A stretch of 64,000 nucleotides of DNA from Pseudotabrizicola sp. (GTDB lineage: Bacteria; Pseudomonadota; Alphaproteobacteria; Rhodobacterales; Rhodobacteraceae): positions 124,001-188,000 of the forward strand of contig NZ_JAUXOV010000077.1 of assembly GCF_030684215.1 (NCBI RefSeq), in the 5' to 3' direction. The notes beneath the pieces are model-generated. The model ran no database searches and was not told the DNA's origin. It worked only from the letters and a program-made list of their open reading frames with translations. How positions within the stretch are numbered: position 1 is the stretch's first letter; each line of letters starts with the position of its first letter. This document shows, piece after piece, positions 1 through 64,000 of the stretch. Position numbers and translations under genes: made by a program.

Positions 1-501
1 GCGTGATCCTCCAAGACGCACCAACTCTTCCAGCCCCGGCATCGCGGCCATCAGATCGGGATGCACCAGCTGGCAATTCGGGATCTGCACCAAGGCATCC
101 GACCCGCGGGCATGAAACCCGATCATCGACCCGCCCTTGGTTCGCCGGGCGGCAAATGTCGCCCGCCGCCGCGACCGAGGCGGAGATGTCATAATCGGCC
201 GGAATGGCGCGTGCAGGCCCTGACCAGCCAGCGCGCCCTCAACGCTCGCAGTCTTCCAATCGGCCACCATGTCGTCAGATGCGTGCTGCATCAGACAACC
301 GCCACAGGCTCGCGCATGCGAACAGGGCGGCTTGATGCGTGCCGCGCTTGGCGTCACGATCTTTGTGTTGACCAGACGGTCGCCCTCCAGATCGCCCTCA
401 ACCACCTCGCCGGGCAGCATGCCGGCGACAAAGATCGGCCCGTTTTCGCCTTGGGCGATCCCGTCGCCAAGGTGTCCCAGCCGCTCTATGGTAATGATCA
501 C
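1..501 (-). CDS. rlmD: RlmD/TrmA-family 23S rRNA (uracil-C5)-methyltransferase, 5' part only
   Basis: This is the N-terminal 167 residues of a class I SAM-dependent RNA methyltransferase; the gene continues past the left edge. It starts at a GTG (499-501) that overlaps the TGA of the upstream ABC transporter gene as GTGA, so translation is probably coupled. The first ~50 residues read as a TRAM-type RNA-binding domain (RLGHLGDGIA, then LPGEVVEGD). Next come Cys60, Cys66 and Cys69 in a C-x5-C-G-G-C arrangement, the [4Fe-4S] signature of the RumA/RlmD family. The catalytic methyltransferase domain lies outside the window. The family places 5-methyluridine in 23S rRNA; the exact target base cannot be told from this fragment. 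Family assignment is secure and the rlmD symbol is by similarity. Confidence 0.85.
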   Translation of the reverse strand, partial: MIITIERLGHLGDGIAQGENGPIFVAGMLPGEVVEGDLEGDRLVNTKIVTPSAARIKPPCSHARACGGCLMQHASDDMVADWKTASVEGALAGQGLHAPFRPIMTSPPRSRRRATFAARRTKGGSMIGFHARGSDALVQIPNCQLVHPDLMAAMPGLEELVRLGGSR

Positions 502-2348
502 TCTGCCGCTTCCTTTTCATCTGCCCCGATGAACCCGCCCGATTGACGGTTCCAATAGCGGGCATACAGGCCATTTTGCGCCAAAAGCGCTTCATGTCTG
601 CCTTGTTCGACAATCCGCCCTTCGTCAAGCACCACAATCCGGTCCATCGCCGCGATCGTGGACAAACGGTGCGCAATCGCCAGCACGGTTTTGCCTTCCA
701 TCACCCGGTCCAGCGCGCTCTGGATATTGGCCTCAACTTCCGAATCCAGCGCGCTCGTCGCCTCATCCAGCACCAGAATCGGCGCATCCTTCACAAAGGC
801 CCGCGCCAGCGCGATCCGTTGCCGTTGCCCGCCTGACAACTTAACGCCGCGCTCACCCAGAAACGCTGCATAGCCCTTGCGACCGGTATGGTCGATCATC
901 TGGCTGATGAACCCATCCGCTTCGGCCGAACGAGCAGCGGCAATAATCTCATCCTCGGTCGCATCCGGACGGCCATAGGCGATGTTGTCGCGCGCACTGC
1001 GATTGAACATCGCAGTTTCCTGCGTGACCATCCCGATCTGCCGCCGCAGACTTTCCTGCGTCACATGGCGCACATCCTGCCCGTCAACCAGAACTGCCCC
1101 TTTTTCGCAATCATAGAGCCGCAACAGCATTGCAACCAGCGTCGATTTTCCCGCCCCGCTGGCCCCGACAATCCCCAGCTTTTCCCCGGCGCGAATTGTC
1201 AGGTTCAGGTCTTCGACCCCACCCCGACGACGCCCATAGGCAAAGCTGGCACCGGCAAAAGTGATCTGGCCCTGCACCTTGACCAGATCCACCGCATCCG
1301 ACGCATCGGCCAGATCGTGCGGCGCCGACAGAGTTTTCATCCCGTCCTCTACCTCACCCACCGAAGTATAAATCGACATCAGCGTAAAGCTGACCCAACC
1401 CGACATCTGTGCGATCCGCATCGAAATCGCGCCCGCAGCCGCAATCGCGCCCGCAGTCGCCTGTCCCTGCTGCCACAGCACCACCGTGCCACCAATCAGC
1501 AGCACTGGCAAAACGCCCGCCACGGTCATCAAAGACAGCCGGAACCACGTCGAGATCACCCCGAACTCAAGACTACGCTCGCGGAAAACCTCCATTGCTT
1601 TCAATGCCACCCGGTCCTCAAAAGCGGCATGAGCGAACAGTTTTACCGTCTTGATATTGGTGATCGTATCCACCACCTGCCCGGAAACCATCGCCCGTGC
1701 CGATGCCCGCGCCGCCGAATTCACCCGCACCCGCGGCATAAAAAACCGGATAAGCAGAATGTAAACCACCAGCCACGCCGCCAGCGCCAAGGCAATCCGC
1801 GCGTCAATCGCCACCAGAAACACCACCGACCCTATGACCGAAGCCAGCGCAAAACAGACCGTGTTGATCACCTCGGTCGCCACATCCGTCACCGCCCGCG
1901 CCGCCTGCATCTGCTTTTGCGCGATCCGGCCCGCAAAATCATTGTCAAAGAACGTCACCGCCTGACCCAGCGTCCAGCGATGCAACCGCGACAGCACCAG
2001 CGGCATTACATTCGGCCCCACCACAATGCTGTTCGACGCCGCCGCAATGCCAAAGGCCATCGGGCGTAGTACCAGATAGAACAGCACAAACATGCCGATC
2101 AGCACCACATGATCGCTGAAAAACCGCTCGGGTCCCGCGTTTAACGCCGCATCAATCACCCAGCCCAGAATGATGGCTGAAACCACCTCTGTGGCCCCGG
2201 CAATGGATGAGAACACCCCGGCCAGCCCCAGCATCGGCCAAGACCCCTTCAGGCACCAGCGCATGAACGGCCACAATTGTTGCGGTGGTTGTCCGTCTGC
2301 CGGACGAAACGCGTCGATAAATCCGCCCAGCCGCCGCAAAACACTCAT
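498..2348 (-). CDS. ABC exporter half-transporter (fused permease and ATPase)
   Basis: A 616-residue half-transporter of the MsbA/exporter type: a hydrophobic six-helix region at about residues 30-320 and an ATP-binding domain at about 355-600. The ATPase has Walker A GASGAGKST near residue 393, the signature LSGGQRQR near 503, Walker B ILVLDEA near 523 and the H-loop AIAHRLST near 563, so it should be active. It is the second of two adjacent paralogues: its start overlaps the stop of the upstream gene by 4 bp, and both share a PP-x-x-LWPF motif near the N-terminus. The pair may form a heterodimer in the inner membrane. The substrate cannot be inferred; lipids, peptides or drugs are all possible for this family. 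Confidence 0.93.
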   Translation of the reverse strand: MSVLRRLGGFIDAFRPADGQPPQQLWPFMRWCLKGSWPMLGLAGVFSSIAGATEVVSAIILGWVIDAALNAGPERFFSDHVVLIGMFVLFYLVLRPMAFGIAAASNSIVVGPNVMPLVLSRLHRWTLGQAVTFFDNDFAGRIAQKQMQAARAVTDVATEVINTVCFALASVIGSVVFLVAIDARIALALAAWLVVYILLIRFFMPRVRVNSAARASARAMVSGQVVDTITNIKTVKLFAHAAFEDRVALKAMEVFRERSLEFGVISTWFRLSLMTVAGVLPVLLIGGTVVLWQQGQATAGAIAAAGAISMRIAQMSGWVSFTLMSIYTSVGEVEDGMKTLSAPHDLADASDAVDLVKVQGQITFAGASFAYGRRRGGVEDLNLTIRAGEKLGIVGASGAGKSTLVAMLLRLYDCEKGAVLVDGQDVRHVTQESLRRQIGMVTQETAMFNRSARDNIAYGRPDATEDEIIAAARSAEADGFISQMIDHTGRKGYAAFLGERGVKLSGGQRQRIALARAFVKDAPILVLDEATSALDSEVEANIQSALDRVMEGKTVLAIAHRLSTIAAMDRIVVLDEGRIVEQGRHEALLAQNGLYARYWNRQSGGFIGADEKEAAE

Positions 2349-4186
2349 GCCGTTTCCTCAAGCCCGATAAACCCCCCAGATTGGCGAGACCAGAACCTTG
2401 CATATAGCCCGTTCAACGCCAAAAGCTCGGCATGCGTTCCCTGCTCGGCAATGTGCCCGTCTTCCAGCACCACGATCCGGTCCATCGCAGCAATGGTGGA
2501 CAGACGGTGCGCAATCGCGATCACTGTCTTGCCCTGCATCACCCCAAACAGGGCCTCCTGAATCGCCGCCTCGGCCTCGGAATCAAGCGCGCTTGTCGCC
2601 TCGTCCAGAATCAGGATCGGCGCGTCTTTCAGGATTACCCGCGCCAACGCGACGCGTTGCCGCTGCCCGCCCGACAGCTTCACCCCACGTTCACCCACAT
2701 GCGCGTCATAACCTGTACGACCCTCGGGGTCCTCCAGCGTAAGAATAAACTCATGTGCATCAGCTCGCTTGGCGGCGGCAATCATATCGGCCTCTGACGC
2801 ATCAGGGCGGCCATACAGAATGTTGTCGCGCACGGATCGGTGCATCAGGCTGCTGTCTTGTTGCACCATCCCGATCACCCGGCGAACAGAATCCTGCGTG
2901 ACCTGCGCAATATCCTGACCATCAATACGAATGATCCCGCCCTCGGTGTCGTAAAACCGCAAAAGCAGCTTGACGAGGGTCGATTTCCCCGCGCCCGATC
3001 GCCCAACAACACCGATCTTTTCGCCCGGCTGCACGGTCAGCAACAAATCCTGCAACCCGCCCGACCCACGGCCATAATGGTGGCTCACCCTGTCCAGCTC
3101 AATCTTGCCAGCGGTCAATACCAATGGCTTTGCCCCTTTCGCATCCACCAGATGAATCGGCTGGGTGATCGTCTCCATGCCCTCGGCCACGATGCCAAGT
3201 GCCTGCACCAACGAGGTAAACGCCCACATGATCCAATAGGTCATGTTGTTTAGCCGCAAAACCAATGCCGTTGCCGCCGCCACCGTGCCAACCGTCGCCT
3301 GCCCCTGATACCAAAGCACCAGCGCCCAGCCAGTCACCCCCACGATCAAGCCGCCATTCAGCACGGTCAGAGCCAGATCCATCTTGGTAACGATCCGCAT
3401 TTCGCGCGCAAAAGTGCTGCGCGCATGTTCAATCGCATCGCGGGCGTAATTCAGCTCCATATCATGATGCGCGAACAGCTTTACCGAATGAATATTGGTA
3501 TAGGCATCCACCACCCGCCCGGTAACGGCCGAGCGGGCATCCGAACTCGCCTTGGCCGCAGGTCCGGCGCGCTGCACCGTCCAGCGCACCAATACCGCAT
3601 ACAGCACAAACCAGATTACCAGCGGCAACAAAAGTCTCACATCGGCTCCGGCCAGCATAATTGCAGCGCCCACCACGGTCACGCTGGCAAACGCCACCGC
3701 GTCAAAGGTCTGAAAGACCGCATCCCCGGCCGCCGGAGGGGTCTGCATGATTCGATTGGCAATCCGCCCTGCAAAATCGCTCTCGAACCAGCCCACAGGT
3801 TGCCGGATCACATGACTATGCGCCCGCCAGCGAATCATGGTGCCAAAGTTCGGCAAAATCGTATTGTGCAACAAGGCCACATTGGCGACCAACAAGATGG
3901 GGCGCAAAATCAGGATCGCGGCAGCCACAGACAGAATTTCGGTCCCATGGTCGATCCAAACCGCTTGTGGGCCGGTCGTTGACAGCAAATCCACCAAACG
4001 CCCGACATACCAGATCATCGCGACATCCGCGAAAGCCGACACCACAGACAGCGTCGCGGTAATGGCAAAAACGCCCCGGAAAGGTTGAATATATTGCTTT
4101 AAAAACGGCCACAGTTTGCGCGGTGGCGTATCGGTCTGCTCGTAAGGACCGTAAGGATCCACGAGCCGTTCAAAATAGGAAAACAC
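2345..4186 (-). CDS. ABC exporter half-transporter (fused permease and ATPase), paralogue of its neighbour
   Basis: A 613-residue exporter-type half-transporter with an N-terminal six-helix domain and a C-terminal ATPase. It has Walker [10 protein letters not shown] near residue 399, signature LSGGQRQR near 502, Walker B ILILDEA and H-loop AIAHRLST. I chose the GTG at 4184-4186, which has an AGAGG ribosome site just upstream. The open frame continues to 4297, but that would overlap the end of cca and add 37 residues that do not look like the family. Cotranscription with cca upstream and the second half-transporter downstream is likely. Both ATPase sites keep their key residues, so nothing marks one subunit as degenerate. 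Substrate unknown. Confidence 0.93.
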   Translation of the reverse strand: MFSYFERLVDPYGPYEQTDTPPRKLWPFLKQYIQPFRGVFAITATLSVVSAFADVAMIWYVGRLVDLLSTTGPQAVWIDHGTEILSVAAAILILRPILLVANVALLHNTILPNFGTMIRWRAHSHVIRQPVGWFESDFAGRIANRIMQTPPAAGDAVFQTFDAVAFASVTVVGAAIMLAGADVRLLLPLVIWFVLYAVLVRWTVQRAGPAAKASSDARSAVTGRVVDAYTNIHSVKLFAHHDMELNYARDAIEHARSTFAREMRIVTKMDLALTVLNGGLIVGVTGWALVLWYQGQATVGTVAAATALVLRLNNMTYWIMWAFTSLVQALGIVAEGMETITQPIHLVDAKGAKPLVLTAGKIELDRVSHHYGRGSGGLQDLLLTVQPGEKIGVVGRSGAGKSTLVKLLLRFYDTEGGIIRIDGQDIAQVTQDSVRRVIGMVQQDSSLMHRSVRDNILYGRPDASEADMIAAAKRADAHEFILTLEDPEGRTGYDAHVGERGVKLSGGQRQRVALARVILKDAPILILDEATSALDSEAEAAIQEALFGVMQGKTVIAIAHRLSTIAAMDRIVVLEDGHIAEQGTHAELLALNGLYARFWSRQSGGFIGLEETA

Positions 4187-4248
4187 GGGGACAACCTCTT
4201 GCTGGTTACCAAGGGCATATACGCCCAATAATGCCCGGGTAAAACCGG

Positions 4249-5391
4249 TCAGCCCAAAAGTTCTGCGCGGGTAAGCATCAGGTCGCTTGCCAACCACCGC
4301 TTTTGGGCCGCCGCCAGAGCAGCGCCCAGAGCAGGGCCCTGCACGCGATCAATGAAATCGGCTGCCCGCAAAGGAAACTGTGCCGCAGCGCCCCGCGCAA
4401 TGTCCTTCTCCCAATCCTCGGGCAAGGCCTGCTCCAGCATCGCCGCGCGTGCCAGAACAGCGTCCGCACCAAGAGCATCGCCCAATACAAACCCCAGCGC
4501 TGCTGGGCCAAGCACACCGCCAATTTCGGCTCTGATACGGCCCAAATCTGCCGCTTCGCGCCGCGACAAGCGCAAACGATTGCCCACATCCTGCCCGCCC
4601 AGAACGGCCAACCGCCGCAACCAACCCGGTGAGCGCCCCGACTCCAGATACACCAAGGGCGCCAAGGCCCTCGCTTCTGCACCGGGCAAAACCACCGCCA
4701 GAACCCCAGCCGCCGCCATTGCTGCCACTGCGGGTGCAGGGTCGGGTGCGGCGAGTAGTTTGCGCATTTCAGCGCCGATACGTTCCCTTGAAAGCGTCTC
4801 TATTTCAGTGGAATAGGCCGCACACGCTGCCAATCCTTCGACGTCAACCCCACTGTCGGGGTCGCCATAATGCGCATGGAAACGAAAGAACCGAAGGATG
4901 CGCAGAAAATCTTCGATAATCCGCGCATCGGCATTCCCAACAAACCGCACGCGCCGCGCCATAAGGTCAGGCAGTCCGCCAAGCGGATCAATCACTGCGC
5001 CTGCCCGGTCGGCATAAAGCGCGTTCATCGTAAAATCGCGCCGCGCCGCGTCTTCTTCGACCCGTGCCGAGAAGGCTACCACGGCATGGCGGCCATCCGT
5101 TTCCTCGTCACGACGAAAGGTTGTCACCTCATGCGCGACTCCGTTTGCGATCACCGTCACCGTGCCGTGGTCAATTCCAGTCGGGATCACCCGAAAGCCA
5201 GCACTTTCCGCCAGCTCAGACACTATTGTTGGCAGCGCATCGGTCGCTATGTCAATATCGCTGACCGGCACCCCCATCAGCGCATTGCGCACACAGCCGC
5301 CAACAAACAGCGCGCGATGCCCCGCGTCCTCCAACACCCGGCACAGCGCTTGAGTGCCCGGATGATCTACCCAATCTCCCGCCACCTTCAC
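4249..5391 (-). CDS. cca: CCA tRNA nucleotidyltransferase
   Basis: A 380-residue class II polymerase-beta-type nucleotidyltransferase that adds or repairs the 3'-CCA end of tRNAs. The head domain has the family core: LFVGGCVRNAL at residues 28-38 and the metal-binding pair Asp45/Asp47 in DIDIAT. An RNA-binding segment (LRFFRFHAHYG) follows near the middle. The GTG start at 5389-5391 overlaps the TGA of the upstream Nudix gene (GTGA). A longer frame to 5496 exists but would lie inside that gene. It sits in the hslO-nudL-cca-ABC-ABC-rlmD operon. No HD domain is evident, so this looks like the short alphaproteobacterial form. Whether it adds all three bases or only part cannot be read from the sequence. 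Confidence 0.93.
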   Translation of the reverse strand: MKVAGDWVDHPGTQALCRVLEDAGHRALFVGGCVRNALMGVPVSDIDIATDALPTIVSELAESAGFRVIPTGIDHGTVTVIANGVAHEVTTFRRDEETDGRHAVVAFSARVEEDAARRDFTMNALYADRAGAVIDPLGGLPDLMARRVRFVGNADARIIEDFLRILRFFRFHAHYGDPDSGVDVEGLAACAAYSTEIETLSRERIGAEMRKLLAAPDPAPAVAAMAAAGVLAVVLPGAEARALAPLVYLESGRSPGWLRRLAVLGGQDVGNRLRLSRREAADLGRIRAEIGGVLGPAALGFVLGDALGADAVLARAAMLEQALPEDWEKDIARGAAAQFPLRAADFIDRVQGPALGAALAAAQKRWLASDLMLTRAELLG

Positions 5392-5981
5392 GACGACGCC
5401 CTCTCGGCCAGTCCACGCAGAATCCGCGCTGTGGCCCCCCAGATGTAATATGGCCCATAAGGCACAACATAATAGCGCCGCCACTGACCCATCCACAGAC
5501 GCCGTTCAATCACATAATGTGCTGGGTCCAGCACATGCGACAGCGGTACAGAGAACACTTCGTCCACCTCACCCACTTCAGGCAACGGCACAAAATCGTC
5601 TCTGATAATGCCCAAAACCGGCGTCATGCTGAACCCTGTCACGGTTTCATGCATCGGCAGATGGCCAAGCACCTCGACCAATCCGGGCGGCAGGGCGATT
5701 TCTTCCATCGCCTCGCGCAGTGCTGCTGCCTGCACTGATGCATCACCCGGCTCGACCTTGCCCCCCGGCAAAGAGATCTGCCCCGGATGGTGCTTTAGGT
5801 GCGATGCCCGTTTGGTCAAAATCACCCGCGCGCCCTCGGGCCGCAACCAGACCGGAACCAGCACGCCCGCCGGGCGCAAACTACGGCCGGCGGGCGGCTG
5901 AATGCCGGGGTTCAGGTCAAAATCAGACGACTCGCCTGCCGGACGCTGTATGGCGCGTAGCAGGCGGGTCACCTCATCCAT
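5388..5981 (-). CDS. nudL: CoA-type Nudix hydrolase (NudL-like)
   Basis: A 197-residue Nudix hydrolase of the CoA pyrophosphohydrolase branch. It carries the branch-specific segment (ILTKRASHLKHHPGQISLPGG) just before the Nudix helix, which ends ALREAMEEIAL. Family members cleave CoA or acyl-CoA to phosphopantetheine and 3',5'-ADP. The ATG at 5979-5981 starts 8 bp inside the end of hslO, and the TGA overlaps the cca start. A frame reaching 6059 would add 26 residues inside hslO, so I rejected it. The Nudix glutamate at the first conserved position is not in the classic place, which is usual in this branch. The symbol is by similarity; the true substrate is unproven. Confidence 0.85.
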   Translation of the reverse strand: MDEVTRLLRAIQRPAGESSDFDLNPGIQPPAGRSLRPAGVLVPVWLRPEGARVILTKRASHLKHHPGQISLPGGKVEPGDASVQAAALREAMEEIALPPGLVEVLGHLPMHETVTGFSMTPVLGIIRDDFVPLPEVGEVDEVFSVPLSHVLDPAHYVIERRLWMGQWRRYYVVPYGPYYIWGATARILRGLAERASS

Positions 5982-6960
5982 TTTTGCCCTCAAAGCCCAA
6001 AGTCTTCGGGTCCATTTCGTAATGCGCCCCGCAGAACTGGCAATCGGCCGTGACCACACCTTCGGGCGTTGTCATCTTTTCAATGTCTTTCTGCGAATAG
6101 ATCGACATCGTGTTGCGCACCTTGTCCTCGGAACACGAGCAGCCGAAACGGATCGGCTGCGATTCGAACACCCTTGGGCCTTCCTCATGGAACAGCCGCA
6201 CCAACAACTCTGCCGGGGTGACCTGCGGGCCGATCAGCTCGATCTCTTCAACTGTATCCAGCAGCACATTCGCGCGGGTCCAGCTTTCGCCTTCCTCACC
6301 ACCCAAAATGTCGCTGTGCATCAGCAACCCGCCCTCGCCCGAGCCTGCCTCGGCAGCCACGCTCATGCCAACTTTCGGCATGTGCTGCAACATCACCCCG
6401 CCACCGCGCCAATGGGCTTCGCGACCGGGCTCGGCACTTTGGCCAAAGGAAAGCGAGAACCGCGTCGGTAGCTGTTCGGACTGGGCGAAGTATGTCTCTG
6501 CGCAGTCCGCAAGCGAATTGCCCGCAATCGGGGTAAAGCCCTGATACGGCAGCATGCCTTCGCCCTGATCAAGCATCACCGCGAAATAACCGGTGCCGAT
6601 CTGGCTGAACCGGTCTGCGTTCAGGTCCAGCCGGTCGGCGTCATAGCTGGCATAGGCCCGAATGCGCGCGGGTTCGCCATCATCCGTTGGCCCATAATAA
6701 TCAGTCGCGATCAACCGCGCCGGTCCATTGCCGCGAATTTGCAGGCTCAGCTTCCAGCGCAGTTTCACCGTCTGCCCAATCAGCGCGGTCAGCAATGCGG
6801 CCTCCGCCACCAACGCCTCGATCAGCGGGGGGTAATTGTGTTGCGACAAAACCTGCTCCAGCACACCATCCAGCCGCACCACACGGCCCCGGATATCGGA
6901 CTGGTCAAGTTGAAAGGGCAGGACGGTATCGTCCCAGGCGATCTGCGAACCGGTGGTCAT
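5974..6960 (-). CDS. hslO: Hsp33 redox-regulated molecular chaperone
   Basis: A 328-residue Hsp33 homologue. Hsp33 is a cytoplasmic holdase that is silent while its zinc site is reduced and is switched on by oxidative unfolding. The zinc-binding cysteines are visible near the C-terminus as CSC (in FGCSCSED) and CQFC (in ADCQFCGAHYE), the C-x-C and C-x2-C pairs of the family. It is the first gene of the minus-strand operon that continues with nudL, cca and the ABC pair. Its promoter should lie in the 78 bp separating it from the divergent Nudix gene. The last 8 bp overlap the next gene. Length and motifs are normal. Confidence 0.95.
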   Translation of the reverse strand: MTTGSQIAWDDTVLPFQLDQSDIRGRVVRLDGVLEQVLSQHNYPPLIEALVAEAALLTALIGQTVKLRWKLSLQIRGNGPARLIATDYYGPTDDGEPARIRAYASYDADRLDLNADRFSQIGTGYFAVMLDQGEGMLPYQGFTPIAGNSLADCAETYFAQSEQLPTRFSLSFGQSAEPGREAHWRGGGVMLQHMPKVGMSVAAEAGSGEGGLLMHSDILGGEEGESWTRANVLLDTVEEIELIGPQVTPAELLVRLFHEEGPRVFESQPIRFGCSCSEDKVRNTMSIYSQKDIEKMTTPEGVVTADCQFCGAHYEMDPKTLGFEGKNG

Positions 6961-7038
6961 GGGGTTTCCTTAGCGAGCCAATCTTGGCATACCGCGCCTA
7001 TATAGGCAGGGCAACACCACGACCAAGGGGGCAATCGC

Positions 7039-7485
7039 ATGCGACGCTATGGAGAACCCGTCAAAGCCGGCCAGAAATACCGCCCCAGGCCAGGCGTCTA
7101 TGCCGTGCTGCTGGATGGCAATCGCCTGCTGACAACGTATCAGGCAGAGCCAATTCCTGAATACCAACTGCCCGGCGGCGGCATTGATCCGGGCGAACAC
7201 CCGATCCCCGCGCTACACCGCGAAGTGCTTGAAGAAACCGGATGGAAAATCGAAGTGACCCGAAAAATGGGGGTATATCGTCGGTTTACCTATATGCCCG
7301 ATTACGACAAATGGGCCGAGAAAATCTGCACCATCTATCTGGCCCGTCCCATCCTGCGCCTTGGGCCACCGTCAGAACCGGGTCACAGCGCCATCTGGAT
7401 GAGCGCCGAACACGCGGTGGGACAGATCAGCAATGTCGGCGACCGTGCCTTTCTGGCGCACGCGTTGCGCAGTCAGCCCCGGTAA
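7039..7485 (+). CDS. Nudix hydrolase, unknown substrate
   Basis: A 148-residue single-domain Nudix hydrolase with a textbook Nudix box at residues 47-69: Gly47, Glu53, Arg61-Glu62, Glu65-Glu66 and Gly68. Such enzymes hydrolyse nucleoside diphosphates linked to another group. The sequence gives no reliable clue to the substrate; the YQLPGGG lead-in resembles the ADP-ribose and NUDT-type groups in a general way only. The gene stands alone and is divergent from hslO. Its stop at 7483-7485 lies 13 bp inside the 3' end of the convergent REC-PP2C gene. No signal peptide is seen, so it should be cytoplasmic. Confidence 0.9.
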   Translation: MRRYGEPVKAGQKYRPRPGVYAVLLDGNRLLTTYQAEPIPEYQLPGGGIDPGEHPIPALHREVLEETGWKIEVTRKMGVYRRFTYMPDYDKWAEKICTIYLARPILRLGPPSEPGHSAIWMSAEHAVGQISNVGDRAFLAHALRSQPR

Positions 7486-8744
7486 TCGAACAAAAGCCCG
7501 GAAACGTCATCGGGGAAATCTTCAGACCCCATATGAGCCGAAAGATCCCATATCAGGGCATCCAGCAGTTGCGCGGATTCAAGGTCGCTGTTCTTTCTGA
7601 TCAACGCCTCCAACCCAGCTTCGCCCAGTTCCTCCCCCTGCCGCGATGGGCATTCTGTCAGCCCGTCGGACAGCAGAAACAGCCGATCACCTGCATATAG
7701 CTGTGCCGTCACCCGATCGTGCACTGCATCCCCCAAAAGACCAATCGGTAAACCACCCCCACCAAGCCGGTCAATCCGACCATCCGCCCGCAGGATCAAC
7801 GGGTGTGGATGCCCCGCCTGAACCAGCGAAACTGCGCCGCTGAAAAGATCAACCTGCGCATAGACCATGGTAAAATACTGATCGACCTGCAAATCCTCCA
7901 GCATGGTGCGGTTGAACCTTGCCGCCACCTGTTCAGCGGGCAAAGGATCAAACCCACCATCAGCGCGACGCTGCAGTGCTATATTTTGGTCAGGCGATGC
8001 CGCCGACAGATAACCCGCCAAACGCGCCGTCATCATGGCCGAGGCCACCCCATGCCCAGAGACATCCACCGAATATAGCGCCACATGCGTTGCATTCAGT
8101 TCAAAGAACCCGGCCAAATCACCACCGACATGCCCCGATGTGCGCAAAAACAATGTAGCCGCCCCACGCCCCCAATCGCGAAACCGGTCGCGGACCAATG
8201 TTTGCTGCAACTTGCGCGCTTCGATCAGATCGCGATCTACCATTTCCTGTGCCCGCTGCAGCTCCGTCAGCGTTGCGCCCAGCAGGCGATTCTTCTGCAC
8301 CAATTCCTTTTGCATCCCGACAATTCGCTCACCCGCACGCAGGCGCGCGCGCAATTCATCGGGTGACACGGGTTTGGTCAGAAAATCATCGGCCCCCCCC
8401 TCCAACCCCTTGGCGATTTCCGTTTTTTCGGACTTAGACGTAAGCAGAATGAAATAGGCATACCCCTCTTGTCCAAGCGACCGGAACGCTGCGCACAGAT
8501 CAAGACCCGACATTCCGTCCATCATCCAGTCGGACACAATAATATCAAAAGCCGCTGCCTGACAGGCAAGCAAAGCCTCTTCGCCCGATGCAGCTTCTGT
8601 CACGTGATACCCCCAACGGGACAGGGACATCGACAACATCACCCGTTGCGCTTTGCTGTCATCGACCACAAGCACACGCAACGGCAGCACAGGCGCAGTG
8701 ACGGCGCCGGTCAGGGTGGGGTTGGTCAGGTCCATTAAAGTCAT
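7473..8744 (-). CDS. Response regulator with SpoIIE/PP2C-type phosphatase output
   Basis: A 423-residue two-domain signalling protein. Residues ~20-140 form a receiver domain: acidic pair Asp28-Asp29, phospho-acceptor Asp72 in IIVSDWMMDG, and the LTKP lysine. A helical, probably coiled-coil linker (~140-200) joins it to a PP2C-type phosphatase with GGDLAGF, DVSGHG and LLSDGLTE motifs. This is the RsbU/HsbR-like architecture, in which phosphorylation of the receiver controls dephosphorylation of an anti-sigma antagonist. No such antagonist or sigma factor is in this window. The start at 8742-8744 was chosen because the receiver begins ~20 residues later; ATG at 8733-8735 is also possible. An Hpt protein gene is divergent and adjacent, and may feed this receiver. 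Confidence 0.9.
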   Translation of the reverse strand: MTLMDLTNPTLTGAVTAPVLPLRVLVVDDSKAQRVMLSMSLSRWGYHVTEAASGEEALLACQAAAFDIIVSDWMMDGMSGLDLCAAFRSLGQEGYAYFILLTSKSEKTEIAKGLEGGADDFLTKPVSPDELRARLRAGERIVGMQKELVQKNRLLGATLTELQRAQEMVDRDLIEARKLQQTLVRDRFRDWGRGAATLFLRTSGHVGGDLAGFFELNATHVALYSVDVSGHGVASAMMTARLAGYLSAASPDQNIALQRRADGGFDPLPAEQVAARFNRTMLEDLQVDQYFTMVYAQVDLFSGAVSLVQAGHPHPLILRADGRIDRLGGGGLPIGLLGDAVHDRVTAQLYAGDRLFLLSDGLTECPSRQGEELGEAGLEALIRKNSDLESAQLLDALIWDLSAHMGSEDFPDDVSGLLFDYRG

Positions 8745-8924
8745 CAGGTCAGGTCCATGCGCTTTAAAGCACATTTGCGGCGAGGACCTTAACCGTCTGT
8801 GAAAAATAAAGCTTTCGTCGAACAACCAAACCTTGCCTTTGCACGGTAACAGAACTTTAAAGGCAAATGTAAATAGTAGTCCTGAGGGTTGGTCACCCCT
8901 TGGGGTAAAGCGGTGGGTGGTGTT

Positions 8925-9251
8925 ATGATTGACTGGGGCCGCGTGCAGGAACTGCAAACGGAAATCGGGCCGGATTGCTTTGGCGAAATTGTCGCACTTT
9001 TCCTTGAGGAAGCCGATGATGTCATCAGCCGGCTGCGGGCGCTGGCCGATGCAAGATCGCTGGAAAATGATCTGCATTTCCTGAAGGGAAGCGCCCTGAA
9101 CCTTGGCTTTTCAGATCTGGCACGGATTTGTCAGAACGGTGAGCGTGAGGCGGCATCTGGCTCTGTCGATGTGGCGATTGAAACCGTGATAGAGATTTAT
9201 CAAAAGTCGCGCAGTGCCTTTCTGGGCGGAATAAATGGCGTGGCGGCCTAG
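8925..9251 (+). CDS. Hpt-domain phosphotransfer protein
   Basis: A 108-residue stand-alone histidine phosphotransfer protein. The four-helix Hpt fold is signalled by the HFLKGSALNLGF segment; His51 is the expected phospho-acceptor, followed by the usual Lys54-Gly55-Ser56. The ATG at 8925 has a GGTGGG-type ribosome site upstream; an in-frame start at 8889 would add 12 unlikely residues. The gene is divergent from the REC-PP2C gene with 180 bp between them, so the two probably act in one phosphorelay. No histidine kinase is nearby. Its TAG overlaps the TAG of the convergent ilvA by 2-4 bp. Confidence 0.87.
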   Translation: MIDWGRVQELQTEIGPDCFGEIVALFLEEADDVISRLRALADARSLENDLHFLKGSALNLGFSDLARICQNGEREAASGSVDVAIETVIEIYQKSRSAFLGGINGVAA

Positions 9252-10495
9252 ATCAGGAACTCTGACAAAATACCGTCATTGGTGATGTCACGGTACGGAA
9301 ACGCCGCCTGATCCAACCGCGCAAAAAGCCGCGTGAAATTCTCTGGTGCTTTTGTCTCGATCCCGATCAGAACCGATCCAAAGTTTCGTGCAGATTTCTT
9401 GAGATACTCAAACCGCGCGATGTCATCCTCTGGCCCCAGCATTTCCAAGAACTCACGCAGCGCACCCGGTCGCTGCGGCATTCGTAGAATGAAGTACTTC
9501 TTCAGCCCAGCAAAACGCTGCGCCCGCTCTTTCACTTCGGGCAAGCGCTCAAAATCAAAATTCCCGCCCGAGGTGATACAAACCACCGTCTTGCCCCGGA
9601 TCACGTCCGCCACATCGGCCAGCACATCCACCGACAACGCTCCGGCAGGCTCCAGAACCACGCCTTCAACGTTCAGCATCTCCAGCATCGTGATGCAGAT
9701 GCGGTCCTCTGGTGCCAGCAACACATGGGCCGGATCAACCCAATCCAGCAGGGCAAAGGTCTTGTCCCCCAACCGCGCTACAGCCGCCCCATCGACAAAA
9801 CTGTTCACCTGCCCCAAGGTTTCCGGGGCGCCAACCTGCAGCGCCGCTGTCAAAGACGCACCACCCATGGGCTCGACAAAGCGATACTCCACCTCTGGCG
9901 CAATGCTTCGCAGATACCGTGTGACCCCTGACGACAATCCGCCACCGCCGACCGGTAAGATCACCAGATCAGGCGCGCCGCCCAACTGATCCAGCATCTC
10001 GACCGCGACAGAAGCCTGACCAAGGATCACGTCGTCATCATCAAAGGGCGATAGAAACACCGCCCCTTGTTCGGCGCAAAACGCCTTGGCTGCCGCCAAG
10101 GTCTGGTCAAAATAGTCGCCAGTCAGCACAATCTTCACCTGACCGGCGCCAAAAACCCGAGTCTTGTCAATTTTTTGCTGTGGCGTCGTCACCGGCATGA
10201 AAATCGTGCCCCGCACGCCAAAATGACGGCAAGCAAAAGCTACCCCCTGCGCATGATTGCCCGCACTGGCACAGACGAAGTGCTCTTGCCCCGGCTGCCC
10301 CTCCCGCACCTTGCGCATGGCAGTAAACGCGCCGCGCAACTTATAGGATCGCACAGGCGACAGGTCTTCGCGCTTAAGCCAGATATCAGCGCCGAACCGC
10401 TGCGACAGATAGTCATTTCGCTGCAACGGCGTCGGATCAAAAAGATCGCGCAGGGCATCGGTGGCAAGGCGGGCGTTTGCGGCAAAATCACTCAT
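9248..10495 (-). CDS. ilvA: Threonine ammonia-lyase (threonine deaminase)
   Basis: A 415-residue PLP enzyme that converts threonine to 2-oxobutanoate, the first committed step of isoleucine synthesis. Lys52 in SYKLRGA is the Schiff-base lysine, and VGGGGL is the glycine-rich phosphate-binding loop. A C-terminal region of ~90 residues (from about 325) matches the single regulatory ACT-like domain of the short IlvA form and is likely to bind isoleucine. The ATG at 10493-10495 fits the family start; the open frame to 10600 has no supporting ribosome site and was rejected. The gene is divergent from argG (125 bp between starts). A serine/threonine dehydratase role is the main alternative. Confidence 0.92.
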   Translation of the reverse strand: MSDFAANARLATDALRDLFDPTPLQRNDYLSQRFGADIWLKREDLSPVRSYKLRGAFTAMRKVREGQPGQEHFVCASAGNHAQGVAFACRHFGVRGTIFMPVTTPQQKIDKTRVFGAGQVKIVLTGDYFDQTLAAAKAFCAEQGAVFLSPFDDDDVILGQASVAVEMLDQLGGAPDLVILPVGGGGLSSGVTRYLRSIAPEVEYRFVEPMGGASLTAALQVGAPETLGQVNSFVDGAAVARLGDKTFALLDWVDPAHVLLAPEDRICITMLEMLNVEGVVLEPAGALSVDVLADVADVIRGKTVVCITSGGNFDFERLPEVKERAQRFAGLKKYFILRMPQRPGALREFLEMLGPEDDIARFEYLKKSARNFGSVLIGIETKAPENFTRLFARLDQAAFPYRDITNDGILSEFLI

Positions 10496-10620
10496 GCCCT
10501 TGGATGCCGCAGCGGCAGTGCTTTGGCAAGCACGACGATTTTGTATCCATAACACCCGTGTTTCTTGCCCTTTGCGCCAAATCCCCTTAGACCCGCGCAA
10601 ATCCCAAAGGGAGCGTGCAC

Positions 10621-11853
10621 ATGTCGAAACCCAAGAAAGTCGTCCTCGCCTATTCCGGCGGTCTGGATACCTCGATCATCCTGAAATGGCTGCAAACAGA
10701 ATACGGCTGCGAGGTAATCACCTTTACCGCCGATCTGGGCCAGGGAGAAGAGCTGGAGCCAGCCCGCGAAAAGGCGGTCCTGCTGGGGATCAAGCCAGAA
10801 AACATCCACATCGTTGACGTGCGCGAAGAGTTTGTGCGCGATTACGTCTTCCCGATGTTCCGCGCCAATGCGTTGTATGAGGGGCTGTATCTTCTGGGCA
10901 CCTCCATCGCCCGCCCGCTGATCTCCAAACACCTGGTTGATATCGCCCATGCCCATGGCGCAGATGCGGTGGCGCATGGCGCGACCGGCAAGGGCAATGA
11001 TCAGGTCCGGTTTGAGCTGTCGGCTTATGCGCTTGACCCGTCGATCCGGGTGATTGCGCCTTGGCGCGAATGGGATCTGACCAGCCGCACAAAGCTTATC
11101 GAATTTGCCGAGGCGAACCAGATCCCGATTGCCAAAGACAAGCGCGGCGAGGCACCGTTTTCAGTTGATGCCAACCTGTTGCACACCTCGTCCGAAGGCA
11201 AGGCGCTGGAAAACCCGGCCGAAGAAGCGCCAGAGTATGTCTATCAGCGTACCGTATCGCCCGAAGACGCGCCAAACACGCCGGAATACGTCGAGATCAG
11301 CTTTGAGCGCGGCGACGCGGTGGCGATCAACGGCGAAGCGATGTCGCCCGCCACGATCCTTACCAAGCTGAACGAGCTGGGCGGCGCGCATGGCATTGGC
11401 CGTCTCGATTTCGTGGAAAACCGATTTGTTGGCATGAAATCGCGCGGCATTTATGAAACCCCCGGCGGTACCGTTCTGCTGGAGGCACATCGCGGGATTG
11501 AGCAGATCACGCTGGATGCAGGTGCAGGCCACCTTAAAGACAGCATCATGCCGCGCTATGCCGAGCTGATCTACAACGGCTTCTGGTTCTCGCCCGAGCG
11601 GGAAATGCTGCAAGCCCTGATTGACAAGAGTCAGGAACACGTGACCGGCACCGTGCGGCTGAAGCTCTACAAGGGTTCCGCCACCTGCATTGGCCGCTGG
11701 TCGGATCATTCGCTGTATTCAGAGGCTCATGTGACCTTTGAAGACGACGCCGGCGCCTATGACCAGAAAGACGCCGCGGGCTTTATCCGCCTGAACGCTC
11801 TGCGCCTGAAACTGATTGCCAACCGCAACACGCGGGTGGCAGGCAAGGGCTGA
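10621..11853 (+). CDS. argG: Argininosuccinate synthase
   Basis: A 410-residue enzyme that joins citrulline and aspartate using ATP, the penultimate step of arginine synthesis. The ATP pyrophosphatase loop AYSGGLDTS is at residues 10-18, and the central segment [12 protein letters not shown] is the citrulline/aspartate-binding core. The ATG at 10621 is preceded by AAAGGGAG at a normal distance; a GTG 6 bp upstream is less likely. Length is normal. It is transcribed alone and ends at a strong symmetric terminator (11874-11900). Cytoplasmic. Confidence 0.97.
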
Positions 11854-11873
11854 AAATAGCCTCTGTGCTTGCG

Positions 11874-11900
11874 AAAAGGGCCGGTACTCTGGCCCTTTTT
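11874..11900. terminator. Bidirectional intrinsic terminator between argG and the sulfotransferase gene
   Basis: An AAAAGGGCC arm and a GGCCCTTTTT arm flank an 8-base loop. The stem is followed by a T-run on both strands, so it can end argG on the plus strand and the convergent sulfotransferase-like gene on the minus strand. Confidence 0.85.
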
Positions 11901-12616
11901 CACATTTTGAATGCGGCCAGTTTTTTGTAGTAAGGCAGTGCCTGATCGACAATTGATTGATAGCCGCTGGGTAGATCGGGCAAAGGCCCCTCCGGGTCTT
12001 CGAACCCGGTCGACCGATGCACAGCCCCATACCAATGCGGCCCCCAAACCCCGTCATAGGGCTTTGGCCCGGCGGGCCAGTGCAGCATGTTTTTAATGAA
12101 CAGAATGCCCAGCGCATCGCACAGATTGTTAAGCGCCGCATACGGGTCTGCACGAAGATCGGCACTGTCGATGACCAGCGGTGCCTCACCCATCCAATCG
12201 GCCACCTGATCGAACAATTCCGCCTGCTGAACAAAGCCGATATCCATCAGGGTCGGCCCCTCGCGCTTTTTCGCATAGGACGCCACCACCCGCGCCGGAT
12301 GGCGGATCAGAAACACATTGGTCAGATCCCGCATAAACTGTCGGTCAAACTGCGGGATCATGTGCAACGTCATGTGTTTTTGGTAAAATAGGCTCTGAGC
12401 TTGCGGAATCTCACCGATGCAGGTGGCGGCAACCTTAGCGGGGTCTGACTCATGCGCTGCGATGATCTGATCGCGCATCGGGTGGTCAATCACGGTTTGC
12501 CGCAGATACGCCGCATAAAACGGCTCATCCCAAACCGCACAATCGCCCCGCGCGGCAAAGGCATACATCATGGCCGTCGACAGATTGCGTGGCCCGGACC
12601 ACATCGCGATTTTCAT
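11900..12616 (-). CDS. Sulfotransferase-like P-loop protein
   Basis: A 238-residue protein with a sulfotransferase-type fold. SGPRNLST at residues 7-14 is the PAPS 5'-phosphosulfate loop, and FLIRHPARVVASY resembles the 3'-phosphate-binding segment. No membrane anchor or signal is seen, so it is cytoplasmic. It lies 54 bp downstream of a class IV aminotransferase on the same strand, and the two probably form an operon. That pairing suggests a role connected to amino acid metabolism rather than polysaccharide sulfation. The acceptor is unknown, and the domain could also have lost sulfotransferase activity. The start at 12614-12616 sits just before the P-loop, as the fold requires. Confidence 0.8.
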   Translation of the reverse strand: MKIAMWSGPRNLSTAMMYAFAARGDCAVWDEPFYAAYLRQTVIDHPMRDQIIAAHESDPAKVAATCIGEIPQAQSLFYQKHMTLHMIPQFDRQFMRDLTNVFLIRHPARVVASYAKKREGPTLMDIGFVQQAELFDQVADWMGEAPLVIDSADLRADPYAALNNLCDALGILFIKNMLHWPAGPKPYDGVWGPHWYGAVHRSTGFEDPEGPLPDLPSGYQSIVDQALPYYKKLAAFKM

Positions 12617-12670
12617 GGCTGATTTCCGTATAGTTCATGTATGGCAAGTGTATGGCTGACAGCCCTACGT

Positions 12671-13570
12671 TCACGCACCGACCAAGGCCTTGTAAAGCCC
12701 GCGCAGGCGTTCGGTCATCGGGCCCATCTGACCGTCACCGATCCTGCGCCCGTCGATCATACCCACCGGAGTCTGCGCGCCGAAGGTTCCTGTCAGAAAT
12801 GCCTCATCCGCGCCATAGGTGTCGACAAGGCTGAAGTTGCGTTCAAACACCGGGATGCCGTTGGCGCGGCACAGGTCGATGACCTTGCCCCGAGTGATTC
12901 CGTTCATGCAATAGTCGCCGGTGCTGGTCCAGACCTGCCCCTTTCTCACGATAAAGAAATTGCAGGCGTTGGTGGTGTTCACGAAGCCATGCGCATCCAG
13001 CATCAGCGCTTCATCCGCGCCAGCCTTTTCGGCGGCAATGCAGGCGAGAATGCAGTTCAGCTTGGAATGCGAATTCAGCTTGGGGTCTTGCGTCATTGGC
13101 AAGCCGCGCAGATGCGGCACTGTGGCCAAGCGAATGGGGCGCGGCAGTTTTTGGCGTGAATGTTCCATGATGATCACCACGGTCGGGCCCCGCTGCGACA
13201 GCTTGGGGTGCTGGAACGGGCGGGTCTTGACGCCGCGCGTCACCATCAGCCGTGCGTGGGCATCCGTGGTCATCGCGTTTGCGGCCTGCGTTTCCAGCAC
13301 GGCGGCGATGATTTGATTCCGGGTCATCCCGATATCCAGATCGATCGCCTTTGCCGCCTCGAACAGGCGGTCCATGTGTTCATCAAGGAACGTCCAAGCG
13401 CCATTATAGAGCCTTATTCCTTCCCACACACCATCGCCGAGCATGAAGCCGGAATCGTAGACTGATACAGTTGCTTCGGCCCGTGGCTTCAGCGCCCCAT
13501 TCACCCAGATCAGGATGTTTTCGTTGCGCGCATCATCTTCGGCCTGATGGGTTGAGACATGGTTGGTCAT
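12671..13570 (-). CDS. Class IV (branched-chain or D-) amino acid aminotransferase
   Basis: A 299-residue PLP aminotransferase of fold type IV. Lys170 in HSKLNC is the expected Schiff-base lysine. It is followed by the family pattern EKAGADEALMLD then GFVNTTNACNFFIV, where most relatives have an EG pair in place of the asparagine/threonine run. The ATG at 13568-13570 has GGAGGG upstream. Branched-chain aminotransferase, D-amino acid aminotransferase and aminodeoxychorismate lyase all share this fold. Length and the RG motif (TRGVKTR) fit a branched-chain-like enzyme best, but the specificity is not decided. Likely cotranscribed with the sulfotransferase-like gene. Confidence 0.85.
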   Translation of the reverse strand: MTNHVSTHQAEDDARNENILIWVNGALKPRAEATVSVYDSGFMLGDGVWEGIRLYNGAWTFLDEHMDRLFEAAKAIDLDIGMTRNQIIAAVLETQAANAMTTDAHARLMVTRGVKTRPFQHPKLSQRGPTVVIIMEHSRQKLPRPIRLATVPHLRGLPMTQDPKLNSHSKLNCILACIAAEKAGADEALMLDAHGFVNTTNACNFFIVRKGQVWTSTGDYCMNGITRGKVIDLCRANGIPVFERNFSLVDTYGADEAFLTGTFGAQTPVGMIDGRRIGDGQMGPMTERLRGLYKALVGA

Positions 13571-13712
13571 GGGGCCCTCCGTTTCGGTGTAACGCTATGC
13601 GGGTCGTGCGCGAAGGGAAAGGGGTGGCTTCACCTATGCGTGACATCACTCAGGGGTGAGTGGACGCCGCAGGCAAACAGAGCATGTTAAAAATCAGAAC
13701 AAGGAGCGCGGT

Positions 13713-14345
13713 ATGAAGCGGATGTTGTCGATTGTGGCCGGTCTGGCCCTTATGGTGCTGGTCGCAGCCACGGGTGGCAGCCATGCCGCAACCGAAAAGG
13801 CAATTGTGGCCGGGGGCTGTTTCTGGTGCGTTGAGTCGGATTTTGAAAAGGTGCCGGGGGTGCGGTCTGTGGTGTCGGGCTATACCGGCGGACGCATGCA
13901 GAACCCGACCTATCAAAACCATGACGGCCATTATGAGGCCGTCGAGATCACCTTTGACAACAGCAGGATCACTTATGCCCAACTGATCGCGATGTTTCTG
14001 CGTTCGGTTGATGTGACCGATGCAGAGGGGCAATTCTGTGACCGTGGGCCAGCCTATCGCACAGCGATTTTCGTCTCTAACCCAGCACAAAAGGCCGCAG
14101 CCGAGGCTGCGGTGGTCGAGGCCGGACGCGCCTTGGGCAAAAAGGTTGTGACCCCGGTTATCCCAGCAAGCACCTTCTGGATGGCCGAGGCCTATCATCA
14201 GGACTACTACAAAAGCTCTGAAATCATCCTGACACGCGCCGGGCCAAAGCAGAAGAAGAACGCTTATACCTTCTACCGCCAAGCCTGTGGGCGCGATGCA
14301 AGGGTCAAGCAGCTCTGGGGCAGTCAGGCTGCCTTTGCCAAGTAA
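13713..14345 (+). CDS. msrA: Peptide-methionine (S)-S-oxide reductase, exported
   Basis: A 210-residue MsrA that reduces methionine-S-sulfoxide. GCFWC holds the catalytic Cys36. The first ~25 residues form a Sec-type signal peptide (KR, a hydrophobic run, then SHA before A26), so the enzyme should be periplasmic or lipid-free exported rather than cytosolic. The ATG at 13713 has AAGGAG upstream; a longer frame from 13656 would place a charged segment before the signal and was rejected. The gene is alone on the plus strand and has no msrB partner nearby. It ends at a symmetric terminator. Confidence 0.93.
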
Positions 14346-14347
14346 CC

Positions 14348-14375
14348 AAAGGCCCGCCACACCGGCGGGCCTTTT
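14348..14375. terminator. Bidirectional intrinsic terminator between msrA and maeB
   Basis: AAAGGCCCGCC and GGCGGGCCTTTT arms form an 11-bp stem with a 5-base loop. The T-run is present on both strands, serving the convergent msrA and maeB genes. Confidence 0.87.
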
Positions 14376-14378
14376 GCT

Positions 14379-16640
14379 TTACTGACCAATCTTGCAGGCG
14401 GTCATCACTGCCATGTTCAGAATATCGTTCACCGTCGAATTGGTCGAACAGATCTGGATCGGCTTTTTCACCCCGGTCAGGATTGGCCCGATAACCGTGG
14501 CCCCCGCCATTTCCTGCATCAGTTTGACCGAGATGCTGGCCGAGTGCCGCGCGGGCACCACCAGAATATTGGCAGGCCCGGTCAGGCGGCAGAACGGATA
14601 GTGCTTCATCTGGTCTGCATTCAGCGCGACATCGACGGTCATTTCGCCTTCGTATTCGAAATCGACGCCCATCTTGTCCAGAACCCGTGGTGCGGCATGC
14701 ATCTTGGTTGCCCGCTCAGATACCGGATAGCCAAAGGTGGAGAACGACACAAACGCCACACGCGGCTCTAACCCTAGGGACCGCGCCACCCCGGCAGAGC
14801 GGATCGCAATCGTTGCCAGATCTTCCGGCTCTGGCCATTCCTGCACCAAAGTATCGGCAATCAGAATGATTCGCCCCTTGTGCAGCAGCGCCGTGACGCC
14901 CACCGCGCCATCGGCGGCGGTTGCATCAAAGACGTGATTGATCAGCGAAAGGATATGCGCCGATTTACGCGTCACCCCGGTGACCAGACCATCACCATGG
15001 CCGTGTTGCAGCATCAGCGCCGAAAACACGTGCCGGTCACGGGCCGCGAGTCGGTGAATATCCTCCCGGTCATGGCCGCTGCGTTGAAGGCGGCTGTACA
15101 GAAACTCCTTATAGGTCTCCAGATGCCGGGTGTTGGCGGCGTTTACCACTTCCAGCTCGCGCACCGCGTCGCCAAGGCCGGCAGCTTCCAGCTTTTCGCG
15201 CACATCCGGTTCGCGGCCCACCACGATCGCCTTGCCCAGACCGGCGCGCTGATAGGCGACGGCGGCGCGCAGCACACGCGGGTCGTCGCCTTCGGCAAAG
15301 ATCATGCGGGCCTGTGCTTGCTTGGCGCGTGCATGAATGCCCTGCAAAATGCTGGCGGTCGGATCCATGCGGCCTTTGAGGGCTTGCTCATAGGCCTTCA
15401 GGTCGATGATCGGGCGTCGGGCAACCCCGGTATCCATACCGGCCTTGGCCACGGCAGGCGGGATCACATAGATCAGCCGCGGATCAAACGGGGTCGGGAT
15501 AATGTAGTCGCGGCCAAATGACAGCTTGCGACCGTAAGCCATCGCCACCTCATCGGGCACATCTTCGCGCGCAAGGGCCGCAAGCGCACGTGCACAGGCG
15601 ATCTTCATTTCGTCATTGATGGCGCGGGCATGAATATCTAAAGCGCCCCGGAACAGGTAGGGGAACCCAAGCACGTTATTGACCTGATTGGGATAGTCCG
15701 ACCGCCCCGTGGCTACAATCGCATCGGGACGCACGGCATGCGCTTCTTCCGGGGTAATCTCTGGATCGGGGTTGGCCATGGCGAAAATGACCGGGTTTTC
15801 CGCCATACTCGACACCATTTCAGGTGTCACCGCGCCCTTGGCCGACACACCAAGGAACACGTCGGCACCATTCATCGCCTCATCCAGAGTGCGCAGATCG
15901 GTGCGCGCGGCATGGGCCGATTTCCACTGGTTCATGCCCTCGGTGCGGCCCTGATAGATCACGCCCTTGGTGTCGCACATGATGCAATTATCATGTTTGG
16001 CGCCCATGGATTTCAACAGCTCCAGACAGGCAATCCCCGCCGCGCCCGCACCATTCAGCACGATCCGGCAGTCTTCAATCTTTTTGCCCGACAGCTCCAG
16101 CGCGTTGATAAGCCCTGCCGCACAGATCACCGCCGTGCCGTGCTGGTCGTCGTGGAACACCGGAATGTCCATGATTTCCTTTAGCCGCTGCTCGATGATG
16201 AAACATTCGGGGGCCTTGATATCTTCAAGGTTGATGCCGCCAAACGTCGGGCCCATCAGGCTGATTGCCTTGATGATTTCTTCGGGGTCTTCGGTATCCA
16301 GCTCGATATCAATCGCGTTCACGTCGGCAAAGCGCTTGAACAGCACCGCCTTGCCTTCCATCACCGGCTTTGACGCCAGAGCGCCAAGGTTGCCCATGCC
16401 AAGGATTGCAGTGCCGTTGGAAATCACCGCCACCATGTTGCCCTTGACCGTATAGTCATAGGCCAACGCCGGATTGTCTGCGATGGCCTGCACGGGCACC
16501 GCAACGCCAGGGCTATAGGCCAACGACAAATCGCGCTGCGTCGCCATCGGGGTCGATGCGACAATTTCATATTTTCCGGGGCGCGGCTCCAGATGATAGG
16601 CAAGCGCTTCTTCGGGGGTCACACGGTTTTTCGAGGACAT
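14379..16640 (-). CDS. maeB: NADP-dependent malic enzyme, MaeB type
   Basis: A 753-residue hybrid malic enzyme. Residues ~1-430 are the malic enzyme proper (decarboxylates malate to pyruvate with NADP+): YSPGVAVP near the start, the FHDDQHGTA metal/substrate segment and the GAGAAGIA nucleotide loop. Residues ~430-753 resemble phosphotransacetylase, which in MaeB proteins is a regulatory domain sensing acetyl-CoA. The ATG at 16638-16640 gives the usual MaeB N-terminus; 19 further upstream codons lack support. A GT61 gene ends 75 bp upstream on the same strand, with no functional link apparent. Cytoplasmic, anaplerotic/gluconeogenic role. Confidence 0.95.
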   Translation of the reverse strand: MSSKNRVTPEEALAYHLEPRPGKYEIVASTPMATQRDLSLAYSPGVAVPVQAIADNPALAYDYTVKGNMVAVISNGTAILGMGNLGALASKPVMEGKAVLFKRFADVNAIDIELDTEDPEEIIKAISLMGPTFGGINLEDIKAPECFIIEQRLKEIMDIPVFHDDQHGTAVICAAGLINALELSGKKIEDCRIVLNGAGAAGIACLELLKSMGAKHDNCIMCDTKGVIYQGRTEGMNQWKSAHAARTDLRTLDEAMNGADVFLGVSAKGAVTPEMVSSMAENPVIFAMANPDPEITPEEAHAVRPDAIVATGRSDYPNQVNNVLGFPYLFRGALDIHARAINDEMKIACARALAALAREDVPDEVAMAYGRKLSFGRDYIIPTPFDPRLIYVIPPAVAKAGMDTGVARRPIIDLKAYEQALKGRMDPTASILQGIHARAKQAQARMIFAEGDDPRVLRAAVAYQRAGLGKAIVVGREPDVREKLEAAGLGDAVRELEVVNAANTRHLETYKEFLYSRLQRSGHDREDIHRLAARDRHVFSALMLQHGHGDGLVTGVTRKSAHILSLINHVFDATAADGAVGVTALLHKGRIILIADTLVQEWPEPEDLATIAIRSAGVARSLGLEPRVAFVSFSTFGYPVSERATKMHAAPRVLDKMGVDFEYEGEMTVDVALNADQMKHYPFCRLTGPANILVVPARHSASISVKLMQEMAGATVIGPILTGVKKPIQICSTNSTVNDILNMAVMTACKIGQ

Positions 16641-16715
16641 GGGCCATATGTTCCTTGATGGGTTTCGTCCGTCATAGCGAGGCAAAGCGCACCGCACAAT
16701 GCACAGGTGGCGGAG

Positions 16716-18461
16716 CTACAGCAGTTGCCTTACCCAGTCGCGACCCTTTGACAACTCGGCAATGCGGTCGGGGAATTCGGCCTGCAACAACCGGATGGCC
16801 CAGACCTGCACTTCGGTCTTGTTCAGGCGGCGCGCGCACCACAACACTTGCGCCAGAATCTGCCAACGGCTGGGGTCCGCCTGCCGCGCCCCATACAGGG
16901 CAACCAGTTCTGCACCCCATTCCGCGCGCGCCTTGTGCAACTCGGCCTGCGCCAGACACAGATCAGCATGGTCCGCTTGCATGTCATGGTGGCGGTCCAG
17001 CACCGCCCCGGCCCGATCCAGATGGCCCGAGCGCAGCAATTGCCCTGCCAGCCGCGCCACATCCTCGGCCCGGTTCAAGCGCGGAACATGGCCACATAGC
17101 GCGGCGATAAAGGCCATCACCCGGCCCAAACCACGCTCGGTCAAGTGCGCTGGCACGATTCCTGCGGTGTTGAAATCCGGCACTTCCAGCGGGGCATCGC
17201 TGTGATGATCGGCAATGAACGACACATAGCGGCAACCCGAGGCATGGGCGACCGGCCAGAAATCGCCCCAGCGAATTTGTGCGGTCTGCAACGTGGCGAT
17301 CTCGATCATCGTGGCATCCGGGTTGGCGAACAGCATATTGGCGAACCCAGCCCCATGCGCCGACACAACCACTTCGGCCCGCGCCATCAGGGCAATTTGC
17401 TCCAGTGGGGTAAGATCCTCGAACGCCAACCGGACAAAGCCGAACGCTTCTAGCAGTTCCACCAACGCGGCCTCGCCCAGCATCTTGCGGTCACGAGCCA
17501 ACCCCGGAGCGCGGGCAATGTAGACACGTTTAGGCAGATGGCTGAAATCCAGACCCTCAATCGCCCGCAGTGCACGCTCGCGCAAAGCCGGCAAGCTGCT
17601 TTCGACAGAGTTCATCGATACCATGGCCCGCGTGGTCCGGGTGCCGCTGTGACCGTGCCAAGACAGACCCGACGGCGCCAAACCGTCCAGCGACCCGATC
17701 ACCGAGGGCGGCATCTGGAAATAGGTCCACTGAAAGCTGAACGCAGACAGCACTTGGGCATAATCCTTTGGTGTGCGCTCCAGCACCACCCGACCCGCCA
17801 GTTCAGGAAAAAGCGCTTCGATAAACGCAAGCACAAAGGCGCGGGTTTTGTCGGGGTGGTTGGGAAAATGCAAAAACACCCGGCCCCGAAACGTCATCGC
17901 GTCCAGTACACAAAGCTGCGGCAGGGTTTCGGTCAGAAAGTGAAAGAAATTGAAAGTATTGCGACACTCCAACGCAAAATCCAGATCCTCTGGTGCCACG
18001 ACCAGAGGCAGCGCCGCACCTTCATTCGCCACCTGACAACCTGCGAAGTATCGGCTCAGCGCGGCCTCACTGTCTTCACCCACCCGGTCCCAGTTGTACC
18101 GGTTCAACAACCGCGCCCCCGCTGCGCCATTCAAAAGCGCTTTGCCCCCCACGGTCGCGTAAGATCTGCGAAACGCAGCGCCTTGAAGCAGTACCGGAAC
18201 CACGTTGAACTCGGCCACTCGCGCAAAGGTTCGGTGCCGCTTCACTTGCCGGACATGCGCCTCAATCCGGGCGTTCATGCCAGCATCACCAGACGCCGCG
18301 AACCCTTCAATCACCGCCGGATCACGCAAGCGCCACCAGAAGGCCGGCGCGGCCAAAAACCCGATCCCCGGATCCCGCGCCGGGTCCAGAAACAGCGCCC
18401 CTGCCTCCGCCTCGTGATCAATCTGGTTGCGCACGATTTCCCCTTTATCCGAGAAATGCAC
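16716..18461 (-). CDS. Family GT61 glycosyltransferase with C-terminal TPR-like region
   Basis: A 581-residue protein. The central part carries the GT61/DUF563 signature VVSAHGAGFANMLFANP around residues 370-385, preceded by the TETLPQL segment typical of the family. The last ~130 residues are helical and repeat-like (GHLDRAGAVLDRH, then LAQAELHKARAEW), suggesting tetratricopeptide repeats. No signal peptide or membrane helix is seen, so it is probably cytoplasmic. The donor and acceptor are unknown; relatives modify capsule or exopolysaccharide glycans. It stands between maeB and mutS, away from any polysaccharide cluster. Start choice (18459-18461) is the first ATG of the frame and moderately certain. 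Confidence 0.82.
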   Translation of the reverse strand: MHFSDKGEIVRNQIDHEAEAGALFLDPARDPGIGFLAAPAFWWRLRDPAVIEGFAASGDAGMNARIEAHVRQVKRHRTFARVAEFNVVPVLLQGAAFRRSYATVGGKALLNGAAGARLLNRYNWDRVGEDSEAALSRYFAGCQVANEGAALPLVVAPEDLDFALECRNTFNFFHFLTETLPQLCVLDAMTFRGRVFLHFPNHPDKTRAFVLAFIEALFPELAGRVVLERTPKDYAQVLSAFSFQWTYFQMPPSVIGSLDGLAPSGLSWHGHSGTRTTRAMVSMNSVESSLPALRERALRAIEGLDFSHLPKRVYIARAPGLARDRKMLGEAALVELLEAFGFVRLAFEDLTPLEQIALMARAEVVVSAHGAGFANMLFANPDATMIEIATLQTAQIRWGDFWPVAHASGCRYVSFIADHHSDAPLEVPDFNTAGIVPAHLTERGLGRVMAFIAALCGHVPRLNRAEDVARLAGQLLRSGHLDRAGAVLDRHHDMQADHADLCLAQAELHKARAEWGAELVALYGARQADPSRWQILAQVLWCARRLNKTEVQVWAIRLLQAEFPDRIAELSKGRDWVRQLL

Positions 18462-18552
18462 CCTAGCATGTGGCCCGCACAGGTCCAGAGGGATAGCCCT
18501 TTCCCCCGTCGCCCCGGTTTTGTAGGGTCAGCCCGCAGCAGGGGGGCAAAGT

Positions 18553-21186
18553 GTGCCGCAAGACGACGCCAATGTAACGCCGATGATGGCGCAATACCTT
18601 GAGATCCGGCAGGCAAACCCCGGCTCGCTGCTGTTTTACCGCATGGGCGATTTCTACGAGATGTTTTTCGACGACGCCCTTGCAGCGGCCGAAGCGTTGG
18701 ATATCGCCCTGACCAAGCGCGGCTTTCACATGGGCGAGCCGATTCCGATGTGCGGCGTGCCGGTTCATGCCGCCGAAGGCTACCTGCTGACCCTGATCCG
18801 CAAGGGCTTTCGCGTGGCCATTGCCGAACAGCTTGAAGATCCGGCAGAGGCGAAAAAGCGCGGCTCCAAGTCCGTGGTCAAACGTGATGTGGTGCGCCTT
18901 GTCACCCCCGGCACCCTGACCGAAGATGCGCTGCTGGACGCCCGCCGCCATAACTATCTGGCCGCATGGTCCGAGGTGCGCGATCAAGCGGCATTGGCGT
19001 GGGCCGATATTTCGACGGGCGAGCTGCGCGTCATTGCCTGCCCCTTGTCGCGCCTGTCGCCAGAGTTGGCGCGGCTGGCCCCGCGTGAGGTGTTGGTCAG
19101 TGAAACCCGCGACCGCGATCTTGCGCCGATTGCTGAAGATCTGGGGTCCGCGCTGACGCCGCTTTCGCGGGGAAGTTTCGACTCTGTTTCGGCAGAAAAG
19201 CGGCTCTGCGCATTGTTCGGCGTCGGCTCGCTGGATGCTTTCGGCAGCTTTGACCGGGCCGAGGTGTCGGCTATGGGCGCACTGGTGGATTATCTTGATC
19301 TGACACAGCGCGGCAAGCTGCCCCTGTTGCGCCCGCCTGTGCGTGAAACCGCGGGCGGCGCGATGCAGATAGATTTTGCCACCCGCCGCAATCTGGAACT
19401 GACCCAAGCACTGTCTGGTGGCCGCGAAGGCTCGCTTCTGCTGGCCATCGACCGCACCGTGACCCCTGCGGGCGCACGCCTGCTGGAACGGCGCATTTCT
19501 GCGCCGTCCTGCGATCTGCCCACCATTCGCGCCCGACATGAAACCGTGCGTGTTTTGCTGGAACAGGGTCGATTGCGCGAGGATTTGCGCAGCCATTTGC
19601 GCCGCGTGCCAGACATCGACCGGGCTCTGTCACGGCTTGCTCTGGACAGGGGTGGCCCGCGTGATCTTACCGCGATTCGCGCCGGTCTGGCGCAGGCCAA
19701 TGCCATTCATCCCATGCTGCAAGATGCGCCTGACCTGCTGGCCGAAGCCGCAACGGCACTGCTCGGCCACGATGATCTGGTCAATTTGCTGGATGCCGCA
19801 CTGGTCGCCGAACCGCCGCTGATGGCGCGCGATGGCGGCTTTATCGCCACTGGCTACGATACCGAACTGGACGACACCCGCGCGCTTCGGGATGAAGGCC
19901 GCTCTGTCATCGGCAAGATGCAGGCGGAATATGCCGAGATTTCCGGTGTTCCGGGGCTAAAGATCAAGCATAACAACGTGCTGGGTTACTTCATTGAGGT
20001 TACAACCACTCACGAAGACCGGATGCGCGCCAAACCCGACCTTTTCATTCACCGCCAGACCACAGCGGGGCAGGTTCGCTTTACAACGGTCGATCTGAAC
20101 GAGATTGAAACCCGCATCCTGAACGCCGGCAATCACGCGCTTGAGATTGAAAAGCGATACTATGACCGCCTTAAACAGGCGATTATGGCAGGATCAGGCC
20201 CCATTGGCGCGACCGCACGCGCGCTGGCGGAAATCGACCTGGCCTGCGGCTTTGCAGATCTGGCCGTGGCCGAGGATTGGGCGGCACCCACCGTTGACGA
20301 CAGCCACGCATTCACCATCACAGCCGGGCGACACCCGGTTGTTGAGCGCGCCCTGAAGCGGCAGGGAAGCGGCCCGTTCGTAGCGAATGACTGTGCCCTG
20401 ACCGATGCTGCTACCCCCGCGATCTGGTTGCTGACCGGGCCGAACATGGCCGGTAAATCCACCTTTTTGCGCCAGAACGCACTGATTGCACTGCTGGCCC
20501 AAGCTGGCAGTTTTGTTCCGGCGCGCGCTGCCCATATCGGTCTTGTCAGCCAACTTTTCAGTCGGGTCGGGGCCGCCGATGATCTGGCACGTGGACGCTC
20601 TACATTTATGGTAGAGATGGTGGAAACCGCAGCCATCCTGAACCAAGCCGACGACCGGGCGCTGGTCATTCTTGATGAGATCGGGCGCGGCACGGCCACC
20701 TATGACGGCTTGTCGATTGCATGGGCCACGCTGGAACATCTGCACGAAACCAACCGCTGCCGCGCGCTGTTCGCCACCCATTACCATGAGATGACAGCCC
20801 TGTCGGGCAAGCTGGCCGGGGTCGAGAATGCGACCGTAGCTGTCAAGGAATGGAAAGGCGACGTCATTTTCCTCCATGAAGTGCGCAAGGGAGCCGCCGA
20901 CCGCAGCTATGGCGTACAGGTGGCAAAGCTGGCCGGATTGCCGCAATCGGTCGTGGACCGGGCGAAAGCTGTGCTGGAGGCGCTGGAGAAAGGCGACCGC
21001 GACGGCGGCAAACAAATGGCCCTGATCGACGATCTACCCCTGTTCCGCGCAGCCTCACCGTCCCCCGCACCCAAAGCCAACGCCAAACCTTCGGACATTG
21101 AGGCGCGCTTGCGCAGCATTCAGCCCGACGAGTTAACCCCGATCGAGGCGCTGCGTCTGGTCTATGAATTAAAACAACTGCTCTAG
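18553..21186 (+). CDS. mutS: DNA mismatch repair protein MutS
   Basis: An 877-residue MutS. The mismatch-reading Phe34-x-Glu36 pair is in GDFYEMFF near the N-terminus. The ATPase has Walker [10 protein letters not shown] near residue 629, then [15 protein letters not shown] (Walker B and signature) and ATHYHE. The GTG at 18553 is preceded by a GGGGGG purine run; the first ATG in frame (18583, MMAQYLE) would also give a working protein. The C-terminal tail (~820-877) includes the short dimer/tetramer helix region. Divergent from the GT61 gene with 91 bp between starts. MutL is not in the window. Confidence 0.96.
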
Positions 21187-21277
21187 CGCCCGCTGCGTTA
21201 CCAAAACTTCACGCCCGCGCAGAAGAACCGTCACAGATTGCGCCTATGCAGCCCTCAACTGCCATGGGGGCCTGACA

Positions 21278-22096
21278 ATGCTGCACGTAAAAGACGTAAC
21301 CCGTATGTTCGGGGAAAAAGCCGCCGTTGATAGGGTCAGCTTTTCAGTAGACGGACCAGCCTTTGTCGGGATCATCGGTCGTTCTGGTGCGGGCAAGTCC
21401 ACCTTTTTGCGCATGATGAACCGTTTGACCGATGCCACATCGGGCGAGATCCGCATCGATGGCACCGACATTCTGGCCCTTCGTGGCGCTCAGGCGCGCG
21501 CGTGGCAAAGCCAGTGCGCGATGATTTTTCAGCAGTTCAATCTGGTCCCCCGGATGGATGTTGCCTCGAACGTGCTGCACGGTATCCTCAATCGCCGCTC
21601 GACCGTTCAGACCATGTTCAGCCTTTGGCCGCGGGCGGATATCATTCGCGCGCTTGAAATCCTCGACCGTCTTGGCATTGCGGAACAAGCGCCTAAACGC
21701 GCCGAGGCCTTGTCGGGCGGCCAGCAGCAGCGCGTAGCCATTGCCCGCGCCCTGATGCAAGACCCAAAAATCATTCTTGCAGACGAGCCGATTGCCTCGC
21801 TTGACCCTATGAACGCGCAAATCGTTATGGACGCGCTCAAAAAGATCAATGTCGAGGATGGCCGCATGGTCATCGCCAACCTGCATACCCTGGACACGGC
21901 CCGCCGCTATTGTGACCGCGTGATTGGTATGCGCGACGGCCGCATCGTGTTTGACGGCACGCCCGACCAGCTTTCGACCGGCGTTGCACGCGACATTTAC
22001 GGTGCCGACGCTTCGTTCAACGAATCCGCGACCTCCACGGCGATTCCCGCTGATGACACAGCAGACCGCACCTACGCGGACATGATGCTTTCCTGA
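21278..22096 (+). CDS. phnC: Phosphonate ABC transporter ATP-binding protein
   Basis: A 272-residue import ATPase. It has Walker [10 protein letters not shown] near residue 40, signature LSGGQQQRV near 150 and Walker [12 protein letters not shown]. It energises uptake of phosphonates through the PhnE permeases. It opens the plus-strand uptake operon phnC-phnD-phnE1-phnE2-hexapeptide transferase. GGGGG lies upstream of the ATG. The 91-bp gap after mutS must hold the promoter; a weak PHO-box-like pair is discussed under rejected items. Confidence 0.95.
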
Positions 22097-22119
22097 TCCT
22101 CAACCAAAGGAACTTTCTG

Positions 22120-23019
22120 ATGAAACCGCTGCTCCTTTCCCTTGTTGTCTCTACCGCGCTTGCATCCACTGCCATGGCACAAGACGCCATCACCGGCTTT
22201 AACATTGGCATCCTGGGCGGCGAGAACGCACAGGACCGCATGACCAACACCGAGTGTTTCCGCGCAATGGTCGAAGCTGAACTGGGCGTTCCGGTCAAGC
22301 TGTTCACTCCCGCCGACTATGACGGCGTGATCCAGGGCCTTCTGGGCGGCACGCTTGACTATGCATGGTTGGGCGCCTCGGCCTATGCCAAGACCTACCT
22401 GACCAACCCCGAAGCAGTTGATGTTATCCTGACCAAGCAGAACTTGGACGGCACCACCGGCTATTACTCCATTGGCTTTGCGCGCGCTGACTCCGGCATC
22501 ACCTCGATGGAAGATGCCAAGGGTAAGACCTTTGCTTTCGCCGATCCGAACTCAGCTTCGGGCTATCTGATCCCTGGCGCAGAGCTGCGCGAGAAATTTG
22601 GCAACCTGGAATCTTACTTTTCCCAAGTCAAAATGTCGGGCGGTCATGAGCAATCTCTGGTCGGCGTCGCGAACGGTGATTTCGATGCTGCTGTCGCTTG
22701 GGCCGACGGGCTTGGCGAATGGGAAGACGGCTTTACCTCGGGAGCGTTCCGCAAGGCTGCGGATTCCGGTCTCGTCGACATGAATGATCTGGTCGAAATC
22801 TGGCGCTCCAAACTGATCCCCGAAGGCCCAATGGTTCTGCGCAGATCGCTGCCGCAAGACGCCAAGGACAAGATGTTCGCCCTGCTTGACACCATGTGGG
22901 AAACCGATCCGGAATGCGCCTACAACGTAGCCGCCGGTGAAGCACAAGACTTCGTTCCGGTCTCGCACGAAGACTATCTGGGCGTCCTTGCCGCCCGCAA
23001 GCTGCAAGAAGGCATGTAA
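22120..23019 (+). CDS. phnD: Phosphonate-binding periplasmic protein
   Basis: A 299-residue solute-binding protein. A Sec signal peptide ends at about Ala20 (AMA before Q21). The mature part has the PhnD pattern: GILGGENAQDR, TPADYDGVIQGLLGG and YAWLGASAYA, which shape the phosphonate pocket. It delivers ligand to the PhnE permeases. It lies 23 bp after phnC. A strong stem-loop follows before phnE1 and may favour higher expression of the binding protein than of the membrane parts. Ligand range cannot be read from sequence. Confidence 0.95.
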   Translation: MKPLLLSLVVSTALASTAMAQDAITGFNIGILGGENAQDRMTNTECFRAMVEAELGVPVKLFTPADYDGVIQGLLGGTLDYAWLGASAYAKTYLTNPEAVDVILTKQNLDGTTGYYSIGFARADSGITSMEDAKGKTFAFADPNSASGYLIPGAELREKFGNLESYFSQVKMSGGHEQSLVGVANGDFDAAVAWADGLGEWEDGFTSGAFRKAADSGLVDMNDLVEIWRSKLIPEGPMVLRRSLPQDAKDKMFALLDTMWETDPECAYNVAAGEAQDFVPVSHEDYLGVLAARKLQEGM

Positions 23020-23034
23020 GATCTGATCATGATC

Positions 23035-23071
23035 TGCCGGGCCGCCCCATGGGTGGCCCGGCAATTTTTTT
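23035..23071 (+). terminator. Stem-loop with T-run between phnD and phnE (attenuator-like)
   Basis: TGCCGGGCCGCCC pairs with GGGTGGCCCGGCA (one G-T wobble) around a CAT-sized loop and is followed by seven T residues. It looks like a partial intrinsic terminator or mRNA 3'-end stabiliser inside the operon. The phnE1 ribosome site (TGGAGG) begins right after the T-run. Confidence 0.75.
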
Positions 23072-23082
23072 GGAGGCCAGAC

Positions 23083-23961
23083 ATGGTTGATATCGCTTTC
23101 GGGCCAGAACGGGGAAAGCGCCCCGACACCGCCAACTTACAAGACACCTATCTTGAAATGGTCCGCCGCAAGCGGATGTATGGCGGCATTCTGCTGGCTT
23201 TGTTCATCGCCACCATGGCCTCAGGCTGGATTCTGGCCGACAGCCGCAATGCGGGCGGGTTCTGGAATGGCATCCTCAATGTATTTGAATTCCCCTCCGA
23301 AGTTGTCGCCGAGGCTTGGGAAAAGCGCGCGGCTATCCCGGCGCTGTTCGTCAAGCACATGCCCTCGTTGATCGAGACGCTGAATATCGCCGCGGTTGCC
23401 ACGCTGCTGGGCGGCCTTGCGGCCATGGCGCTGTCACTCTTGGCCACACGCGGCCTTGCACGCTGGCCCACGATGATCCCGGTGTTTCGCCGCAGCATGG
23501 ATGCACTGCGGGCAATTCCTGAAATCGTTATAGCATTGGTTTTGATTTATATTCTAGGCGGCGGCCCCGTCCCCGCTGTCATTGCTATCGCCCTGCATAC
23601 GGGCGGCGCATTGGGTAAACTGTTTTCCGAAGTTGCCGAAAACGCAGATCTGAAGCCGGTCGAAGGCCTGCAATCGGTTGGTGCCAACTGGACCCAGCGC
23701 ATGTGGCTTGGCGTGATCCCGCAGGTTGCGCCAAACTGGTTGTCCTATGCGCTCTTGCGCTTTGAAATCAACGTACGCGCCTCTGCCATCCTTGGGTTCG
23801 TCGGTGAAGGCGGCATCGGCTATGACCTGAAGCTTGCGATGCAATGGGGTCAGGGGCGCTATGATCAGGTGGTTGCGATCTTCCTGCTGCTGTTCTTTGC
23901 CATTGTGGTCATCGACCGCACCTCTGACTATTTCCGCAATCGTCTGGTGAAAGGGCGTTAA
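23083..23961 (+). CDS. phnE: Phosphonate ABC transporter permease, first subunit
   Basis: A 292-residue permease with one N-terminal helix (about residues 27-46) and a C-terminal transport domain. The ATPase-coupling loop is seen as PVEGLQSVGANWTQRMWLG. The ATG at 23083 has TGGAGG at good spacing; an upstream frame from 23029 runs through the stem-loop and was rejected. Works with the next gene, a second PhnE. One spacer base separates the two genes. Confidence 0.93.
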   Translation: MVDIAFGPERGKRPDTANLQDTYLEMVRRKRMYGGILLALFIATMASGWILADSRNAGGFWNGILNVFEFPSEVVAEAWEKRAAIPALFVKHMPSLIETLNIAAVATLLGGLAAMALSLLATRGLARWPTMIPVFRRSMDALRAIPEIVIALVLIYILGGGPVPAVIAIALHTGGALGKLFSEVAENADLKPVEGLQSVGANWTQRMWLGVIPQVAPNWLSYALLRFEINVRASAILGFVGEGGIGYDLKLAMQWGQGRYDQVVAIFLLLFFAIVVIDRTSDYFRNRLVKGR

Positions 23962-23962
23962 G

Positions 23963-25282
23963 ATGGCCGCTGTTGATATCAACCTGTCCGGCCAGATCAC
24001 TGCCGGTTTCGCCCGCAAGCGGCTTATGGCCTTTGCCGTGCCGGGTGTGATCCTGCTATATCTGCTGTATACCGCCGTGGCGTTTGACCTTGCCGGTCTA
24101 GCCCAGCGCGCCCGGATGGACAATGCCGCGATCCTGCTATCAGATTTCTGGACCCACAAAACCCATATCACCCGTGACAACCGCAACGGCGCAGTTTCGG
24201 CTGCGATTGAGGGTGAATCCAAAGGCGCCTATCCCCCGGGCGAGTTTCCTTACTGGGTCACCATCGCGGGCGATGTGACAACCATTGACCTTGGCACCGG
24301 CCATATCGTCACCTATGACGCTGCGGGCGCGCGCATGATCGTGCCCGGCTACGGCACCATCGACATTCGTCCGGATGGCAACCGCTTGGTCCTGAGCGCA
24401 CCTAAACCGCTACCCGGCTGGATAAACGCCAGCGATACCCGCATCGCTGTGACCACCCCGGCTGGCCGGTTCAATTACACCCGGTCAAAGGTTGAGACAT
24501 TCAAATATCAAGCCGGGTGGGAGCTGTTTTTCTTCACCCTCGACAGCCCATTTGCCCGCAAAGGCCCGCTGGAGCTGCTTAATCTGGCCGCGTGGGGCGA
24601 CCGGGTTGACCCTGATCGCAGCAATATCGGCTACATGGTTTCAGAGTTCTGGACCAACAAGATGTGGCGGCACTCAGATGTATTCTGGGCATTGTTTGAG
24701 ACGATTCTGATGGCATTTCTAGGGACAATGGGTGCGGCGATCATCGCTCTGCCGCTTGGCTTTCTGGCGGCTTCCAACTTCAACCCGTTGGCCCCTTTGC
24801 GCTTTGCCTTCCGCCGGGTGTTCGACTTCATCCGAGGGGTGGACGGTCTGATCTGGACCATCATCCTGTCGCGCGCCTTTGGGCCCGGTCCGATGACGGG
24901 CGCTCTGGCGATCCTCATCACCGATACTGGCTCTTTTGGTAAAATGTTTTCTGAAGCGTTAGAAAATATCGATGAAAAGCAGGTCGAGGGGGTCCGATCC
25001 ACCGGAGCCAACAGCCTGCTGCGCGCTCGCTTTGGTGTGATCCCACAGGTTACGCCAGTGCTGATTTCACAGGTCTTGTACTATCTGGAGTCAAACACCC
25101 GCAGCGCCACCGTGATTGGCGCGATTGTGGGCGGCGGCATCGGACTGTTGCTGACACAGGCAATCCAGACTCAGAAGGACTGGGAAGAAGTCGCCTATTA
25201 CATGACGCTGATCGTGCTGATGGTGATGGCGATGGACACGCTTTCCGGCTGGTTGCGGCGCAAGCTGATAAAAGGGTCGTAG
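23963..25282 (+). CDS. phnE: Phosphonate ABC transporter permease, second subunit with long N-terminal domain
   Basis: A 439-residue PhnE. A first membrane helix at about residues 20-42 is followed by ~190 residues without obvious helices, probably exposed to the periplasm. The transport domain starts near residue 245. The coupling loop is KQVEGVRSTGANSLLRARFG. It is much longer than a typical 260-280 residue PhnE; a two-gene phnE with a long second member is common in alphaproteobacteria. The extra domain is of unknown function and might contact PhnD. Confidence 0.92.
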   Translation: MAAVDINLSGQITAGFARKRLMAFAVPGVILLYLLYTAVAFDLAGLAQRARMDNAAILLSDFWTHKTHITRDNRNGAVSAAIEGESKGAYPPGEFPYWVTIAGDVTTIDLGTGHIVTYDAAGARMIVPGYGTIDIRPDGNRLVLSAPKPLPGWINASDTRIAVTTPAGRFNYTRSKVETFKYQAGWELFFFTLDSPFARKGPLELLNLAAWGDRVDPDRSNIGYMVSEFWTNKMWRHSDVFWALFETILMAFLGTMGAAIIALPLGFLAASNFNPLAPLRFAFRRVFDFIRGVDGLIWTIILSRAFGPGPMTGALAILITDTGSFGKMFSEALENIDEKQVEGVRSTGANSLLRARFGVIPQVTPVLISQVLYYLESNTRSATVIGAIVGGGIGLLLTQAIQTQKDWEEVAYYMTLIVLMVMAMDTLSGWLRRKLIKGS

Positions 25283-25328
25283 GGCGGGTTCACCCCGCCA
25301 CACGTTTTCAATGGTATAAGGCCCGCCC

Positions 25329-25946
25329 ATGCCCAAACTATCGCCCGACGCTCCATTGATCCAATCCGATTGCCAAATCTCTGGCAGCACCTTTGGCGCT
25401 TATGTCGAGGTGGGGCCGGGTAGCCGGATCCAGAACACGCGTTTTGACGACTACGCCTATTGCGACCGCCTTTCCGACATTGCCAATGCGACAATCGGCA
25501 AATTCGCCAACATTGCCGCGATGACCCGCATTGGTCCGACTGATCACCCGATGGATCACGCAAGCCTGCACCACTTTTCGTATCGCTCCAGCTACTACTG
25601 GGACGACGTCGAAGATGACGCGGCCTTTTTTGAACGCCGTAAGACCCGACGCACCGTGATTGGCCCAGATACCTGGGTCGGGCACGGCGCGATTATCAAA
25701 CCGGATGTTACTATCGGTGCAGGCGCGGTCATCGCCGCTGGTGCAGTGGTCACGCGCGATGTGCCACCCTATACCATTGTTGCCGGTGTGCCCGCGATCC
25801 CCCTGCGCCCGCGCTTCACGCCAGCAATCGCAGACCGGTTGATGGCGCTAGCCTGGTGGGATTGGAGCCACGATCTGCTGCGAACTGCGCTGATGGATTT
25901 TCGCTCTCTGGAAGCAGAAGCGTTTCTAGAGAAATACAACGGCTAA
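25329..25946 (+). CDS. Phosphonate-locus hexapeptide-repeat transferase
   Basis: A 205-residue left-handed beta-helix protein of the DapD/chloramphenicol-acetyltransferase-like group that accompanies C-P lyase genes. Hexapeptide repeats are visible ([23 protein letters not shown]), and an internal [15 protein letters not shown] segment supplies likely acetyl-CoA and active-site histidines. It is likely an acyltransferase, possibly acetylating aminophosphonates as PhnO does in other species; that is inference. It follows phnE2 by 46 bp and ends 7 bp from the convergent phnF. Confidence 0.85.
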
Positions 25947-25953
25947 TTGGGGG

Positions 25954-26676
25954 CTATTCGGGGGCATAGGTCAGTGTGACCCGATCCCCGGCAAACCATG
26001 TTATCCCATACTCGACCGGGCGCCCGGTACTGTCCACATTGATAGCTTCGGTGCGCAGGACTGGCGCGCCCTCGGCCAGACGCAGCGAAATGCCTTGCAC
26101 CGTCGTTGCAACGCCTGCAGTTATCCGGGTTGACTGCCGGGTGTAATCCTCGACCCCACAAGCACCCAGCGCCGCCGTGATCGACTGTAGGTTTTCAATC
26201 TGCACCAGTAGCGCGGGAAACCGTTCTGCCGGGAACACCGACAGGAACACCGCCACGGGCTGATCGTCCGCCATGGACGTTCCTTCGACCACATGTACAA
26301 AAGCGCCGGATTCAAGGTTCAGACCGTCAGCCTCGGTTGGGTCCGAAGCGCGCGTCTCTAGCCGACTGAAACTGCGCGAAGCAGTGCGGCCAGACGCGGT
26401 AATATTCTGATGGAACCGGACCCGGCGGCCAAGCGGGTATTCCGTTGGCTGCATCACGACATAGACACCCGAGCCGCGACGTGAATGCAGCACACCGTCC
26501 TGTACCAAAGACTGAGTAGCATGACGAATTGTGTGTCTATTCACGCCAAAGCGCGTCGAAAGGTGCGCTTCGGTCGGCAGCTTGTCGCCCGGCTGGTAGT
26601 GCCCCTTCGCAATCTCGTCCGACAGGGTTTGCGCGATGGATTTCCAAAGTGCGCTGCGGGCGGTGGTGTCTGTCAT
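25954..26676 (-). CDS. phnF: GntR-family phosphonate regulator
   Basis: A 240-residue GntR/HutC-type regulator. The winged helix is at about residues 10-75 (KLPTEAHLSTRFGVNRHTIRHA is the recognition part), and a UTRA ligand-binding domain (~95-240) follows, with the typical EYGITWFAGDRV end. The start at 26674-26676 puts the DNA-binding domain at the N-terminus as expected. It is divergent from phnG across 102 bp that contains a tandem repeat, the likely operator. It presumably represses phnG-N until a phosphonate metabolite is bound; the ligand is unknown. Confidence 0.9.
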   Translation of the reverse strand: MTDTTARSALWKSIAQTLSDEIAKGHYQPGDKLPTEAHLSTRFGVNRHTIRHATQSLVQDGVLHSRRGSGVYVVMQPTEYPLGRRVRFHQNITASGRTASRSFSRLETRASDPTEADGLNLESGAFVHVVEGTSMADDQPVAVFLSVFPAERFPALLVQIENLQSITAALGACGVEDYTRQSTRITAGVATTVQGISLRLAEGAPVLRTEAINVDSTGRPVEYGITWFAGDRVTLTYAPE

Positions 26677-26726
26677 GAAAATTTCATGCCTCGGTTTGTT
26701 GTCTTTGGGTCTAGTTGGCGATAGAA

Positions 26727-26742
26727 GTTGTATAGTTGTATA
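26727..26742. promoter_or_regulatory. Tandem 8-bp repeat, candidate PhnF operator
   Basis: GTTGTATA occurs twice in direct succession, 36 bp upstream of phnG and inside the divergent phnF-phnG gap. A possible -35 (TTGGCG, 26715-26720) and -10 (GTATAG, 26738-26743) are 17 bp apart, so a repressor on the repeat would cover the promoter. Repeat seen directly; function inferred. Confidence 0.5.
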
Positions 26743-26778
26743 GAAAAGCAGACGTATTTGCAAGATGTCGAGGGCAGC

Positions 26779-27231
26779 ATGACCGAAGGCGCAAACACAG
26801 GGCAGCGAGAGCGGCAGATATGGATGTCGGCCATAGCCAAAGCGAACCCCGCCAGACTGGAAGAACTGATGCCGGATCTTCCGCCGTTGACCTGCCTTCG
26901 CCCACCAGAGGTTGGGGCCGTGATGGTTCAGGGACGGATCGGGGCGACAGGCGCGCCATTCAATCTTGGCGAAATGACCGTCACACGCTGTTCGGTCCGA
27001 CTGTCTGACGGCACTGTGGGACATGGCTACGCGCAGGGACGGGACAAACCCCACGCACTGCGGGCAGCGGTCCTTGATGCGCTGATGCAAACTGATCAGG
27101 CAGCGCAGGTTCGGACACGCATTTTAGACGTGCTGACGGCAAAGGCCGAGTTGGCACGAGCGCTGCGCGCAGAAAAGGCAGCCGCGACAAAGGTAGATTT
27201 CTTCACAATGGTTCGGGGAGAAGACGCATGA
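26779..27231 (+). CDS. phnG: C-P lyase core subunit PhnG
   Basis: A 150-residue PhnG. With PhnH, PhnI and PhnJ it makes the C-P lyase core complex; PhnGHI with PhnL attaches methylphosphonate to the ribose of ATP. Its family core is recognisable (PEVGAVMVQGRIGATGAPFNLGEMTVTR is split here as PEVGAVMVQGR and FNLGEMTVTRCSV; also GHGYAQGRD). The ATG at 26779 has GAGGG upstream; a longer frame from 26728 would start inside the operator. First gene of the phnG-H-I-J-K-corA-L-N run; ends in a 4-bp overlap with phnH. Confidence 0.94.
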   Translation: MTEGANTGQRERQIWMSAIAKANPARLEELMPDLPPLTCLRPPEVGAVMVQGRIGATGAPFNLGEMTVTRCSVRLSDGTVGHGYAQGRDKPHALRAAVLDALMQTDQAAQVRTRILDVLTAKAELARALRAEKAAATKVDFFTMVRGEDA

Positions 27232-27797
27232 CCGCGCAAGCGCTATCCGGTGGCTTTTCCAACCCGCCACACCAATCATCACATGCTTTTCGCGCCATAC
27301 TAGAGTCTTTTGCGCGCCCCGGAACCCTTTTGACCATTCGCGGCGCGCAACCTCCTGCACCGCTTTCAGTGGCGGCGGGCACCGCGTTGCTGACGCTTGC
27401 GGACGGGACAACGCCGGTTCATCTGGCTGGAGATGCAGATTGCCAGCCTGTGCGCGACTGGATCACCTTTCATATCGGCGCACCGCTGGTGGCCCCACAG
27501 CAAGCCATGTTTGCGATTGGCCGATGGGAAAGCCTGGCCCCCCTGAGCCGGTTTCACATCGGCGCGCCGGATTACCCTGACCGGGCGGCAACGCTGATTG
27601 TTCTGATGGACGGGTTGTCAAACAGCGGCGCGCACCTGACCGGGCCGGGAATTGCAACGAAGACCCTTCTGTCATTGCCCGAGATTGCGGCATTTCAAGA
27701 CAATGCGGCTCGGTTTCCCCTGGGCCTCGATTTTCTGTTTGTTGCAGGCAACCGCGTGGCAGGTCTGCCCCGATCTACCAAAGTGGAGGGCGCGTAA
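27228..27797 (+). CDS. phnH: C-P lyase core subunit PhnH
   Basis: A 189-residue PhnH, the non-catalytic dimeric subunit in the middle of the PhnGHIJ core. Family features include FARPGTL near the start, LTLADGTTPVHL, and FPLGLDFLFVAGNRVAGLPRST at the end (the last is the clearest; seen as GLDFLF and LPRST). It overlaps phnG by ATGA and shares one base with the phnI start (TAATG), so the proteins are probably made in fixed ratio. Confidence 0.94.
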   Translation: MTAQALSGGFSNPPHQSSHAFRAILESFARPGTLLTIRGAQPPAPLSVAAGTALLTLADGTTPVHLAGDADCQPVRDWITFHIGAPLVAPQQAMFAIGRWESLAPLSRFHIGAPDYPDRAATLIVLMDGLSNSGAHLTGPGIATKTLLSLPEIAAFQDNAARFPLGLDFLFVAGNRVAGLPRSTKVEGA

Positions 27798-28879
27798 TGT
27801 ATGTTGCGGTCAAGGGAGGCGAGCGGGCCATCGACAACGCCCACGCATGGCTGGCAGCAGAGCGCCGGGGTGATCCCTCTGTGCCAGAGCTGAGCGTCAC
27901 GCAAATTCGTGAGCAACTGAAGCTGGCCGTCAATCGTGTGATGGCAGAGGGGTCGCTTTACGACCCGGATCTTGCTGCGCTTGCGATCAAACAGGCGCGC
28001 GGCGACTTGATTGAAGCGGTGTTCCTGATTCGCGCCTATCGAACAACACTTCCCAGATTTGGCGCATCACAGCCCATCAGCACTGACGCCATGGCCGTTG
28101 ATCGCCGGGTCAGCGCAACGTTCAAAGACTTGCCGGGCGGGCAAATCCTTGGGCCAACATTCGACTACACCCATCGTCTGCTGGATTTCAAACTGGCGGC
28201 GGAAGGAGAAAGCCCGACGGCCCACACCGCCCCGGCAGATTCCGCCCCGGTCCCTCATGTGACAGAGTTCCTGAACCGGGATGGCCTGATCGAGACCGCA
28301 GAGCCATCTGACACCGCCCCCCCGGACCTGACCCGCGAGCCAATGGAGCTGCCCGCCGACCGCGCCTTGCGTTTGCAGGCTATTACGCGCGGTGATGAGG
28401 GATTTATCTTGTCGATGGCCTATTCGACGCAGCGCGGATATGGGCGCACCCATGCCTTCGTCGGCGAGTTGCGGATCGGCACGGTGTCTGTGTCGATGGA
28501 CATTCCAGAGCTTGGCTTCCCTATCGAGATTGGTGAAATCGAGGTGACAGAATGCGAAACGGTCAATCAGTTCAAAGGGTCAAAGACAGAGCCGCCCCAG
28601 TTCACGCGCGGCTACGGCCTTGTATTTGGCCAAAGCGAGCGCAAGGCGATTGCGATGTCTTTGGTGGACCGGGCCCTGCGCTGGAAAGAGTTGGGAGAAG
28701 ATTCCATCGGCGCCCCGGCTCAGGATGAGGAGTTCGTGCTGATGCATTGCGATAATATTCAGGCCACCGGATTTCTGGAGCATATCAAGCTGCCCCACTA
28801 CGTTGATTTTCAATCAGAGCTGGAGCTGGTCCGGCGATTGCGTGCCGAGGCGATGGCCGCACAGGAGGCCGCAGAATGA
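27797..28879 (+). CDS. phnI: C-P lyase core subunit PhnI
   Basis: A 360-residue PhnI, the nucleosidase-like subunit that displaces adenine from ATP during ribose-methylphosphonate triphosphate formation. Typical segments are MYVAVKGGERAI at the start, RAYRTTLPRFG, and YSTQRGYGRTHAF towards the middle, with the GELRIG and DIPELGF pieces after it. Length is normal. Start and stop overlap phnH and phnJ by 1 and 4 bp. Confidence 0.95.
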   Translation: MYVAVKGGERAIDNAHAWLAAERRGDPSVPELSVTQIREQLKLAVNRVMAEGSLYDPDLAALAIKQARGDLIEAVFLIRAYRTTLPRFGASQPISTDAMAVDRRVSATFKDLPGGQILGPTFDYTHRLLDFKLAAEGESPTAHTAPADSAPVPHVTEFLNRDGLIETAEPSDTAPPDLTREPMELPADRALRLQAITRGDEGFILSMAYSTQRGYGRTHAFVGELRIGTVSVSMDIPELGFPIEIGEIEVTECETVNQFKGSKTEPPQFTRGYGLVFGQSERKAIAMSLVDRALRWKELGEDSIGAPAQDEEFVLMHCDNIQATGFLEHIKLPHYVDFQSELELVRRLRAEAMAAQEAAE

Positions 28880-29766
28880 CCGCCCTGACCCAAGACCCAG
28901 CCTATAACTTCGCCTACCTGGACGAACAGACCAAGCGGATGATCCGTCGCGCAATCCTGAAGGCAATTGCCGTGCCGGGATATCAGGTGCCGTTTGCCAG
29001 TCGAGAAATGCCAATGCCCTATGGCTGGGGCACGGGTGGTGTGCAGGTGACTGCCGCCTGCCTGACGCCCGATGATGTTCTCAAAGTGATCGACCAAGGG
29101 GCAGACGACACCACAAACGCCGTCAGCATCCGCAAGTTTTTTCAGCGGACCGCCGGCGTTGCCGCAACCGAGGCGACAGCAGATGCAACCGTGATTCAAA
29201 CCCGGCATCGCATCCCTGAGGTGCCGCTGCACGAAGGGCAGATCCTTGTGTATCAAGTGCCGATCCCCGAACCCCTGCGCTTTCTGGAGCCACGCGAAGC
29301 AGAGACCCGCAAGATGCACGAGTTGGAAGAATACGGTCTTATGCATGTGAAGCTATACGAAGACATCGCGCGTCACGGCCAGATTGCCACCAGCTATGCC
29401 TATCCGGTCAAGGTCGAGGGGCGCTATGTCATGGACCCCTCACCCATACCAAAATTCGATAACCCAAAACTGGGGGGCTGTCCGGCCATTCAGATCTTTG
29501 GGGCGGGACGCGAACAGCGGATCTACGCCCTGCCACCCTATACCGCGGTAGTGAGTCTGGATTTCGACGATCACCCCTTTACCGCATCCAAGGCACCGCA
29601 CGACTGCGACTTGTGCGGCGCCGATGAAAGTTATCTGGATGAGGTGATTATCGATGACGCTGGAGGACGAATGTTTGTCTGTTCCGACACCGACTTTTGT
29701 GCTGGGCGGCAAACGGCAGGCCATCGCGGGCGATTATCACCCAAAGCCGCCGGAAAGGGAATGTGA
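28876..29766 (+). CDS. phnJ: C-P lyase PhnJ (radical SAM, carbon-phosphorus bond cleavage)
   Basis: A 296-residue PhnJ, the radical SAM subunit that cuts the C-P bond of ribose 1-methylphosphonate 5-phosphate. The metal-binding cysteines are Cys244, Cys247, Cys269 and Cys275 in the C-x2-C-x21-C-x5-C pattern; three bind the [4Fe-4S] cluster and one forms the thiyl radical in characterised PhnJ. All four are intact, so the enzyme should work. It starts in an ATGA overlap with phnI and its TGA overlaps the phnK ATG (TGATG). Confidence 0.97.
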   Translation: MTALTQDPAYNFAYLDEQTKRMIRRAILKAIAVPGYQVPFASREMPMPYGWGTGGVQVTAACLTPDDVLKVIDQGADDTTNAVSIRKFFQRTAGVAATEATADATVIQTRHRIPEVPLHEGQILVYQVPIPEPLRFLEPREAETRKMHELEEYGLMHVKLYEDIARHGQIATSYAYPVKVEGRYVMDPSPIPKFDNPKLGGCPAIQIFGAGREQRIYALPPYTAVVSLDFDDHPFTASKAPHDCDLCGADESYLDEVIIDDAGGRMFVCSDTDFCAGRQTAGHRGRLSPKAAGKGM

Positions 29767-30560
29767 TGGGGGTCATAGATATGACTGTGCAAAACCTGGG
29801 GCTGGATCGGCCTTTGTTGACCGTCAACACCCTGACCAAACGCTACGGCATACGGATTGGCTGTGCAGATGTGTCTTTTGACCTCTTCCCCGGCGAGGTG
29901 ATTGGGATTGTCGGCGAGAGCGGATCTGGGAAATCAACCTTGCTGTCGTGCCTTGCCGGGCATTTGCAGCCCGATCTGGGGCGGGTAACCTATTGCGGCC
30001 GCGATGTTTTGGCCATGCCCGAGACGGAGCGCAGGCGGCTTTCCCGCACAGAATGGGCCTATGTTCACCAAAACCCACGCGACGGCTTGCGTATGGGGGT
30101 CAGTGCGGGCGGTAACGTTGGCGAGCGGCTGATGGCCGTCGGCGCCCGCCACTATGGCAGCATCCGCGACACGGCAACAGACTGGCTTGGCCGCGTGGAA
30201 ATTGCAGCCGATCGGATAGACGAACGACCAAGCGCTTTTTCCGGCGGCATGCAGCAGCGGTTGCAGATTGCGCGCAATCTGGTGACCGCGCCACGGCTGG
30301 TGTTCATGGACGAACCGACCGGGGGACTTGATGTCAGCGTACAAGCGCGGTTGCTGGACCTGCTGCGTGGGCTGGTGCGAGATCTGGGTCTGTCGGCAAT
30401 CATCGTAACACATGATCTGGCTGTTGTGAGGTTGCTGGCTGACCGATTGATGGTCATGAAAGGCGGGCGCGTGGTAGAGCAGGGCTTGACCGATCAGGTG
30501 CTGGACGATCCGCAGGACGCCTATACCCAGCTTCTGGTCTCCTCTGTCTTGCAGGTGTGA
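29766..30560 (+). CDS. phnK: C-P lyase ABC-type ATPase PhnK
   Basis: A 264-residue ATPase that docks on PhnJ in the core complex and is not a transporter subunit. It has Walker A GESGSGKST, signature FSGGMQQRLQ and Walker B LVFMDEPTGGLD. The ATG at 29766 overlaps the phnJ stop and is preceded by AAAGGGA; an ATG at 29781 is possible. Three bases later an unrelated CorA-type gene begins, splitting phnK from phnL. Confidence 0.93.
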   Translation: MGVIDMTVQNLGLDRPLLTVNTLTKRYGIRIGCADVSFDLFPGEVIGIVGESGSGKSTLLSCLAGHLQPDLGRVTYCGRDVLAMPETERRRLSRTEWAYVHQNPRDGLRMGVSAGGNVGERLMAVGARHYGSIRDTATDWLGRVEIAADRIDERPSAFSGGMQQRLQIARNLVTAPRLVFMDEPTGGLDVSVQARLLDLLRGLVRDLGLSAIIVTHDLAVVRLLADRLMVMKGGRVVEQGLTDQVLDDPQDAYTQLLVSSVLQV

Positions 30561-30563
30561 CCT

Positions 30564-31523
30564 ATGCTCTTTGCCTATCGCCCGACTGATACGAAACTTG
30601 AAAAACTGCCAAATGATGGCTCGCTGGACGAGGCGGTATGGATCGACCTTTACCAGCCGCTGGACGCTCAGGTGCTGGCGGCGCAGGCCATGGGCATCGA
30701 GGTGCCGACCCTTGCCGATATGGAGGAGATCGAAATCTCTAACCGGCTGTATCGCGAAAACGGCTTCGATTACATGACTGTAGTGCTGCCGGGCATGTCG
30801 GAAACCAACGAACCAATCTCGGGGCCTGTGACCTTTATCATGACCCCGGAGCGTCTGTTCACGGTGCGCCACCATGCGCCACGACCCTTCACCACATACC
30901 CCGAGCGGGCCAACAAGGTGGGGCCGGGCTGCACCGACAGCGCGCGCCTGTTCCTGAGCCTGCTGGAGGAAGTGACCGGTCGACTGGCCGATCTGCTGGA
31001 AGGGTCGGGGCGGGCACTCGATGCGCTGGCACGCGAGGTTTACAGTGAGACCGGGACCACAGATGCCGCCCAACTGCAGGGCGCGCTGCGCCGCACAGGT
31101 CGCGAAGGCGAACAAATTGCCCGTGTGCGGCTGTCATTGCTGACCATCGAACGCGCGGTGAGCTATTTTGGCCAAAGCCTGACGACCGAGCATCGCGGGA
31201 CCGCGCTAAAAGGCCCCGTGAAGGGCTTGATGCGAGATCTGCATGCGCTGGAGGTTCATGCCGATCATCTGTCGGCGCGCGTGGCGCTGGCCAGCGACTC
31301 GACGATGGGCATGATCAATCTGAGCCAGAGCCAGACCATCAAGATCGTATCCGTCGTGGCAGTGGTGTTCCTGCCACCTACAGTGATCGCAAGCGCTTAT
31401 GGCATGAACTTCGAGGTCATGCCCGAATTGCAATGGACGCTCGGCTATCCGATGGCGCTGAGCATGATGGTGGCCTCGGCAGTGGGCACCTATCTTTTCT
31501 TCAAATGGAGGCGCTGGCTATGA
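30564..31523 (+). CDS. CorA-family divalent cation channel, embedded in the phn operon
   Basis: A 319-residue CorA-type protein. The large N-terminal cytoplasmic region (~1-255) is followed by two C-terminal membrane helices; the diagnostic YGMNF motif closes the first. The family makes pentameric Mg2+ (or Co2+/Ni2+) channels in the inner membrane. The gene starts 3 bp after phnK and overlaps phnL by ATGA, so it is a true operon member and not a late insertion with its own promoter. Why a cation channel would be made with C-P lyase is unknown; ATP-dependent PhnK/L/N and the metal-dependent PhnM need Mg2+ or other metals, but that link is inference. Confidence 0.88.
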   Translation: MLFAYRPTDTKLEKLPNDGSLDEAVWIDLYQPLDAQVLAAQAMGIEVPTLADMEEIEISNRLYRENGFDYMTVVLPGMSETNEPISGPVTFIMTPERLFTVRHHAPRPFTTYPERANKVGPGCTDSARLFLSLLEEVTGRLADLLEGSGRALDALAREVYSETGTTDAAQLQGALRRTGREGEQIARVRLSLLTIERAVSYFGQSLTTEHRGTALKGPVKGLMRDLHALEVHADHLSARVALASDSTMGMINLSQSQTIKIVSVVAVVFLPPTVIASAYGMNFEVMPELQWTLGYPMALSMMVASAVGTYLFFKWRRWL

Positions 31524-32212
31524 CAGCGATGATCGAAATTTCCGACCTGTCCAAGGCATTCATCCTGCACAATCAGGGCGGGGCAGTAATACCGGTGATG
31601 GCAGGGGCGGCGTTGCAGGTGGCGGCAGGCGAATGCGTTGGCCTGACCGGGCAATCGGGCGCCGGCAAATCAACGCTGATGCGGATGGTGTATGGCAATT
31701 ACCTGACGGCCGGGGGCCGGCTGCTGGTGGCCGGAACGGATGTGGCGCAGGCCGCGCCACGTGACATCATCGCCCTGCGACGGAATACTCTGGGCTATGT
31801 CAGCCAGTTTCTGCGGGTGGTGCCACGTGTGCCGACAGTGGATGTGGTCGCCGAACCACTGCTGCGGTTGGGTATGCACCCCACAAAGGCGAGGGCGAGG
31901 GCTGAAGATCTGCTGTCGCGACTGAATATCCCAACCCGGCTTTGGCCCTTGTCGCCCACCACATTTTCGGGCGGTGAGCAACAACGCGTTAACATTGCGC
32001 GCGGCTTTGCCCACACCTTTCCGGTTCTGCTACTGGATGAGCCGACAGCCAGCCTCGACGCCGCAAACCGCGACGTGGTGCTGACCCTGATCGAGGAAGC
32101 CAAGGCGCGGGGCGCGGCGATCCTTGGGATTTTTCACGACGAAGGCGCGCGGGCGCGGGTCTGTGACCGCTTGGTGGATGTGACCGGGTTTACGCCGGGC
32201 CTTGCCGCATGA
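31520..32212 (+). CDS. phnL: C-P lyase ABC-type ATPase PhnL
   Basis: A 230-residue ATPase paralogous to PhnK. It has Walker A GQSGAGKST, signature FSGGEQQRVN and Walker B LLLDEPTASLD. It is needed with PhnGHI for coupling phosphonate to ribose and can cap the PhnK-bound complex. The ATG at 31520 overlaps the corA stop; the frame upstream to 31433 is inside corA. Overlaps phnN by 4 bp. Confidence 0.94.
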   Translation: MTAMIEISDLSKAFILHNQGGAVIPVMAGAALQVAAGECVGLTGQSGAGKSTLMRMVYGNYLTAGGRLLVAGTDVAQAAPRDIIALRRNTLGYVSQFLRVVPRVPTVDVVAEPLLRLGMHPTKARARAEDLLSRLNIPTRLWPLSPTTFSGGEQQRVNIARGFAHTFPVLLLDEPTASLDAANRDVVLTLIEEAKARGAAILGIFHDEGARARVCDRLVDVTGFTPGLAA

Positions 32213-32739
32213 TCTTTGCCGTTGTTGGCCCATCGGGCGCTGGAAAGGACACGCTGATCGCAGGTGCCTGTGCCTTGTATCCTGAGCTTCAGCTGGTGCG
32301 CCGGGTGATCACACGGCCTGCAGATGCAGGTGGAGAAGATTTCGAAGGCGTGACCGAGGCGCAGTTTCTGCGGCGTCGCGCAATGGGTGAATTCGCACTG
32401 GACTGGCAGGCACATGGGCTTTGGTATGGTATACCAAAACAACACCTAACAGCAAACGGGCCAATCTTGTTCAACGGCTCTCGCGCTGCACTTATGGCCG
32501 CGATGGCGCTTATGCCGGATCTGGTGGTTATTCTTGTCACAGCCCCGGCCGAGGTTCTGGCCATGCGATTGGCTGCGCGGGGGCGTGAATGCGTGGAAGA
32601 CGTGCGCGCAAGACTGGAGCGGGCCGGGTTTGCGCTGCCTGACGGGATTGTCCCACGGATTGTGGTGAATGACAGCAGCCCGGACATAGGTGTTGCCCGC
32701 TTTCTTGCTGCGCTCTACCCGCCTAATGGGAAACGGTGA
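32209..32739 (+). CDS. phnN: Ribose 1,5-bisphosphate phosphokinase
   Basis: A 176-residue kinase that makes PRPP from ribose 1,5-bisphosphate, the salvage end of the C-P lyase route. The P-loop GPSGAGKDT at residues 7-15 and the guanylate-kinase-like fold are clear. ATGA overlap with phnL. Its last 25 bp overlap the 3' end of the convergent DUF1045 gene. Confidence 0.93.
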   Translation: MIFAVVGPSGAGKDTLIAGACALYPELQLVRRVITRPADAGGEDFEGVTEAQFLRRRAMGEFALDWQAHGLWYGIPKQHLTANGPILFNGSRAALMAAMALMPDLVVILVTAPAEVLAMRLAARGRECVEDVRARLERAGFALPDGIVPRIVVNDSSPDIGVARFLAALYPPNGKR

Positions 32740-33404
32740 AGCAGATGAAAGAGGCCCTGCGCATCCTCACCAAACAGGCAGAGATCATCGACGCGAAAGG
32801 GGCTTGGCAGCACCGGCGCAAGATATGCGGACAACGCAGCCGCTGTGTTTTCGGCATGCTGGGGCGCAAGGCGGTTGGTGAGTGTCAGATGAAAATGGAA
32901 CTCATCCATCACATGCGGGTAGCCCCATTCATCAAGCAACGCGCGCTGATGGTCCGAGAGCGACTCGGGGCGACGCCGCGACCGCTCTTCCGGGCTGAGC
33001 GGCGCGCGCAGGGGGTTGGTTGCACGCACAACCTTTGCCGCGAGGTGGTTCAGGTCGGCCAGATCACCAGATGGGATGAGGGCAAGAAAGCCGTGGAGGT
33101 TTTCAACGCGCAGCCCATCACAGACCGCTGGCGAAAGCCCCGTCGAGAGAGCGCGAACCGTGTGGACAACAGCATCGGGCGACAGCGAGGGCGCAAGCCG
33201 GAATGGCGCGCGGATTGTTCCATGAAAGCCATATTTGCGCGGCTCGGCGGTCAATTCAGACAAGGGCGCGTGCAGGCCGGGAAGGGCCGGCTGTGGCACG
33301 GACAGGCCCGATACGCTGTCCCAACCCAAAAGCGCGGCCGTTGCATCGGCAAACGCTCCGGGGCGCGGCGCGAAATAGACGGCGAAACGATTCATCTGAT
33401 CCAT
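32715..33404 (-). CDS. DUF1045 phosphonate-locus protein with 2H-phosphoesterase motifs
   Basis: A ~229-residue protein of the DUF1045 family found with C-P lyase genes. Two H-x-[ST]-like motifs are visible: HGTI in the first third and HFHLTLT in the last third, the paired active-site histidines of 2H phosphoesterases, which act on cyclic or RNA phosphodiesters. FAVYFAPRPG is the family N-terminus. I placed the start at ATG 33402-33404. ATG 33393-33395 and ATG 33453-33455 are alternatives; the last has an AAGGGG site but adds 17 residues. It lies opposite to phnN and phnM and overlaps the phnN end. Its reaction is not established; it may hydrolyse the cyclic ribose phosphate that PhnP handles elsewhere. 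Confidence 0.85.
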   Translation of the reverse strand: MDQMNRFAVYFAPRPGAFADATAALLGWDSVSGLSVPQPALPGLHAPLSELTAEPRKYGFHGTIRAPFRLAPSLSPDAVVHTVRALSTGLSPAVCDGLRVENLHGFLALIPSGDLADLNHLAAKVVRATNPLRAPLSPEERSRRRPESLSDHQRALLDEWGYPHVMDEFHFHLTLTNRLAPQHAENTAAALSAYLAPVLPSPFRVDDLCLFGEDAQGLFHLLHRFPLGG

Positions 33405-33424
33405 GGCGACGGCATAAGGTGGAA

Positions 33425-33442
33425 TTGTCACACAAGCGTGAC
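33425..33442 (+). promoter_or_regulatory. PHO-box-like direct repeat upstream of phnM
   Basis: TTGTCAC-ACAA-GCGTGAC has the 7-4-7 layout with 11-bp period of a PhoB site, 54 bp before the phnM start. The second half is a poor match. It also forms an inverted pair (GTCAC and GTGAC). Function is speculative. Confidence 0.3.
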
Positions 33443-33496
33443 GCTTCCGTGTCATTGCACCCCTTGCCCCACGGATCGCAAGACAGGACTTGAAAC

Positions 33497-34639
33497 ATGA
33501 CGGATGTAATCCTTGAAAATGCCATGCTGGTGTTGCCTGACGGGGTGCGCAGAGGCTCTGTTCGCATGAAAGAGGGCGTGATTGTTGATATCAGCGACAG
33601 CCCCAGCCGCGTGGCAGGCGTGGTGGATTGTGAAGGCGATCTGGTGATGCCGGGGCTGATCGAGTTGCACACAGACAATCTGGAGCGCCATATCGAACCT
33701 CGGCCAAAGGTAAACTGGCCCCATCAGGCGGCGATCATTGCACATGATGCAGAACTGGCAAGCGTTGGGATTACGACAGTGTTTGACGCCCTGCGGGTCG
33801 GGTCGGTGACATCAAACGCAAAGGCGAACTACGGCGAATATGCCCGCGCGCTGGCCGATGAGATTCTGGACCTGAGGAGCCGCGGCGCGCTTCGGATCAG
33901 CCACTTTCTGCACCTGAGGGCTGAAGTGTGTTCGGAAACGTTGGTCAGCGAAATGGCAAAGTTCGGGCCGGAAGACCGGATCGGCATCGTCAGCTTGATG
34001 GACCATACACCGGGAGAACGGCAGTTCCGGGATGTTTCGAAATTGAGGGACTATGTTTGCGGCAAACACGGTCTGACAGACGAAGGTTTTGATGACCACG
34101 TTGCCAGCCAGCGTGCGCTGCGCGACAGGCTGGGCGCGCTGCATGAGGCAACGGCCGTGGCAGAATCTCGGCGCTATGGCGCAACTTTGGCCAGCCATGA
34201 CGATACGACAACATCGCAGGTGGCGGCGTCGGCTAGTCATGGCGTAACCTTTGCCGAGTTTCCCACGACTGTAGAGGCGGCAAAGGCCTGTGTGCAGCAC
34301 GGCATCAAGGTGATGATGGGTGCGCCGAACCTGATCCGGGGCGGCTCTCATTCGGGTAATGTGGCGGCAAGCACATTGGCAGAGGCCGATCTGCTGGATA
34401 TCGTCTCTTCGGATTATGTGCCGTCGTCTCTGCTGTCTGCGGCTTTGCTGCTGGGGGATCTGTGGGGCGACATTGCGCGCGGCGTGCAGACCGTGACACG
34501 CGCCCCCGCTCTGGCGACCGGCCTGACGGACCGCGGACAACTCGCCGTGGGCGCGCGGGCCGATGTGCTTCGGGTCAAGCGGATTTCCGGAGCAGCTGCT
34601 GTGCACGGAACTTGGGTCATGGGGAACAGGGTGGCCTGA
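33497..34639 (+). CDS. phnM: Ribose 1-methylphosphonate 5-triphosphate diphosphohydrolase
   Basis: A 380-residue metal-dependent hydrolase of the amidohydrolase fold. It removes pyrophosphate from the ribose-phosphonate triphosphate to give the substrate of PhnJ. GLIELHTDNLERH holds the first metal ligands and SHDDTT a later one; FPTTVEAA and MGAPNLIRGGSHSGN are family markers. It starts 92 bp from the divergent DUF1045 gene, so it probably has its own promoter and is not part of the phnG-N transcript. A hairpin spans its stop codon. Confidence 0.95.
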   Translation: MTDVILENAMLVLPDGVRRGSVRMKEGVIVDISDSPSRVAGVVDCEGDLVMPGLIELHTDNLERHIEPRPKVNWPHQAAIIAHDAELASVGITTVFDALRVGSVTSNAKANYGEYARALADEILDLRSRGALRISHFLHLRAEVCSETLVSEMAKFGPEDRIGIVSLMDHTPGERQFRDVSKLRDYVCGKHGLTDEGFDDHVASQRALRDRLGALHEATAVAESRRYGATLASHDDTTTSQVAASASHGVTFAEFPTTVEAAKACVQHGIKVMMGAPNLIRGGSHSGNVAASTLAEADLLDIVSSDYVPSSLLSAALLLGDLWGDIARGVQTVTRAPALATGLTDRGQLAVGARADVLRVKRISGAAAVHGTWVMGNRVA

Positions 34640-34650
34640 GACGGCCACCC
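34629..34650 (+). terminator. Hairpin across the phnM stop codon
   Basis: GGGTGGCC and GGCCACCC form an 8-bp stem with the TGA in the 6-base loop. No T-run follows, so it may be a weak or Rho-assisted terminator between phnM and the convergent grpE. Confidence 0.45.
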
Positions 34651-34663
34651 CGATCCGCTAGGA

Positions 34664-35197
34664 TCAGGACGCAGGCATGGATGACACGCCGACCTGTGCC
34701 GGACGCAACAGGCGATCATGCAGCATGAACCCGTCTGTCATCACCTGAATGATATGGCCAGCCTTTGTGCCGGGAACCGGGGCTTCGAACATGGCCTGAT
34801 GCAGCTGCGGGTCAAACGTATCGCCCGGCGCTGGGGAAATTGGCGTCATGCCGTGTTTGGTCATGACATTTGTCAGTTCCCGCAGTGTCAGCTCCACCCC
34901 CTCGATCAGCGCAGAGGCTTGTGTGCGGGTTTCATCTGTTGCCGCCTCAAGCGCGCGATTCAGGTTGTCGAACACTGGCAGCAAATCGCGGGCCAGACGG
35001 GTGCTGCCATATTGCTCGGCTTCACGACGATCACGATCGGCGCGCTTGCGTGCGTTCTCAGCATCTGCAAGAGCACGCATGAAGCGATCACGAAGTTCGT
35101 CGCGCTCTGCGCGCAAAGCGTCCAGCTCTTCGGCTTCGATGAATTCCTCGATCTCGTCGATCTCAATGTTCTCGGGGCTCGGATTTTCCTGCGCCAT
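34664..35197 (-). CDS. grpE: Nucleotide exchange factor GrpE
   Basis: A 177-residue GrpE, which releases ADP from DnaK. The charged helical N-terminal half (~10-90, coiled coil) is followed by a beta-rich domain with the family end VMTDGFMLHDRLLRPAQVGVS (seen from GHIIQVM onward). It lies 32 bp downstream of hrcA, in the usual hrcA-grpE order. dnaK/dnaJ are not in the window. Confidence 0.95.
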   Translation of the reverse strand: MAQENPSPENIEIDEIEEFIEAEELDALRAERDELRDRFMRALADAENARKRADRDRREAEQYGSTRLARDLLPVFDNLNRALEAATDETRTQASALIEGVELTLRELTNVMTKHGMTPISPAPGDTFDPQLHQAMFEAPVPGTKAGHIIQVMTDGFMLHDRLLRPAQVGVSSMPAS

Positions 35198-35229
35198 CTT
35201 TTGTCTTCCTTGCTCTTACGTTCGGGCGA

Positions 35230-36300
35230 TCATCCCTTGCCGCGATCGGACACCAGGCGCCCGAGAAGCTGCGCCGTGTAATCGACGATTGGAACGATAC
35301 GTCCGTAGTTGAGACGCGTCGGACCAATGACGCCAACGGCACCGATGATCTTACGATCAGCGTTCATATAGGGAGAGACCACCAGAGAGGAACCCGAAAG
35401 TGAGAAAAGCTTGTTCTCTGAACCGATAAAAATGCGCACACCGTCGCCCGCCTCGGTCAATTCAAGGAAGTCTGAGATGTCACGCTTGCGTTCCAGATCG
35501 TCAAAGAGGCTGCGGATGCGGTCAATCTCTTGCCCTTCGGTCGCGCCTTCCAGCAGATTGGCACGGCCCCGGACGATCAACCTCTCTCCCTGTTCACCGC
35601 CATTTTCCCAGATCGCAAGCCCGCTCTCGACCAGTTCGCGAGCAAGCACGTCAATTTCCTGCCGATGCCTGGCGATATCCTGGGTCATTGTCCGACGCAG
35701 GTCAGACAGCGTGCGTCCCCCGGCAAGAGCATTCAGAAAGTTTGCGGCCTCTCGCATAGAGGACGGAGTCTGACCGGCGGGCGGCGTGAACAGGCGGTTC
35801 TCGACATGCCCATCGGCAAAAACCAGAACCACAAGCGCGCGATCAGGAGACAGGCTGACAAACTCGATATGTTTGATTGGGGCTTCATGCTTTGGCGAAA
35901 GAACAAGGCTGGCACCGCGTGTAATGCCTGACAGGGTGGAGCCAACCTGATCCAGCAAGGTGGCCACATCGCGATCTGAATCGCCAAGGGTTGCGTCGAT
36001 CCGCTCCTGGTCTTCTTTTGCGACAGTTCCGACTTCGAGCAGGCCGTCAACAAACATCCGCAAGCCACGCTGTGTTGGGATGCGCCCCGCAGAAACATGG
36101 GGGCTGTCGAGCAGGCCGAGAAACTCCAGATCCTGCATTACGTTGCGGATCGTGGCGGCAGACACCTTTTCTGTCATGGTGCGCGACAGACTGCGGGAGC
36201 CCATCGGCTCGCCCGAGGTCAGATACCCCTCAACCACACGCCGGAACACTTCCCGAGAGCGGTCATTCATCTCTGCGAGTAAATTTGCGCCGTCGCTCAT
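35230..36300 (-). CDS. hrcA: Heat-inducible transcription repressor HrcA
   Basis: A 356-residue HrcA. An N-terminal winged helix (about 10-90; SRSLSRTM and ATIRNVMQDLE are the recognisable parts) precedes a GAF-like dimer domain that ends with VIGPTRLNYGRIVPIVDYT. It represses groE-type chaperone genes through CIRCE elements and is kept active by GroEL. The ATG at 36298-36300 has AAAGGGAG upstream. I see no CIRCE element upstream of hrcA or elsewhere here. Cotranscribed with grpE. Confidence 0.94.
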   Translation of the reverse strand: MSDGANLLAEMNDRSREVFRRVVEGYLTSGEPMGSRSLSRTMTEKVSAATIRNVMQDLEFLGLLDSPHVSAGRIPTQRGLRMFVDGLLEVGTVAKEDQERIDATLGDSDRDVATLLDQVGSTLSGITRGASLVLSPKHEAPIKHIEFVSLSPDRALVVLVFADGHVENRLFTPPAGQTPSSMREAANFLNALAGGRTLSDLRRTMTQDIARHRQEIDVLARELVESGLAIWENGGEQGERLIVRGRANLLEGATEGQEIDRIRSLFDDLERKRDISDFLELTEAGDGVRIFIGSENKLFSLSGSSLVVSPYMNADRKIIGAVGVIGPTRLNYGRIVPIVDYTAQLLGRLVSDRGKG

Positions 36301-36412
36301 TTGAGACTCCCTTTGGATCGCCAGAGTATTCCGATCAGCGCAATGGTCAATCGGGGTTGCATCAGACCCATCGGGACGCATATCTGGCTCCTATTCATGG
36401 AAAGGAACAAAG

Positions 36413-37129
36413 ATGCGCCCCTCTGGACGGCAACTGGACCAAATGCGGTCGATTTCAATTGAAACCGGTGTAATGCGACACGCGGAAGGATCGTGCCTGA
36501 TTAAAATGGGCGACACCCATGTATTGTGCTCTGCAACAATCGAAGACAAGGCGCCACCGTTTCTGAAGAACACCGGGCTGGGCTGGGTTACCGCCGAGTA
36601 CGGAATGTTGCCGCGCGCCACAAACAGCCGGATGCGCCGAGAGGCGGCTGCTGGGAAGCAAAGTGGAAGAACACAAGAAATTCAAAGGCTTATCGGAAGA
36701 TCTCTGCGCGCTGGCGTGGATCGCAGCGCGCTGGGCGAGCGGCAGATTGTTGTCGATTGTGACGTACTTCAAGCCGACGGAGGGACACGTTGCGCCTCTA
36801 TCACTGGCGGCTGGGTCGCCCTGCGCTTGGCTGTAAACCGGCTTTTGACCGCTGGCACAATTACTAGTGATCCGATTATCGATCATGTTGCTGCCATCTC
36901 GTGCGGGATTTATGCCGGGCAGCCCCTGCTTGATCTGGATTACCCTGAAGATTCTGCGGCGGGAACCGATGGCAACTTTGTGATGACGGGACGGGGTCGA
37001 TTGATCGAAGTGCAGATGTCTGCGGAAGGTGCCTCGTTCTCTCGCGATGAGATGGGGCAGCTTCTGGATTTGGCAGAAGCAGGTTCACGCCTATTGGTTT
37101 CTGCACAAAGTCAGGCACTGGGATCGTGA
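36413..37129 (+). CDS. rph: Ribonuclease PH
   Basis: A 238-residue RNase PH, the phosphorolytic exonuclease that trims tRNA 3' ends. Family segments: [11 protein letters not shown] at the start, [21 protein letters not shown] (the RNA/phosphate-binding part, also [17 protein letters not shown]), and [15 protein letters not shown]. Length is normal, so it is not the truncated K-12 form. Divergent from hrcA. Its stop overlaps the start region of rdgB. Confidence 0.95.
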
Positions 37130-37131
37130 GA

Positions 37132-37740
37132 ATGGCGAATATTATCGGGCCAAAATTGGTGATCGCGACGCACAACAAGGGTAAGCTTCAGGAAATGCTC
37201 TCCCTCCTGCAGCCCTACGGAGTTGAGGCAATCTCAGCGGCTGATTTTGGCCTGCCAGAGCCAGAAGAAACTGAGAGCACCTTTGTTGGAAATGCGCGCA
37301 TCAAAGCGCATGCGGCGTCAAAGGCAACTGGGCTGCCCGCGCTGGCGGATGACTCGGGTATCTGTGTTGATGCTCTGGAGGGGGCGCCTGGGGTTTATAC
37401 AGCAGATTGGGCGGAGACTGAAAAAGGTCGCGACTTTTCCTTGGCAATGACCCGAACCTGGAATGCGTGCGACGCGATTGGCGCGCCACTTCCCCGTCAC
37501 GCCCAGTTTTGCTGTACGTTGGTCCTCGCTTGGCCGGATGGTCGCGACTTTGTTTTTGAGGGCACCGTTTCAGGAACTTTGGTCTGGCCGATGCGCGGAG
37601 AGCAAGGCCACGGCTACGACCCGATGTTTCAACCCGTGGGGTTTGGAACCACGTTTGCCGAAATGTCAGGTGACCAAAAGGGAAAAGTCAGCCATAGGGC
37701 AGAGGCCTTTCGAAAGCTGATTGCGCATTGTTTCACGTGA
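37132..37740 (+). CDS. rdgB: RdgB/HAM1 non-canonical purine NTP pyrophosphatase
   Basis: A ~202-residue house-cleaning enzyme that hydrolyses dITP, ITP and XTP. IATHNKGKLQEM near the start and LADDSGICVDAL are the substrate and metal sites. ATG 37132 was chosen; a GTG at 37126 overlapping the rph stop would add two residues. The stop codon (37738-37740) lies inside a perfect parS site. Confidence 0.93.
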   Translation: MANIIGPKLVIATHNKGKLQEMLSLLQPYGVEAISAADFGLPEPEETESTFVGNARIKAHAASKATGLPALADDSGICVDALEGAPGVYTADWAETEKGRDFSLAMTRTWNACDAIGAPLPRHAQFCCTLVLAWPDGRDFVFEGTVSGTLVWPMRGEQGHGYDPMFQPVGFGTTFAEMSGDQKGKVSHRAEAFRKLIAHCFT

Positions 37741-37744
37741 AACA
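37729..37744. promoter_or_regulatory. parS: parS centromere site 1
   Basis: TGTTTCACGTGAAACA, the perfect 16-bp palindrome bound by chromosomal ParB. It covers the 3' end and stop codon of rdgB, ~1.2 kb from parB and ~9 kb from the candidate origin. Confidence 0.95.
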
Positions 37745-37793
37745 AACTGTGGGATCAACGGCAGCAGAATATGGTGATTTGGGAGTATGATCG

Positions 37794-38954
37794 GTGCACA
37801 GATGGCAGACCGCCGGCTTTGGCCTTTATGTTCACTGGCCCTTTTGCCAATCAAAATGTCCCTACTGCGACTTCAACAGTCACGTTTCATCGCAAATTGA
37901 CCACGATGAATGGAGAGTCGCGTATCTTGCACAGTTACGCCGGTTCGCCGAGGAAACTCCAGGCCGAGTCCTACAGAGTATCTTTTTTGGTGGCGGCACT
38001 CCTTCTCTGATGCGCGCGCGCACTGTGGCGGCGATCATTGACGAGGCAACACAACTTTGGACCCCGGCAAATGACATAGAGATTACGCTGGAGGCCAATC
38101 CAACGTCTGTGGAGATTGGTGGCTTCAAAGATTTTCGGGCCGCTGGCGTCAACCGCGTCTCTGTTGGAGTTCAAGCCCTAAACAATGCTGACCTTCGACG
38201 ACTTGGTCGAATGCATGATGCGCAAGAAGCGCGGGCCGCAATTGATATTTCGCAAAAGGTTTTTGACAGAACAAGCTTTGATCTGATCTACGCAAGACAA
38301 GATCAAAGCCTCGTGGCGTGGGAAGCAGAGCTTTCAGAAGCGCTGAAGCTCGCGGGTGACCATCTCTCACTTTATCAGCTTACAATTGAGCCCGGAACCG
38401 TCTTTGGCGCCCGCCACGCTCTCGGACTGTTGCGGGGCCTGCCGGAAGAAGATGCTGCCGCTGACATGTATGAGCTGACCCAAGACGTCTGTATCGCACA
38501 CGGAAGACCACAGTACGAGATTTCAAATCATGCTCCCCTTGGCGGAGAGTCGCGCCACAACATGATATATTGGCGCTGCGGAGACTATATCGGCATAGGA
38601 CCGGGGGCGCATGGGAGGCTAACAGATGCAGAGGGACGGCGGGTTTCTACTGTCCAACCGTCTGCGCCAAATCTCTGGCTCGCAGCAAGTCACCCAACCT
38701 CTGATGGGAAGCATGATCGTGAGGACTTATCGCGCGACGCACAGGCGACAGAGTTTGTTCTTATGGGCCTGCGGCTGGTGTCAGGCGTATGCCTTAAGGA
38801 ATATCAAAGCATTGCGGGCGCACCCCTTCCTTTGGAGAGAATTGAGCGACTGCGCACGCAAGGTGTCGTCGACATTTCTGATGGCCGCCTGCGGACAACG
38901 CTAAAAGGGCGACTTGTGCTCAATTGGGTGCTGAACAGATTGCTACAGGAGTAG
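37794..38954 (+). CDS. hemW: HemW radical SAM heme chaperone
   Basis: A 386-residue HemN-like radical SAM protein. Cys18, Cys22 and Cys25 in C-x3-C-x-Y-C bind the [4Fe-4S] cluster; the CPYCDF form and lack of an N-terminal extension mark HemW (heme insertion) rather than the anaerobic coproporphyrinogen oxidase HemN. GGGTPSL follows. The GTG start is fixed by an in-frame TGA two codons upstream and has GGGAG before it. It ends 10 bp from the convergent parB, with a 10-bp stem-loop between. Confidence 0.9.
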   Translation: MHRWQTAGFGLYVHWPFCQSKCPYCDFNSHVSSQIDHDEWRVAYLAQLRRFAEETPGRVLQSIFFGGGTPSLMRARTVAAIIDEATQLWTPANDIEITLEANPTSVEIGGFKDFRAAGVNRVSVGVQALNNADLRRLGRMHDAQEARAAIDISQKVFDRTSFDLIYARQDQSLVAWEAELSEALKLAGDHLSLYQLTIEPGTVFGARHALGLLRGLPEEDAAADMYELTQDVCIAHGRPQYEISNHAPLGGESRHNMIYWRCGDYIGIGPGAHGRLTDAEGRRVSTVQPSAPNLWLAASHPTSDGKHDREDLSRDAQATEFVLMGLRLVSGVCLKEYQSIAGAPLPLERIERLRTQGVVDISDGRLRTTLKGRLVLNWVLNRLLQE

Positions 38955-38983
38955 GCGCGACTTCCTATGGGGTGAAGTCGCGC
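38955..38983. terminator. Stem-loop between hemW and parB
   Basis: GCGCGACTTC and GAAGTCGCGC make a perfect 10-bp stem with a 9-base loop. It begins right after the hemW stop and covers the parB stop. No T-run on either strand, so termination efficiency is uncertain. Confidence 0.5.
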
Positions 38984-39879
38984 GGCACAACGGATAAAAC
39001 CTGACAAAGCATGTCCAGTTGTTCCAGGGTTTTATATCGCAGGCGCAGGCTACCCCCCTCGCCCGAGGCATCATGATCGATGCTGACGGACATACCTAAG
39101 TTTGCTGCCAAGTCCGATTCGATCGCACGAGTATCCGCATCTTTTTCCGATCTGTCAGACCTCTTTGCTCCCTTCGATGGGCTCGTCGTTACGCTTTTTG
39201 CAAGTTTCTCTGTCTCGCGAACAGAAAGACCAGCTCCGACCACCTTCTGAGCCAAAGCCAGAGGATCGGGAGAGCCAATCATCGCCCGCGCGTGGCCAGC
39301 GGTCAGTTTACCAGATCGTATCATGGTAAGAACACCGTCAGGCAGGCTCAAAAGGCGCATGGTGTTGGCGACGTGAGACCGACTTTTGGACAACGCTTCG
39401 GCAAGCTTCTCTTGCGTATGCCCAAAGTTGTCCATCAGCTGCCTGAAGCCCAAAGCCTCTTCCACCGCATTAAGATCCGCTCTCTGAATGTTCTCAATGA
39501 TAGCAATTTCAAGAACTTCGTCATCAGAAAAATCACGGATGACGACTGGAACCCGGTGCAACCGAGCCATCTGAGCGGCGCGCCATCTCCGCTCACCCGC
39601 TACAATCTGATAATTTCCATCTTTCTCGTTCAGTCTAACGACCAGCGGCTGGATAATACCCTTGGCCCGAATAGATGCTGCAAGCTCCTCAAGAAGAGCA
39701 GGATCAAAATCACGCCTTGGCTGATTGGGGTTTGGAAAAACCTGCTCAATCGGTAGAAAGGACTCTGGCTGACTGCGGGGGCCGTCTTGAGGTTCAATAT
39801 CACCCCTAACAAGGTTAACGTCCGCCATCAGCGCGGATAGACCGCGACCCAGCCCTTTTCTTTCCTGTTTCTTTTCCAT
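38965..39879 (-). CDS. parB: Chromosome partitioning protein ParB
   Basis: A 304-residue ParB/Spo0J. It opens with KGLGRGLSALM, then the CTPase/arginine motif GERRWRA (~116-122), the central helix-turn-helix (EKLAEALSKSRSHVANTMRLL, seen from EKLAEAL) and a C-terminal dimer domain. It binds parS, spreads as a CTP-dependent clamp and, with ParA, moves the origin region. It starts one base before the parA stop ends, and three parS sites lie within 4 kb. Confidence 0.96.
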   Translation of the reverse strand: MEKKQERKGLGRGLSALMADVNLVRGDIEPQDGPRSQPESFLPIEQVFPNPNQPRRDFDPALLEELAASIRAKGIIQPLVVRLNEKDGNYQIVAGERRWRAAQMARLHRVPVVIRDFSDDEVLEIAIIENIQRADLNAVEEALGFRQLMDNFGHTQEKLAEALSKSRSHVANTMRLLSLPDGVLTMIRSGKLTAGHARAMIGSPDPLALAQKVVGAGLSVRETEKLAKSVTTSPSKGAKRSDRSEKDADTRAIESDLAANLGMSVSIDHDASGEGGSLRLRYKTLEQLDMLCQVLSVVPRDFTP

Positions 39880-40707
39880 TTATACCTTTTCCTTACTGGC
39901 CACTCGACCATTTGATCTGCGTGCAATAACTTCAAGCGACAAGCGCCGGTAAGCTTCAGCGCCCTTTGACGTCGGATCATATTGCAAGACAGGCAATGCA
40001 AACGAAGGCGCCTCAGAAACCCTAACGTTGCGTGGAATTGTCGTTGAGAAAACCATGTCACCAAGATTGGCGCGCGCATCTGCCTCTACCTGTTGAGACA
40101 GCCGGTTTCTGCTGTCAGTCATCGTTACCAAAACACCCTCAATTCTTAAGCGTGGATTAGCGGATTTACGAATATCTCGGATCGTCAGCATGAGCTGCGA
40201 CAAACCCTCAAGTGCAAAAAACTCGCTCTGCAACGGAATGAGAACTGATTCGGCGGCTACAAGAGCGTTGACGGTCAGCAGCGACAATGATGGTGGACAA
40301 TCCACCAGCACAAAGTCAAATTCCGCCGCCAGAAAGCTTGCTTCATGCATTGCATCAGACATCAGAAAGGACCGCTTTTCGCTGGCCACGAGATCAATAT
40401 CAGCAGAAGCAAGGTCCGCATTTGCCGGACACAGGGATATTCCAGGGACCGTCGTTTTCTGGATCAGATCAATCAACAAGGCCTGCTCTAAGAGCAATTC
40501 ATAACTGGTTTTCGATCGTGCCTCTGGAGGGACTCCTAGGCCGGTCGAAGCGTTTCCCTGCGGGTCCATGTCGATCACAAGGACGCGGTAGCCAAATTCA
40601 GCCAAGCCTGCAGCCAGATTGATCGTTGTTGTGGTCTTTCCAACGCCACCCTTTTGATTCGCCACAGCAATAATGTGGGGAGAGCCCCGACGCTCTGGTT
40701 CAGGCAT
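39880..40707 (-). CDS. parA: Chromosome partitioning ATPase ParA
   Basis: A 275-residue ParA/Soj. The deviant Walker A KGGVGKTTT is at residues 19-27; the signature lysine is Lys19. DMDPQGNAS and VDCPPSLSLLT are the other nucleotide motifs. It forms the DNA-bound gradient that pulls ParB-parS. Its start lies inside the end of rsmG by 8 bp; its stop abuts parB. Confidence 0.96.
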   Translation of the reverse strand: MPEPERRGSPHIIAVANQKGGVGKTTTTINLAAGLAEFGYRVLVIDMDPQGNASTGLGVPPEARSKTSYELLLEQALLIDLIQKTTVPGISLCPANADLASADIDLVASEKRSFLMSDAMHEASFLAAEFDFVLVDCPPSLSLLTVNALVAAESVLIPLQSEFFALEGLSQLMLTIRDIRKSANPRLRIEGVLVTMTDSRNRLSQQVEADARANLGDMVFSTTIPRNVRVSEAPSFALPVLQYDPTSKGAEAYRRLSLEVIARRSNGRVASKEKV

Positions 40708-41323
40708 GACGAATATTCCTCATTTCCAGGACAGCCGCCGCTGAATCTGTTTTGCTGGGATGTACGGTTAAATCAAAGCGCCAATGCTGGCGCGCGCTGA
40801 TAACTTCGTCATGATATCTGGCTCCCTTTGGAAAAAGCGCAACGCCGCTGGAGTCAAGATGAAGGCTTGCAAACTTGCAGAGGTTTGGAAGCGAGGTGAG
40901 CGCTCTCGCAGAAAGGACGCTGGCAGATATGGCTGGCAGATCTTCTATTCTTGAATTGAATACAGTGACATTCAATCCAAGTTGCCGTGCAGCCTCGCGA
41001 AGAAACGTGCATTTACGCCCGTCAGACTCAACAAGCTGGACGTGAAATCTATCCCCATCTTCTTGCGCCAACAGGGCCACCACCAGTCCCGGAAAGCCGC
41101 CGCCACTCCCCAAATCACACCAAACACCTTGGTTTGGCCCTGAAAGTCTGAATATCTGAATTGAATCAAGGATGTGGCGCTGCTGAATATGGGGAATCGT
41201 ACCGGCGGAAACCAGATTAATAACAGGATTCCACTTTTTCACCAAAGCCTCAAGCAACAACAAACGACCCAGTGTTTCACGTGAAACAATTGCGTTCAGA
41301 TCCTTTTCCGTCGCGCCGGACAT
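40700..41323 (-). CDS. rsmG: 16S rRNA (guanine-527-N7)-methyltransferase
   Basis: A 207-residue RsmG (GidB). DLGSGGGFPGLV is the SAM-binding loop. It methylates G527 in the 530 loop of 16S rRNA; loss gives streptomycin tolerance in other bacteria. It overlaps mnmG by one base and parA by 8 bp. Its 5' end contains a parS site, which encodes the residues VSRET. Confidence 0.95.
   Translation of the reverse strand: MSGATEKDLNAIVSRETLGRLLLLEALVKKWNPVINLVSAGTIPHIQQRHILDSIQIFRLSGPNQGVWCDLGSGGGFPGLVVALLAQEDGDRFHVQLVESDGRKCTFLREAARQLGLNVTVFNSRIEDLPAISASVLSARALTSLPNLCKFASLHLDSSGVALFPKGARYHDEVISARQHWRFDLTVHPSKTDSAAAVLEMRNIRHA
41273..41288. promoter_or_regulatory. parS: parS centromere site 2
   Basis: A perfect TGTTTCACGTGAAACA palindrome inside the first codons of rsmG, 5.2 kb from the candidate origin. 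Confidence 0.95.
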
Positions 41324-43197
41324 CAGACGGCCTTTCGCGTTAGATCCGCCTTCCGAATATTCGCCAAAATCAACGCCATGGCAGCGGGCGTGATTCCTTC
41401 GATTTGAGCGGCGTCAGCAAGCGACGCCGGCCTGCGGCTTGATAGCTTTAGTCTTAACTCACCCGACAGTCCCGGCATATCAATGAAAGAAATTGATGCC
41501 GGGATCAGAGTTTGCTCTTGCAGCTTCAATTGAGTGATTTGGTCGTGCTGGCGGTCAAGATAACGACCGTACTGCGCGTCGCGCAAAACTTGTTCGCGGA
41601 TTGGCGCCTCGACAGCCTTCAACCCTGGAAGCAACTGCTCTTGGGCATCAAGTGTCATCGGATATGCGCCCAACACTTCGAGCCCATTTCTACGTGAACC
41701 GTCCAAGCTGACATGGATGCCATGCTCAACTAAATCTCGCGGGGTAAAAACCACCTGTGACAAGTAAGACTTTGCGCGCTCCAACTCTTCAAGTTTACTA
41801 TGGAATGCTACACTTCTTGTCTGCGATATAATGCCGATATGACATCCCATCTCTGTCAATCTCTGATCGGCGTTATCTGCACGCAAAGACAGACGGTATT
41901 CAGCACGAGACGTAAACATCCTGTAGGGCTCTGAGACACCCCTCGACCGAAGGTCATCAACAAGCACGCCAATGTAACTGTCGGACCTTGAGAAGGCCAC
42001 CAATGACGCTCCAAGCGAGAGGCGCGCCGCATTCAAGCCTGCGACGAGGCCCTGGGCAGCGGCTTCTTCATACCCCGTTGTACCATTGATCTGACCCGCA
42101 AAGAACAACCCTTGAAGGCGATCAAGCTCAAGTGATGCAGACAGCGAACGAGGATCGAAATAGTCATATTCAATCGCGTAAGCAGGCTGAAGAATTGTTG
42201 CGTTCTCTAGACCCTCTATGGAGGCAACATATGCCTTCTGCACTTCGATTGGAAGCGATGAAGATATACCGTTTGGGTAAACGGTATGGTCATCCAGCCC
42301 CTCTGGCTCCAAGAAAATCTGATGGCTGTCCTTATCAGAAAAGCGTGTAATCTTATCCTCAATTGATGGGCAGTATCTGGGGCCAACGCCCTCGATATTG
42401 CCGCTATACAGCGCTGATTTCGAAAGGTTGCGTCGTATTATGTCGTGGGTAAGCTCATTTGTGCGCGTGACCCCACAGGATACCTGACGGACAAATGGTC
42501 GAGCGTTCAAAAATGAGAACATTGTTGGAACATCATCGCCACCTTGCTTCTCAAGGCTTGACCAATCAACTGTCCGACCATCAAGCCGAGGGGGTGTGCC
42601 CGTCTTAAGCCGACCGCGATTCAATCCCAAATCATTCAAACGCTGACCAAGCCGCGTTGATGCCGCGTCGCCCATCCGACCGCCTTGATGCTGTTTATCC
42701 CCAATGTGGATCACACCGTTTAAAAATGTGCCAGCAGTCAACACGACAGCATGAGCACTGACCTCCTGTCCGTCGGCCATAACAACGCCGTCAACGCGAG
42801 AGTTTCGAAGAAGCAGATCTACGACCTCGCCTTCAATCAGAGTTAAGTTCTGCAACTTGACAAGCTCTGCTTGCACAAACGCGCGATACAATGACCTGTC
42901 CGTTTGGGCTCTGGGGCCTTGGACGGCGGGGCCCTTTCGCCTGTTCAGCAGCCTGAATTGAATCCCTGCAGCATCTGCCGCACGGCCCATCAGGCCATCC
43001 AAAGCATCAATCTCCCGGACAAGGTGACCCTTTCCAAGACCCCCAATCGCAGGATTGCATGACATTGCTCCAATTGACTTCAGGCTTTGGGTAATCAGCG
43101 CGACACTTGCCCCCGCACGGGACGCGGCAGAGGCTGCCTCTGTGCCAGCATGGCCTCCACCTATCACTATGACATCAAAATGTTTCACGTGAAACAA
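41323..43197 (-). CDS. mnmG: tRNA uridine-34 carboxymethylaminomethyl enzyme MnmG
   Basis: A 624-residue MnmG (GidA). With MnmE it modifies the wobble uridine of several tRNAs. The FAD-binding GGGHAG is near residue 13, and [13 protein letters not shown] and [14 protein letters not shown] are family markers (the latter at about 46). The start is unusual: the open frame begins at TTG 43195-43197, giving M-FHVKHF, and a GTG four codons in (43186-43188) has the better AGGA spacing. Both lie in a parS site. Confidence 0.95.
43181..43196. promoter_or_regulatory. parS: parS centromere site 3
   Basis: A perfect TGTTTCACGTGAAACA palindrome at the very start of mnmG, between mnmE and mnmG, 3.3 kb from the candidate origin. 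It codes for FHVKH. Confidence 0.95.
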
Positions 43198-43199
43198 TC

Positions 43200-44480
43200 C
43201 TATTTCCCAATACAGAAACTGCTGAATATCTCATCTAACAGCATCTCGACCCCAATTTTACCGACAAGCAAATCCAACGCATGGCAGGCAGATCGAATAT
43301 CAGCCGCTACCAGCTCCAAAGACGGATCTTCAGTATATAGACAACGCTGGGCAGATACCATGGATTCGCTAGCGGCCAACAACGCTGTTCGCTGTCTGTC
43401 TCGGATCAGAAGCCCCGAGCCCGAAACCTTGCCCTCGAGCTTTGCACGAATATCTTCCAAAAGTCGATCCAGACCAAAACCGGTATGACTTGATATCGAA
43501 TTTGGTCCAGGAACAATATCGGCCTTCCCCCATACAATAATATCAGCACCACCGCCTGACTCTGCGCTGTCTCCGGGCTCAAGCAAAGCAATCCGTAGAT
43601 CTGCAAGCTGCGCACGCTCTTTCGCAATCTCGACGCCAATCCTTTCAATCTCGTCTGTCGCATCGCGCAGTCCAGCCGTATCAAGCAAAGTAACGGGCAA
43701 TCCCCCGATATCCATCCGAACCTCGATGATATCACGCGTCGTCCCGGCGACAGCCGATGTGATTGCGGCTTGGCGACCCACTAACACATTCAAAAGACTA
43801 GATTTTCCAACATTAGGGGCGCCAATAATCGCAACCTCAAAGCCCGCACGAATCCGCTCTGACGCATGGCTGCCAGCGACTTCTGCCAAAAAGGCAGAAC
43901 ATAGCCGGTCTACAATCTCACTGACCTCTGGGATAACGTTGACCGGAATATCCTCATCCGCAAAGTCAATCGTGGCCTCTATCAAGGCTGCCGCACGGAT
44001 CAATTCCTTCCGCCACTCTGCCGCCCGCGCCCCGATCGCACCCGATAAAACGCGCTGCGCTTGCCTCCGCTGGGCCTCGGTCTCTGCATCTATCAGATCC
44101 GCAAGCGCCTCAACCTGCGTCAGGTCCAGCATCCCGTTTTCAAGCGCCCTTCGAGTGAATTCGCCCGCCTCGGCCATCCGCAGGCCGGAAAGCCCCCCCA
44201 AGGAAGCTAAGACCGCTGCGACAACCGCTTCACTGCCGTGTATCTGAAACTCAACGCTGGTCTCACCAGTGAAACTGGCGCCCGCTTCGAAAAACAGGAC
44301 AAGCGCAGTATCCAACAACTCGCCGCCAACAACCAGATCACGCAAAGTTGCACGTCTTGGCGTTAGTCCAACCACACCGAAGGACGCAGCGGAGTCCAAT
44401 GCCAACGGCCCGGAAACACGCACAACAGCAATGCCTGCCTTGCCGCGTGCCGTGGCCAGCGCAAAGATCGTATCCGTCAT
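43200..44480 (-). CDS. mnmE: tRNA modification GTPase MnmE
   Basis: A 426-residue MnmE (TrmE). An N-terminal folate-binding domain (~1-115), helical domain, and inserted GTPase domain with GAPNVGKSS and DTAGLRD are present. It ends in Cys423-Ile-Gly-Lys, the conserved catalytic tail. Partner of MnmG, whose gene follows after two bases. 24 bp separate it from rho upstream. Confidence 0.95.
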
Positions 44481-44504
44481 GATAAACTCTCTAGGGTTAA
44501 GAGC

Positions 44505-45776
44505 TTAGGTGTTCATTGATTCGAAGAACTCAGCGTTCGACTTGGTCTGCTTAAGCTTCGAAATCAAGAACTCGATTGCATCTGTGGTGCCCATCGGGTT
44601 TAGAATCCGACGCAGAACGTAGGTCTTCTGAAGATCGATCTTCTCGATCAAAAGATCCTCCTTCCGCGTCCCGGATTTCAGAATATCAATCGCCGGGAAC
44701 ACACGCTTGTCAGCAACCTTACGATCAAGCACGATCTCACTGTTACCTGTTCCTTTGAATTCCTCAAAGATCACTTCATCCATCCGGCTGCCTGTATCGA
44801 TCAACGCCGTGGCGATGATGGTCAGCGACCCGCCTTCCTCGATGTTCCGCGCCGCTCCAAAGAACCGCTTTGGCCGTTGCAAGGCGTTTGCGTCCACGCC
44901 GCCCGTCAACACTTTGCCCGATGACGGAACAACCGTGTTAAAGGCGCGGCCCAAACGTGTAATCGAATCAAGAAGAATCACCACATCGCGCTTGTGTTCC
45001 ACAAGGCGCTTTGCCTTCTCAATCACCATCTCCGCCACGGCGACGTGGCGGGTTGCCGGCTCATCAAAGGTTGACGAAACAACTTCGCCCCGCACACTGC
45101 GCTGCATGTCGGTGACTTCCTCGGGGCGTTCATCGATCAAAAGAACGATCAGGTAGCATTCCGGATGATTTGTCGCCACCGAATGAGCGATGTTCTGCAA
45201 CAGAACGGTTTTACCCGTCCGCGGCGGCGCAACGATCAAAGCCCGCTGTCCCTTGCCGATTGGACAGACCAGGTCAATGATCCGCGCTGACCGATCCTTC
45301 ACCGTCGGATCGTCAACCTCCATCTTCAACCGCTCATCCGGGTACAACGGCGTTAGGTTGTCGAAATGAACCTTGTGCTTTGCACGCTCCGGATCATCAA
45401 AGTTGATCTTTGTCGCCTTGATCAGGCTGAAATACTTCTCGTTTTCACGCGGCGCCTGAATGACCCCTTCTATGGAATCACCAGTCCGAAGGCTGAACTG
45501 CCGGATCATATCCGGGCTAACATAAATATCATCCGGTCCAGACAAGTAGTTGGCTGACGGGCTGCGAAGGAAGCCAAACCCGTCCTGCAGCACCTCAAGA
45601 ACACCGTCTCCCCCGATCTCAAACCCTTCCTCCGCATGTTCCTTCAAAATCTGGAACATCATCTCGCCCTTACGCATGCTGGGCGCGTTCTCAATTTCCC
45701 ATTCTTCAGCCATCGCCAGCAAATCGGCTGGGGTCTTGGCCTTCAGATCGGCAAGGTTCAAACGTTCTACGGTCAT
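44505..45776 (-). CDS. rho: Transcription termination factor Rho
   Basis: A 423-residue Rho. An N-terminal RNA-binding part (~50-125, cold-shock-like; GFGFLRSP and [16 protein letters not shown]) precedes the RecA-like ATPase with [10 protein letters not shown] and [13 protein letters not shown]. Length is normal and motifs complete. It heads the minus-strand block rho-mnmE-mnmG-rsmG-parA-parB and is transcribed away from the candidate origin. Confidence 0.97.
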
Positions 45777-45831
45777 GGAATAGTCCTTTGGCTACCTGTC
45801 TGATCAACAAGCAGCGCCACAGTGTCAGGGG

Positions 45832-45853
45832 GAAAAACAAAGACCGGACGGTC
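45832..45853 (-). terminator. Weak hairpin with T-rich tail downstream of hemJ
   Basis: On the minus strand a GACCG-TC-CGGTC palindrome is followed by TTTGTTTTT. The loop is too short unless the stem frays, so this is only a possible terminator for hemJ ahead of rho. Confidence 0.35.
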
Positions 45854-45897
45854 CCGTTACGCGTCGGTTAAGGCCAGACGCAGAAAAAGTCAACAAA

Positions 45898-46347
45898 TCA
45901 GAATTTCACAATCACCGAGAACACGATCAAAAGCAGCAAGACAGTCGGAACTTCGTTCATCATCCGATATCGCCGCCCGCTCAGCACGTTCAATCCAAGG
46001 GAAAAATCCTTGCGCCGCCCGGCCAGCCACATGTGAAACCAGGTCATCATCAGAACGGACCCAGCCTTCACCCAAGGCCAGACCATCGACCAATCCACCA
46101 CACCGGGCGTTGCAACCAACAACAACCCAAACACCCAGGTAGAAATCATCGCAGGGTTCATGATGGCCCGCAGCAAGCGTCGCTCCATTGTCTGAAACAA
46201 CTGATCCGTTTTGGTAGCCGCCTCAACAACTTCTACGTGATACACAAATAGTCGCGGCAAATAGAACAAGCCTGCCATCCACGCGATGACTGACACCACA
46301 TGCAGAGACTTCGTCCAAAGATACCAGTCAGCCAGAAAATCAGTCAT
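45898..46347 (-). CDS. hemJ: HemJ-type protoporphyrinogen IX oxidase
   Basis: A 149-residue integral membrane protein of the HemJ (UPF0093) family, which oxidises protoporphyrinogen IX in heme synthesis. Four membrane helices are visible. LHVVSVIAWMAGLFYLPRLFVYH carries the conserved His and the FYLPRL core (split here as LHVVSVIAWM and LFYLPRLFVYH). RRYRMMNEVPT is the other family mark. The ATG at 46345-46347 has GAGGA before it; the frame upstream to 46467 runs into the origin region. It borders the candidate oriC. Confidence 0.9.
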   Translation of the reverse strand: MTDFLADWYLWTKSLHVVSVIAWMAGLFYLPRLFVYHVEVVEAATKTDQLFQTMERRLLRAIMNPAMISTWVFGLLLVATPGVVDWSMVWPWVKAGSVLMMTWFHMWLAGRRKDFSLGLNVLSGRRYRMMNEVPTVLLLLIVFSVIVKF

Positions 46348-46413
46348 CGCATCCTCTTCGTTCTCTTCTTCTTTATTAAAAGAAATATAGGAAAGGAATG
46401 TAGTTGTAGGGCC

Positions 46414-46422
46414 TGTGGAAAA
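46414..46422 (-). promoter_or_regulatory. DnaA box, one mismatch
   Basis: On the minus strand it reads TTTTCCACA, one change from TTATCCACA, within the candidate oriC. Confidence 0.6.
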
Positions 46423-46479
46423 CAGAATTGTCGATCTTTTCCCTTGGTCTGTCCACAGCGCGGGCATCTTGTATAAGCC

Positions 46480-46488
46480 TATGGAAAA
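46480..46488 (-). promoter_or_regulatory. Weak DnaA-like box
   Basis: On the minus strand it reads TTTTCCATA, two changes from consensus. It lies 12 bp from the perfect box on the same strand. Confidence 0.35.
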
Positions 46489-46499
46489 CTCGGTAACTC

Positions 46500-46508
46500 T
46501 GTGGATAA
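46500..46508 (-). promoter_or_regulatory. DnaA box, perfect
   Basis: TGTGGATAA, the reverse complement of TTATCCACA, directly next to the AT-rich stretch. Confidence 0.8.
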
Positions 46509-46734
46509 TTTGTCATAAGTATATAAATATCAGTAGTTTAATATCTTAAGACTCCCAGCAGAACTATACAGGTTTTCGCTGATCCACCAAAAATACCAAC
46601 TGTTCAGAAGGCCAAGGCGTCGCTATGCACAGCGGGATATCTTCCGTGGGCAGCTTGACAAAACAGTCCCCATCATCACCCTTCACCTTTGCCAAGAAGA
46701 TGCGCACATTTGGCACAGCAAGAACAAAGCAAGC

Positions 46735-46743
46735 ATATCCACA
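46735..46743 (+). promoter_or_regulatory. DnaA box, one mismatch
   Basis: ATATCCACA, one change from TTATCCACA, 17 bp before the maf start codon. Confidence 0.5.
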
Positions 46744-46760
46744 GAGCTGTCCCACCCAAA

Positions 46761-47354
46761 ATGAAGCTGATCCTTGCCTCCACCTCTCAGATCAGACAGC
46801 AAATGCTGACCGCGGCAGGCGTACCGTTCACCGCACATGCTGCACGTGTTGATGAGGACACCATCCGCCGGGCGCTGCAAGCCGAACATGCCCGTCCGCG
46901 CGATATCGCTGACACGCTTGCTGAAATGAAGGCCCGCAAGATTGCCGAGCGTAGCCCAGAAGCCATGGTGCTGGGCTGCGATCAAGTCCTCGACATTCAG
47001 GGAGACGTACTCGCAAAGCCCGAAACACCGGATGAGGCCCGCGCCCAACTGCGCCGTCTCAGAGGTCAGACCCACAAACTCTGGTCTGCGGCCGTGATCT
47101 ATCATGATGCCAAGCCAGTCTGGCGGTTCATGGGTGAGGCCCGGCTTACGATGCGCCCCCTGTCGGACGCGTATCTTGATGACTACGTCACCCGCAACTG
47201 GGACAGTATCCGCCACAGTGTCGGTGCTTACAAGCTTGAGGAGCAAGGCTCCCGGCTGTTTTCCGCGGTCGATGGGGATTACTTCACCGTGCTCGGTCTT
47301 CCTCTTTTACCGGTTTTGGGCTATCTGGGGGACAGAGGCATCATCCCGACATGA
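46761..47354 (+). CDS. maf: Maf-family nucleotide pyrophosphatase
   Basis: A 197-residue Maf/YceF protein. [12 protein letters not shown] at the start replaces the common S-x-SPRR loop with S-x-SQIR. Later GCDQVLD and [11 protein letters not shown] are family core motifs. Maf proteins hydrolyse modified or canonical nucleotides and affect septum formation when overproduced. The ATG at 46761 gives the right N-terminus; the open frame upstream lies in the origin region. First gene of the maf-aroE-coaE-dnaQ operon; overlaps aroE by 4 bp. Confidence 0.9.
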
Positions 47355-48190
47355 CAGATCATCCGCGTATCCCCCTTGCCGGCGTTATCGGTCACCCGAT
47401 CGCGCATAGCCGTTCTCCGGCGCTGCACGGATATTGGCTGAAGCGCTACGGCATCCGTGGCCATTACATCCCGCTGGATATCGCACCGGCCGATCTGGCC
47501 CATATGCTGCAGGCCTTGCCGCGGATGGGCTTTGTCGGGGTAAACATTACGATCCCGCACAAGGAGGCCATTCTTCAGATTGCGGATGTCATCACTGACC
47601 GCGCGGCGCTGATCGGGGCTGCCAACACCCTGATATTCCGAAAGGATGGCCGGATTCAGGCCGACAACACCGACGGCTCTGGCTTTATCGCCAACCTGCG
47701 CCAGAACGCGCCGCATTGGGTTCCGTCCAGCGGTCCCGCCGTGGTCTTTGGTGCCGGGGGCGCTGCGCGTGCAGTGGTTGCCGCGCTGATAGAAGTGGGC
47801 GTTCCCGAAATTCGAATCGCCAACCGCACCCGCCGACGGGCCGAGGCGCTTCGGTCTGATTTCGGTGCGAAACTCGTGGTCAGTGAATGGGTGCAGGCCG
47901 CGAATATGCTCGATGGCGCGACCACGGTTGTAAACACAACCTCGCTGGGCATGACCGGCAAATCTGATTTCCGGGTTCCGCTCGACGGGTTGCGGTCAGA
48001 TGCTGTCGTGACTGACCTGGTCTACACTCCGCTGATGACTCAGTTTCTGATCGAGGCACAGGCCATGGGCTGCACCGTGGTTGATGGTTTGGGCATGTTG
48101 CTGCATCAGGCCGCCCCCGGCTTTGAGCGCTGGTTCGGCACCAGGCCCGAGGTGGACGACGCAACCCGCCGCGCTGTGCTGTTGGCATGA
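47351..48190 (+). CDS. aroE: Shikimate dehydrogenase
   Basis: A 279-residue NADP-dependent shikimate dehydrogenase of the chorismate pathway. [12 protein letters not shown] binds shikimate, NITIPHKE carries the catalytic lysine, and GAGGAARAV is the NADP loop. ATGA overlaps both with maf and coaE. Confidence 0.95.
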
Positions 48191-48777
48191 CGTTTCTTCG
48201 GCTGGGCCTGACCGGCTCTATCGGCATGGGTAAATCCACCACGGCGGCCCTGTTCGCCGCAGAGGACATCCCGGTATGGGACGCCGACGCCGCAGTGCAT
48301 CGCCTTTACGCACCGGGGGGGCTGGCCGTTGGTGTGGTCGCCGATCTGTGCCCGGTGGCGCTTGACCATGGAAGCATTGACCGCACGATTTTACGCGAGT
48401 GGATCAAATCTGATCCCTCCGCCCTCCCCCGGCTAGAGGCTGTGGTGCACCCGTTTGTGGCAGCAGACCGCGCAGCGTTTTCAGATCAACAGGCAGACGG
48501 CATTGTTGTGTTCGACATTCCGTTGCTGTTCGAAAAAGGCACCGAGGCAGAAATGGATGCCACCCTGTTGGTGACGGCACCGCCCGCGATTCAACGTCAG
48601 CGGGTCCTGTCGCGCCCCGGCATGACAGCAGAACAGTTCGCGCTGATCCTCTCGCGCCAGATGCCCGATGCGGAAAAGCGCGCCCGCGCCACACATATTG
48701 TCGAAACCCTGTCCATCGACCAGACGCGCTCCTATGTTCAGGCGCTGATTGCCCATCTGCGGAGTGGCTATGCGTGA
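48187..48777 (+). CDS. coaE: Dephospho-CoA kinase
   Basis: A 196-residue kinase for the last step of CoA synthesis. The P-loop GSIGMGKST is near residue 9, and WDADAAVHRLYA and DIPLLFE are family motifs. ATGA overlap with aroE; an 8-bp overlap with dnaQ (ATGCGTGA). Confidence 0.95.
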   Translation: MTFLRLGLTGSIGMGKSTTAALFAAEDIPVWDADAAVHRLYAPGGLAVGVVADLCPVALDHGSIDRTILREWIKSDPSALPRLEAVVHPFVAADRAAFSDQQADGIVVFDIPLLFEKGTEAEMDATLLVTAPPAIQRQRVLSRPGMTAEQFALILSRQMPDAEKRARATHIVETLSIDQTRSYVQALIAHLRSGYA

Positions 48778-49471
48778 AATCGTTCTTGATACCGAAACCA
48801 CCGGCTTTGAGCCGTCCGAAGGTCACCGGATCGTCGAAATCGGCGCGGTAGAGCTGTTCAACCACCTGCCGACAGGCAAAACCTATCACCAATATATCAA
48901 CCCTGAACGCTCCATGCCCAAAGAAGCGTTCGAAGTTCACGGTCTGGGTGATGATTTCTTAAGGGATAAGCCTTTGTTTACTGCGGTCGGGCAAGCCTTT
49001 CTCGATTTTGTTGCCGATGCGCAGATGGTCATCCATAACGCGGCCTTTGATATGAAGTTTCTGAATTTCGAATTGCAGCGCGCTGGCCTTCCGACCCTGC
49101 CTAACAGCCGGGCCACAGACACGCTTCAAATCGCACGCCAAAAGTATCCCGGGTCGCCTGCTTCGCTTGACGCGCTGTGTCGACGCTTTGGTGTGGACAA
49201 TTCGGCGCGTGAAAAACACGGCGCTTTGCTCGACTCTGAAATTCTGGCCGAGGTTTATCTGGAACTGATCGGCGGACGACAGCCGGATCTGGTTTTGTCT
49301 GCGGCGTCAGACAAGACCAGACAGGCCGACGCGTCTGATGCTGTTGCCAACTGGCGTCCGCGTCCGCGCCCGACTGCCCTTCCCACGCGGGTGACAGAGG
49401 AAGAGGCGGCTGCGCATGCCAGCTTTGTGGCCAAACTGGGCGATGCGGCAATCTGGCTAAAGCGCCAGTAA
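48770..49471 (+). CDS. dnaQ: DNA polymerase III epsilon subunit (proofreading exonuclease)
   Basis: A 233-residue 3'-5' exonuclease. Exo I Asp7-x-Glu9 in LDTETTGFE, Exo II HNAAFD and Exo III HGALLDSEI are intact. The C-terminal tail (~180-233) is the polymerase-binding part. The ATG at 48770 overlaps the coaE end; an earlier frame start at 48749 is inside coaE. Followed by a GC-rich hairpin shared with secB. Confidence 0.94.
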   Translation: MREIVLDTETTGFEPSEGHRIVEIGAVELFNHLPTGKTYHQYINPERSMPKEAFEVHGLGDDFLRDKPLFTAVGQAFLDFVADAQMVIHNAAFDMKFLNFELQRAGLPTLPNSRATDTLQIARQKYPGSPASLDALCRRFGVDNSAREKHGALLDSEILAEVYLELIGGRQPDLVLSAASDKTRQADASDAVANWRPRPRPTALPTRVTEEEAAAHASFVAKLGDAAIWLKRQ

Positions 49472-49475
49472 ACGC

Positions 49476-49501
49476 AAAAGGCCGGCCCAAATGGGCCGGC
49501 C
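49476..49501 (-). terminator. Intrinsic terminator for secB, shared hairpin with dnaQ
   Basis: GGCCGGCCC and GGGCCGGCC make a 9-bp stem with a 4-base loop. The T-run is on the minus strand, so it ends secB; on the plus strand it may act only as a weak stop for dnaQ. Confidence 0.75.
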
Positions 49502-49523
49502 CAACGGCTCAGAGGTCTGAACC

Positions 49524-50027
49524 CTAGTTCGGCTGACCTTCTTGCGCAGGCGTTTGCGCGCGGCGGGCCAATTCCTGACGATACAGCGCCAGATAGTCCA
49601 CCGTGTCGATGTTCAGTGGCGGGAAGCCACCGTCACGGGTTACATCACTGACGATGCGGCGGATGAACGGGAACAAAAGGCGCGGGCATTCGATCAGCAG
49701 GAACGGATGCATCTGCTCGTCCGGGACGCCCTCGATGTGGAAAACGCCGCCGTAGTCGACCTCCAGCAAGAACAGGGTCTCATTGTTGGCGCGGTTCTTG
49801 GATGTCACCCGAAACTTCTGAATCACCTCGTACTGGTGATCCTGTGGGCGCTTGCGCGCATCCAGACTGACTGCAACCTGAATGTCAGGCTGCACTTCTC
49901 CGCCGTTCAAACCCTTCTGAGCGACAGCGTTTTCAAAAGACATGTCACGGATGAATTGGGCCAGCACTTGCATCTTGATCTGCGGCTGGGCCTGTGGCTG
50001 GGCATCAGCGCCATTTTCCTCGGCCAT
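49524..50027 (-). CDS. secB: Protein-export chaperone SecB
   Basis: A 167-residue SecB, the tetrameric chaperone that keeps preproteins unfolded and hands them to SecA. VLAQFIRDMSFEN at the start and CPRLLFPFIRRIVSDVTRDGGFPP (seen as LLFPFIRRI and GGFPPL) are family marks. Alphaproteobacterial length. Likely transcribed with or near fxsA, 60 bp upstream on the same strand. Confidence 0.95.
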   Translation of the reverse strand: MAEENGADAQPQAQPQIKMQVLAQFIRDMSFENAVAQKGLNGGEVQPDIQVAVSLDARKRPQDHQYEVIQKFRVTSKNRANNETLFLLEVDYGGVFHIEGVPDEQMHPFLLIECPRLLFPFIRRIVSDVTRDGGFPPLNIDTVDYLALYRQELARRAQTPAQEGQPN

Positions 50028-50087
50028 ACTGTTTCGTCTCCCTGAGAAACTGTTCGGGTGCGTTCCTAGCAGGTCACAGAAGCGTTC

Positions 50088-50564
50088 TCAATGCCGGGTC
50101 CAGCCAGAGGGGCGGTTTGGTGGCGGGTTTTCTTCCACCTCGAAATACTCGCCGTCAATCACTGTTGGTCCACCGCTTGTGTTGCGCCCCTCACGTGTGT
50201 CTGCGCCAAAGGTCTGGACCTGAACCCGTGACCCGACAAAGGCGATCACCGCCTCGCGCAGCTTTGGCACCATCAGAAGAAATCCGATCGTGTCGGTGAA
50301 AAACCCCGGCGTCAGCAGCAGCAGCCCAGCCAGAACAATCAGTGCACCATGGGCAAGCGGTGACAGCGGATTCTTCAGCTGGCCCATATCGCCGCGTAAT
50401 TCGGCCAGAACCTTAAGCCCCTGCCACCGCATCAGGATCGTTCCGACAATACCGGTCAGCATCACCAGTGCCAGCGTGGGCCACAACGTCAGCCAGCCCC
50501 CAACTGTGATGAAAAGAGCAATTTCGACGAGCGGAACAATCAAGAACAGTGCGAAAAGCCACAT
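50088..50564 (-). CDS. fxsA: FxsA-family membrane protein
   Basis: A 158-residue FxsA homologue with about four membrane helices (starting WLFALFLIVPLVEIALF, and ALIVLAGLLLLTPGFFTDTIG). The LLLTPGFFTD segment is the family core. In E. coli FxsA affects phage F exclusion; its cellular role is unknown. The ATG at 50562-50564 has a strong AAGGAGG; longer starts were rejected. The C-terminus is a short polar tail. Confidence 0.85.
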   Translation of the reverse strand: MWLFALFLIVPLVEIALFITVGGWLTLWPTLALVMLTGIVGTILMRWQGLKVLAELRGDMGQLKNPLSPLAHGALIVLAGLLLLTPGFFTDTIGFLLMVPKLREAVIAFVGSRVQVQTFGADTREGRNTSGGPTVIDGEYFEVEENPPPNRPSGWTRH

Positions 50565-50703
50565 CTTGGCCTCCTTCATCGATAATTGCGGGCGGAGTGG
50601 CGGTAGACACCGCCCGTTGCCAGCCCTACATAAGATCCGATGGTCAAAGTTACCAACCCCCAATACAAGCCGTGCCTATCGCGGCGTCTGATCGAGGTTA
50701 TGA

Positions 50704-51363
50704 ATGAACTCTTCCCTGATCCAGCTTCTTGTCCTCGCCGGGATCGCAGTTTTCCTGATCCTGAAGCTGCGTTCGGTTCTGGGAACGCGCGACGGTTTTG
50801 AAAAGCCGCCCGTTCCTTTGGATGACGTGCGCCCGAAAGTGAGGCGCGACTTTGAGGTGATCGAAGGCGGCCCTGATCAGGATATCACTGACCATGTTGC
50901 TGACGGATCTGATGCCGCCAAGGCGCTTGCAGCGATGAAAGTGGCCGAGCCGAGCTTTTCGGTGAACACCTTTCTTCAGGGTGCGCGCGGCGCTTATGAG
51001 ATGATCCTCATGTCATTCGAGCGTGGCGAGCTGGATCCGATCCGGCCATTTCTGGATGACGAGATCGAAGCAGCCTTCGCTCAGGCCATCAACGCGCGTG
51101 AGGCCGAAGGGCTGACAATCGAAGCAACCTTTGTCGGTCTGCGCGAATTGGCGCTGCACAATGCCACCTTTAACCGTGACACCAAGCGCGCAGAAATTTC
51201 GGTACGCTATGTTGGCGAACTCACCTCTGTTATCCGAAACAAGGCTGGCGAAGTGGTTGAAGGCAACACCAGAGAAATCAAGCGCCAGCGCGACGTCTGG
51301 ACCTTTGCGCGCGTGATGGGTGCCTCTGATCCAAACTGGCAACTTGTCGCCACGGGCGACTAA
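50704..51363 (+). CDS. timA: Tim44/TimA-like domain protein
   Basis: A 219-residue protein with one N-terminal helix (SLIQLLVLAGIAVFLILKL) and a Tim44-like C-terminal domain (~70-219, with FLQGARGAYEMILMSFERG and IRPFLDDE). Relatives in alphaproteobacteria sit at the inner membrane. The mitochondrial Tim44 recruits the import motor, but no such role is proven here. Divergent from fxsA; 8 bp before mltA. Confidence 0.87.
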   Translation: MNSSLIQLLVLAGIAVFLILKLRSVLGTRDGFEKPPVPLDDVRPKVRRDFEVIEGGPDQDITDHVADGSDAAKALAAMKVAEPSFSVNTFLQGARGAYEMILMSFERGELDPIRPFLDDEIEAAFAQAINAREAEGLTIEATFVGLRELALHNATFNRDTKRAEISVRYVGELTSVIRNKAGEVVEGNTREIKRQRDVWTFARVMGASDPNWQLVATGD

Positions 51364-51371
51364 GGTTTCGC

Positions 51372-52403
51372 GTGGGGTGGGTCGGGAATGCTCTTAACGC
51401 TATGTTGGTTGGCGCGGCGCTGATGTCCGCGCCCGCCGCCCCTGCACAAGTCCTTGATTTTGAAGATCTTGACGGCTGGGCGCAGGATGATCATCGCGCA
51501 GCGTTTGTCGTTTTCCGCAGCACCTGCAGCCTTCTTCGTGACCCGCTTTGGTCGCCGATTTGCAGGCTGGCCAGCGCTACGGGTGACAGCCGGGTTGAGG
51601 CGCGTCAGTTCTTTGAGCTTCTGTTCCGCCCAGTCATCGTCGGATCGCCACCTGCCTTGTTCACCGGCTATTATGAACCGGAACTTAGTGGATCACTGAC
51701 CCGCACCCCACGCTTTACCTATCCACTTTACCGCAAGCCGTCGGAAATGACCGAAGGGCAGCAGTATCACTCGCGTGAGATGATCGAGTCTGGCGCGTTG
51801 CGCGGGAGGGGGCTGGAGCTGGTCTGGCTGGATGACCCGGTAGAGGTTTATTTTCTTCAAGTTCAAGGCTCTGGCCGCATTCGCCTGCCAGATGGCCGGG
51901 TGATGCGAGTGGCTTATGGTGGCAAGAATGGCCACCCATACCGCTCTATCGGGCAGGAACTTATCCGCCGGGGCGCTTCTATGGCCGATGTTTCCGCGCA
52001 GGATATCAAAGCGTGGGTCCGGTCCAACCCCGGCCCCGGCAGGGCGCTGCTGAATACAAATCCGTCTTTCGTGTTTTTTCGAAAGCTTGATAATCTTCCC
52101 GCAGAAAGCGGTCCGATTGGCGCAATGGGGCGACCGATCACGGGTATGCGTTCGGTTGCGATTGACCCTGCGCATGTCCCTCTTGGCGCGCCCGTCTGGA
52201 TCGAGAAAGAGGGCCGCCAACCCCTGCGGCGATTGATGATTGCCCAGGATACCGGCGGTGCGATCAAGGGCGCGCAGCGGGCGGATATCTTTTATGGAAC
52301 CGGCCTTGCCGCGGGTGAGGAAGCCGGACGGATCAAAGACGGTGGCCGATTGATCCAGCTTTTACCCATCGACCGCGCCTATGCGCTTTTGTCCGACGGA
52401 TGA
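51372..52403 (+). CDS. mltA: Membrane-bound lytic transglycosylase A
   Basis: A 343-residue MltA-type murein hydrolase. The N-terminus (GNALNAMLVGAALMSAPAAPAQ) is a signal peptide without an obvious lipobox cysteine, so it may be soluble in the periplasm. LFTGYYEPEL is the family mark, and the C-terminal 3D domain has AIDPAHVPLGAPVW and DTGGAIKGAQRADIF with the catalytic aspartates. GTG start with AAGG upstream. 3 bp before the Smr gene. Confidence 0.9.
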   Translation: MGWVGNALNAMLVGAALMSAPAAPAQVLDFEDLDGWAQDDHRAAFVVFRSTCSLLRDPLWSPICRLASATGDSRVEARQFFELLFRPVIVGSPPALFTGYYEPELSGSLTRTPRFTYPLYRKPSEMTEGQQYHSREMIESGALRGRGLELVWLDDPVEVYFLQVQGSGRIRLPDGRVMRVAYGGKNGHPYRSIGQELIRRGASMADVSAQDIKAWVRSNPGPGRALLNTNPSFVFFRKLDNLPAESGPIGAMGRPITGMRSVAIDPAHVPLGAPVWIEKEGRQPLRRLMIAQDTGGAIKGAQRADIFYGTGLAAGEEAGRIKDGGRLIQLLPIDRAYALLSDG

Positions 52404-52406
52404 TCG

Positions 52407-53009
52407 ATGGCACGGCGTCGCACCCTTCGTCCGGATGAAGTAGACCTATGGCATGCGGTGGCCCGCACGGCCCGTGCGATGCATTCCAACGGCACAAAGA
52501 TTCTTCACGGCAGCGCTGAGGCCCCTAAAAGGCAAACCACACCTCCCTCAAAGCATGATGCGGCAACACCGCTGCCGAAATTTCGGCTTGGCGAACGGGC
52601 GAAATCGGCCATGAGTCAGCACGTGGCCCCCAGCCTTCCTGCAAGTCTGACAGGTGCGGCGTTGCAGATGGATGCGAAAGCCTTTGGTCGGATGACGCGC
52701 GGCAAGCTGGTGCCAGAGGCGCGCATAGATTTGCATGGCCTGACCTTGGCCGAGGCCCACCCTGATCTCACACGGTTTATCCTGAATGCGCATGGGCAGG
52801 GATTGCGGCTGGTTTTGGTGATCACAGGCAAAGGCAAGGCAAAGCCCGACCATGGCCCGATCCCATCGCGCATTGGCGTTCTGCGCCATCATGTGCCGCA
52901 ATGGCTGCGCCTGCCGCCCCTTGGGCCTCTTGTGCTTCAGGTCACTGAATCCCATGTGCGCCATGGTGGCACGGGGGCTTATTATGTCTATCTGCGCCGG
53001 GGTAGATGA
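52407..53009 (+). CDS. Smr-domain protein
   Basis: A 200-residue protein ending in an Smr domain (~105-200) with ARIDLHGLTLAEAHPDL and ITGKGKAKPD, then HGGTGAYYVYLRR. The domain has nuclease or nucleic-acid-binding activity in MutS2 and in stand-alone SmrA/B. The N-terminal ~100 residues are basic and probably unstructured. SmrB rescues stalled ribosomes in E. coli, but this protein cannot be assigned to that. Convergent with hslU. Confidence 0.85.
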   Translation: MARRRTLRPDEVDLWHAVARTARAMHSNGTKILHGSAEAPKRQTTPPSKHDAATPLPKFRLGERAKSAMSQHVAPSLPASLTGAALQMDAKAFGRMTRGKLVPEARIDLHGLTLAEAHPDLTRFILNAHGQGLRLVLVITGKGKAKPDHGPIPSRIGVLRHHVPQWLRLPPLGPLVLQVTESHVRHGGTGAYYVYLRRGR

Positions 53010-53038
53010 CGCCAGAGCCAAAACTATTCGGTCCCGCC

Positions 53039-54334
53039 CTACAACACATATCGTGACAGATCGGCAGACCGGGCAAGCGCGCCGACATTTACCTCGACAA
53101 ACTCTGCATCAATGGTGACAGAGTCGCCTGAACGGTCTGGCGCAGTAAAACTCAGCTCTTCGAAAACCCGCTCCAGAATGGTGTAAAGCCGTCTGGCCCC
53201 GATGTTTTCAACCGATTGGTTCACCTCGGCAGCGATGCGAGCCAAGGCCGCAATTCCGTCGGTCGTAAACGACACCGACACCTGTTCAGTGGCCATCAGG
53301 GCAGAGTATTGACGCGTAAGCGCGTTTTCGGTCTCGGTCAGGATACGCACGAAATCACCCTCGGTCAGCGGGCGCAACTCGACGCGGATCGGCAGGCGGC
53401 CCTGTAATTCGGGCAGCAAGTCGGACGGCTTGGCAATGTGGAACGCCCCGCTGGCGATAAACAGGATATGGTCGGTCTTTACCGGTCCGTACTTGGTGGA
53501 AACGGTTGTGCCTTCGATCAGCGGCAGCAAATCGCGTTGCACGCCTTCACGGCTGATATCGCCGCCCCGCGCGTCAGAGCGGGCGCAGATTTTGTCGATT
53601 TCGTCCAGAAATACGATGCCGTTTTCTTGCACAGCCGACATGGCCGCCGCCTTTACCGCTTCATCATCCAGCAGTTTGTCGGCCTCTTGACCGATCAGCA
53701 GTTCATAGCTGTCAGAGACGGTCACTTTCTTGCGCACAGTTCGGCCGCCAAACGCCTTGAACAGGTCTTGCAGCCCCTGCATCTGCATTTCCATCCCCGG
53801 CGCGCCCATCATCGGCATCGGGCTGGAGGTGTCGGCGATGTCCAGCTCAATCACGGTCGAGTCCAACTCGCCGCGCCGCAGCTTGCCGCGGAACATTTCG
53901 CGGGTCTGGTCGCGGGCATCCTTGCCTGCCAAAGCCTCTATCACGCGCTCTTCGGCGGCGGCCTGTGCGCGGGCCTTCACATCCTCGCGCATGCGGTCAC
54001 GGGTGTCGATCATGGCGGCATCAACCAGATCGCGGATGATGCTTTCGACGTCGCGGCCCACATAGCCCACCTCGGTGAACTTGGTCGCCTCAACCTTCAG
54101 GAACGGGGCTTTCGCCAGCTTGGCCAGACGGCGCGAAATCTCGGTCTTGCCCACGCCGGTCGGCCCGATCATCAGGATATTTTTCGGATAAACCTCATCG
54201 CGCAGATCGTCGGCCAGCAGCTTGCGCCGCCAGCGGTTGCGCAAGGCCACGGCAACGGCGCGCTTTGCGTCATTCTGGCCGATGATAAAGCGATCAAGCT
54301 CGGAGACAATCTCGCGCGGGGTCAGGTCTGTCAT
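53039..54334 (-). CDS. hslU: ATP-dependent protease ATPase subunit HslU
   Basis: A 431-residue AAA+ unfoldase. It has Walker [10 protein letters not shown] near residue 58, VFLDEIDKI and a C-terminal arginine finger region. The C-terminal RYVL tail is the docking end for HslV. It is separated from hslV by a membrane protein gene and overlaps that gene by 4 bp. Confidence 0.96.
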
Positions 54335-55386
54335 GTATTGCTCCCATAGGGGGGAAGGCGGGTTTTGCCGGGAAAGTCAGGCAAGCCCCGCATCAGGGCA
54401 GAGCGCAAGCGTTCCCATTGCGCCCCAAGGAAAACAAGGCCAAAGCCAAGAAACAGGATCACCATGGCTGACCCGTCGAACAGCTCGAATATCAGCCAGA
54501 CCGCATAGCCCGCGCCCGACACCAGAAACGACCGCCGGTCGATGGCAAGCGCGACCAAAGCAATCGCAAGCAGGAAAACCATCAATACCAGCTTGCCGCC
54601 CTGCCCGCCCGACAACAGAAACACCGCGACTGTGTTAACGATGGCGGGGGCGGCCGTGACGTGCAGCCAGAACCCGGTTGTGCTGCGGGTAGACACGCGT
54701 AACGGGTCTGTCATGTCAAACCGCATGGCAAACGCAAAGGTCAGCAACCCAAAGATCAGCGACAAAACGGAAAGCGACCCGGTTCCCGACAGGTGCAGGA
54801 ACCCGGCGCTGGTGTCTGGCAAGACGCCCGCCCCAGCCAAAAGCGACCAGACGGTGGAAAACACCGCTGTCGCAATGATGGCGGCATCAAACGGCACCCG
54901 AAAGCGCTGGTAATGCAGCAGCATCAGCGCCGCGACCACGGCCGATGTCAGGGCCGAGGCCGTCAGACCCCGCAGCCCGATCACATCAGCAAAGGCCGCC
55001 CCCAGCACCCATGCGGTCAGTGCAGACATGATGGCCAGCGCGATCGAGGGCGCAATCATCCGGCGCGTCAGCGTGCAATACCCCTGCACAACCGCCAGGC
55101 CGCCCAGCGTGACCAGCGCCACCAGAACCGTATCCAGCCCGCCGGGGTTAAAGACTTCAGCACCAAGCACTGCCGAAACACCGACCCAGCCCATGAACAG
55201 AATGCTCAGGCCAATGACGATGAAGATTTCGTTAAAGCCTTTGAACAGCACAAAGGGTTCCTCGCCGGGCTCTACCCCTGCAACGGCCTGCCTGCGAGAC
55301 TCGGCTATGCCAGTCAGACCAGCGGCCTGCGATTCTGTTATCAGCCCGCGTTGAACGGCGGTGCGAAGATCTTGGGGGTCGATCAT
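54331..55386 (-). CDS. Multi-pass membrane protein between hslV and hslU, unknown function
   Basis: A 351-residue protein with about ten hydrophobic helices from residue 55 to 330 and a short N-terminal helical segment ([19 protein letters not shown]) that resembles the SHOCT/DUF2157-type start. No catalytic motif is evident. It overlaps hslV (ATGA, 55383-55386) and hslU (54331-54334), so it is part of the same transcript. I do not recognise a function; a membrane partner or a passenger of the protease operon are both possible. Confidence 0.8.
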
Positions 55387-55943
55387 GCGGCGGCGATCCG
55401 TTCAACCGTCAGGTTGCCATTGGTGTAAACGCAAATGCTGGCGGCAATCGCCATGGCCTTGCGGGCGACCTCTTCGGCGTCCAGATCGGTTTCCATAAGT
55501 CCGCGCGCGGCTGCCAGCGCAAAATTCCCGCCCGACCCAATCGCCGCAACATCGTGTTCGGGCTCCAGCACATCGCCCGCCCCGGTGATGACGTAAAGTC
55601 CCTGCCCGTCAGTCACGATCAGCATGGCCTCCAGATTGCGCAGGTATTTGTCCATGCGCCAGTCTTTCGCCAGATCAACGCAGGCGCGGGCCAAGTGGCC
55701 GGGCGCGGCCTCCAGCTTTTTCTCAAGCCGTTCCAGCAGGGTAAAGGCATCTGCAGTTGATCCGGCAAACCCGCACACCACGTCATGACCGCCGGGTGAC
55801 AGCCGCCGCACCTTACGCGCCGAGCCCTTGATCACCGTCTGCCCAAGACTGACCTGACCGTCACCAGCCATCACAACCTCACCCCCCCGGCGCACCGCCA
55901 GAATTGTTGTCCCATGCCAGCCGGGAAATTTGTCTTCTGCCAT
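55383..55943 (-). CDS. hslV: ATP-dependent protease subunit HslV
   Basis: A 186-residue proteasome-like peptidase. The mature N-terminal threonine is most likely the first Thr of GTTILAVRR, after a short propeptide ([11 protein letters not shown]) of the kind found in alphaproteobacteria. [19 protein letters not shown] (from FAGSTADAF) is the family core. The ATG at 55941-55943 has GGAGG. With HslU it degrades heat-shock and regulatory proteins. Confidence 0.95.
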
Positions 55944-55990
55944 CGCCGCGCCTCCGTCACTGCGCCCTTTTATATGGCGACTGGGTGTCA

Positions 55991-56022
55991 AAACAAAAGG
56001 GCGGCCCGATGGACCGCCCCTT
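55991..56022 (-). terminator. Intrinsic terminator for trxA
   Basis: On the minus strand GGGGCGGTCC and GGCCGCCC pair (one mismatch) and are followed by TTTTGTTTT, between trxA and hslV. Confidence 0.8.
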
Positions 56023-56040
56023 AATCTGTAAAACCAAGGA

Positions 56041-56367
56041 TCAGATGGCCGATTGAATCCAAGTGGCAAGTGCCGCCTTTGGTGCGGCGCCAACCTTGTT
56101 CGACACGACCTGGCCATCCTTGAACAGGAACAGCGCCGGAATCCCACGCACGCCCAGTTGTGCCGGGCTGTCAGGATTTTCATCGACGTTGATCTTCACG
56201 ATCTTCACCTTGCCCGCATATTCGGTGGCCAACTCCTCCAGAGCTGGGCCGATCTGGCGGCAAGGGCCGCACCATTCGGCCCAGAAATCCACCACAACCG
56301 GAATGTCCGACTGGCGGACTTCGGCATCAAAGGTGGCGTCGGTGACGGCAACGGTCGCAGCGCCCAT
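56041..56367 (-). CDS. trxA: Thioredoxin
   Basis: A 108-residue thioredoxin 1. Cys33 and Cys36 in WCGPC form the redox pair, and the cis-proline loop is RGIPALFLF. Reduces cytoplasmic disulfides with thioredoxin reductase. Single gene with its own terminator; 59 bp downstream of addA on the same strand. Confidence 0.96.
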
Positions 56368-56426
56368 TTCATATCTCCTGAATGGAATGTATTAGCTATC
56401 GAAGCTAGGCACTGGTGAAGGAAAGG

Positions 56427-59400
56427 TCAAGCGATGGCGGCACGTGCCAAGGCCGCCGTCACGGCATCGGGATCAAGATACATGAGTCTGGGTGTTGCCG
56501 TCCACAAAATCGCCGTCTCAATCCGCCGATCAGGGTAGATTTGGGCCAAGGCATGCGCATAGGCTCCCATCTGGCGCAAAATCCCGTCAGGCAATTGTGC
56601 CGCAGTGTAAGGCACTACGCGATTGGATTTGAAATCGATGGCCAGTACCCGGTCAGCTGCAATGATCACCCTGTCAATCGTGCCCGCGATTTGCCGTCCG
56701 TTCAGGTTCGCCGTGACAGATACCTCGGCCAGAGTGTCGGGTGCGAACAGGCCCGACAGTTCGGGCGATGACAAGACGCCAACAGCTTCGGACAAAAGCT
56801 GGCCAGCGTCAAATTCTGGCGGGGTCACGGCCTGCGCAAGCGAGGGCCACAGGCTGGGGTCATCGGCGGGCAAATGTTCCAACAAGCGATGCAGGATCGT
56901 GCCGCGCGCCTTTGCGATCCGCGTCTCATCGCCCTCGCCCGGCAGTGCCTTTGCTCCGCCAAGGTCTGATGGTGAAAGCGCGCCAAGGTCGCGTATCACC
57001 TCTGGTGCGGGGTGTGATACCCATTCGGGCATGACCAAAGGCGCGGCCTGTGCCACTGGCGCCGGCGCATTCGCAGGCCACACCCCGAACGCGTGGCGCA
57101 AACGCCCCGCTGCATCGGCGGGCGCACCCAAAGCCTTCAAGCCCGCCTCTACCTGCCGATACCACGCCCATTTCTCGCGCGGTTTGGCGTCTTTGCCAGA
57201 TGTCACCTTGGCCTCTCCGGCTCCGGCTACAATCAGCCATGACCGCGCGCGCGTCAGCGCAACGTAAAGCAGGCGCAGGTTTTCCTCGGCCATCTTTTCC
57301 TTGCGCAGACCCAGCGCCGCCGCAACATCGGGTGGGCTTTCCTTTTCCGAGGTCTTCCACACAGGTAGACCATCGGCCAGTTTTATCGTTTCACCCCGGT
57401 CGCGCGGGCTGCGGTCGGCGGTGTCGGGCAATATGACGATGGGGGCCTCCAACCCCTTTGACCCATGCACCGTCATCACCCGAATGTTCGTGCCTTCGCT
57501 GTCAAGCTGACGCTTCACTTCGACCACATCGCTCTCCAGCCAGATCAGAAAACCGGTCAGGCTTGGCACATCGTTGTTCTCATAGGCCAGCGCCTGGTTA
57601 AGCAATTCGTCGATGCCATCTTCGGCCTCTGGCCCCAGCCGGGTCAGCAGTCTTTGTCGACCATTATGCCGGGTCAGAATGCGTTCCAGCATCTCATAAG
57701 GGCGCAGAAAGTCGGTTTGGTTGCGCAGATCATGCAGCACGGCCAGCGTTTCGGGCGCATCTGCGTGGCGCAAGCTGGCCCAAAGATGACGCTCAGGCCG
57801 ACCATGGGCCAAACGAAACAGCCGATCTTCGGACCAGCCGAACAAGGGTGAGCGCAGGGCGGCGGCAAGCGACAGGCTATCTTCGGGCGTGGCCAGAAAC
57901 GACAGCAGTGCCACCAGATCCTTCACGGCCAACTCTTCGCCCAGTTTCAGCCTGTCTGCTCCGGCGATTGGCAACCCGGCCTGTTTGCAGGCCCGGATGA
58001 TCTGCGCGAACAACGGGCCGCGGGTCTGCACAAGGATCAGCACATCCCCTGCCTGAACCGGGCGGCTTTCTGCATTGGCGGTTGGAATATGAACGCCCGC
58101 ATCTATCATGTCGCGAATTTCCGCCGCAACCATGCGCGCCAGTTCCACCGTGTGATGGCTGTCAGAGATCAGATCGACCGGGCTCCAGCCATCTTCGTCG
58201 GCGGTGGTGTCGGCCTTTGGGATCAGTGGCCACAGGTCTACCCGGCCCGGAAGGCCGTCGAAAAACGCCAGATGGCGCGGGGGGTCGCCAAGCGCGGCGG
58301 GAAAGGCGTCGCCAAAGCTGGCGTCCACCACATCCAGCACTGCGCGCGACGACCGGAACGAATAGTCCAGCGTTCGGTCCTGCATCGGCTGTTCAACGGC
58401 GGCAAACCTCGCGCCAAACTCCCCCCGTTTGGCGTCAAAGGCAGACAGGTCTGCGCCCTGAAATGAATAGATTGACTGCTTCTTGTCGCCCACCACGAAC
58501 AGCGTGCGAGCTTTGTCACTGGCCCCTTGGCCTGCCGTGAATTCACCCGTCAGCTTTTCGATCACCGCCCATTGTGCGGGCGAGGTGTCTTGCGCTTCGT
58601 CGACCAGAATGTGGTCAATGCCGCCATCAAGCCGAAACAAAACCCACGCCGCAAGACCCGGATCGTTCAGCAATTGTCCTGCCTTGCGGATCAGGTCGTC
58701 GAAATCGAGATATCCGCGATCAGCCTTGCGCGCTGTGTAAAGCCGCAGGAACACTCGGGCAAAGTCATGCAACGCGATGGTTTTCTCGGCCGCTTCCAGT
58801 GCCACGCGGACGGCCCGTGCGGCTTCGACACGCCCCATCAGGTTTTTCAATCTCTCACCAAGAAGACCAAGCGCATCGCGCAGGTCTTTGGTCGGAAAGC
58901 TATCAACCTTTGCCGTGTGAATCTTGTCGCCGGATCCGAAGAGAAAGAGGCCTTCCAAAATTGAAAGGCTGCGCAGATCGGGGGTGAAGGGGTCCAGCGC
59001 CGCCAGCTTTTCGGCGGCCTTCAGGTCTGTGGACTTGCCCATCGCCAGCCGCGCGGTCAGTTCGGCAAGAATGTCTGCCTCATCCCCCAAAAACACCGCG
59101 GTCAAAAGGCTGTTTGTGGAAAGGCCGTCGGGCTGGCCAAAGCGGGCGAGTGCTGCCGCGCGGGAAAGCGGCACGGCGAAGTCATCGGCGCGGCTGCAAA
59201 TCTCGCCCATCAGGGCGCCAAAGTCTTCGGCGGTGTAGTGCCGGGCAAGTTGCGCCACCTGCTGTGGGGCCAGCCTGTCAGCCATGTCCTGCACGATGTC
59301 TTCGCGCAGGGTTCTGGCAGTGCGGTCATCCATTTCCTGAAAACCGGGCGTCACGCCTGCTTCTAGCGGATAGCGCCGCAGCAAGGTGGCGCAAAAGCTG

Positions 59401-59768
59401 TGGATCGTCTGAATCCGCAGACCGCCCGGTGTTTCAATGGCGCGCGCAAACAACTGGCGAGCAAGTGCCAGTTGGGCGGCGTCCAGTTTGTCGCCTTCGC
59501 CCAGATCTACCAGATCTGCGCGCAGCTCGGCATCCGGCTTCATCGCCCATTCGCCCAGTCGACGGAACAGACGGTTTTGCATCTCGGTGGCGGCGGCCTT
59601 GGTATATGTCAGACACAAGATGTGCTGGGGCTGCACATTGCTGAGCAAAAGCCGCGCCACCCGGTCAGTCAGCACCCGTGTTTTGCCCGAACCGGCATTG
59701 GCCGAAAGCCATGTGGACAGGGCAGGTTGGGCTGCTGCCATTTGCGCAAGGCTGGCATCATGGGTCAT
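56427..59768 (-). CDS. addA: Double-strand break repair helicase-nuclease AddA
   Basis: An 1113-residue UvrD-type helicase with nuclease. Walker A ANAGSGKT is at residues 23-30, HILVDEAQDTSP is the DEAQ box, RVMTVHGSKGLEAP and LLYVALTRAR are motifs V and VI. The C-terminus has the RecB-like nuclease motif LAIDFKSNR. With AddB it resects DNA ends for RecA. It starts in an ATGA overlap with addB. Confidence 0.95.
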   Translation of the reverse strand: MTHDASLAQMAAAQPALSTWLSANAGSGKTRVLTDRVARLLLSNVQPQHILCLTYTKAAATEMQNRLFRRLGEWAMKPDAELRADLVDLGEGDKLDAAQLALARQLFARAIETPGGLRIQTIHSFCATLLRRYPLEAGVTPGFQEMDDRTARTLREDIVQDMADRLAPQQVAQLARHYTAEDFGALMGEICSRADDFAVPLSRAAALARFGQPDGLSTNSLLTAVFLGDEADILAELTARLAMGKSTDLKAAEKLAALDPFTPDLRSLSILEGLFLFGSGDKIHTAKVDSFPTKDLRDALGLLGERLKNLMGRVEAARAVRVALEAAEKTIALHDFARVFLRLYTARKADRGYLDFDDLIRKAGQLLNDPGLAAWVLFRLDGGIDHILVDEAQDTSPAQWAVIEKLTGEFTAGQGASDKARTLFVVGDKKQSIYSFQGADLSAFDAKRGEFGARFAAVEQPMQDRTLDYSFRSSRAVLDVVDASFGDAFPAALGDPPRHLAFFDGLPGRVDLWPLIPKADTTADEDGWSPVDLISDSHHTVELARMVAAEIRDMIDAGVHIPTANAESRPVQAGDVLILVQTRGPLFAQIIRACKQAGLPIAGADRLKLGEELAVKDLVALLSFLATPEDSLSLAAALRSPLFGWSEDRLFRLAHGRPERHLWASLRHADAPETLAVLHDLRNQTDFLRPYEMLERILTRHNGRQRLLTRLGPEAEDGIDELLNQALAYENNDVPSLTGFLIWLESDVVEVKRQLDSEGTNIRVMTVHGSKGLEAPIVILPDTADRSPRDRGETIKLADGLPVWKTSEKESPPDVAAALGLRKEKMAEENLRLLYVALTRARSWLIVAGAGEAKVTSGKDAKPREKWAWYRQVEAGLKALGAPADAAGRLRHAFGVWPANAPAPVAQAAPLVMPEWVSHPAPEVIRDLGALSPSDLGGAKALPGEGDETRIAKARGTILHRLLEHLPADDPSLWPSLAQAVTPPEFDAGQLLSEAVGVLSSPELSGLFAPDTLAEVSVTANLNGRQIAGTIDRVIIAADRVLAIDFKSNRVVPYTAAQLPDGILRQMGAYAHALAQIYPDRRIETAILWTATPRLMYLDPDAVTAALARAAIA

Positions 59769-62722
59769 GTCTTGCCCCCTTGGCCCACGTCTTGCGGGTC
59801 TGGACTGTCGGTCATTTCCCATTCGCCAAAGCGCGCCAGATGATCGTAATCGCCGGGAAACCGTTCGGTGAACACCGCACGACGCGAAGTATAGCCCTGA
59901 CCCAGCCGTGCATAAGATCCGATCAGATGATACAAGCCGTCACGCACCGCAGCCAGTTTTTCGGGGGTGATGTCATCTTCGGTCACCTTGCCCGCAGACC
60001 CAAGCCCTACATAGGTAATCTTGGCCACCTCTTGCGGGCCCAAGCCTTTGAACCCGCCGTCTTCCGCCAAAAGCGCTGCAAGGTGCAGCTGCTTGGCAAA
60101 GGACTTCTGCTCTTTGTCAGACGGCGGACTGCCGGTTTTATAGTCGATCAGGTGCAGCCTGCCAGAGGGCAGCATGTCAATGCGGTCAGGCGTGCCGAAC
60201 AGGGTGAAGTCCAGGTCTTGCAATGAAAGCTCTCCCCGGCCCTCGACCAGCACACTTTCGCCGCCCTCGGCCGCATCAATCGTCAGGAAGTGATCGGCCG
60301 CCCGGTCCATCCGTGCGGCCCAAAGTGCGCGAGCGGCGGGCCACGGCACCTGAGCGTCCAACACCTCTGCGGTAATGGCCATCAGCCGCGCACGGGCGTC
60401 AGCCCGGTCCTCAACAACAGGGCGCTTGCGCACGAACCGTTCAAGGATTTCATGCACCACGGTGCCACGGTCGCGCGCATCCGGGGTTTGCCGTATCGGG
60501 TCCAGAGGGCGCAGGTTCAGCACTTTATCGGCATAAATGGCATAGGGATCGCGGATCAGAACCTCTACCCGTGTCAATGACAGCGCCTTGGGTCGCGCCG
60601 CCAGCGGTGGTCGCGGGGCAGGGCGGCGGGCAGGCAGCAACCCCGCATCGGGGTTGGGCAGCGGGCGGTCCATCGCTGCCGCAAGGTCTATCCAGACCCG
60701 CCCGCGCGCGCGCATCTGGCGCAACGCATCTGGCCCGTTTCGGTTTGGCAAACCGTCCATCAGGTTGGTCAGGCGGTTGATCCAACGGGACGGCACGGTT
60801 TCAGCCTCGGCATTGCGCAGCGCCCGCGAGAGAATGACCCTTGGCGCGGCAACCGCTTGCTGAAAGTCATGCGCCGACAGACCAATGCGCCGTTCGGGCA
60901 ACAACAGCCCTGCATCCAACCGCATTTTGCGGTTCAGCCACGGGTCTGGCGGCGGCAGCGCGGGCCATGTGCCATCATTCAGCCCGGCAAGGATTACCAG
61001 TTCGGCACCCTGCACCCGCGCTTCCAACGTGCCCCAGATCATCACGCCGGGATGCACGATCATAGGCGCGCGCACCTCGGCACCCGAGATCAGGCCCTCA
61101 AACAGGTCACGGAACTCACCTGGGGACAGGATGGCCCCATGCGCGGCTTCGGCCTCAAGCTGGGTCAAGAAATCTATGGCGGCCTCGCCTGCCGCTTCAT
61201 CCCACAACCCGCCCGTTCCCTCCGGGGCCGGGCCTCGCGACAATCGCTCGGCAAGCGTGCGGGTGCGGGCCAGATGATCGACCAGATGGACGCTGCCGGC
61301 ATCTTCGAGCCCATCAATCGCCCCCGCCAAAGCGGTTGCCCAACCCAGCGCATGGTCATTCGGCTGCGTCATTGCCCAAGTGATCAGATCGGGCCCGGTT
61401 GGAAACGCGGGCCCCTTGCTGCGCAGTTTCAGCTCCAGATCGCGGGTCAACAGCAGATGCTGGCCGCGGTCCATTGCCGAAGCTGTCAGCGGGTGCTTCA
61501 GCACCGTCAGTAGCGAGTCTGCGGTCAGCTTTTGCCCGAACATCCGCACCACATGGCGCAGAAACCGACCCGGCGCTGATTGGTTCAGCGGCACGCCCGC
61601 GCTGTCGTCGGGCCGGATGCCCCAACGATCCAGCGCCGCAGCGACCTGACGGGTCAGCACCCGGTCGGGAGAGATCAGCGCGGCAGGCGTGCCGTGTTCA
61701 GCCGCGTCGCGCAGGATCAGCGCGATTGAAAGCGCCTCCTGGCGCGGGGTGGCGGATTCCATCAGCGCCACGCCCTCCATCGCCCCCGGCAGATCGGGCA
61801 GGTGCGGCCCTTCCACTAGCCACTGATCGGTGACCGGGGCAGGGCGCAAGGCAAGCGACACAACACGGTTGCGCGCCGCGCTGGGCGGGGTGCAATCGTG
61901 CCAAAGCTGCACGTCGGAAGGGTCAGCGCCTGTCAGTACCATCAGCTTGTGGAACCTGAACTGCGGGTGATCTTCCGACGTAAGCGCATCGCCCAGCCCT
62001 GCCCAAACCTGATCCGGCATGTCGAAATCATACCCCGGCAACACAATCGCGCCTTGGGGTAACCGTGCAATCGCCTGCATGAAAAGCGCCGTTGTCCCGC
62101 GTGAACCCGTAGACCCGGCAACGATCACCGGGTCTCCGGGCGGGGCCTTGGCCCAAAGCTCTGCCAACATCAGCGCCAGACGACGCTGGCGGCCTTCGGC
62201 ATCGGGCTGCTCGGTATCGGTGAAAAACGGGGCGATGATGGTCAGGAATTCACGGGTGCGCGCCCAATGCTCGGAATGGTCTGACACATCCAGCGCGGCC
62301 ACCCGTTCGGGCGCGACACCTTCGCCCTGCATTTCAGACATCAACGATGACAGGCTTTCCGCCAGATCGGCCAGCGCTGAGCGGGGCGCCAGATCGGGCA
62401 GTGCGTCAAGCAAGCGTCCGATAAGGACGGTCAGTTGCAGCTTGCGCCGCAGCGCCGGGATCGCAAGTGGCAGGTCGGGGACAACCATATCCGCGGCAAG
62501 ATCGCTGACCAACCGGATGCGCGGCAGAAATCCCGCGCCCTTTTGGCCAAAGATCTGAACCACACGGCGGCGCATCCGCGTGGTGTTCAGATACAGCGTC
62601 ACCCGCGCCATTGCCTCGGGCGGCTGATCCTGCATCCGGGCGCGCAGACCCGCGACCAGAACGGCAGGAAAATCAGCGCCGGGCGGCAGGGCAAAAAGAC
62701 GGGGCGCGCTTGGGTCAAACAT
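59765..62722 (-). CDS. addB: Double-strand break repair protein AddB
   Basis: A 985-residue AddB. The N-terminal half is an inactivated or Chi-reading helicase-like region, and HLIDYKTG near residue 890 is the nuclease motif. I see no cluster of four cysteines, so the iron-sulfur cluster of Bacillus AddB seems absent, as in alphaproteobacteria. The ATG at 62720-62722 overlaps the murU stop by 8 bp and has AGGAG upstream; ATG at 62738-62740 is a less likely start. Confidence 0.93.
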   Translation of the reverse strand: MFDPSAPRLFALPPGADFPAVLVAGLRARMQDQPPEAMARVTLYLNTTRMRRRVVQIFGQKGAGFLPRIRLVSDLAADMVVPDLPLAIPALRRKLQLTVLIGRLLDALPDLAPRSALADLAESLSSLMSEMQGEGVAPERVAALDVSDHSEHWARTREFLTIIAPFFTDTEQPDAEGRQRRLALMLAELWAKAPPGDPVIVAGSTGSRGTTALFMQAIARLPQGAIVLPGYDFDMPDQVWAGLGDALTSEDHPQFRFHKLMVLTGADPSDVQLWHDCTPPSAARNRVVSLALRPAPVTDQWLVEGPHLPDLPGAMEGVALMESATPRQEALSIALILRDAAEHGTPAALISPDRVLTRQVAAALDRWGIRPDDSAGVPLNQSAPGRFLRHVVRMFGQKLTADSLLTVLKHPLTASAMDRGQHLLLTRDLELKLRSKGPAFPTGPDLITWAMTQPNDHALGWATALAGAIDGLEDAGSVHLVDHLARTRTLAERLSRGPAPEGTGGLWDEAAGEAAIDFLTQLEAEAAHGAILSPGEFRDLFEGLISGAEVRAPMIVHPGVMIWGTLEARVQGAELVILAGLNDGTWPALPPPDPWLNRKMRLDAGLLLPERRIGLSAHDFQQAVAAPRVILSRALRNAEAETVPSRWINRLTNLMDGLPNRNGPDALRQMRARGRVWIDLAAAMDRPLPNPDAGLLPARRPAPRPPLAARPKALSLTRVEVLIRDPYAIYADKVLNLRPLDPIRQTPDARDRGTVVHEILERFVRKRPVVEDRADARARLMAITAEVLDAQVPWPAARALWAARMDRAADHFLTIDAAEGGESVLVEGRGELSLQDLDFTLFGTPDRIDMLPSGRLHLIDYKTGSPPSDKEQKSFAKQLHLAALLAEDGGFKGLGPQEVAKITYVGLGSAGKVTEDDITPEKLAAVRDGLYHLIGSYARLGQGYTSRRAVFTERFPGDYDHLARFGEWEMTDSPDPQDVGQGGKT

Positions 62723-63422
62723 CAGGGCATTCTCCTGCATCGCGCAACATTGCCTCTGCCTTGGCGATACCAGCGGGGTGGCCCACGTCACACCAGCCGC
62801 CATTGTGGATCACACCATAGGCACGCCCTGCTGCCATTGCGCGTGTCCATGGCGCATGCAGGGAAAACGCGGGCCCGGCCTCTGTCAGCAGGCGTGGGTG
62901 AATGATCTGCGCCCCAAGGTACAGGAAGCCATCACGCCCCTTGGCCCAATCTACCCGGCCCTGATCGTCCAACACAAAGTCAGACCGACCTGACGCGCTG
63001 CGGGCCTGATCGGCAGGCAATAGCAGGAACAACTGGTCCATCCGGTCGTCGTCCCATGTGTCAAGCAAGCGGGCTAGTGGGTTTTCCCCGGTCCAGACGG
63101 CATCGGTGTTCAGTGTCAGCACGGGGCCATCCCCAAGCAACGGCAATGCGGCCTTCAGCCCGCCGCCTGTGTCAAGAATTGCATCACGCTCCCATGACAG
63201 CGCGACATTGCTGCCTTGCAGATGGGCGGCCAGCTGATCGCCCCGGTAATGCAGGTTGACGGCCTGATGCGTGATCCCGGCTTGCGCGGCAATCCGGCGG
63301 GCATGATCAATCAGCGGCAGACCGGCCACTTTAATCAGCGGCTTGGGCTGATGTTTGGTCAGCGTGCCCATGCGGGTGCCGAACCCGGCAGCAAACAGCA
63401 TCAGGGGGAATGGGTGGCGCAT
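62715..63422 (-). CDS. murU: Nucleotidyltransferase, probable MurU (MurNAc-1-phosphate uridylyltransferase)
   Basis: A 235-residue sugar-phosphate nucleotidyltransferase. GFGTRM at residues 13-18 and PKPL are the NTP-binding signature; LNTDAVW holds the metal aspartate. Next to a kinase of the AmgK type, so it probably makes UDP-MurNAc in peptidoglycan recycling. Another hexose-1-phosphate uridylyl- or mannosyltransferase role is possible. ATG at 63420-63422 starts inside the kinase gene (22-bp overlap). Confidence 0.85.
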   Translation of the reverse strand: MRHPFPLMLFAAGFGTRMGTLTKHQPKPLIKVAGLPLIDHARRIAAQAGITHQAVNLHYRGDQLAAHLQGSNVALSWERDAILDTGGGLKAALPLLGDGPVLTLNTDAVWTGENPLARLLDTWDDDRMDQLFLLLPADQARSASGRSDFVLDDQGRVDWAKGRDGFLYLGAQIIHPRLLTEAGPAFSLHAPWTRAMAAGRAYGVIHNGGWCDVGHPAGIAKAEAMLRDAGECPDV

Positions 63423-64000
63423 TGATCCCCGATCTTTTGCAAAATGGTGTCTGTGGGCGCGGGCAAGAGCGTCGCGCAAATCTGGCGCAGGTCTGACAGG
63501 GCCGGGTGCGCAAGATTGTGATGCAGCTGCCCCCAGACCCGCGGCATCAGGCGAAGATAGCCGGGCTTTCCCCCAACCATACAGAGCCGCGTAAAAATTC
63601 CCAAGATGCGCAAAGCGCGCTGGGCGCCCAGAACCGCGCAGGACGCCTCGAATGTATGCCTGTCGCGCCCGGTTGCATCTGCAAACCGGGCCATTGTCAG
63701 GGTTGCAACATCGGCCGATACATCGCGGCGCGCATCTTGCAGCAGCGACACCAGATCATATCCCGGCTGCCCCATCTGCGCGAGTTGGAAATCCAGCAAT
63801 CCTACCGCTGCCACCCCATCCCGGTCTGGCAGATCCAGAAGGTTTTCGGTATGGTAATCGCGCAGGATCATCACGCGTGGGCCGTCGGCATGGTTGTGCA
63901 AAGCATCCGCCAAGGCAGCGACAAAGGCCGCGCGGTCCGGCCGTTCGCCCGTGGCGCCAAAAGCATACCAATCCAGCGCAAAAGCAGCGGCCGACGCCCA
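63401..64000 (-). CDS. amgK: Phosphotransferase, probable AmgK (amino sugar kinase), 3' part only
   Basis: The C-terminal 199 residues of an aminoglycoside phosphotransferase-fold kinase; its start lies past the right edge. ILRDYHTENLL is the catalytic loop (D-Y-H-x-x-N), and DFQ the metal-binding aspartate. With MurU it would phosphorylate MurNAc/GlcNAc at C1 for recycling into UDP-MurNAc. The frame stays open to base 64000. The pairing with murU and the addA/addB genes is the usual order in this group; the precise sugar is inferred. Confidence 0.83.
   Translation of the reverse strand, partial: WASAAAFALDWYAFGATGERPDRAAFVAALADALHNHADGPRVMILRDYHTENLLDLPDRDGVAAVGLLDFQLAQMGQPGYDLVSLLQDARRDVSADVATLTMARFADATGRDRHTFEASCAVLGAQRALRILGIFTRLCMVGGKPGYLRLMPRVWGQLHHNLAHPALSDLRQICATLLPAPTDTILQKIGDQCATHSP

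Follow-up and report, generated by a model that had tools for sequence, protein, structure and literature searches.

Known and proposed enzymes for the opening of the cyclic phosphate

PhnP, a metallo-beta-lactamase-fold protein (TIGR03307), takes its place in the C-P lyase pathway between PhnJ and PhnN, and the DUF1045 protein examined here shares that place and, presumably, the reaction, namely the opening of 5-phosphoribosyl 1,2-cyclic phosphate (PRcP). In fold and motifs the two are unrelated (metallo-beta-lactamase versus 2H), and PhnP over its cut-off was never found alongside DUF1045 in 141 genomes. The proposal that DUF1045 replaces PhnP is already published and is not new. In a passage of Martinez et al. 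2013 (PMC3840354) the rcsF protein is termed probably analogous to PhnP, an analogy repeated in statements found in PMC5649143 and PMC6981132, while a 2021 paper, in a sentence that cites a 2014 review, refers to DUF1045 as a putative phosphoribosyl cyclic phosphodiesterase (PMC8235418), and the replacement idea likewise appears in a passage of PMC10574752. As these passages of PMC3840354 and PMC8235418 describe it, the rcsF/DUF1045 of C-P lyase clusters has the same genomic place and the same proposed role as the protein of our locus, with nothing essential differing; PMC8235418 names DUF1045, and the rcsF of PMC3840354 is presumed to be the same protein. The DUF1045 protein of our locus is a further member of this group.

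According to passages of PMC3840354, fosmid B3_TF_MPn_2, given there as carrying rcsF and no phnP, allowed growth of an E. coli delta-phnHIJKLMNOP strain on methylphosphonate; since the inserts of that library average 40 kb, other genes may help in this complementation. A cluster of this type, from marine Rhodobacterales, supports growth on methylphosphonate according to published work. In Phaeobacter, as stated in section 7 of PMC10132767, P limitation raised the level of the DUF1045 protein in wild-type cells, and the protein was undetected in delta-phoB. No enzymatic test of DUF1045 was found in the titles and abstract openings searched, a range that left most subscription journals outside. 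The opening of PRcP is the last step to be settled in this variant of the pathway, and Pfam still labels DUF1045 as of "unknown function" despite its near-universal presence in PhnJ-bearing alphaproteobacteria.

Among characterized 2H enzymes, the Arabidopsis Appr>p cyclic phosphodiesterase (1jh6, 1fsi, 1jh7) shares its fold with the predicted DUF1045 model, and both proteins have the two HxT/S motifs that the abstract of PMC5283653 gives as a trait of the superfamily. They differ in that the structural alignment shows 12–15% identity, the Arabidopsis chains have 170–185 residues versus 229 aa, and the Arabidopsis substrate is of the ADP-ribose type, whereas that of DUF1045 is presumed to be 5-phosphoribose. 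An alternative enzyme for the same intermediate is phnPP, which converts PRcP to ribose 5-phosphate, a different product, and bypasses PhnN. It belongs to the PHP family, with a fold other than that of DUF1045.

The C-P lyase cluster and its DUF1045 gene

The window, that is the whole 64,000-nucleotide stretch of the Pseudotabrizicola sp. contig that was analysed, carries a C-P lyase cluster in the order phnG, phnH, phnI, phnJ, a phnK-like ABC ATPase gene, a CorA-like gene, a phnL-like ABC ATPase gene, phnN, the DUF1045 gene (reverse) and phnM. The features are as follows.

25329..25946, plus strand: hexapeptide transferase of phn clusters (TIGR03308, 301.2 bits, over the cut-off of 201.65)
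25954..27090, minus strand: phnF, GntR-type regulator (TIGR02325, 210.5 bits, over the cut-off of 156.8)
26728..27231, plus strand: phnG (PF06754, 169.5 bits; mechanical start, the model covers residues 28–164)
27228..27797, plus strand: phnH (PF05845, 178.6 bits)
27797..28879, plus strand: phnI (PF05861, 553 bits)
28876..29766, plus strand: phnJ, the C-P lyase that gives rise to the 1,2-cyclic phosphate (PF06007, 479 bits)
29697..30560, plus strand: ABC ATPase read as phnK (ABC_tran, 114.7 bits; mechanical start)
31433..32212, plus strand: ABC ATPase read as phnL (ABC_tran, 99.4 bits; mechanical start)
32209..32739, plus strand: phnN, ribose 1,5-bisphosphokinase, the next step (TIGR02322, 153.7 bits, just under the cut-off of 156)
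32715..33404, minus strand: DUF1045/TIGR03223, named rcsF by some authors, a predicted phosphodiesterase of the 2H type for phosphoribosyl 1,2-cyclic phosphate (H61-x-T63, H172-x-T174)
33405..33496, no strand: DUF1045/phnM divergent intergenic region (palindrome TGTCAC-N6-GTGACG at 33426–33443)
33497..34639, plus strand: phnM, ribosyl phosphonate triphosphate diphosphatase, divergent from DUF1045 (TIGR02318, 419.8 bits, over the cut-off of 390.55)

The first-pass annotation had read phnG to phnN and phnM in the window, and this reading holds, with PhnG, PhnH, PhnI and PhnJ over their Pfam cut-offs and, by NCBIfam cut-offs, PhnM over and PhnN just under. The names phnK and phnL follow the gene order and are presumed, the profile showing ABC_tran only. 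The mechanical ORF of phnF is probably overlong, as the PhnF model covers residues 143–374. The CorA-like transporter gene (30564–31523) lies in the operon between the phnK-like and phnL-like genes, and 15 of the 80 related stretches also contain CorA-like ORFs at some position.

The DUF1045 ORF starts with an ATG at 33404 and encodes 229 aa on the strand opposite to phnN and phnM. Its 3′ end overlaps that of phnN tail-to-tail by 25 bp, while 92 bp separate it head-to-head from phnM; the ORF coordinates thus confirm the position between these two genes given in the earlier annotation. The protein belongs to Pfam DUF1045 (PF06299, 178.2 bits against a cut-off of 24.3). Against TIGR03223 it scored 236.1 bits over profile positions 2–227 of 228, below the cut-off of 248.95, as is common among its relatives (34 of 80 matching Alphaproteobacteria genomes). 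It also gave a 2_5_RNA_ligase2 match of 27.4 bits (cut-off 27) spanning the second motif. TIGR03307 showed no match to the protein or at its locus, which places it outside the PhnP family of the metallo-beta-lactamase fold. The arrangement phnM, DUF1045, phnN, phnL is the standard layout, being present in identical order and orientation in 53 of the 80 relatives that a similarity search retrieved, some of whose stretches are short.

Conserved motifs and predicted fold

The two HxT/S motifs of the 2H phosphoesterase superfamily are present in the DUF1045 protein. In an alignment of 48 rows (45 distinct genes, three of them present twice), H61, T63 and H172 were found in all rows and T174 in 46, with Ser in the other 2. 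The motifs reported earlier were recovered as HGTI (H61-G-T63) and H172-L-T174, while the first histidine of HFHLTLT (H170) was not conserved.

The structure was predicted with confidence (pLDDT 96.8, pTM 0.92). At E<=0.001, this predicted model matched 11 PDB chains, comprising YjcG, the Arabidopsis Appr>p cyclic phosphodiesterase (five chains), 2′-5′ RNA-ligase-like/phosphoesterase proteins (three chains) and trypanosome mitoribosome entries (two chains); E. coli LigT came next in the list, from E 1.1e-3. The hits to YjcG and the plant enzyme (E of 3.9e-7 to 2.4e-4 in Foldseek) place the model in the 2H fold, with TM of 0.56–0.68 by target and 0.46–0.56 by query and rmsd of 4.9–6.4 A. Judged on the predicted model, this agreement is moderate, being at the level of the superfamily rather than of close kin. 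Searching the PDB by sequence with the DUF1045 protein returned no similar chain, the only entry being 2fyh at E 0.75.

DUF1045 and PhnP in PhnJ-bearing genomes

PhnJ was found in 65 of 385 Alphaproteobacteria genomes. DUF1045 was present in 64 of these 65, versus 16 of the 320 PhnJ-negative ones, and PhnP over its cut-off in none, with DUF1045 counted at E<=0.001 and PhnP by the different rule of a curated cut-off, applied in this and the further set to matches listed at E<=1e-20. We examined 76 of 93 further PhnJ-positive genomes, comprising all 32 from outside Alphaproteobacteria, 21 of the same family and 23 of 40 of the same class, and identified DUF1045 in 49 and PhnP over cut-off in 25. 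The combined 141 genomes had DUF1045 only in 113 cases, PhnP only in 25, both in none and neither in 3 (G161, G666 and G669), a mutual exclusion with a Fisher p of 9e-25, in which kinship is not corrected for. Since much of this split tracks taxonomy, mostly class boundaries, the p-values overstate the evidence, and the number of independent events lies far below 141. Among the 32 PhnJ-positive genomes outside Alphaproteobacteria, DUF1045 was found in 5, PhnP in 25, both in none and neither in 2 (Fisher p 1e-4), and one family, f195, was mixed, with DUF1045 in G563 and G739 and PhnP in G659. One genome, G414, was dropped from the counts (18.9 bits, internal stops).

Altogether, 108 of 109 PhnJ-bearing alphaproteobacteria tested had DUF1045, one of them weakly. 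In the Rhodobacteraceae-type family it was present in 65 of 66 PhnJ-positive genomes, the exception being G840; this set of 150 genomes overlaps the other sets and was not added to the 141. Surveys with phnP as marker would miss or mislabel such a route.

DUF1045 is also linked to the cluster by position. It lay within 15 kb of phnJ in 50 of the 64 Alphaproteobacteria genomes, and on another contig or more than 15 kb away in the other 14, including G259 with its weak match (62.7 bits). PhnN, counted at 90 bits or more, was found in 55 of the 65 PhnJ-positive Alphaproteobacteria genomes and absent from 8 of the 63 with a strong DUF1045, figures in which a PhnN could be missed, since 40–45 first-look candidates were scored per genome. 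Where both genes were present, DUF1045 and phnN were at most 300 bp apart in 36 of 60 genomes, and 26 of these 36 pairs were convergent or divergent.

Several genomes departed from the usual composition. G161 and G259 (L058 and L059) are small-genome alphaproteobacteria with C-P lyase and without PhnP over cut-off, PhnN or a phn-linked DUF1045. G666 and G669 (L151 and L152) have C-P lyase clusters without PhnP over cut-off or DUF1045 and belong to family f201, other members of which have PhnP; the phnN match of G666 comes in two pieces, with a TAG. A divergent PhnJ, with 377.5–396.6 bits compared to 437–507 for other full matches, was detected in 12 genomes (G022, G443, G530, G637, G759, G801, G803, G807, G829, G836, G847 and G870), mostly as a second copy; in G801 the PhnJ is solely of the divergent kind.

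Proposed reaction and other candidate enzymes

It is very probable, in our judgement, that the DUF1045 protein stands in for PhnP in this phosphonate operon as a metal-independent 2H cyclic phosphodiesterase. The first-pass annotation had likewise suggested that it may replace PhnP, a reading supported by the lack of a PhnP over cut-off in the genome, the mutual exclusion, the near-invariant HxT motifs, the fold match, the linkage to phnN and phnM and the complementation described in the passages of PMC3840354 cited above. As to substrate, regiochemistry, residue roles and metal independence, we infer the following course. PhnJ would release PRcP, for which H61 and H172 of the DUF1045 protein would serve as the acid/base pair while T63 and T174 would hold the phosphate. 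Water would then open the 2-O-P bond to give alpha-D-ribose 1,5-bisphosphate, and PhnN would phosphorylate the latter to PRPP. By analogy, Appr>p-type chemistry applied to PRcP would most likely yield ribose 1,5-bisphosphate, on which PhnN acts.

The first-pass annotation had named beforehand what would speak against this replacement, namely a phnP at another place in the genome. We searched the whole genome (4.44 Mb in 81 contigs, completeness 100) with TIGR03307 and found no PhnP over the cut-off of 272 bits. The sole match at E<=0.001 was a metallo-beta-lactamase-fold protein on another contig (G000 contig 74; L001:1486-2301) with 48.4 bits (50.9 in a repeat), adjoining two genes whose translations look like those of tatD and holB. 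One could suppose that this protein opens PRcP while DUF1045 does something else, and a comparison in a Marivita paper lists phnP by KEGG number in 7 of 7 genomes (PMC8774927), perhaps through this very paralogue. We consider this very unlikely, as the protein is far under the cut-off and scores higher with another metallo-beta-lactamase family (209.7 bits, which again falls short of the cut-off, here 360). PhnP-model matches listed at E<=1e-20 in the 65 PhnJ-positive Alphaproteobacteria genomes numbered 15, at 76–94 bits with none over cut-off, and the best 10 of the 15 were all relatives of this protein (41–49% identity), each beside a TatD-like gene. Since the match in this genome and those best ten are the tatD-linked protein and its kin, the search does not refute the replacement. 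Moreover, the protein was present in only 1 of 80 fetched DUF1045 stretches (L126, which has no PhnJ). Another candidate is a PHP-family phosphodiesterase that would convert PRcP to ribose 5-phosphate and Pi, leaving DUF1045 without the opening step. The phnPP branch is described in a passage of PMC8774927, Phaeobacter has a PHP protein that depends on PhoB according to a passage of PMC10132767, and this genome encodes a 310-aa PHP protein. We find such a route hardly credible here, given that the 310-aa protein falls in the CehA/McbA group (96.7 bits, over the cut-off of 80), that all three PHP matches are on contigs other than that of the phn genes, and that the branch would deprive phnN, present in 55 of the 65 genomes, of its substrate from this pathway. 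The strongest of the three matches sits in a 1146-aa frame, presumably DNA polymerase III alpha.

The metallo-beta-lactamase-fold protein beside the TatD-like gene may also be the one that surveys based on KEGG record as "phnP" for these bacteria.

DUF1045 in genomes without PhnJ

DUF1045 also persists without C-P lyase. It was kept in 29 of 84 PhnJ-negative genomes of the Rhodobacteraceae-type family, compared with the 16 of 320 in the Alphaproteobacteria draw. We searched for PhnN in those 29 family genomes, 13 of 15 other PhnJ-negative genomes of the class, G840, and 20 controls taken from the 55 family genomes with neither PhnJ nor DUF1045; G030 and G337, with weak matches, were left out. 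PhnN was present in just 2 of 42 PhnJ-negative DUF1045 genomes and in 1 of the 20 controls, so phnN is not supported as a companion of stand-alone DUF1045. Together with the 29 of 84, this makes a second role possible. These PhnJ-less copies are either leftovers, as L126 suggests, or an enzyme with a second role.

In one version of the latter, DUF1045 would be an enzyme for the repair or salvage of cyclic phosphates in general that phn clusters have recruited, with PRcP as one of several substrates; we regard this as possible though rather improbable, and it is compatible with PhnP replacement by the phn-linked copies. Besides the retention in family genomes, it is favoured by an alignment of 16 PhnJ-negative Alphaproteobacteria proteins, where the motif residues are kept apart from one change of T174 to Ser, and by the scatter of the stand-alone copies, which a quick tree with SH-aLRT support only does not unite (20 changes) and which had no common neighbour in 17 loci. 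Against it stand the steep difference between PhnJ-positive and PhnJ-negative Alphaproteobacteria (64 of 65 versus 16 of 320), the partial clustering of the stand-alone label on the tree (20 changes versus a shuffled mean of 25.2, with 3 of 500 shuffles as low) and at least one PhnJ-less copy, that of L126, whose neighbours are a PhnN-like ORF and a short PhnM-like one, as in a leftover of a lost operon. A related reading, which we put forward tentatively and with some doubt, is that DUF1045 is a wider ribose-cyclic-phosphate enzyme that clears ribosyl cyclic phosphate of another source without PhnJ or PhnN, in some cases with just PhnM or a PhnM-like protein as its partner; the replacement of PhnP would then be a recruitment. 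Spontaneous decay of PRPP yields PRcP and is a possible example of such a source.

The quick tree did not support the stand-alone copies as a single subfamily of their own. The only neighbour family in more than 3 loci besides DUF1045 (6 loci) proved to be shadow ORFs on the opposite strand of DUF1045. The stand-alone sets were defined by different rules, with 16 loci including L126 for the neighbour analysis and 19 including L077 and L128 for the tree; A2 drew on 51 of 80 loci. In four PhnJ-negative loci (L044, L047, L050 and L051) DUF1045 lies beside phnM, with phnF nearby in two and one phnM cut by the contig end, and at L077 and L128 DUF1045 has a neighbour that weakly resembles PhnM.

A palindrome between DUF1045 and phnM

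The sequence TGTCAC-N6-GTGACG in the DUF1045/phnM intergenic region is one mismatch from a perfect palindrome. In the window alone, three sites with at most 2 mismatches were detected, which is not above chance (mean 1.97), and none lay between phnG and phnF. The 80 related stretches (1.53 Mb) had 95 sites versus 38 by base shuffling. The 95 included 38 in the short stretch that separates phnM from DUF1045 and another 11 in the phnG/phnF interval. From this enrichment the palindrome is likely a shared operator in the relatives, and the copy at 33426–33443 is a candidate phn operator.
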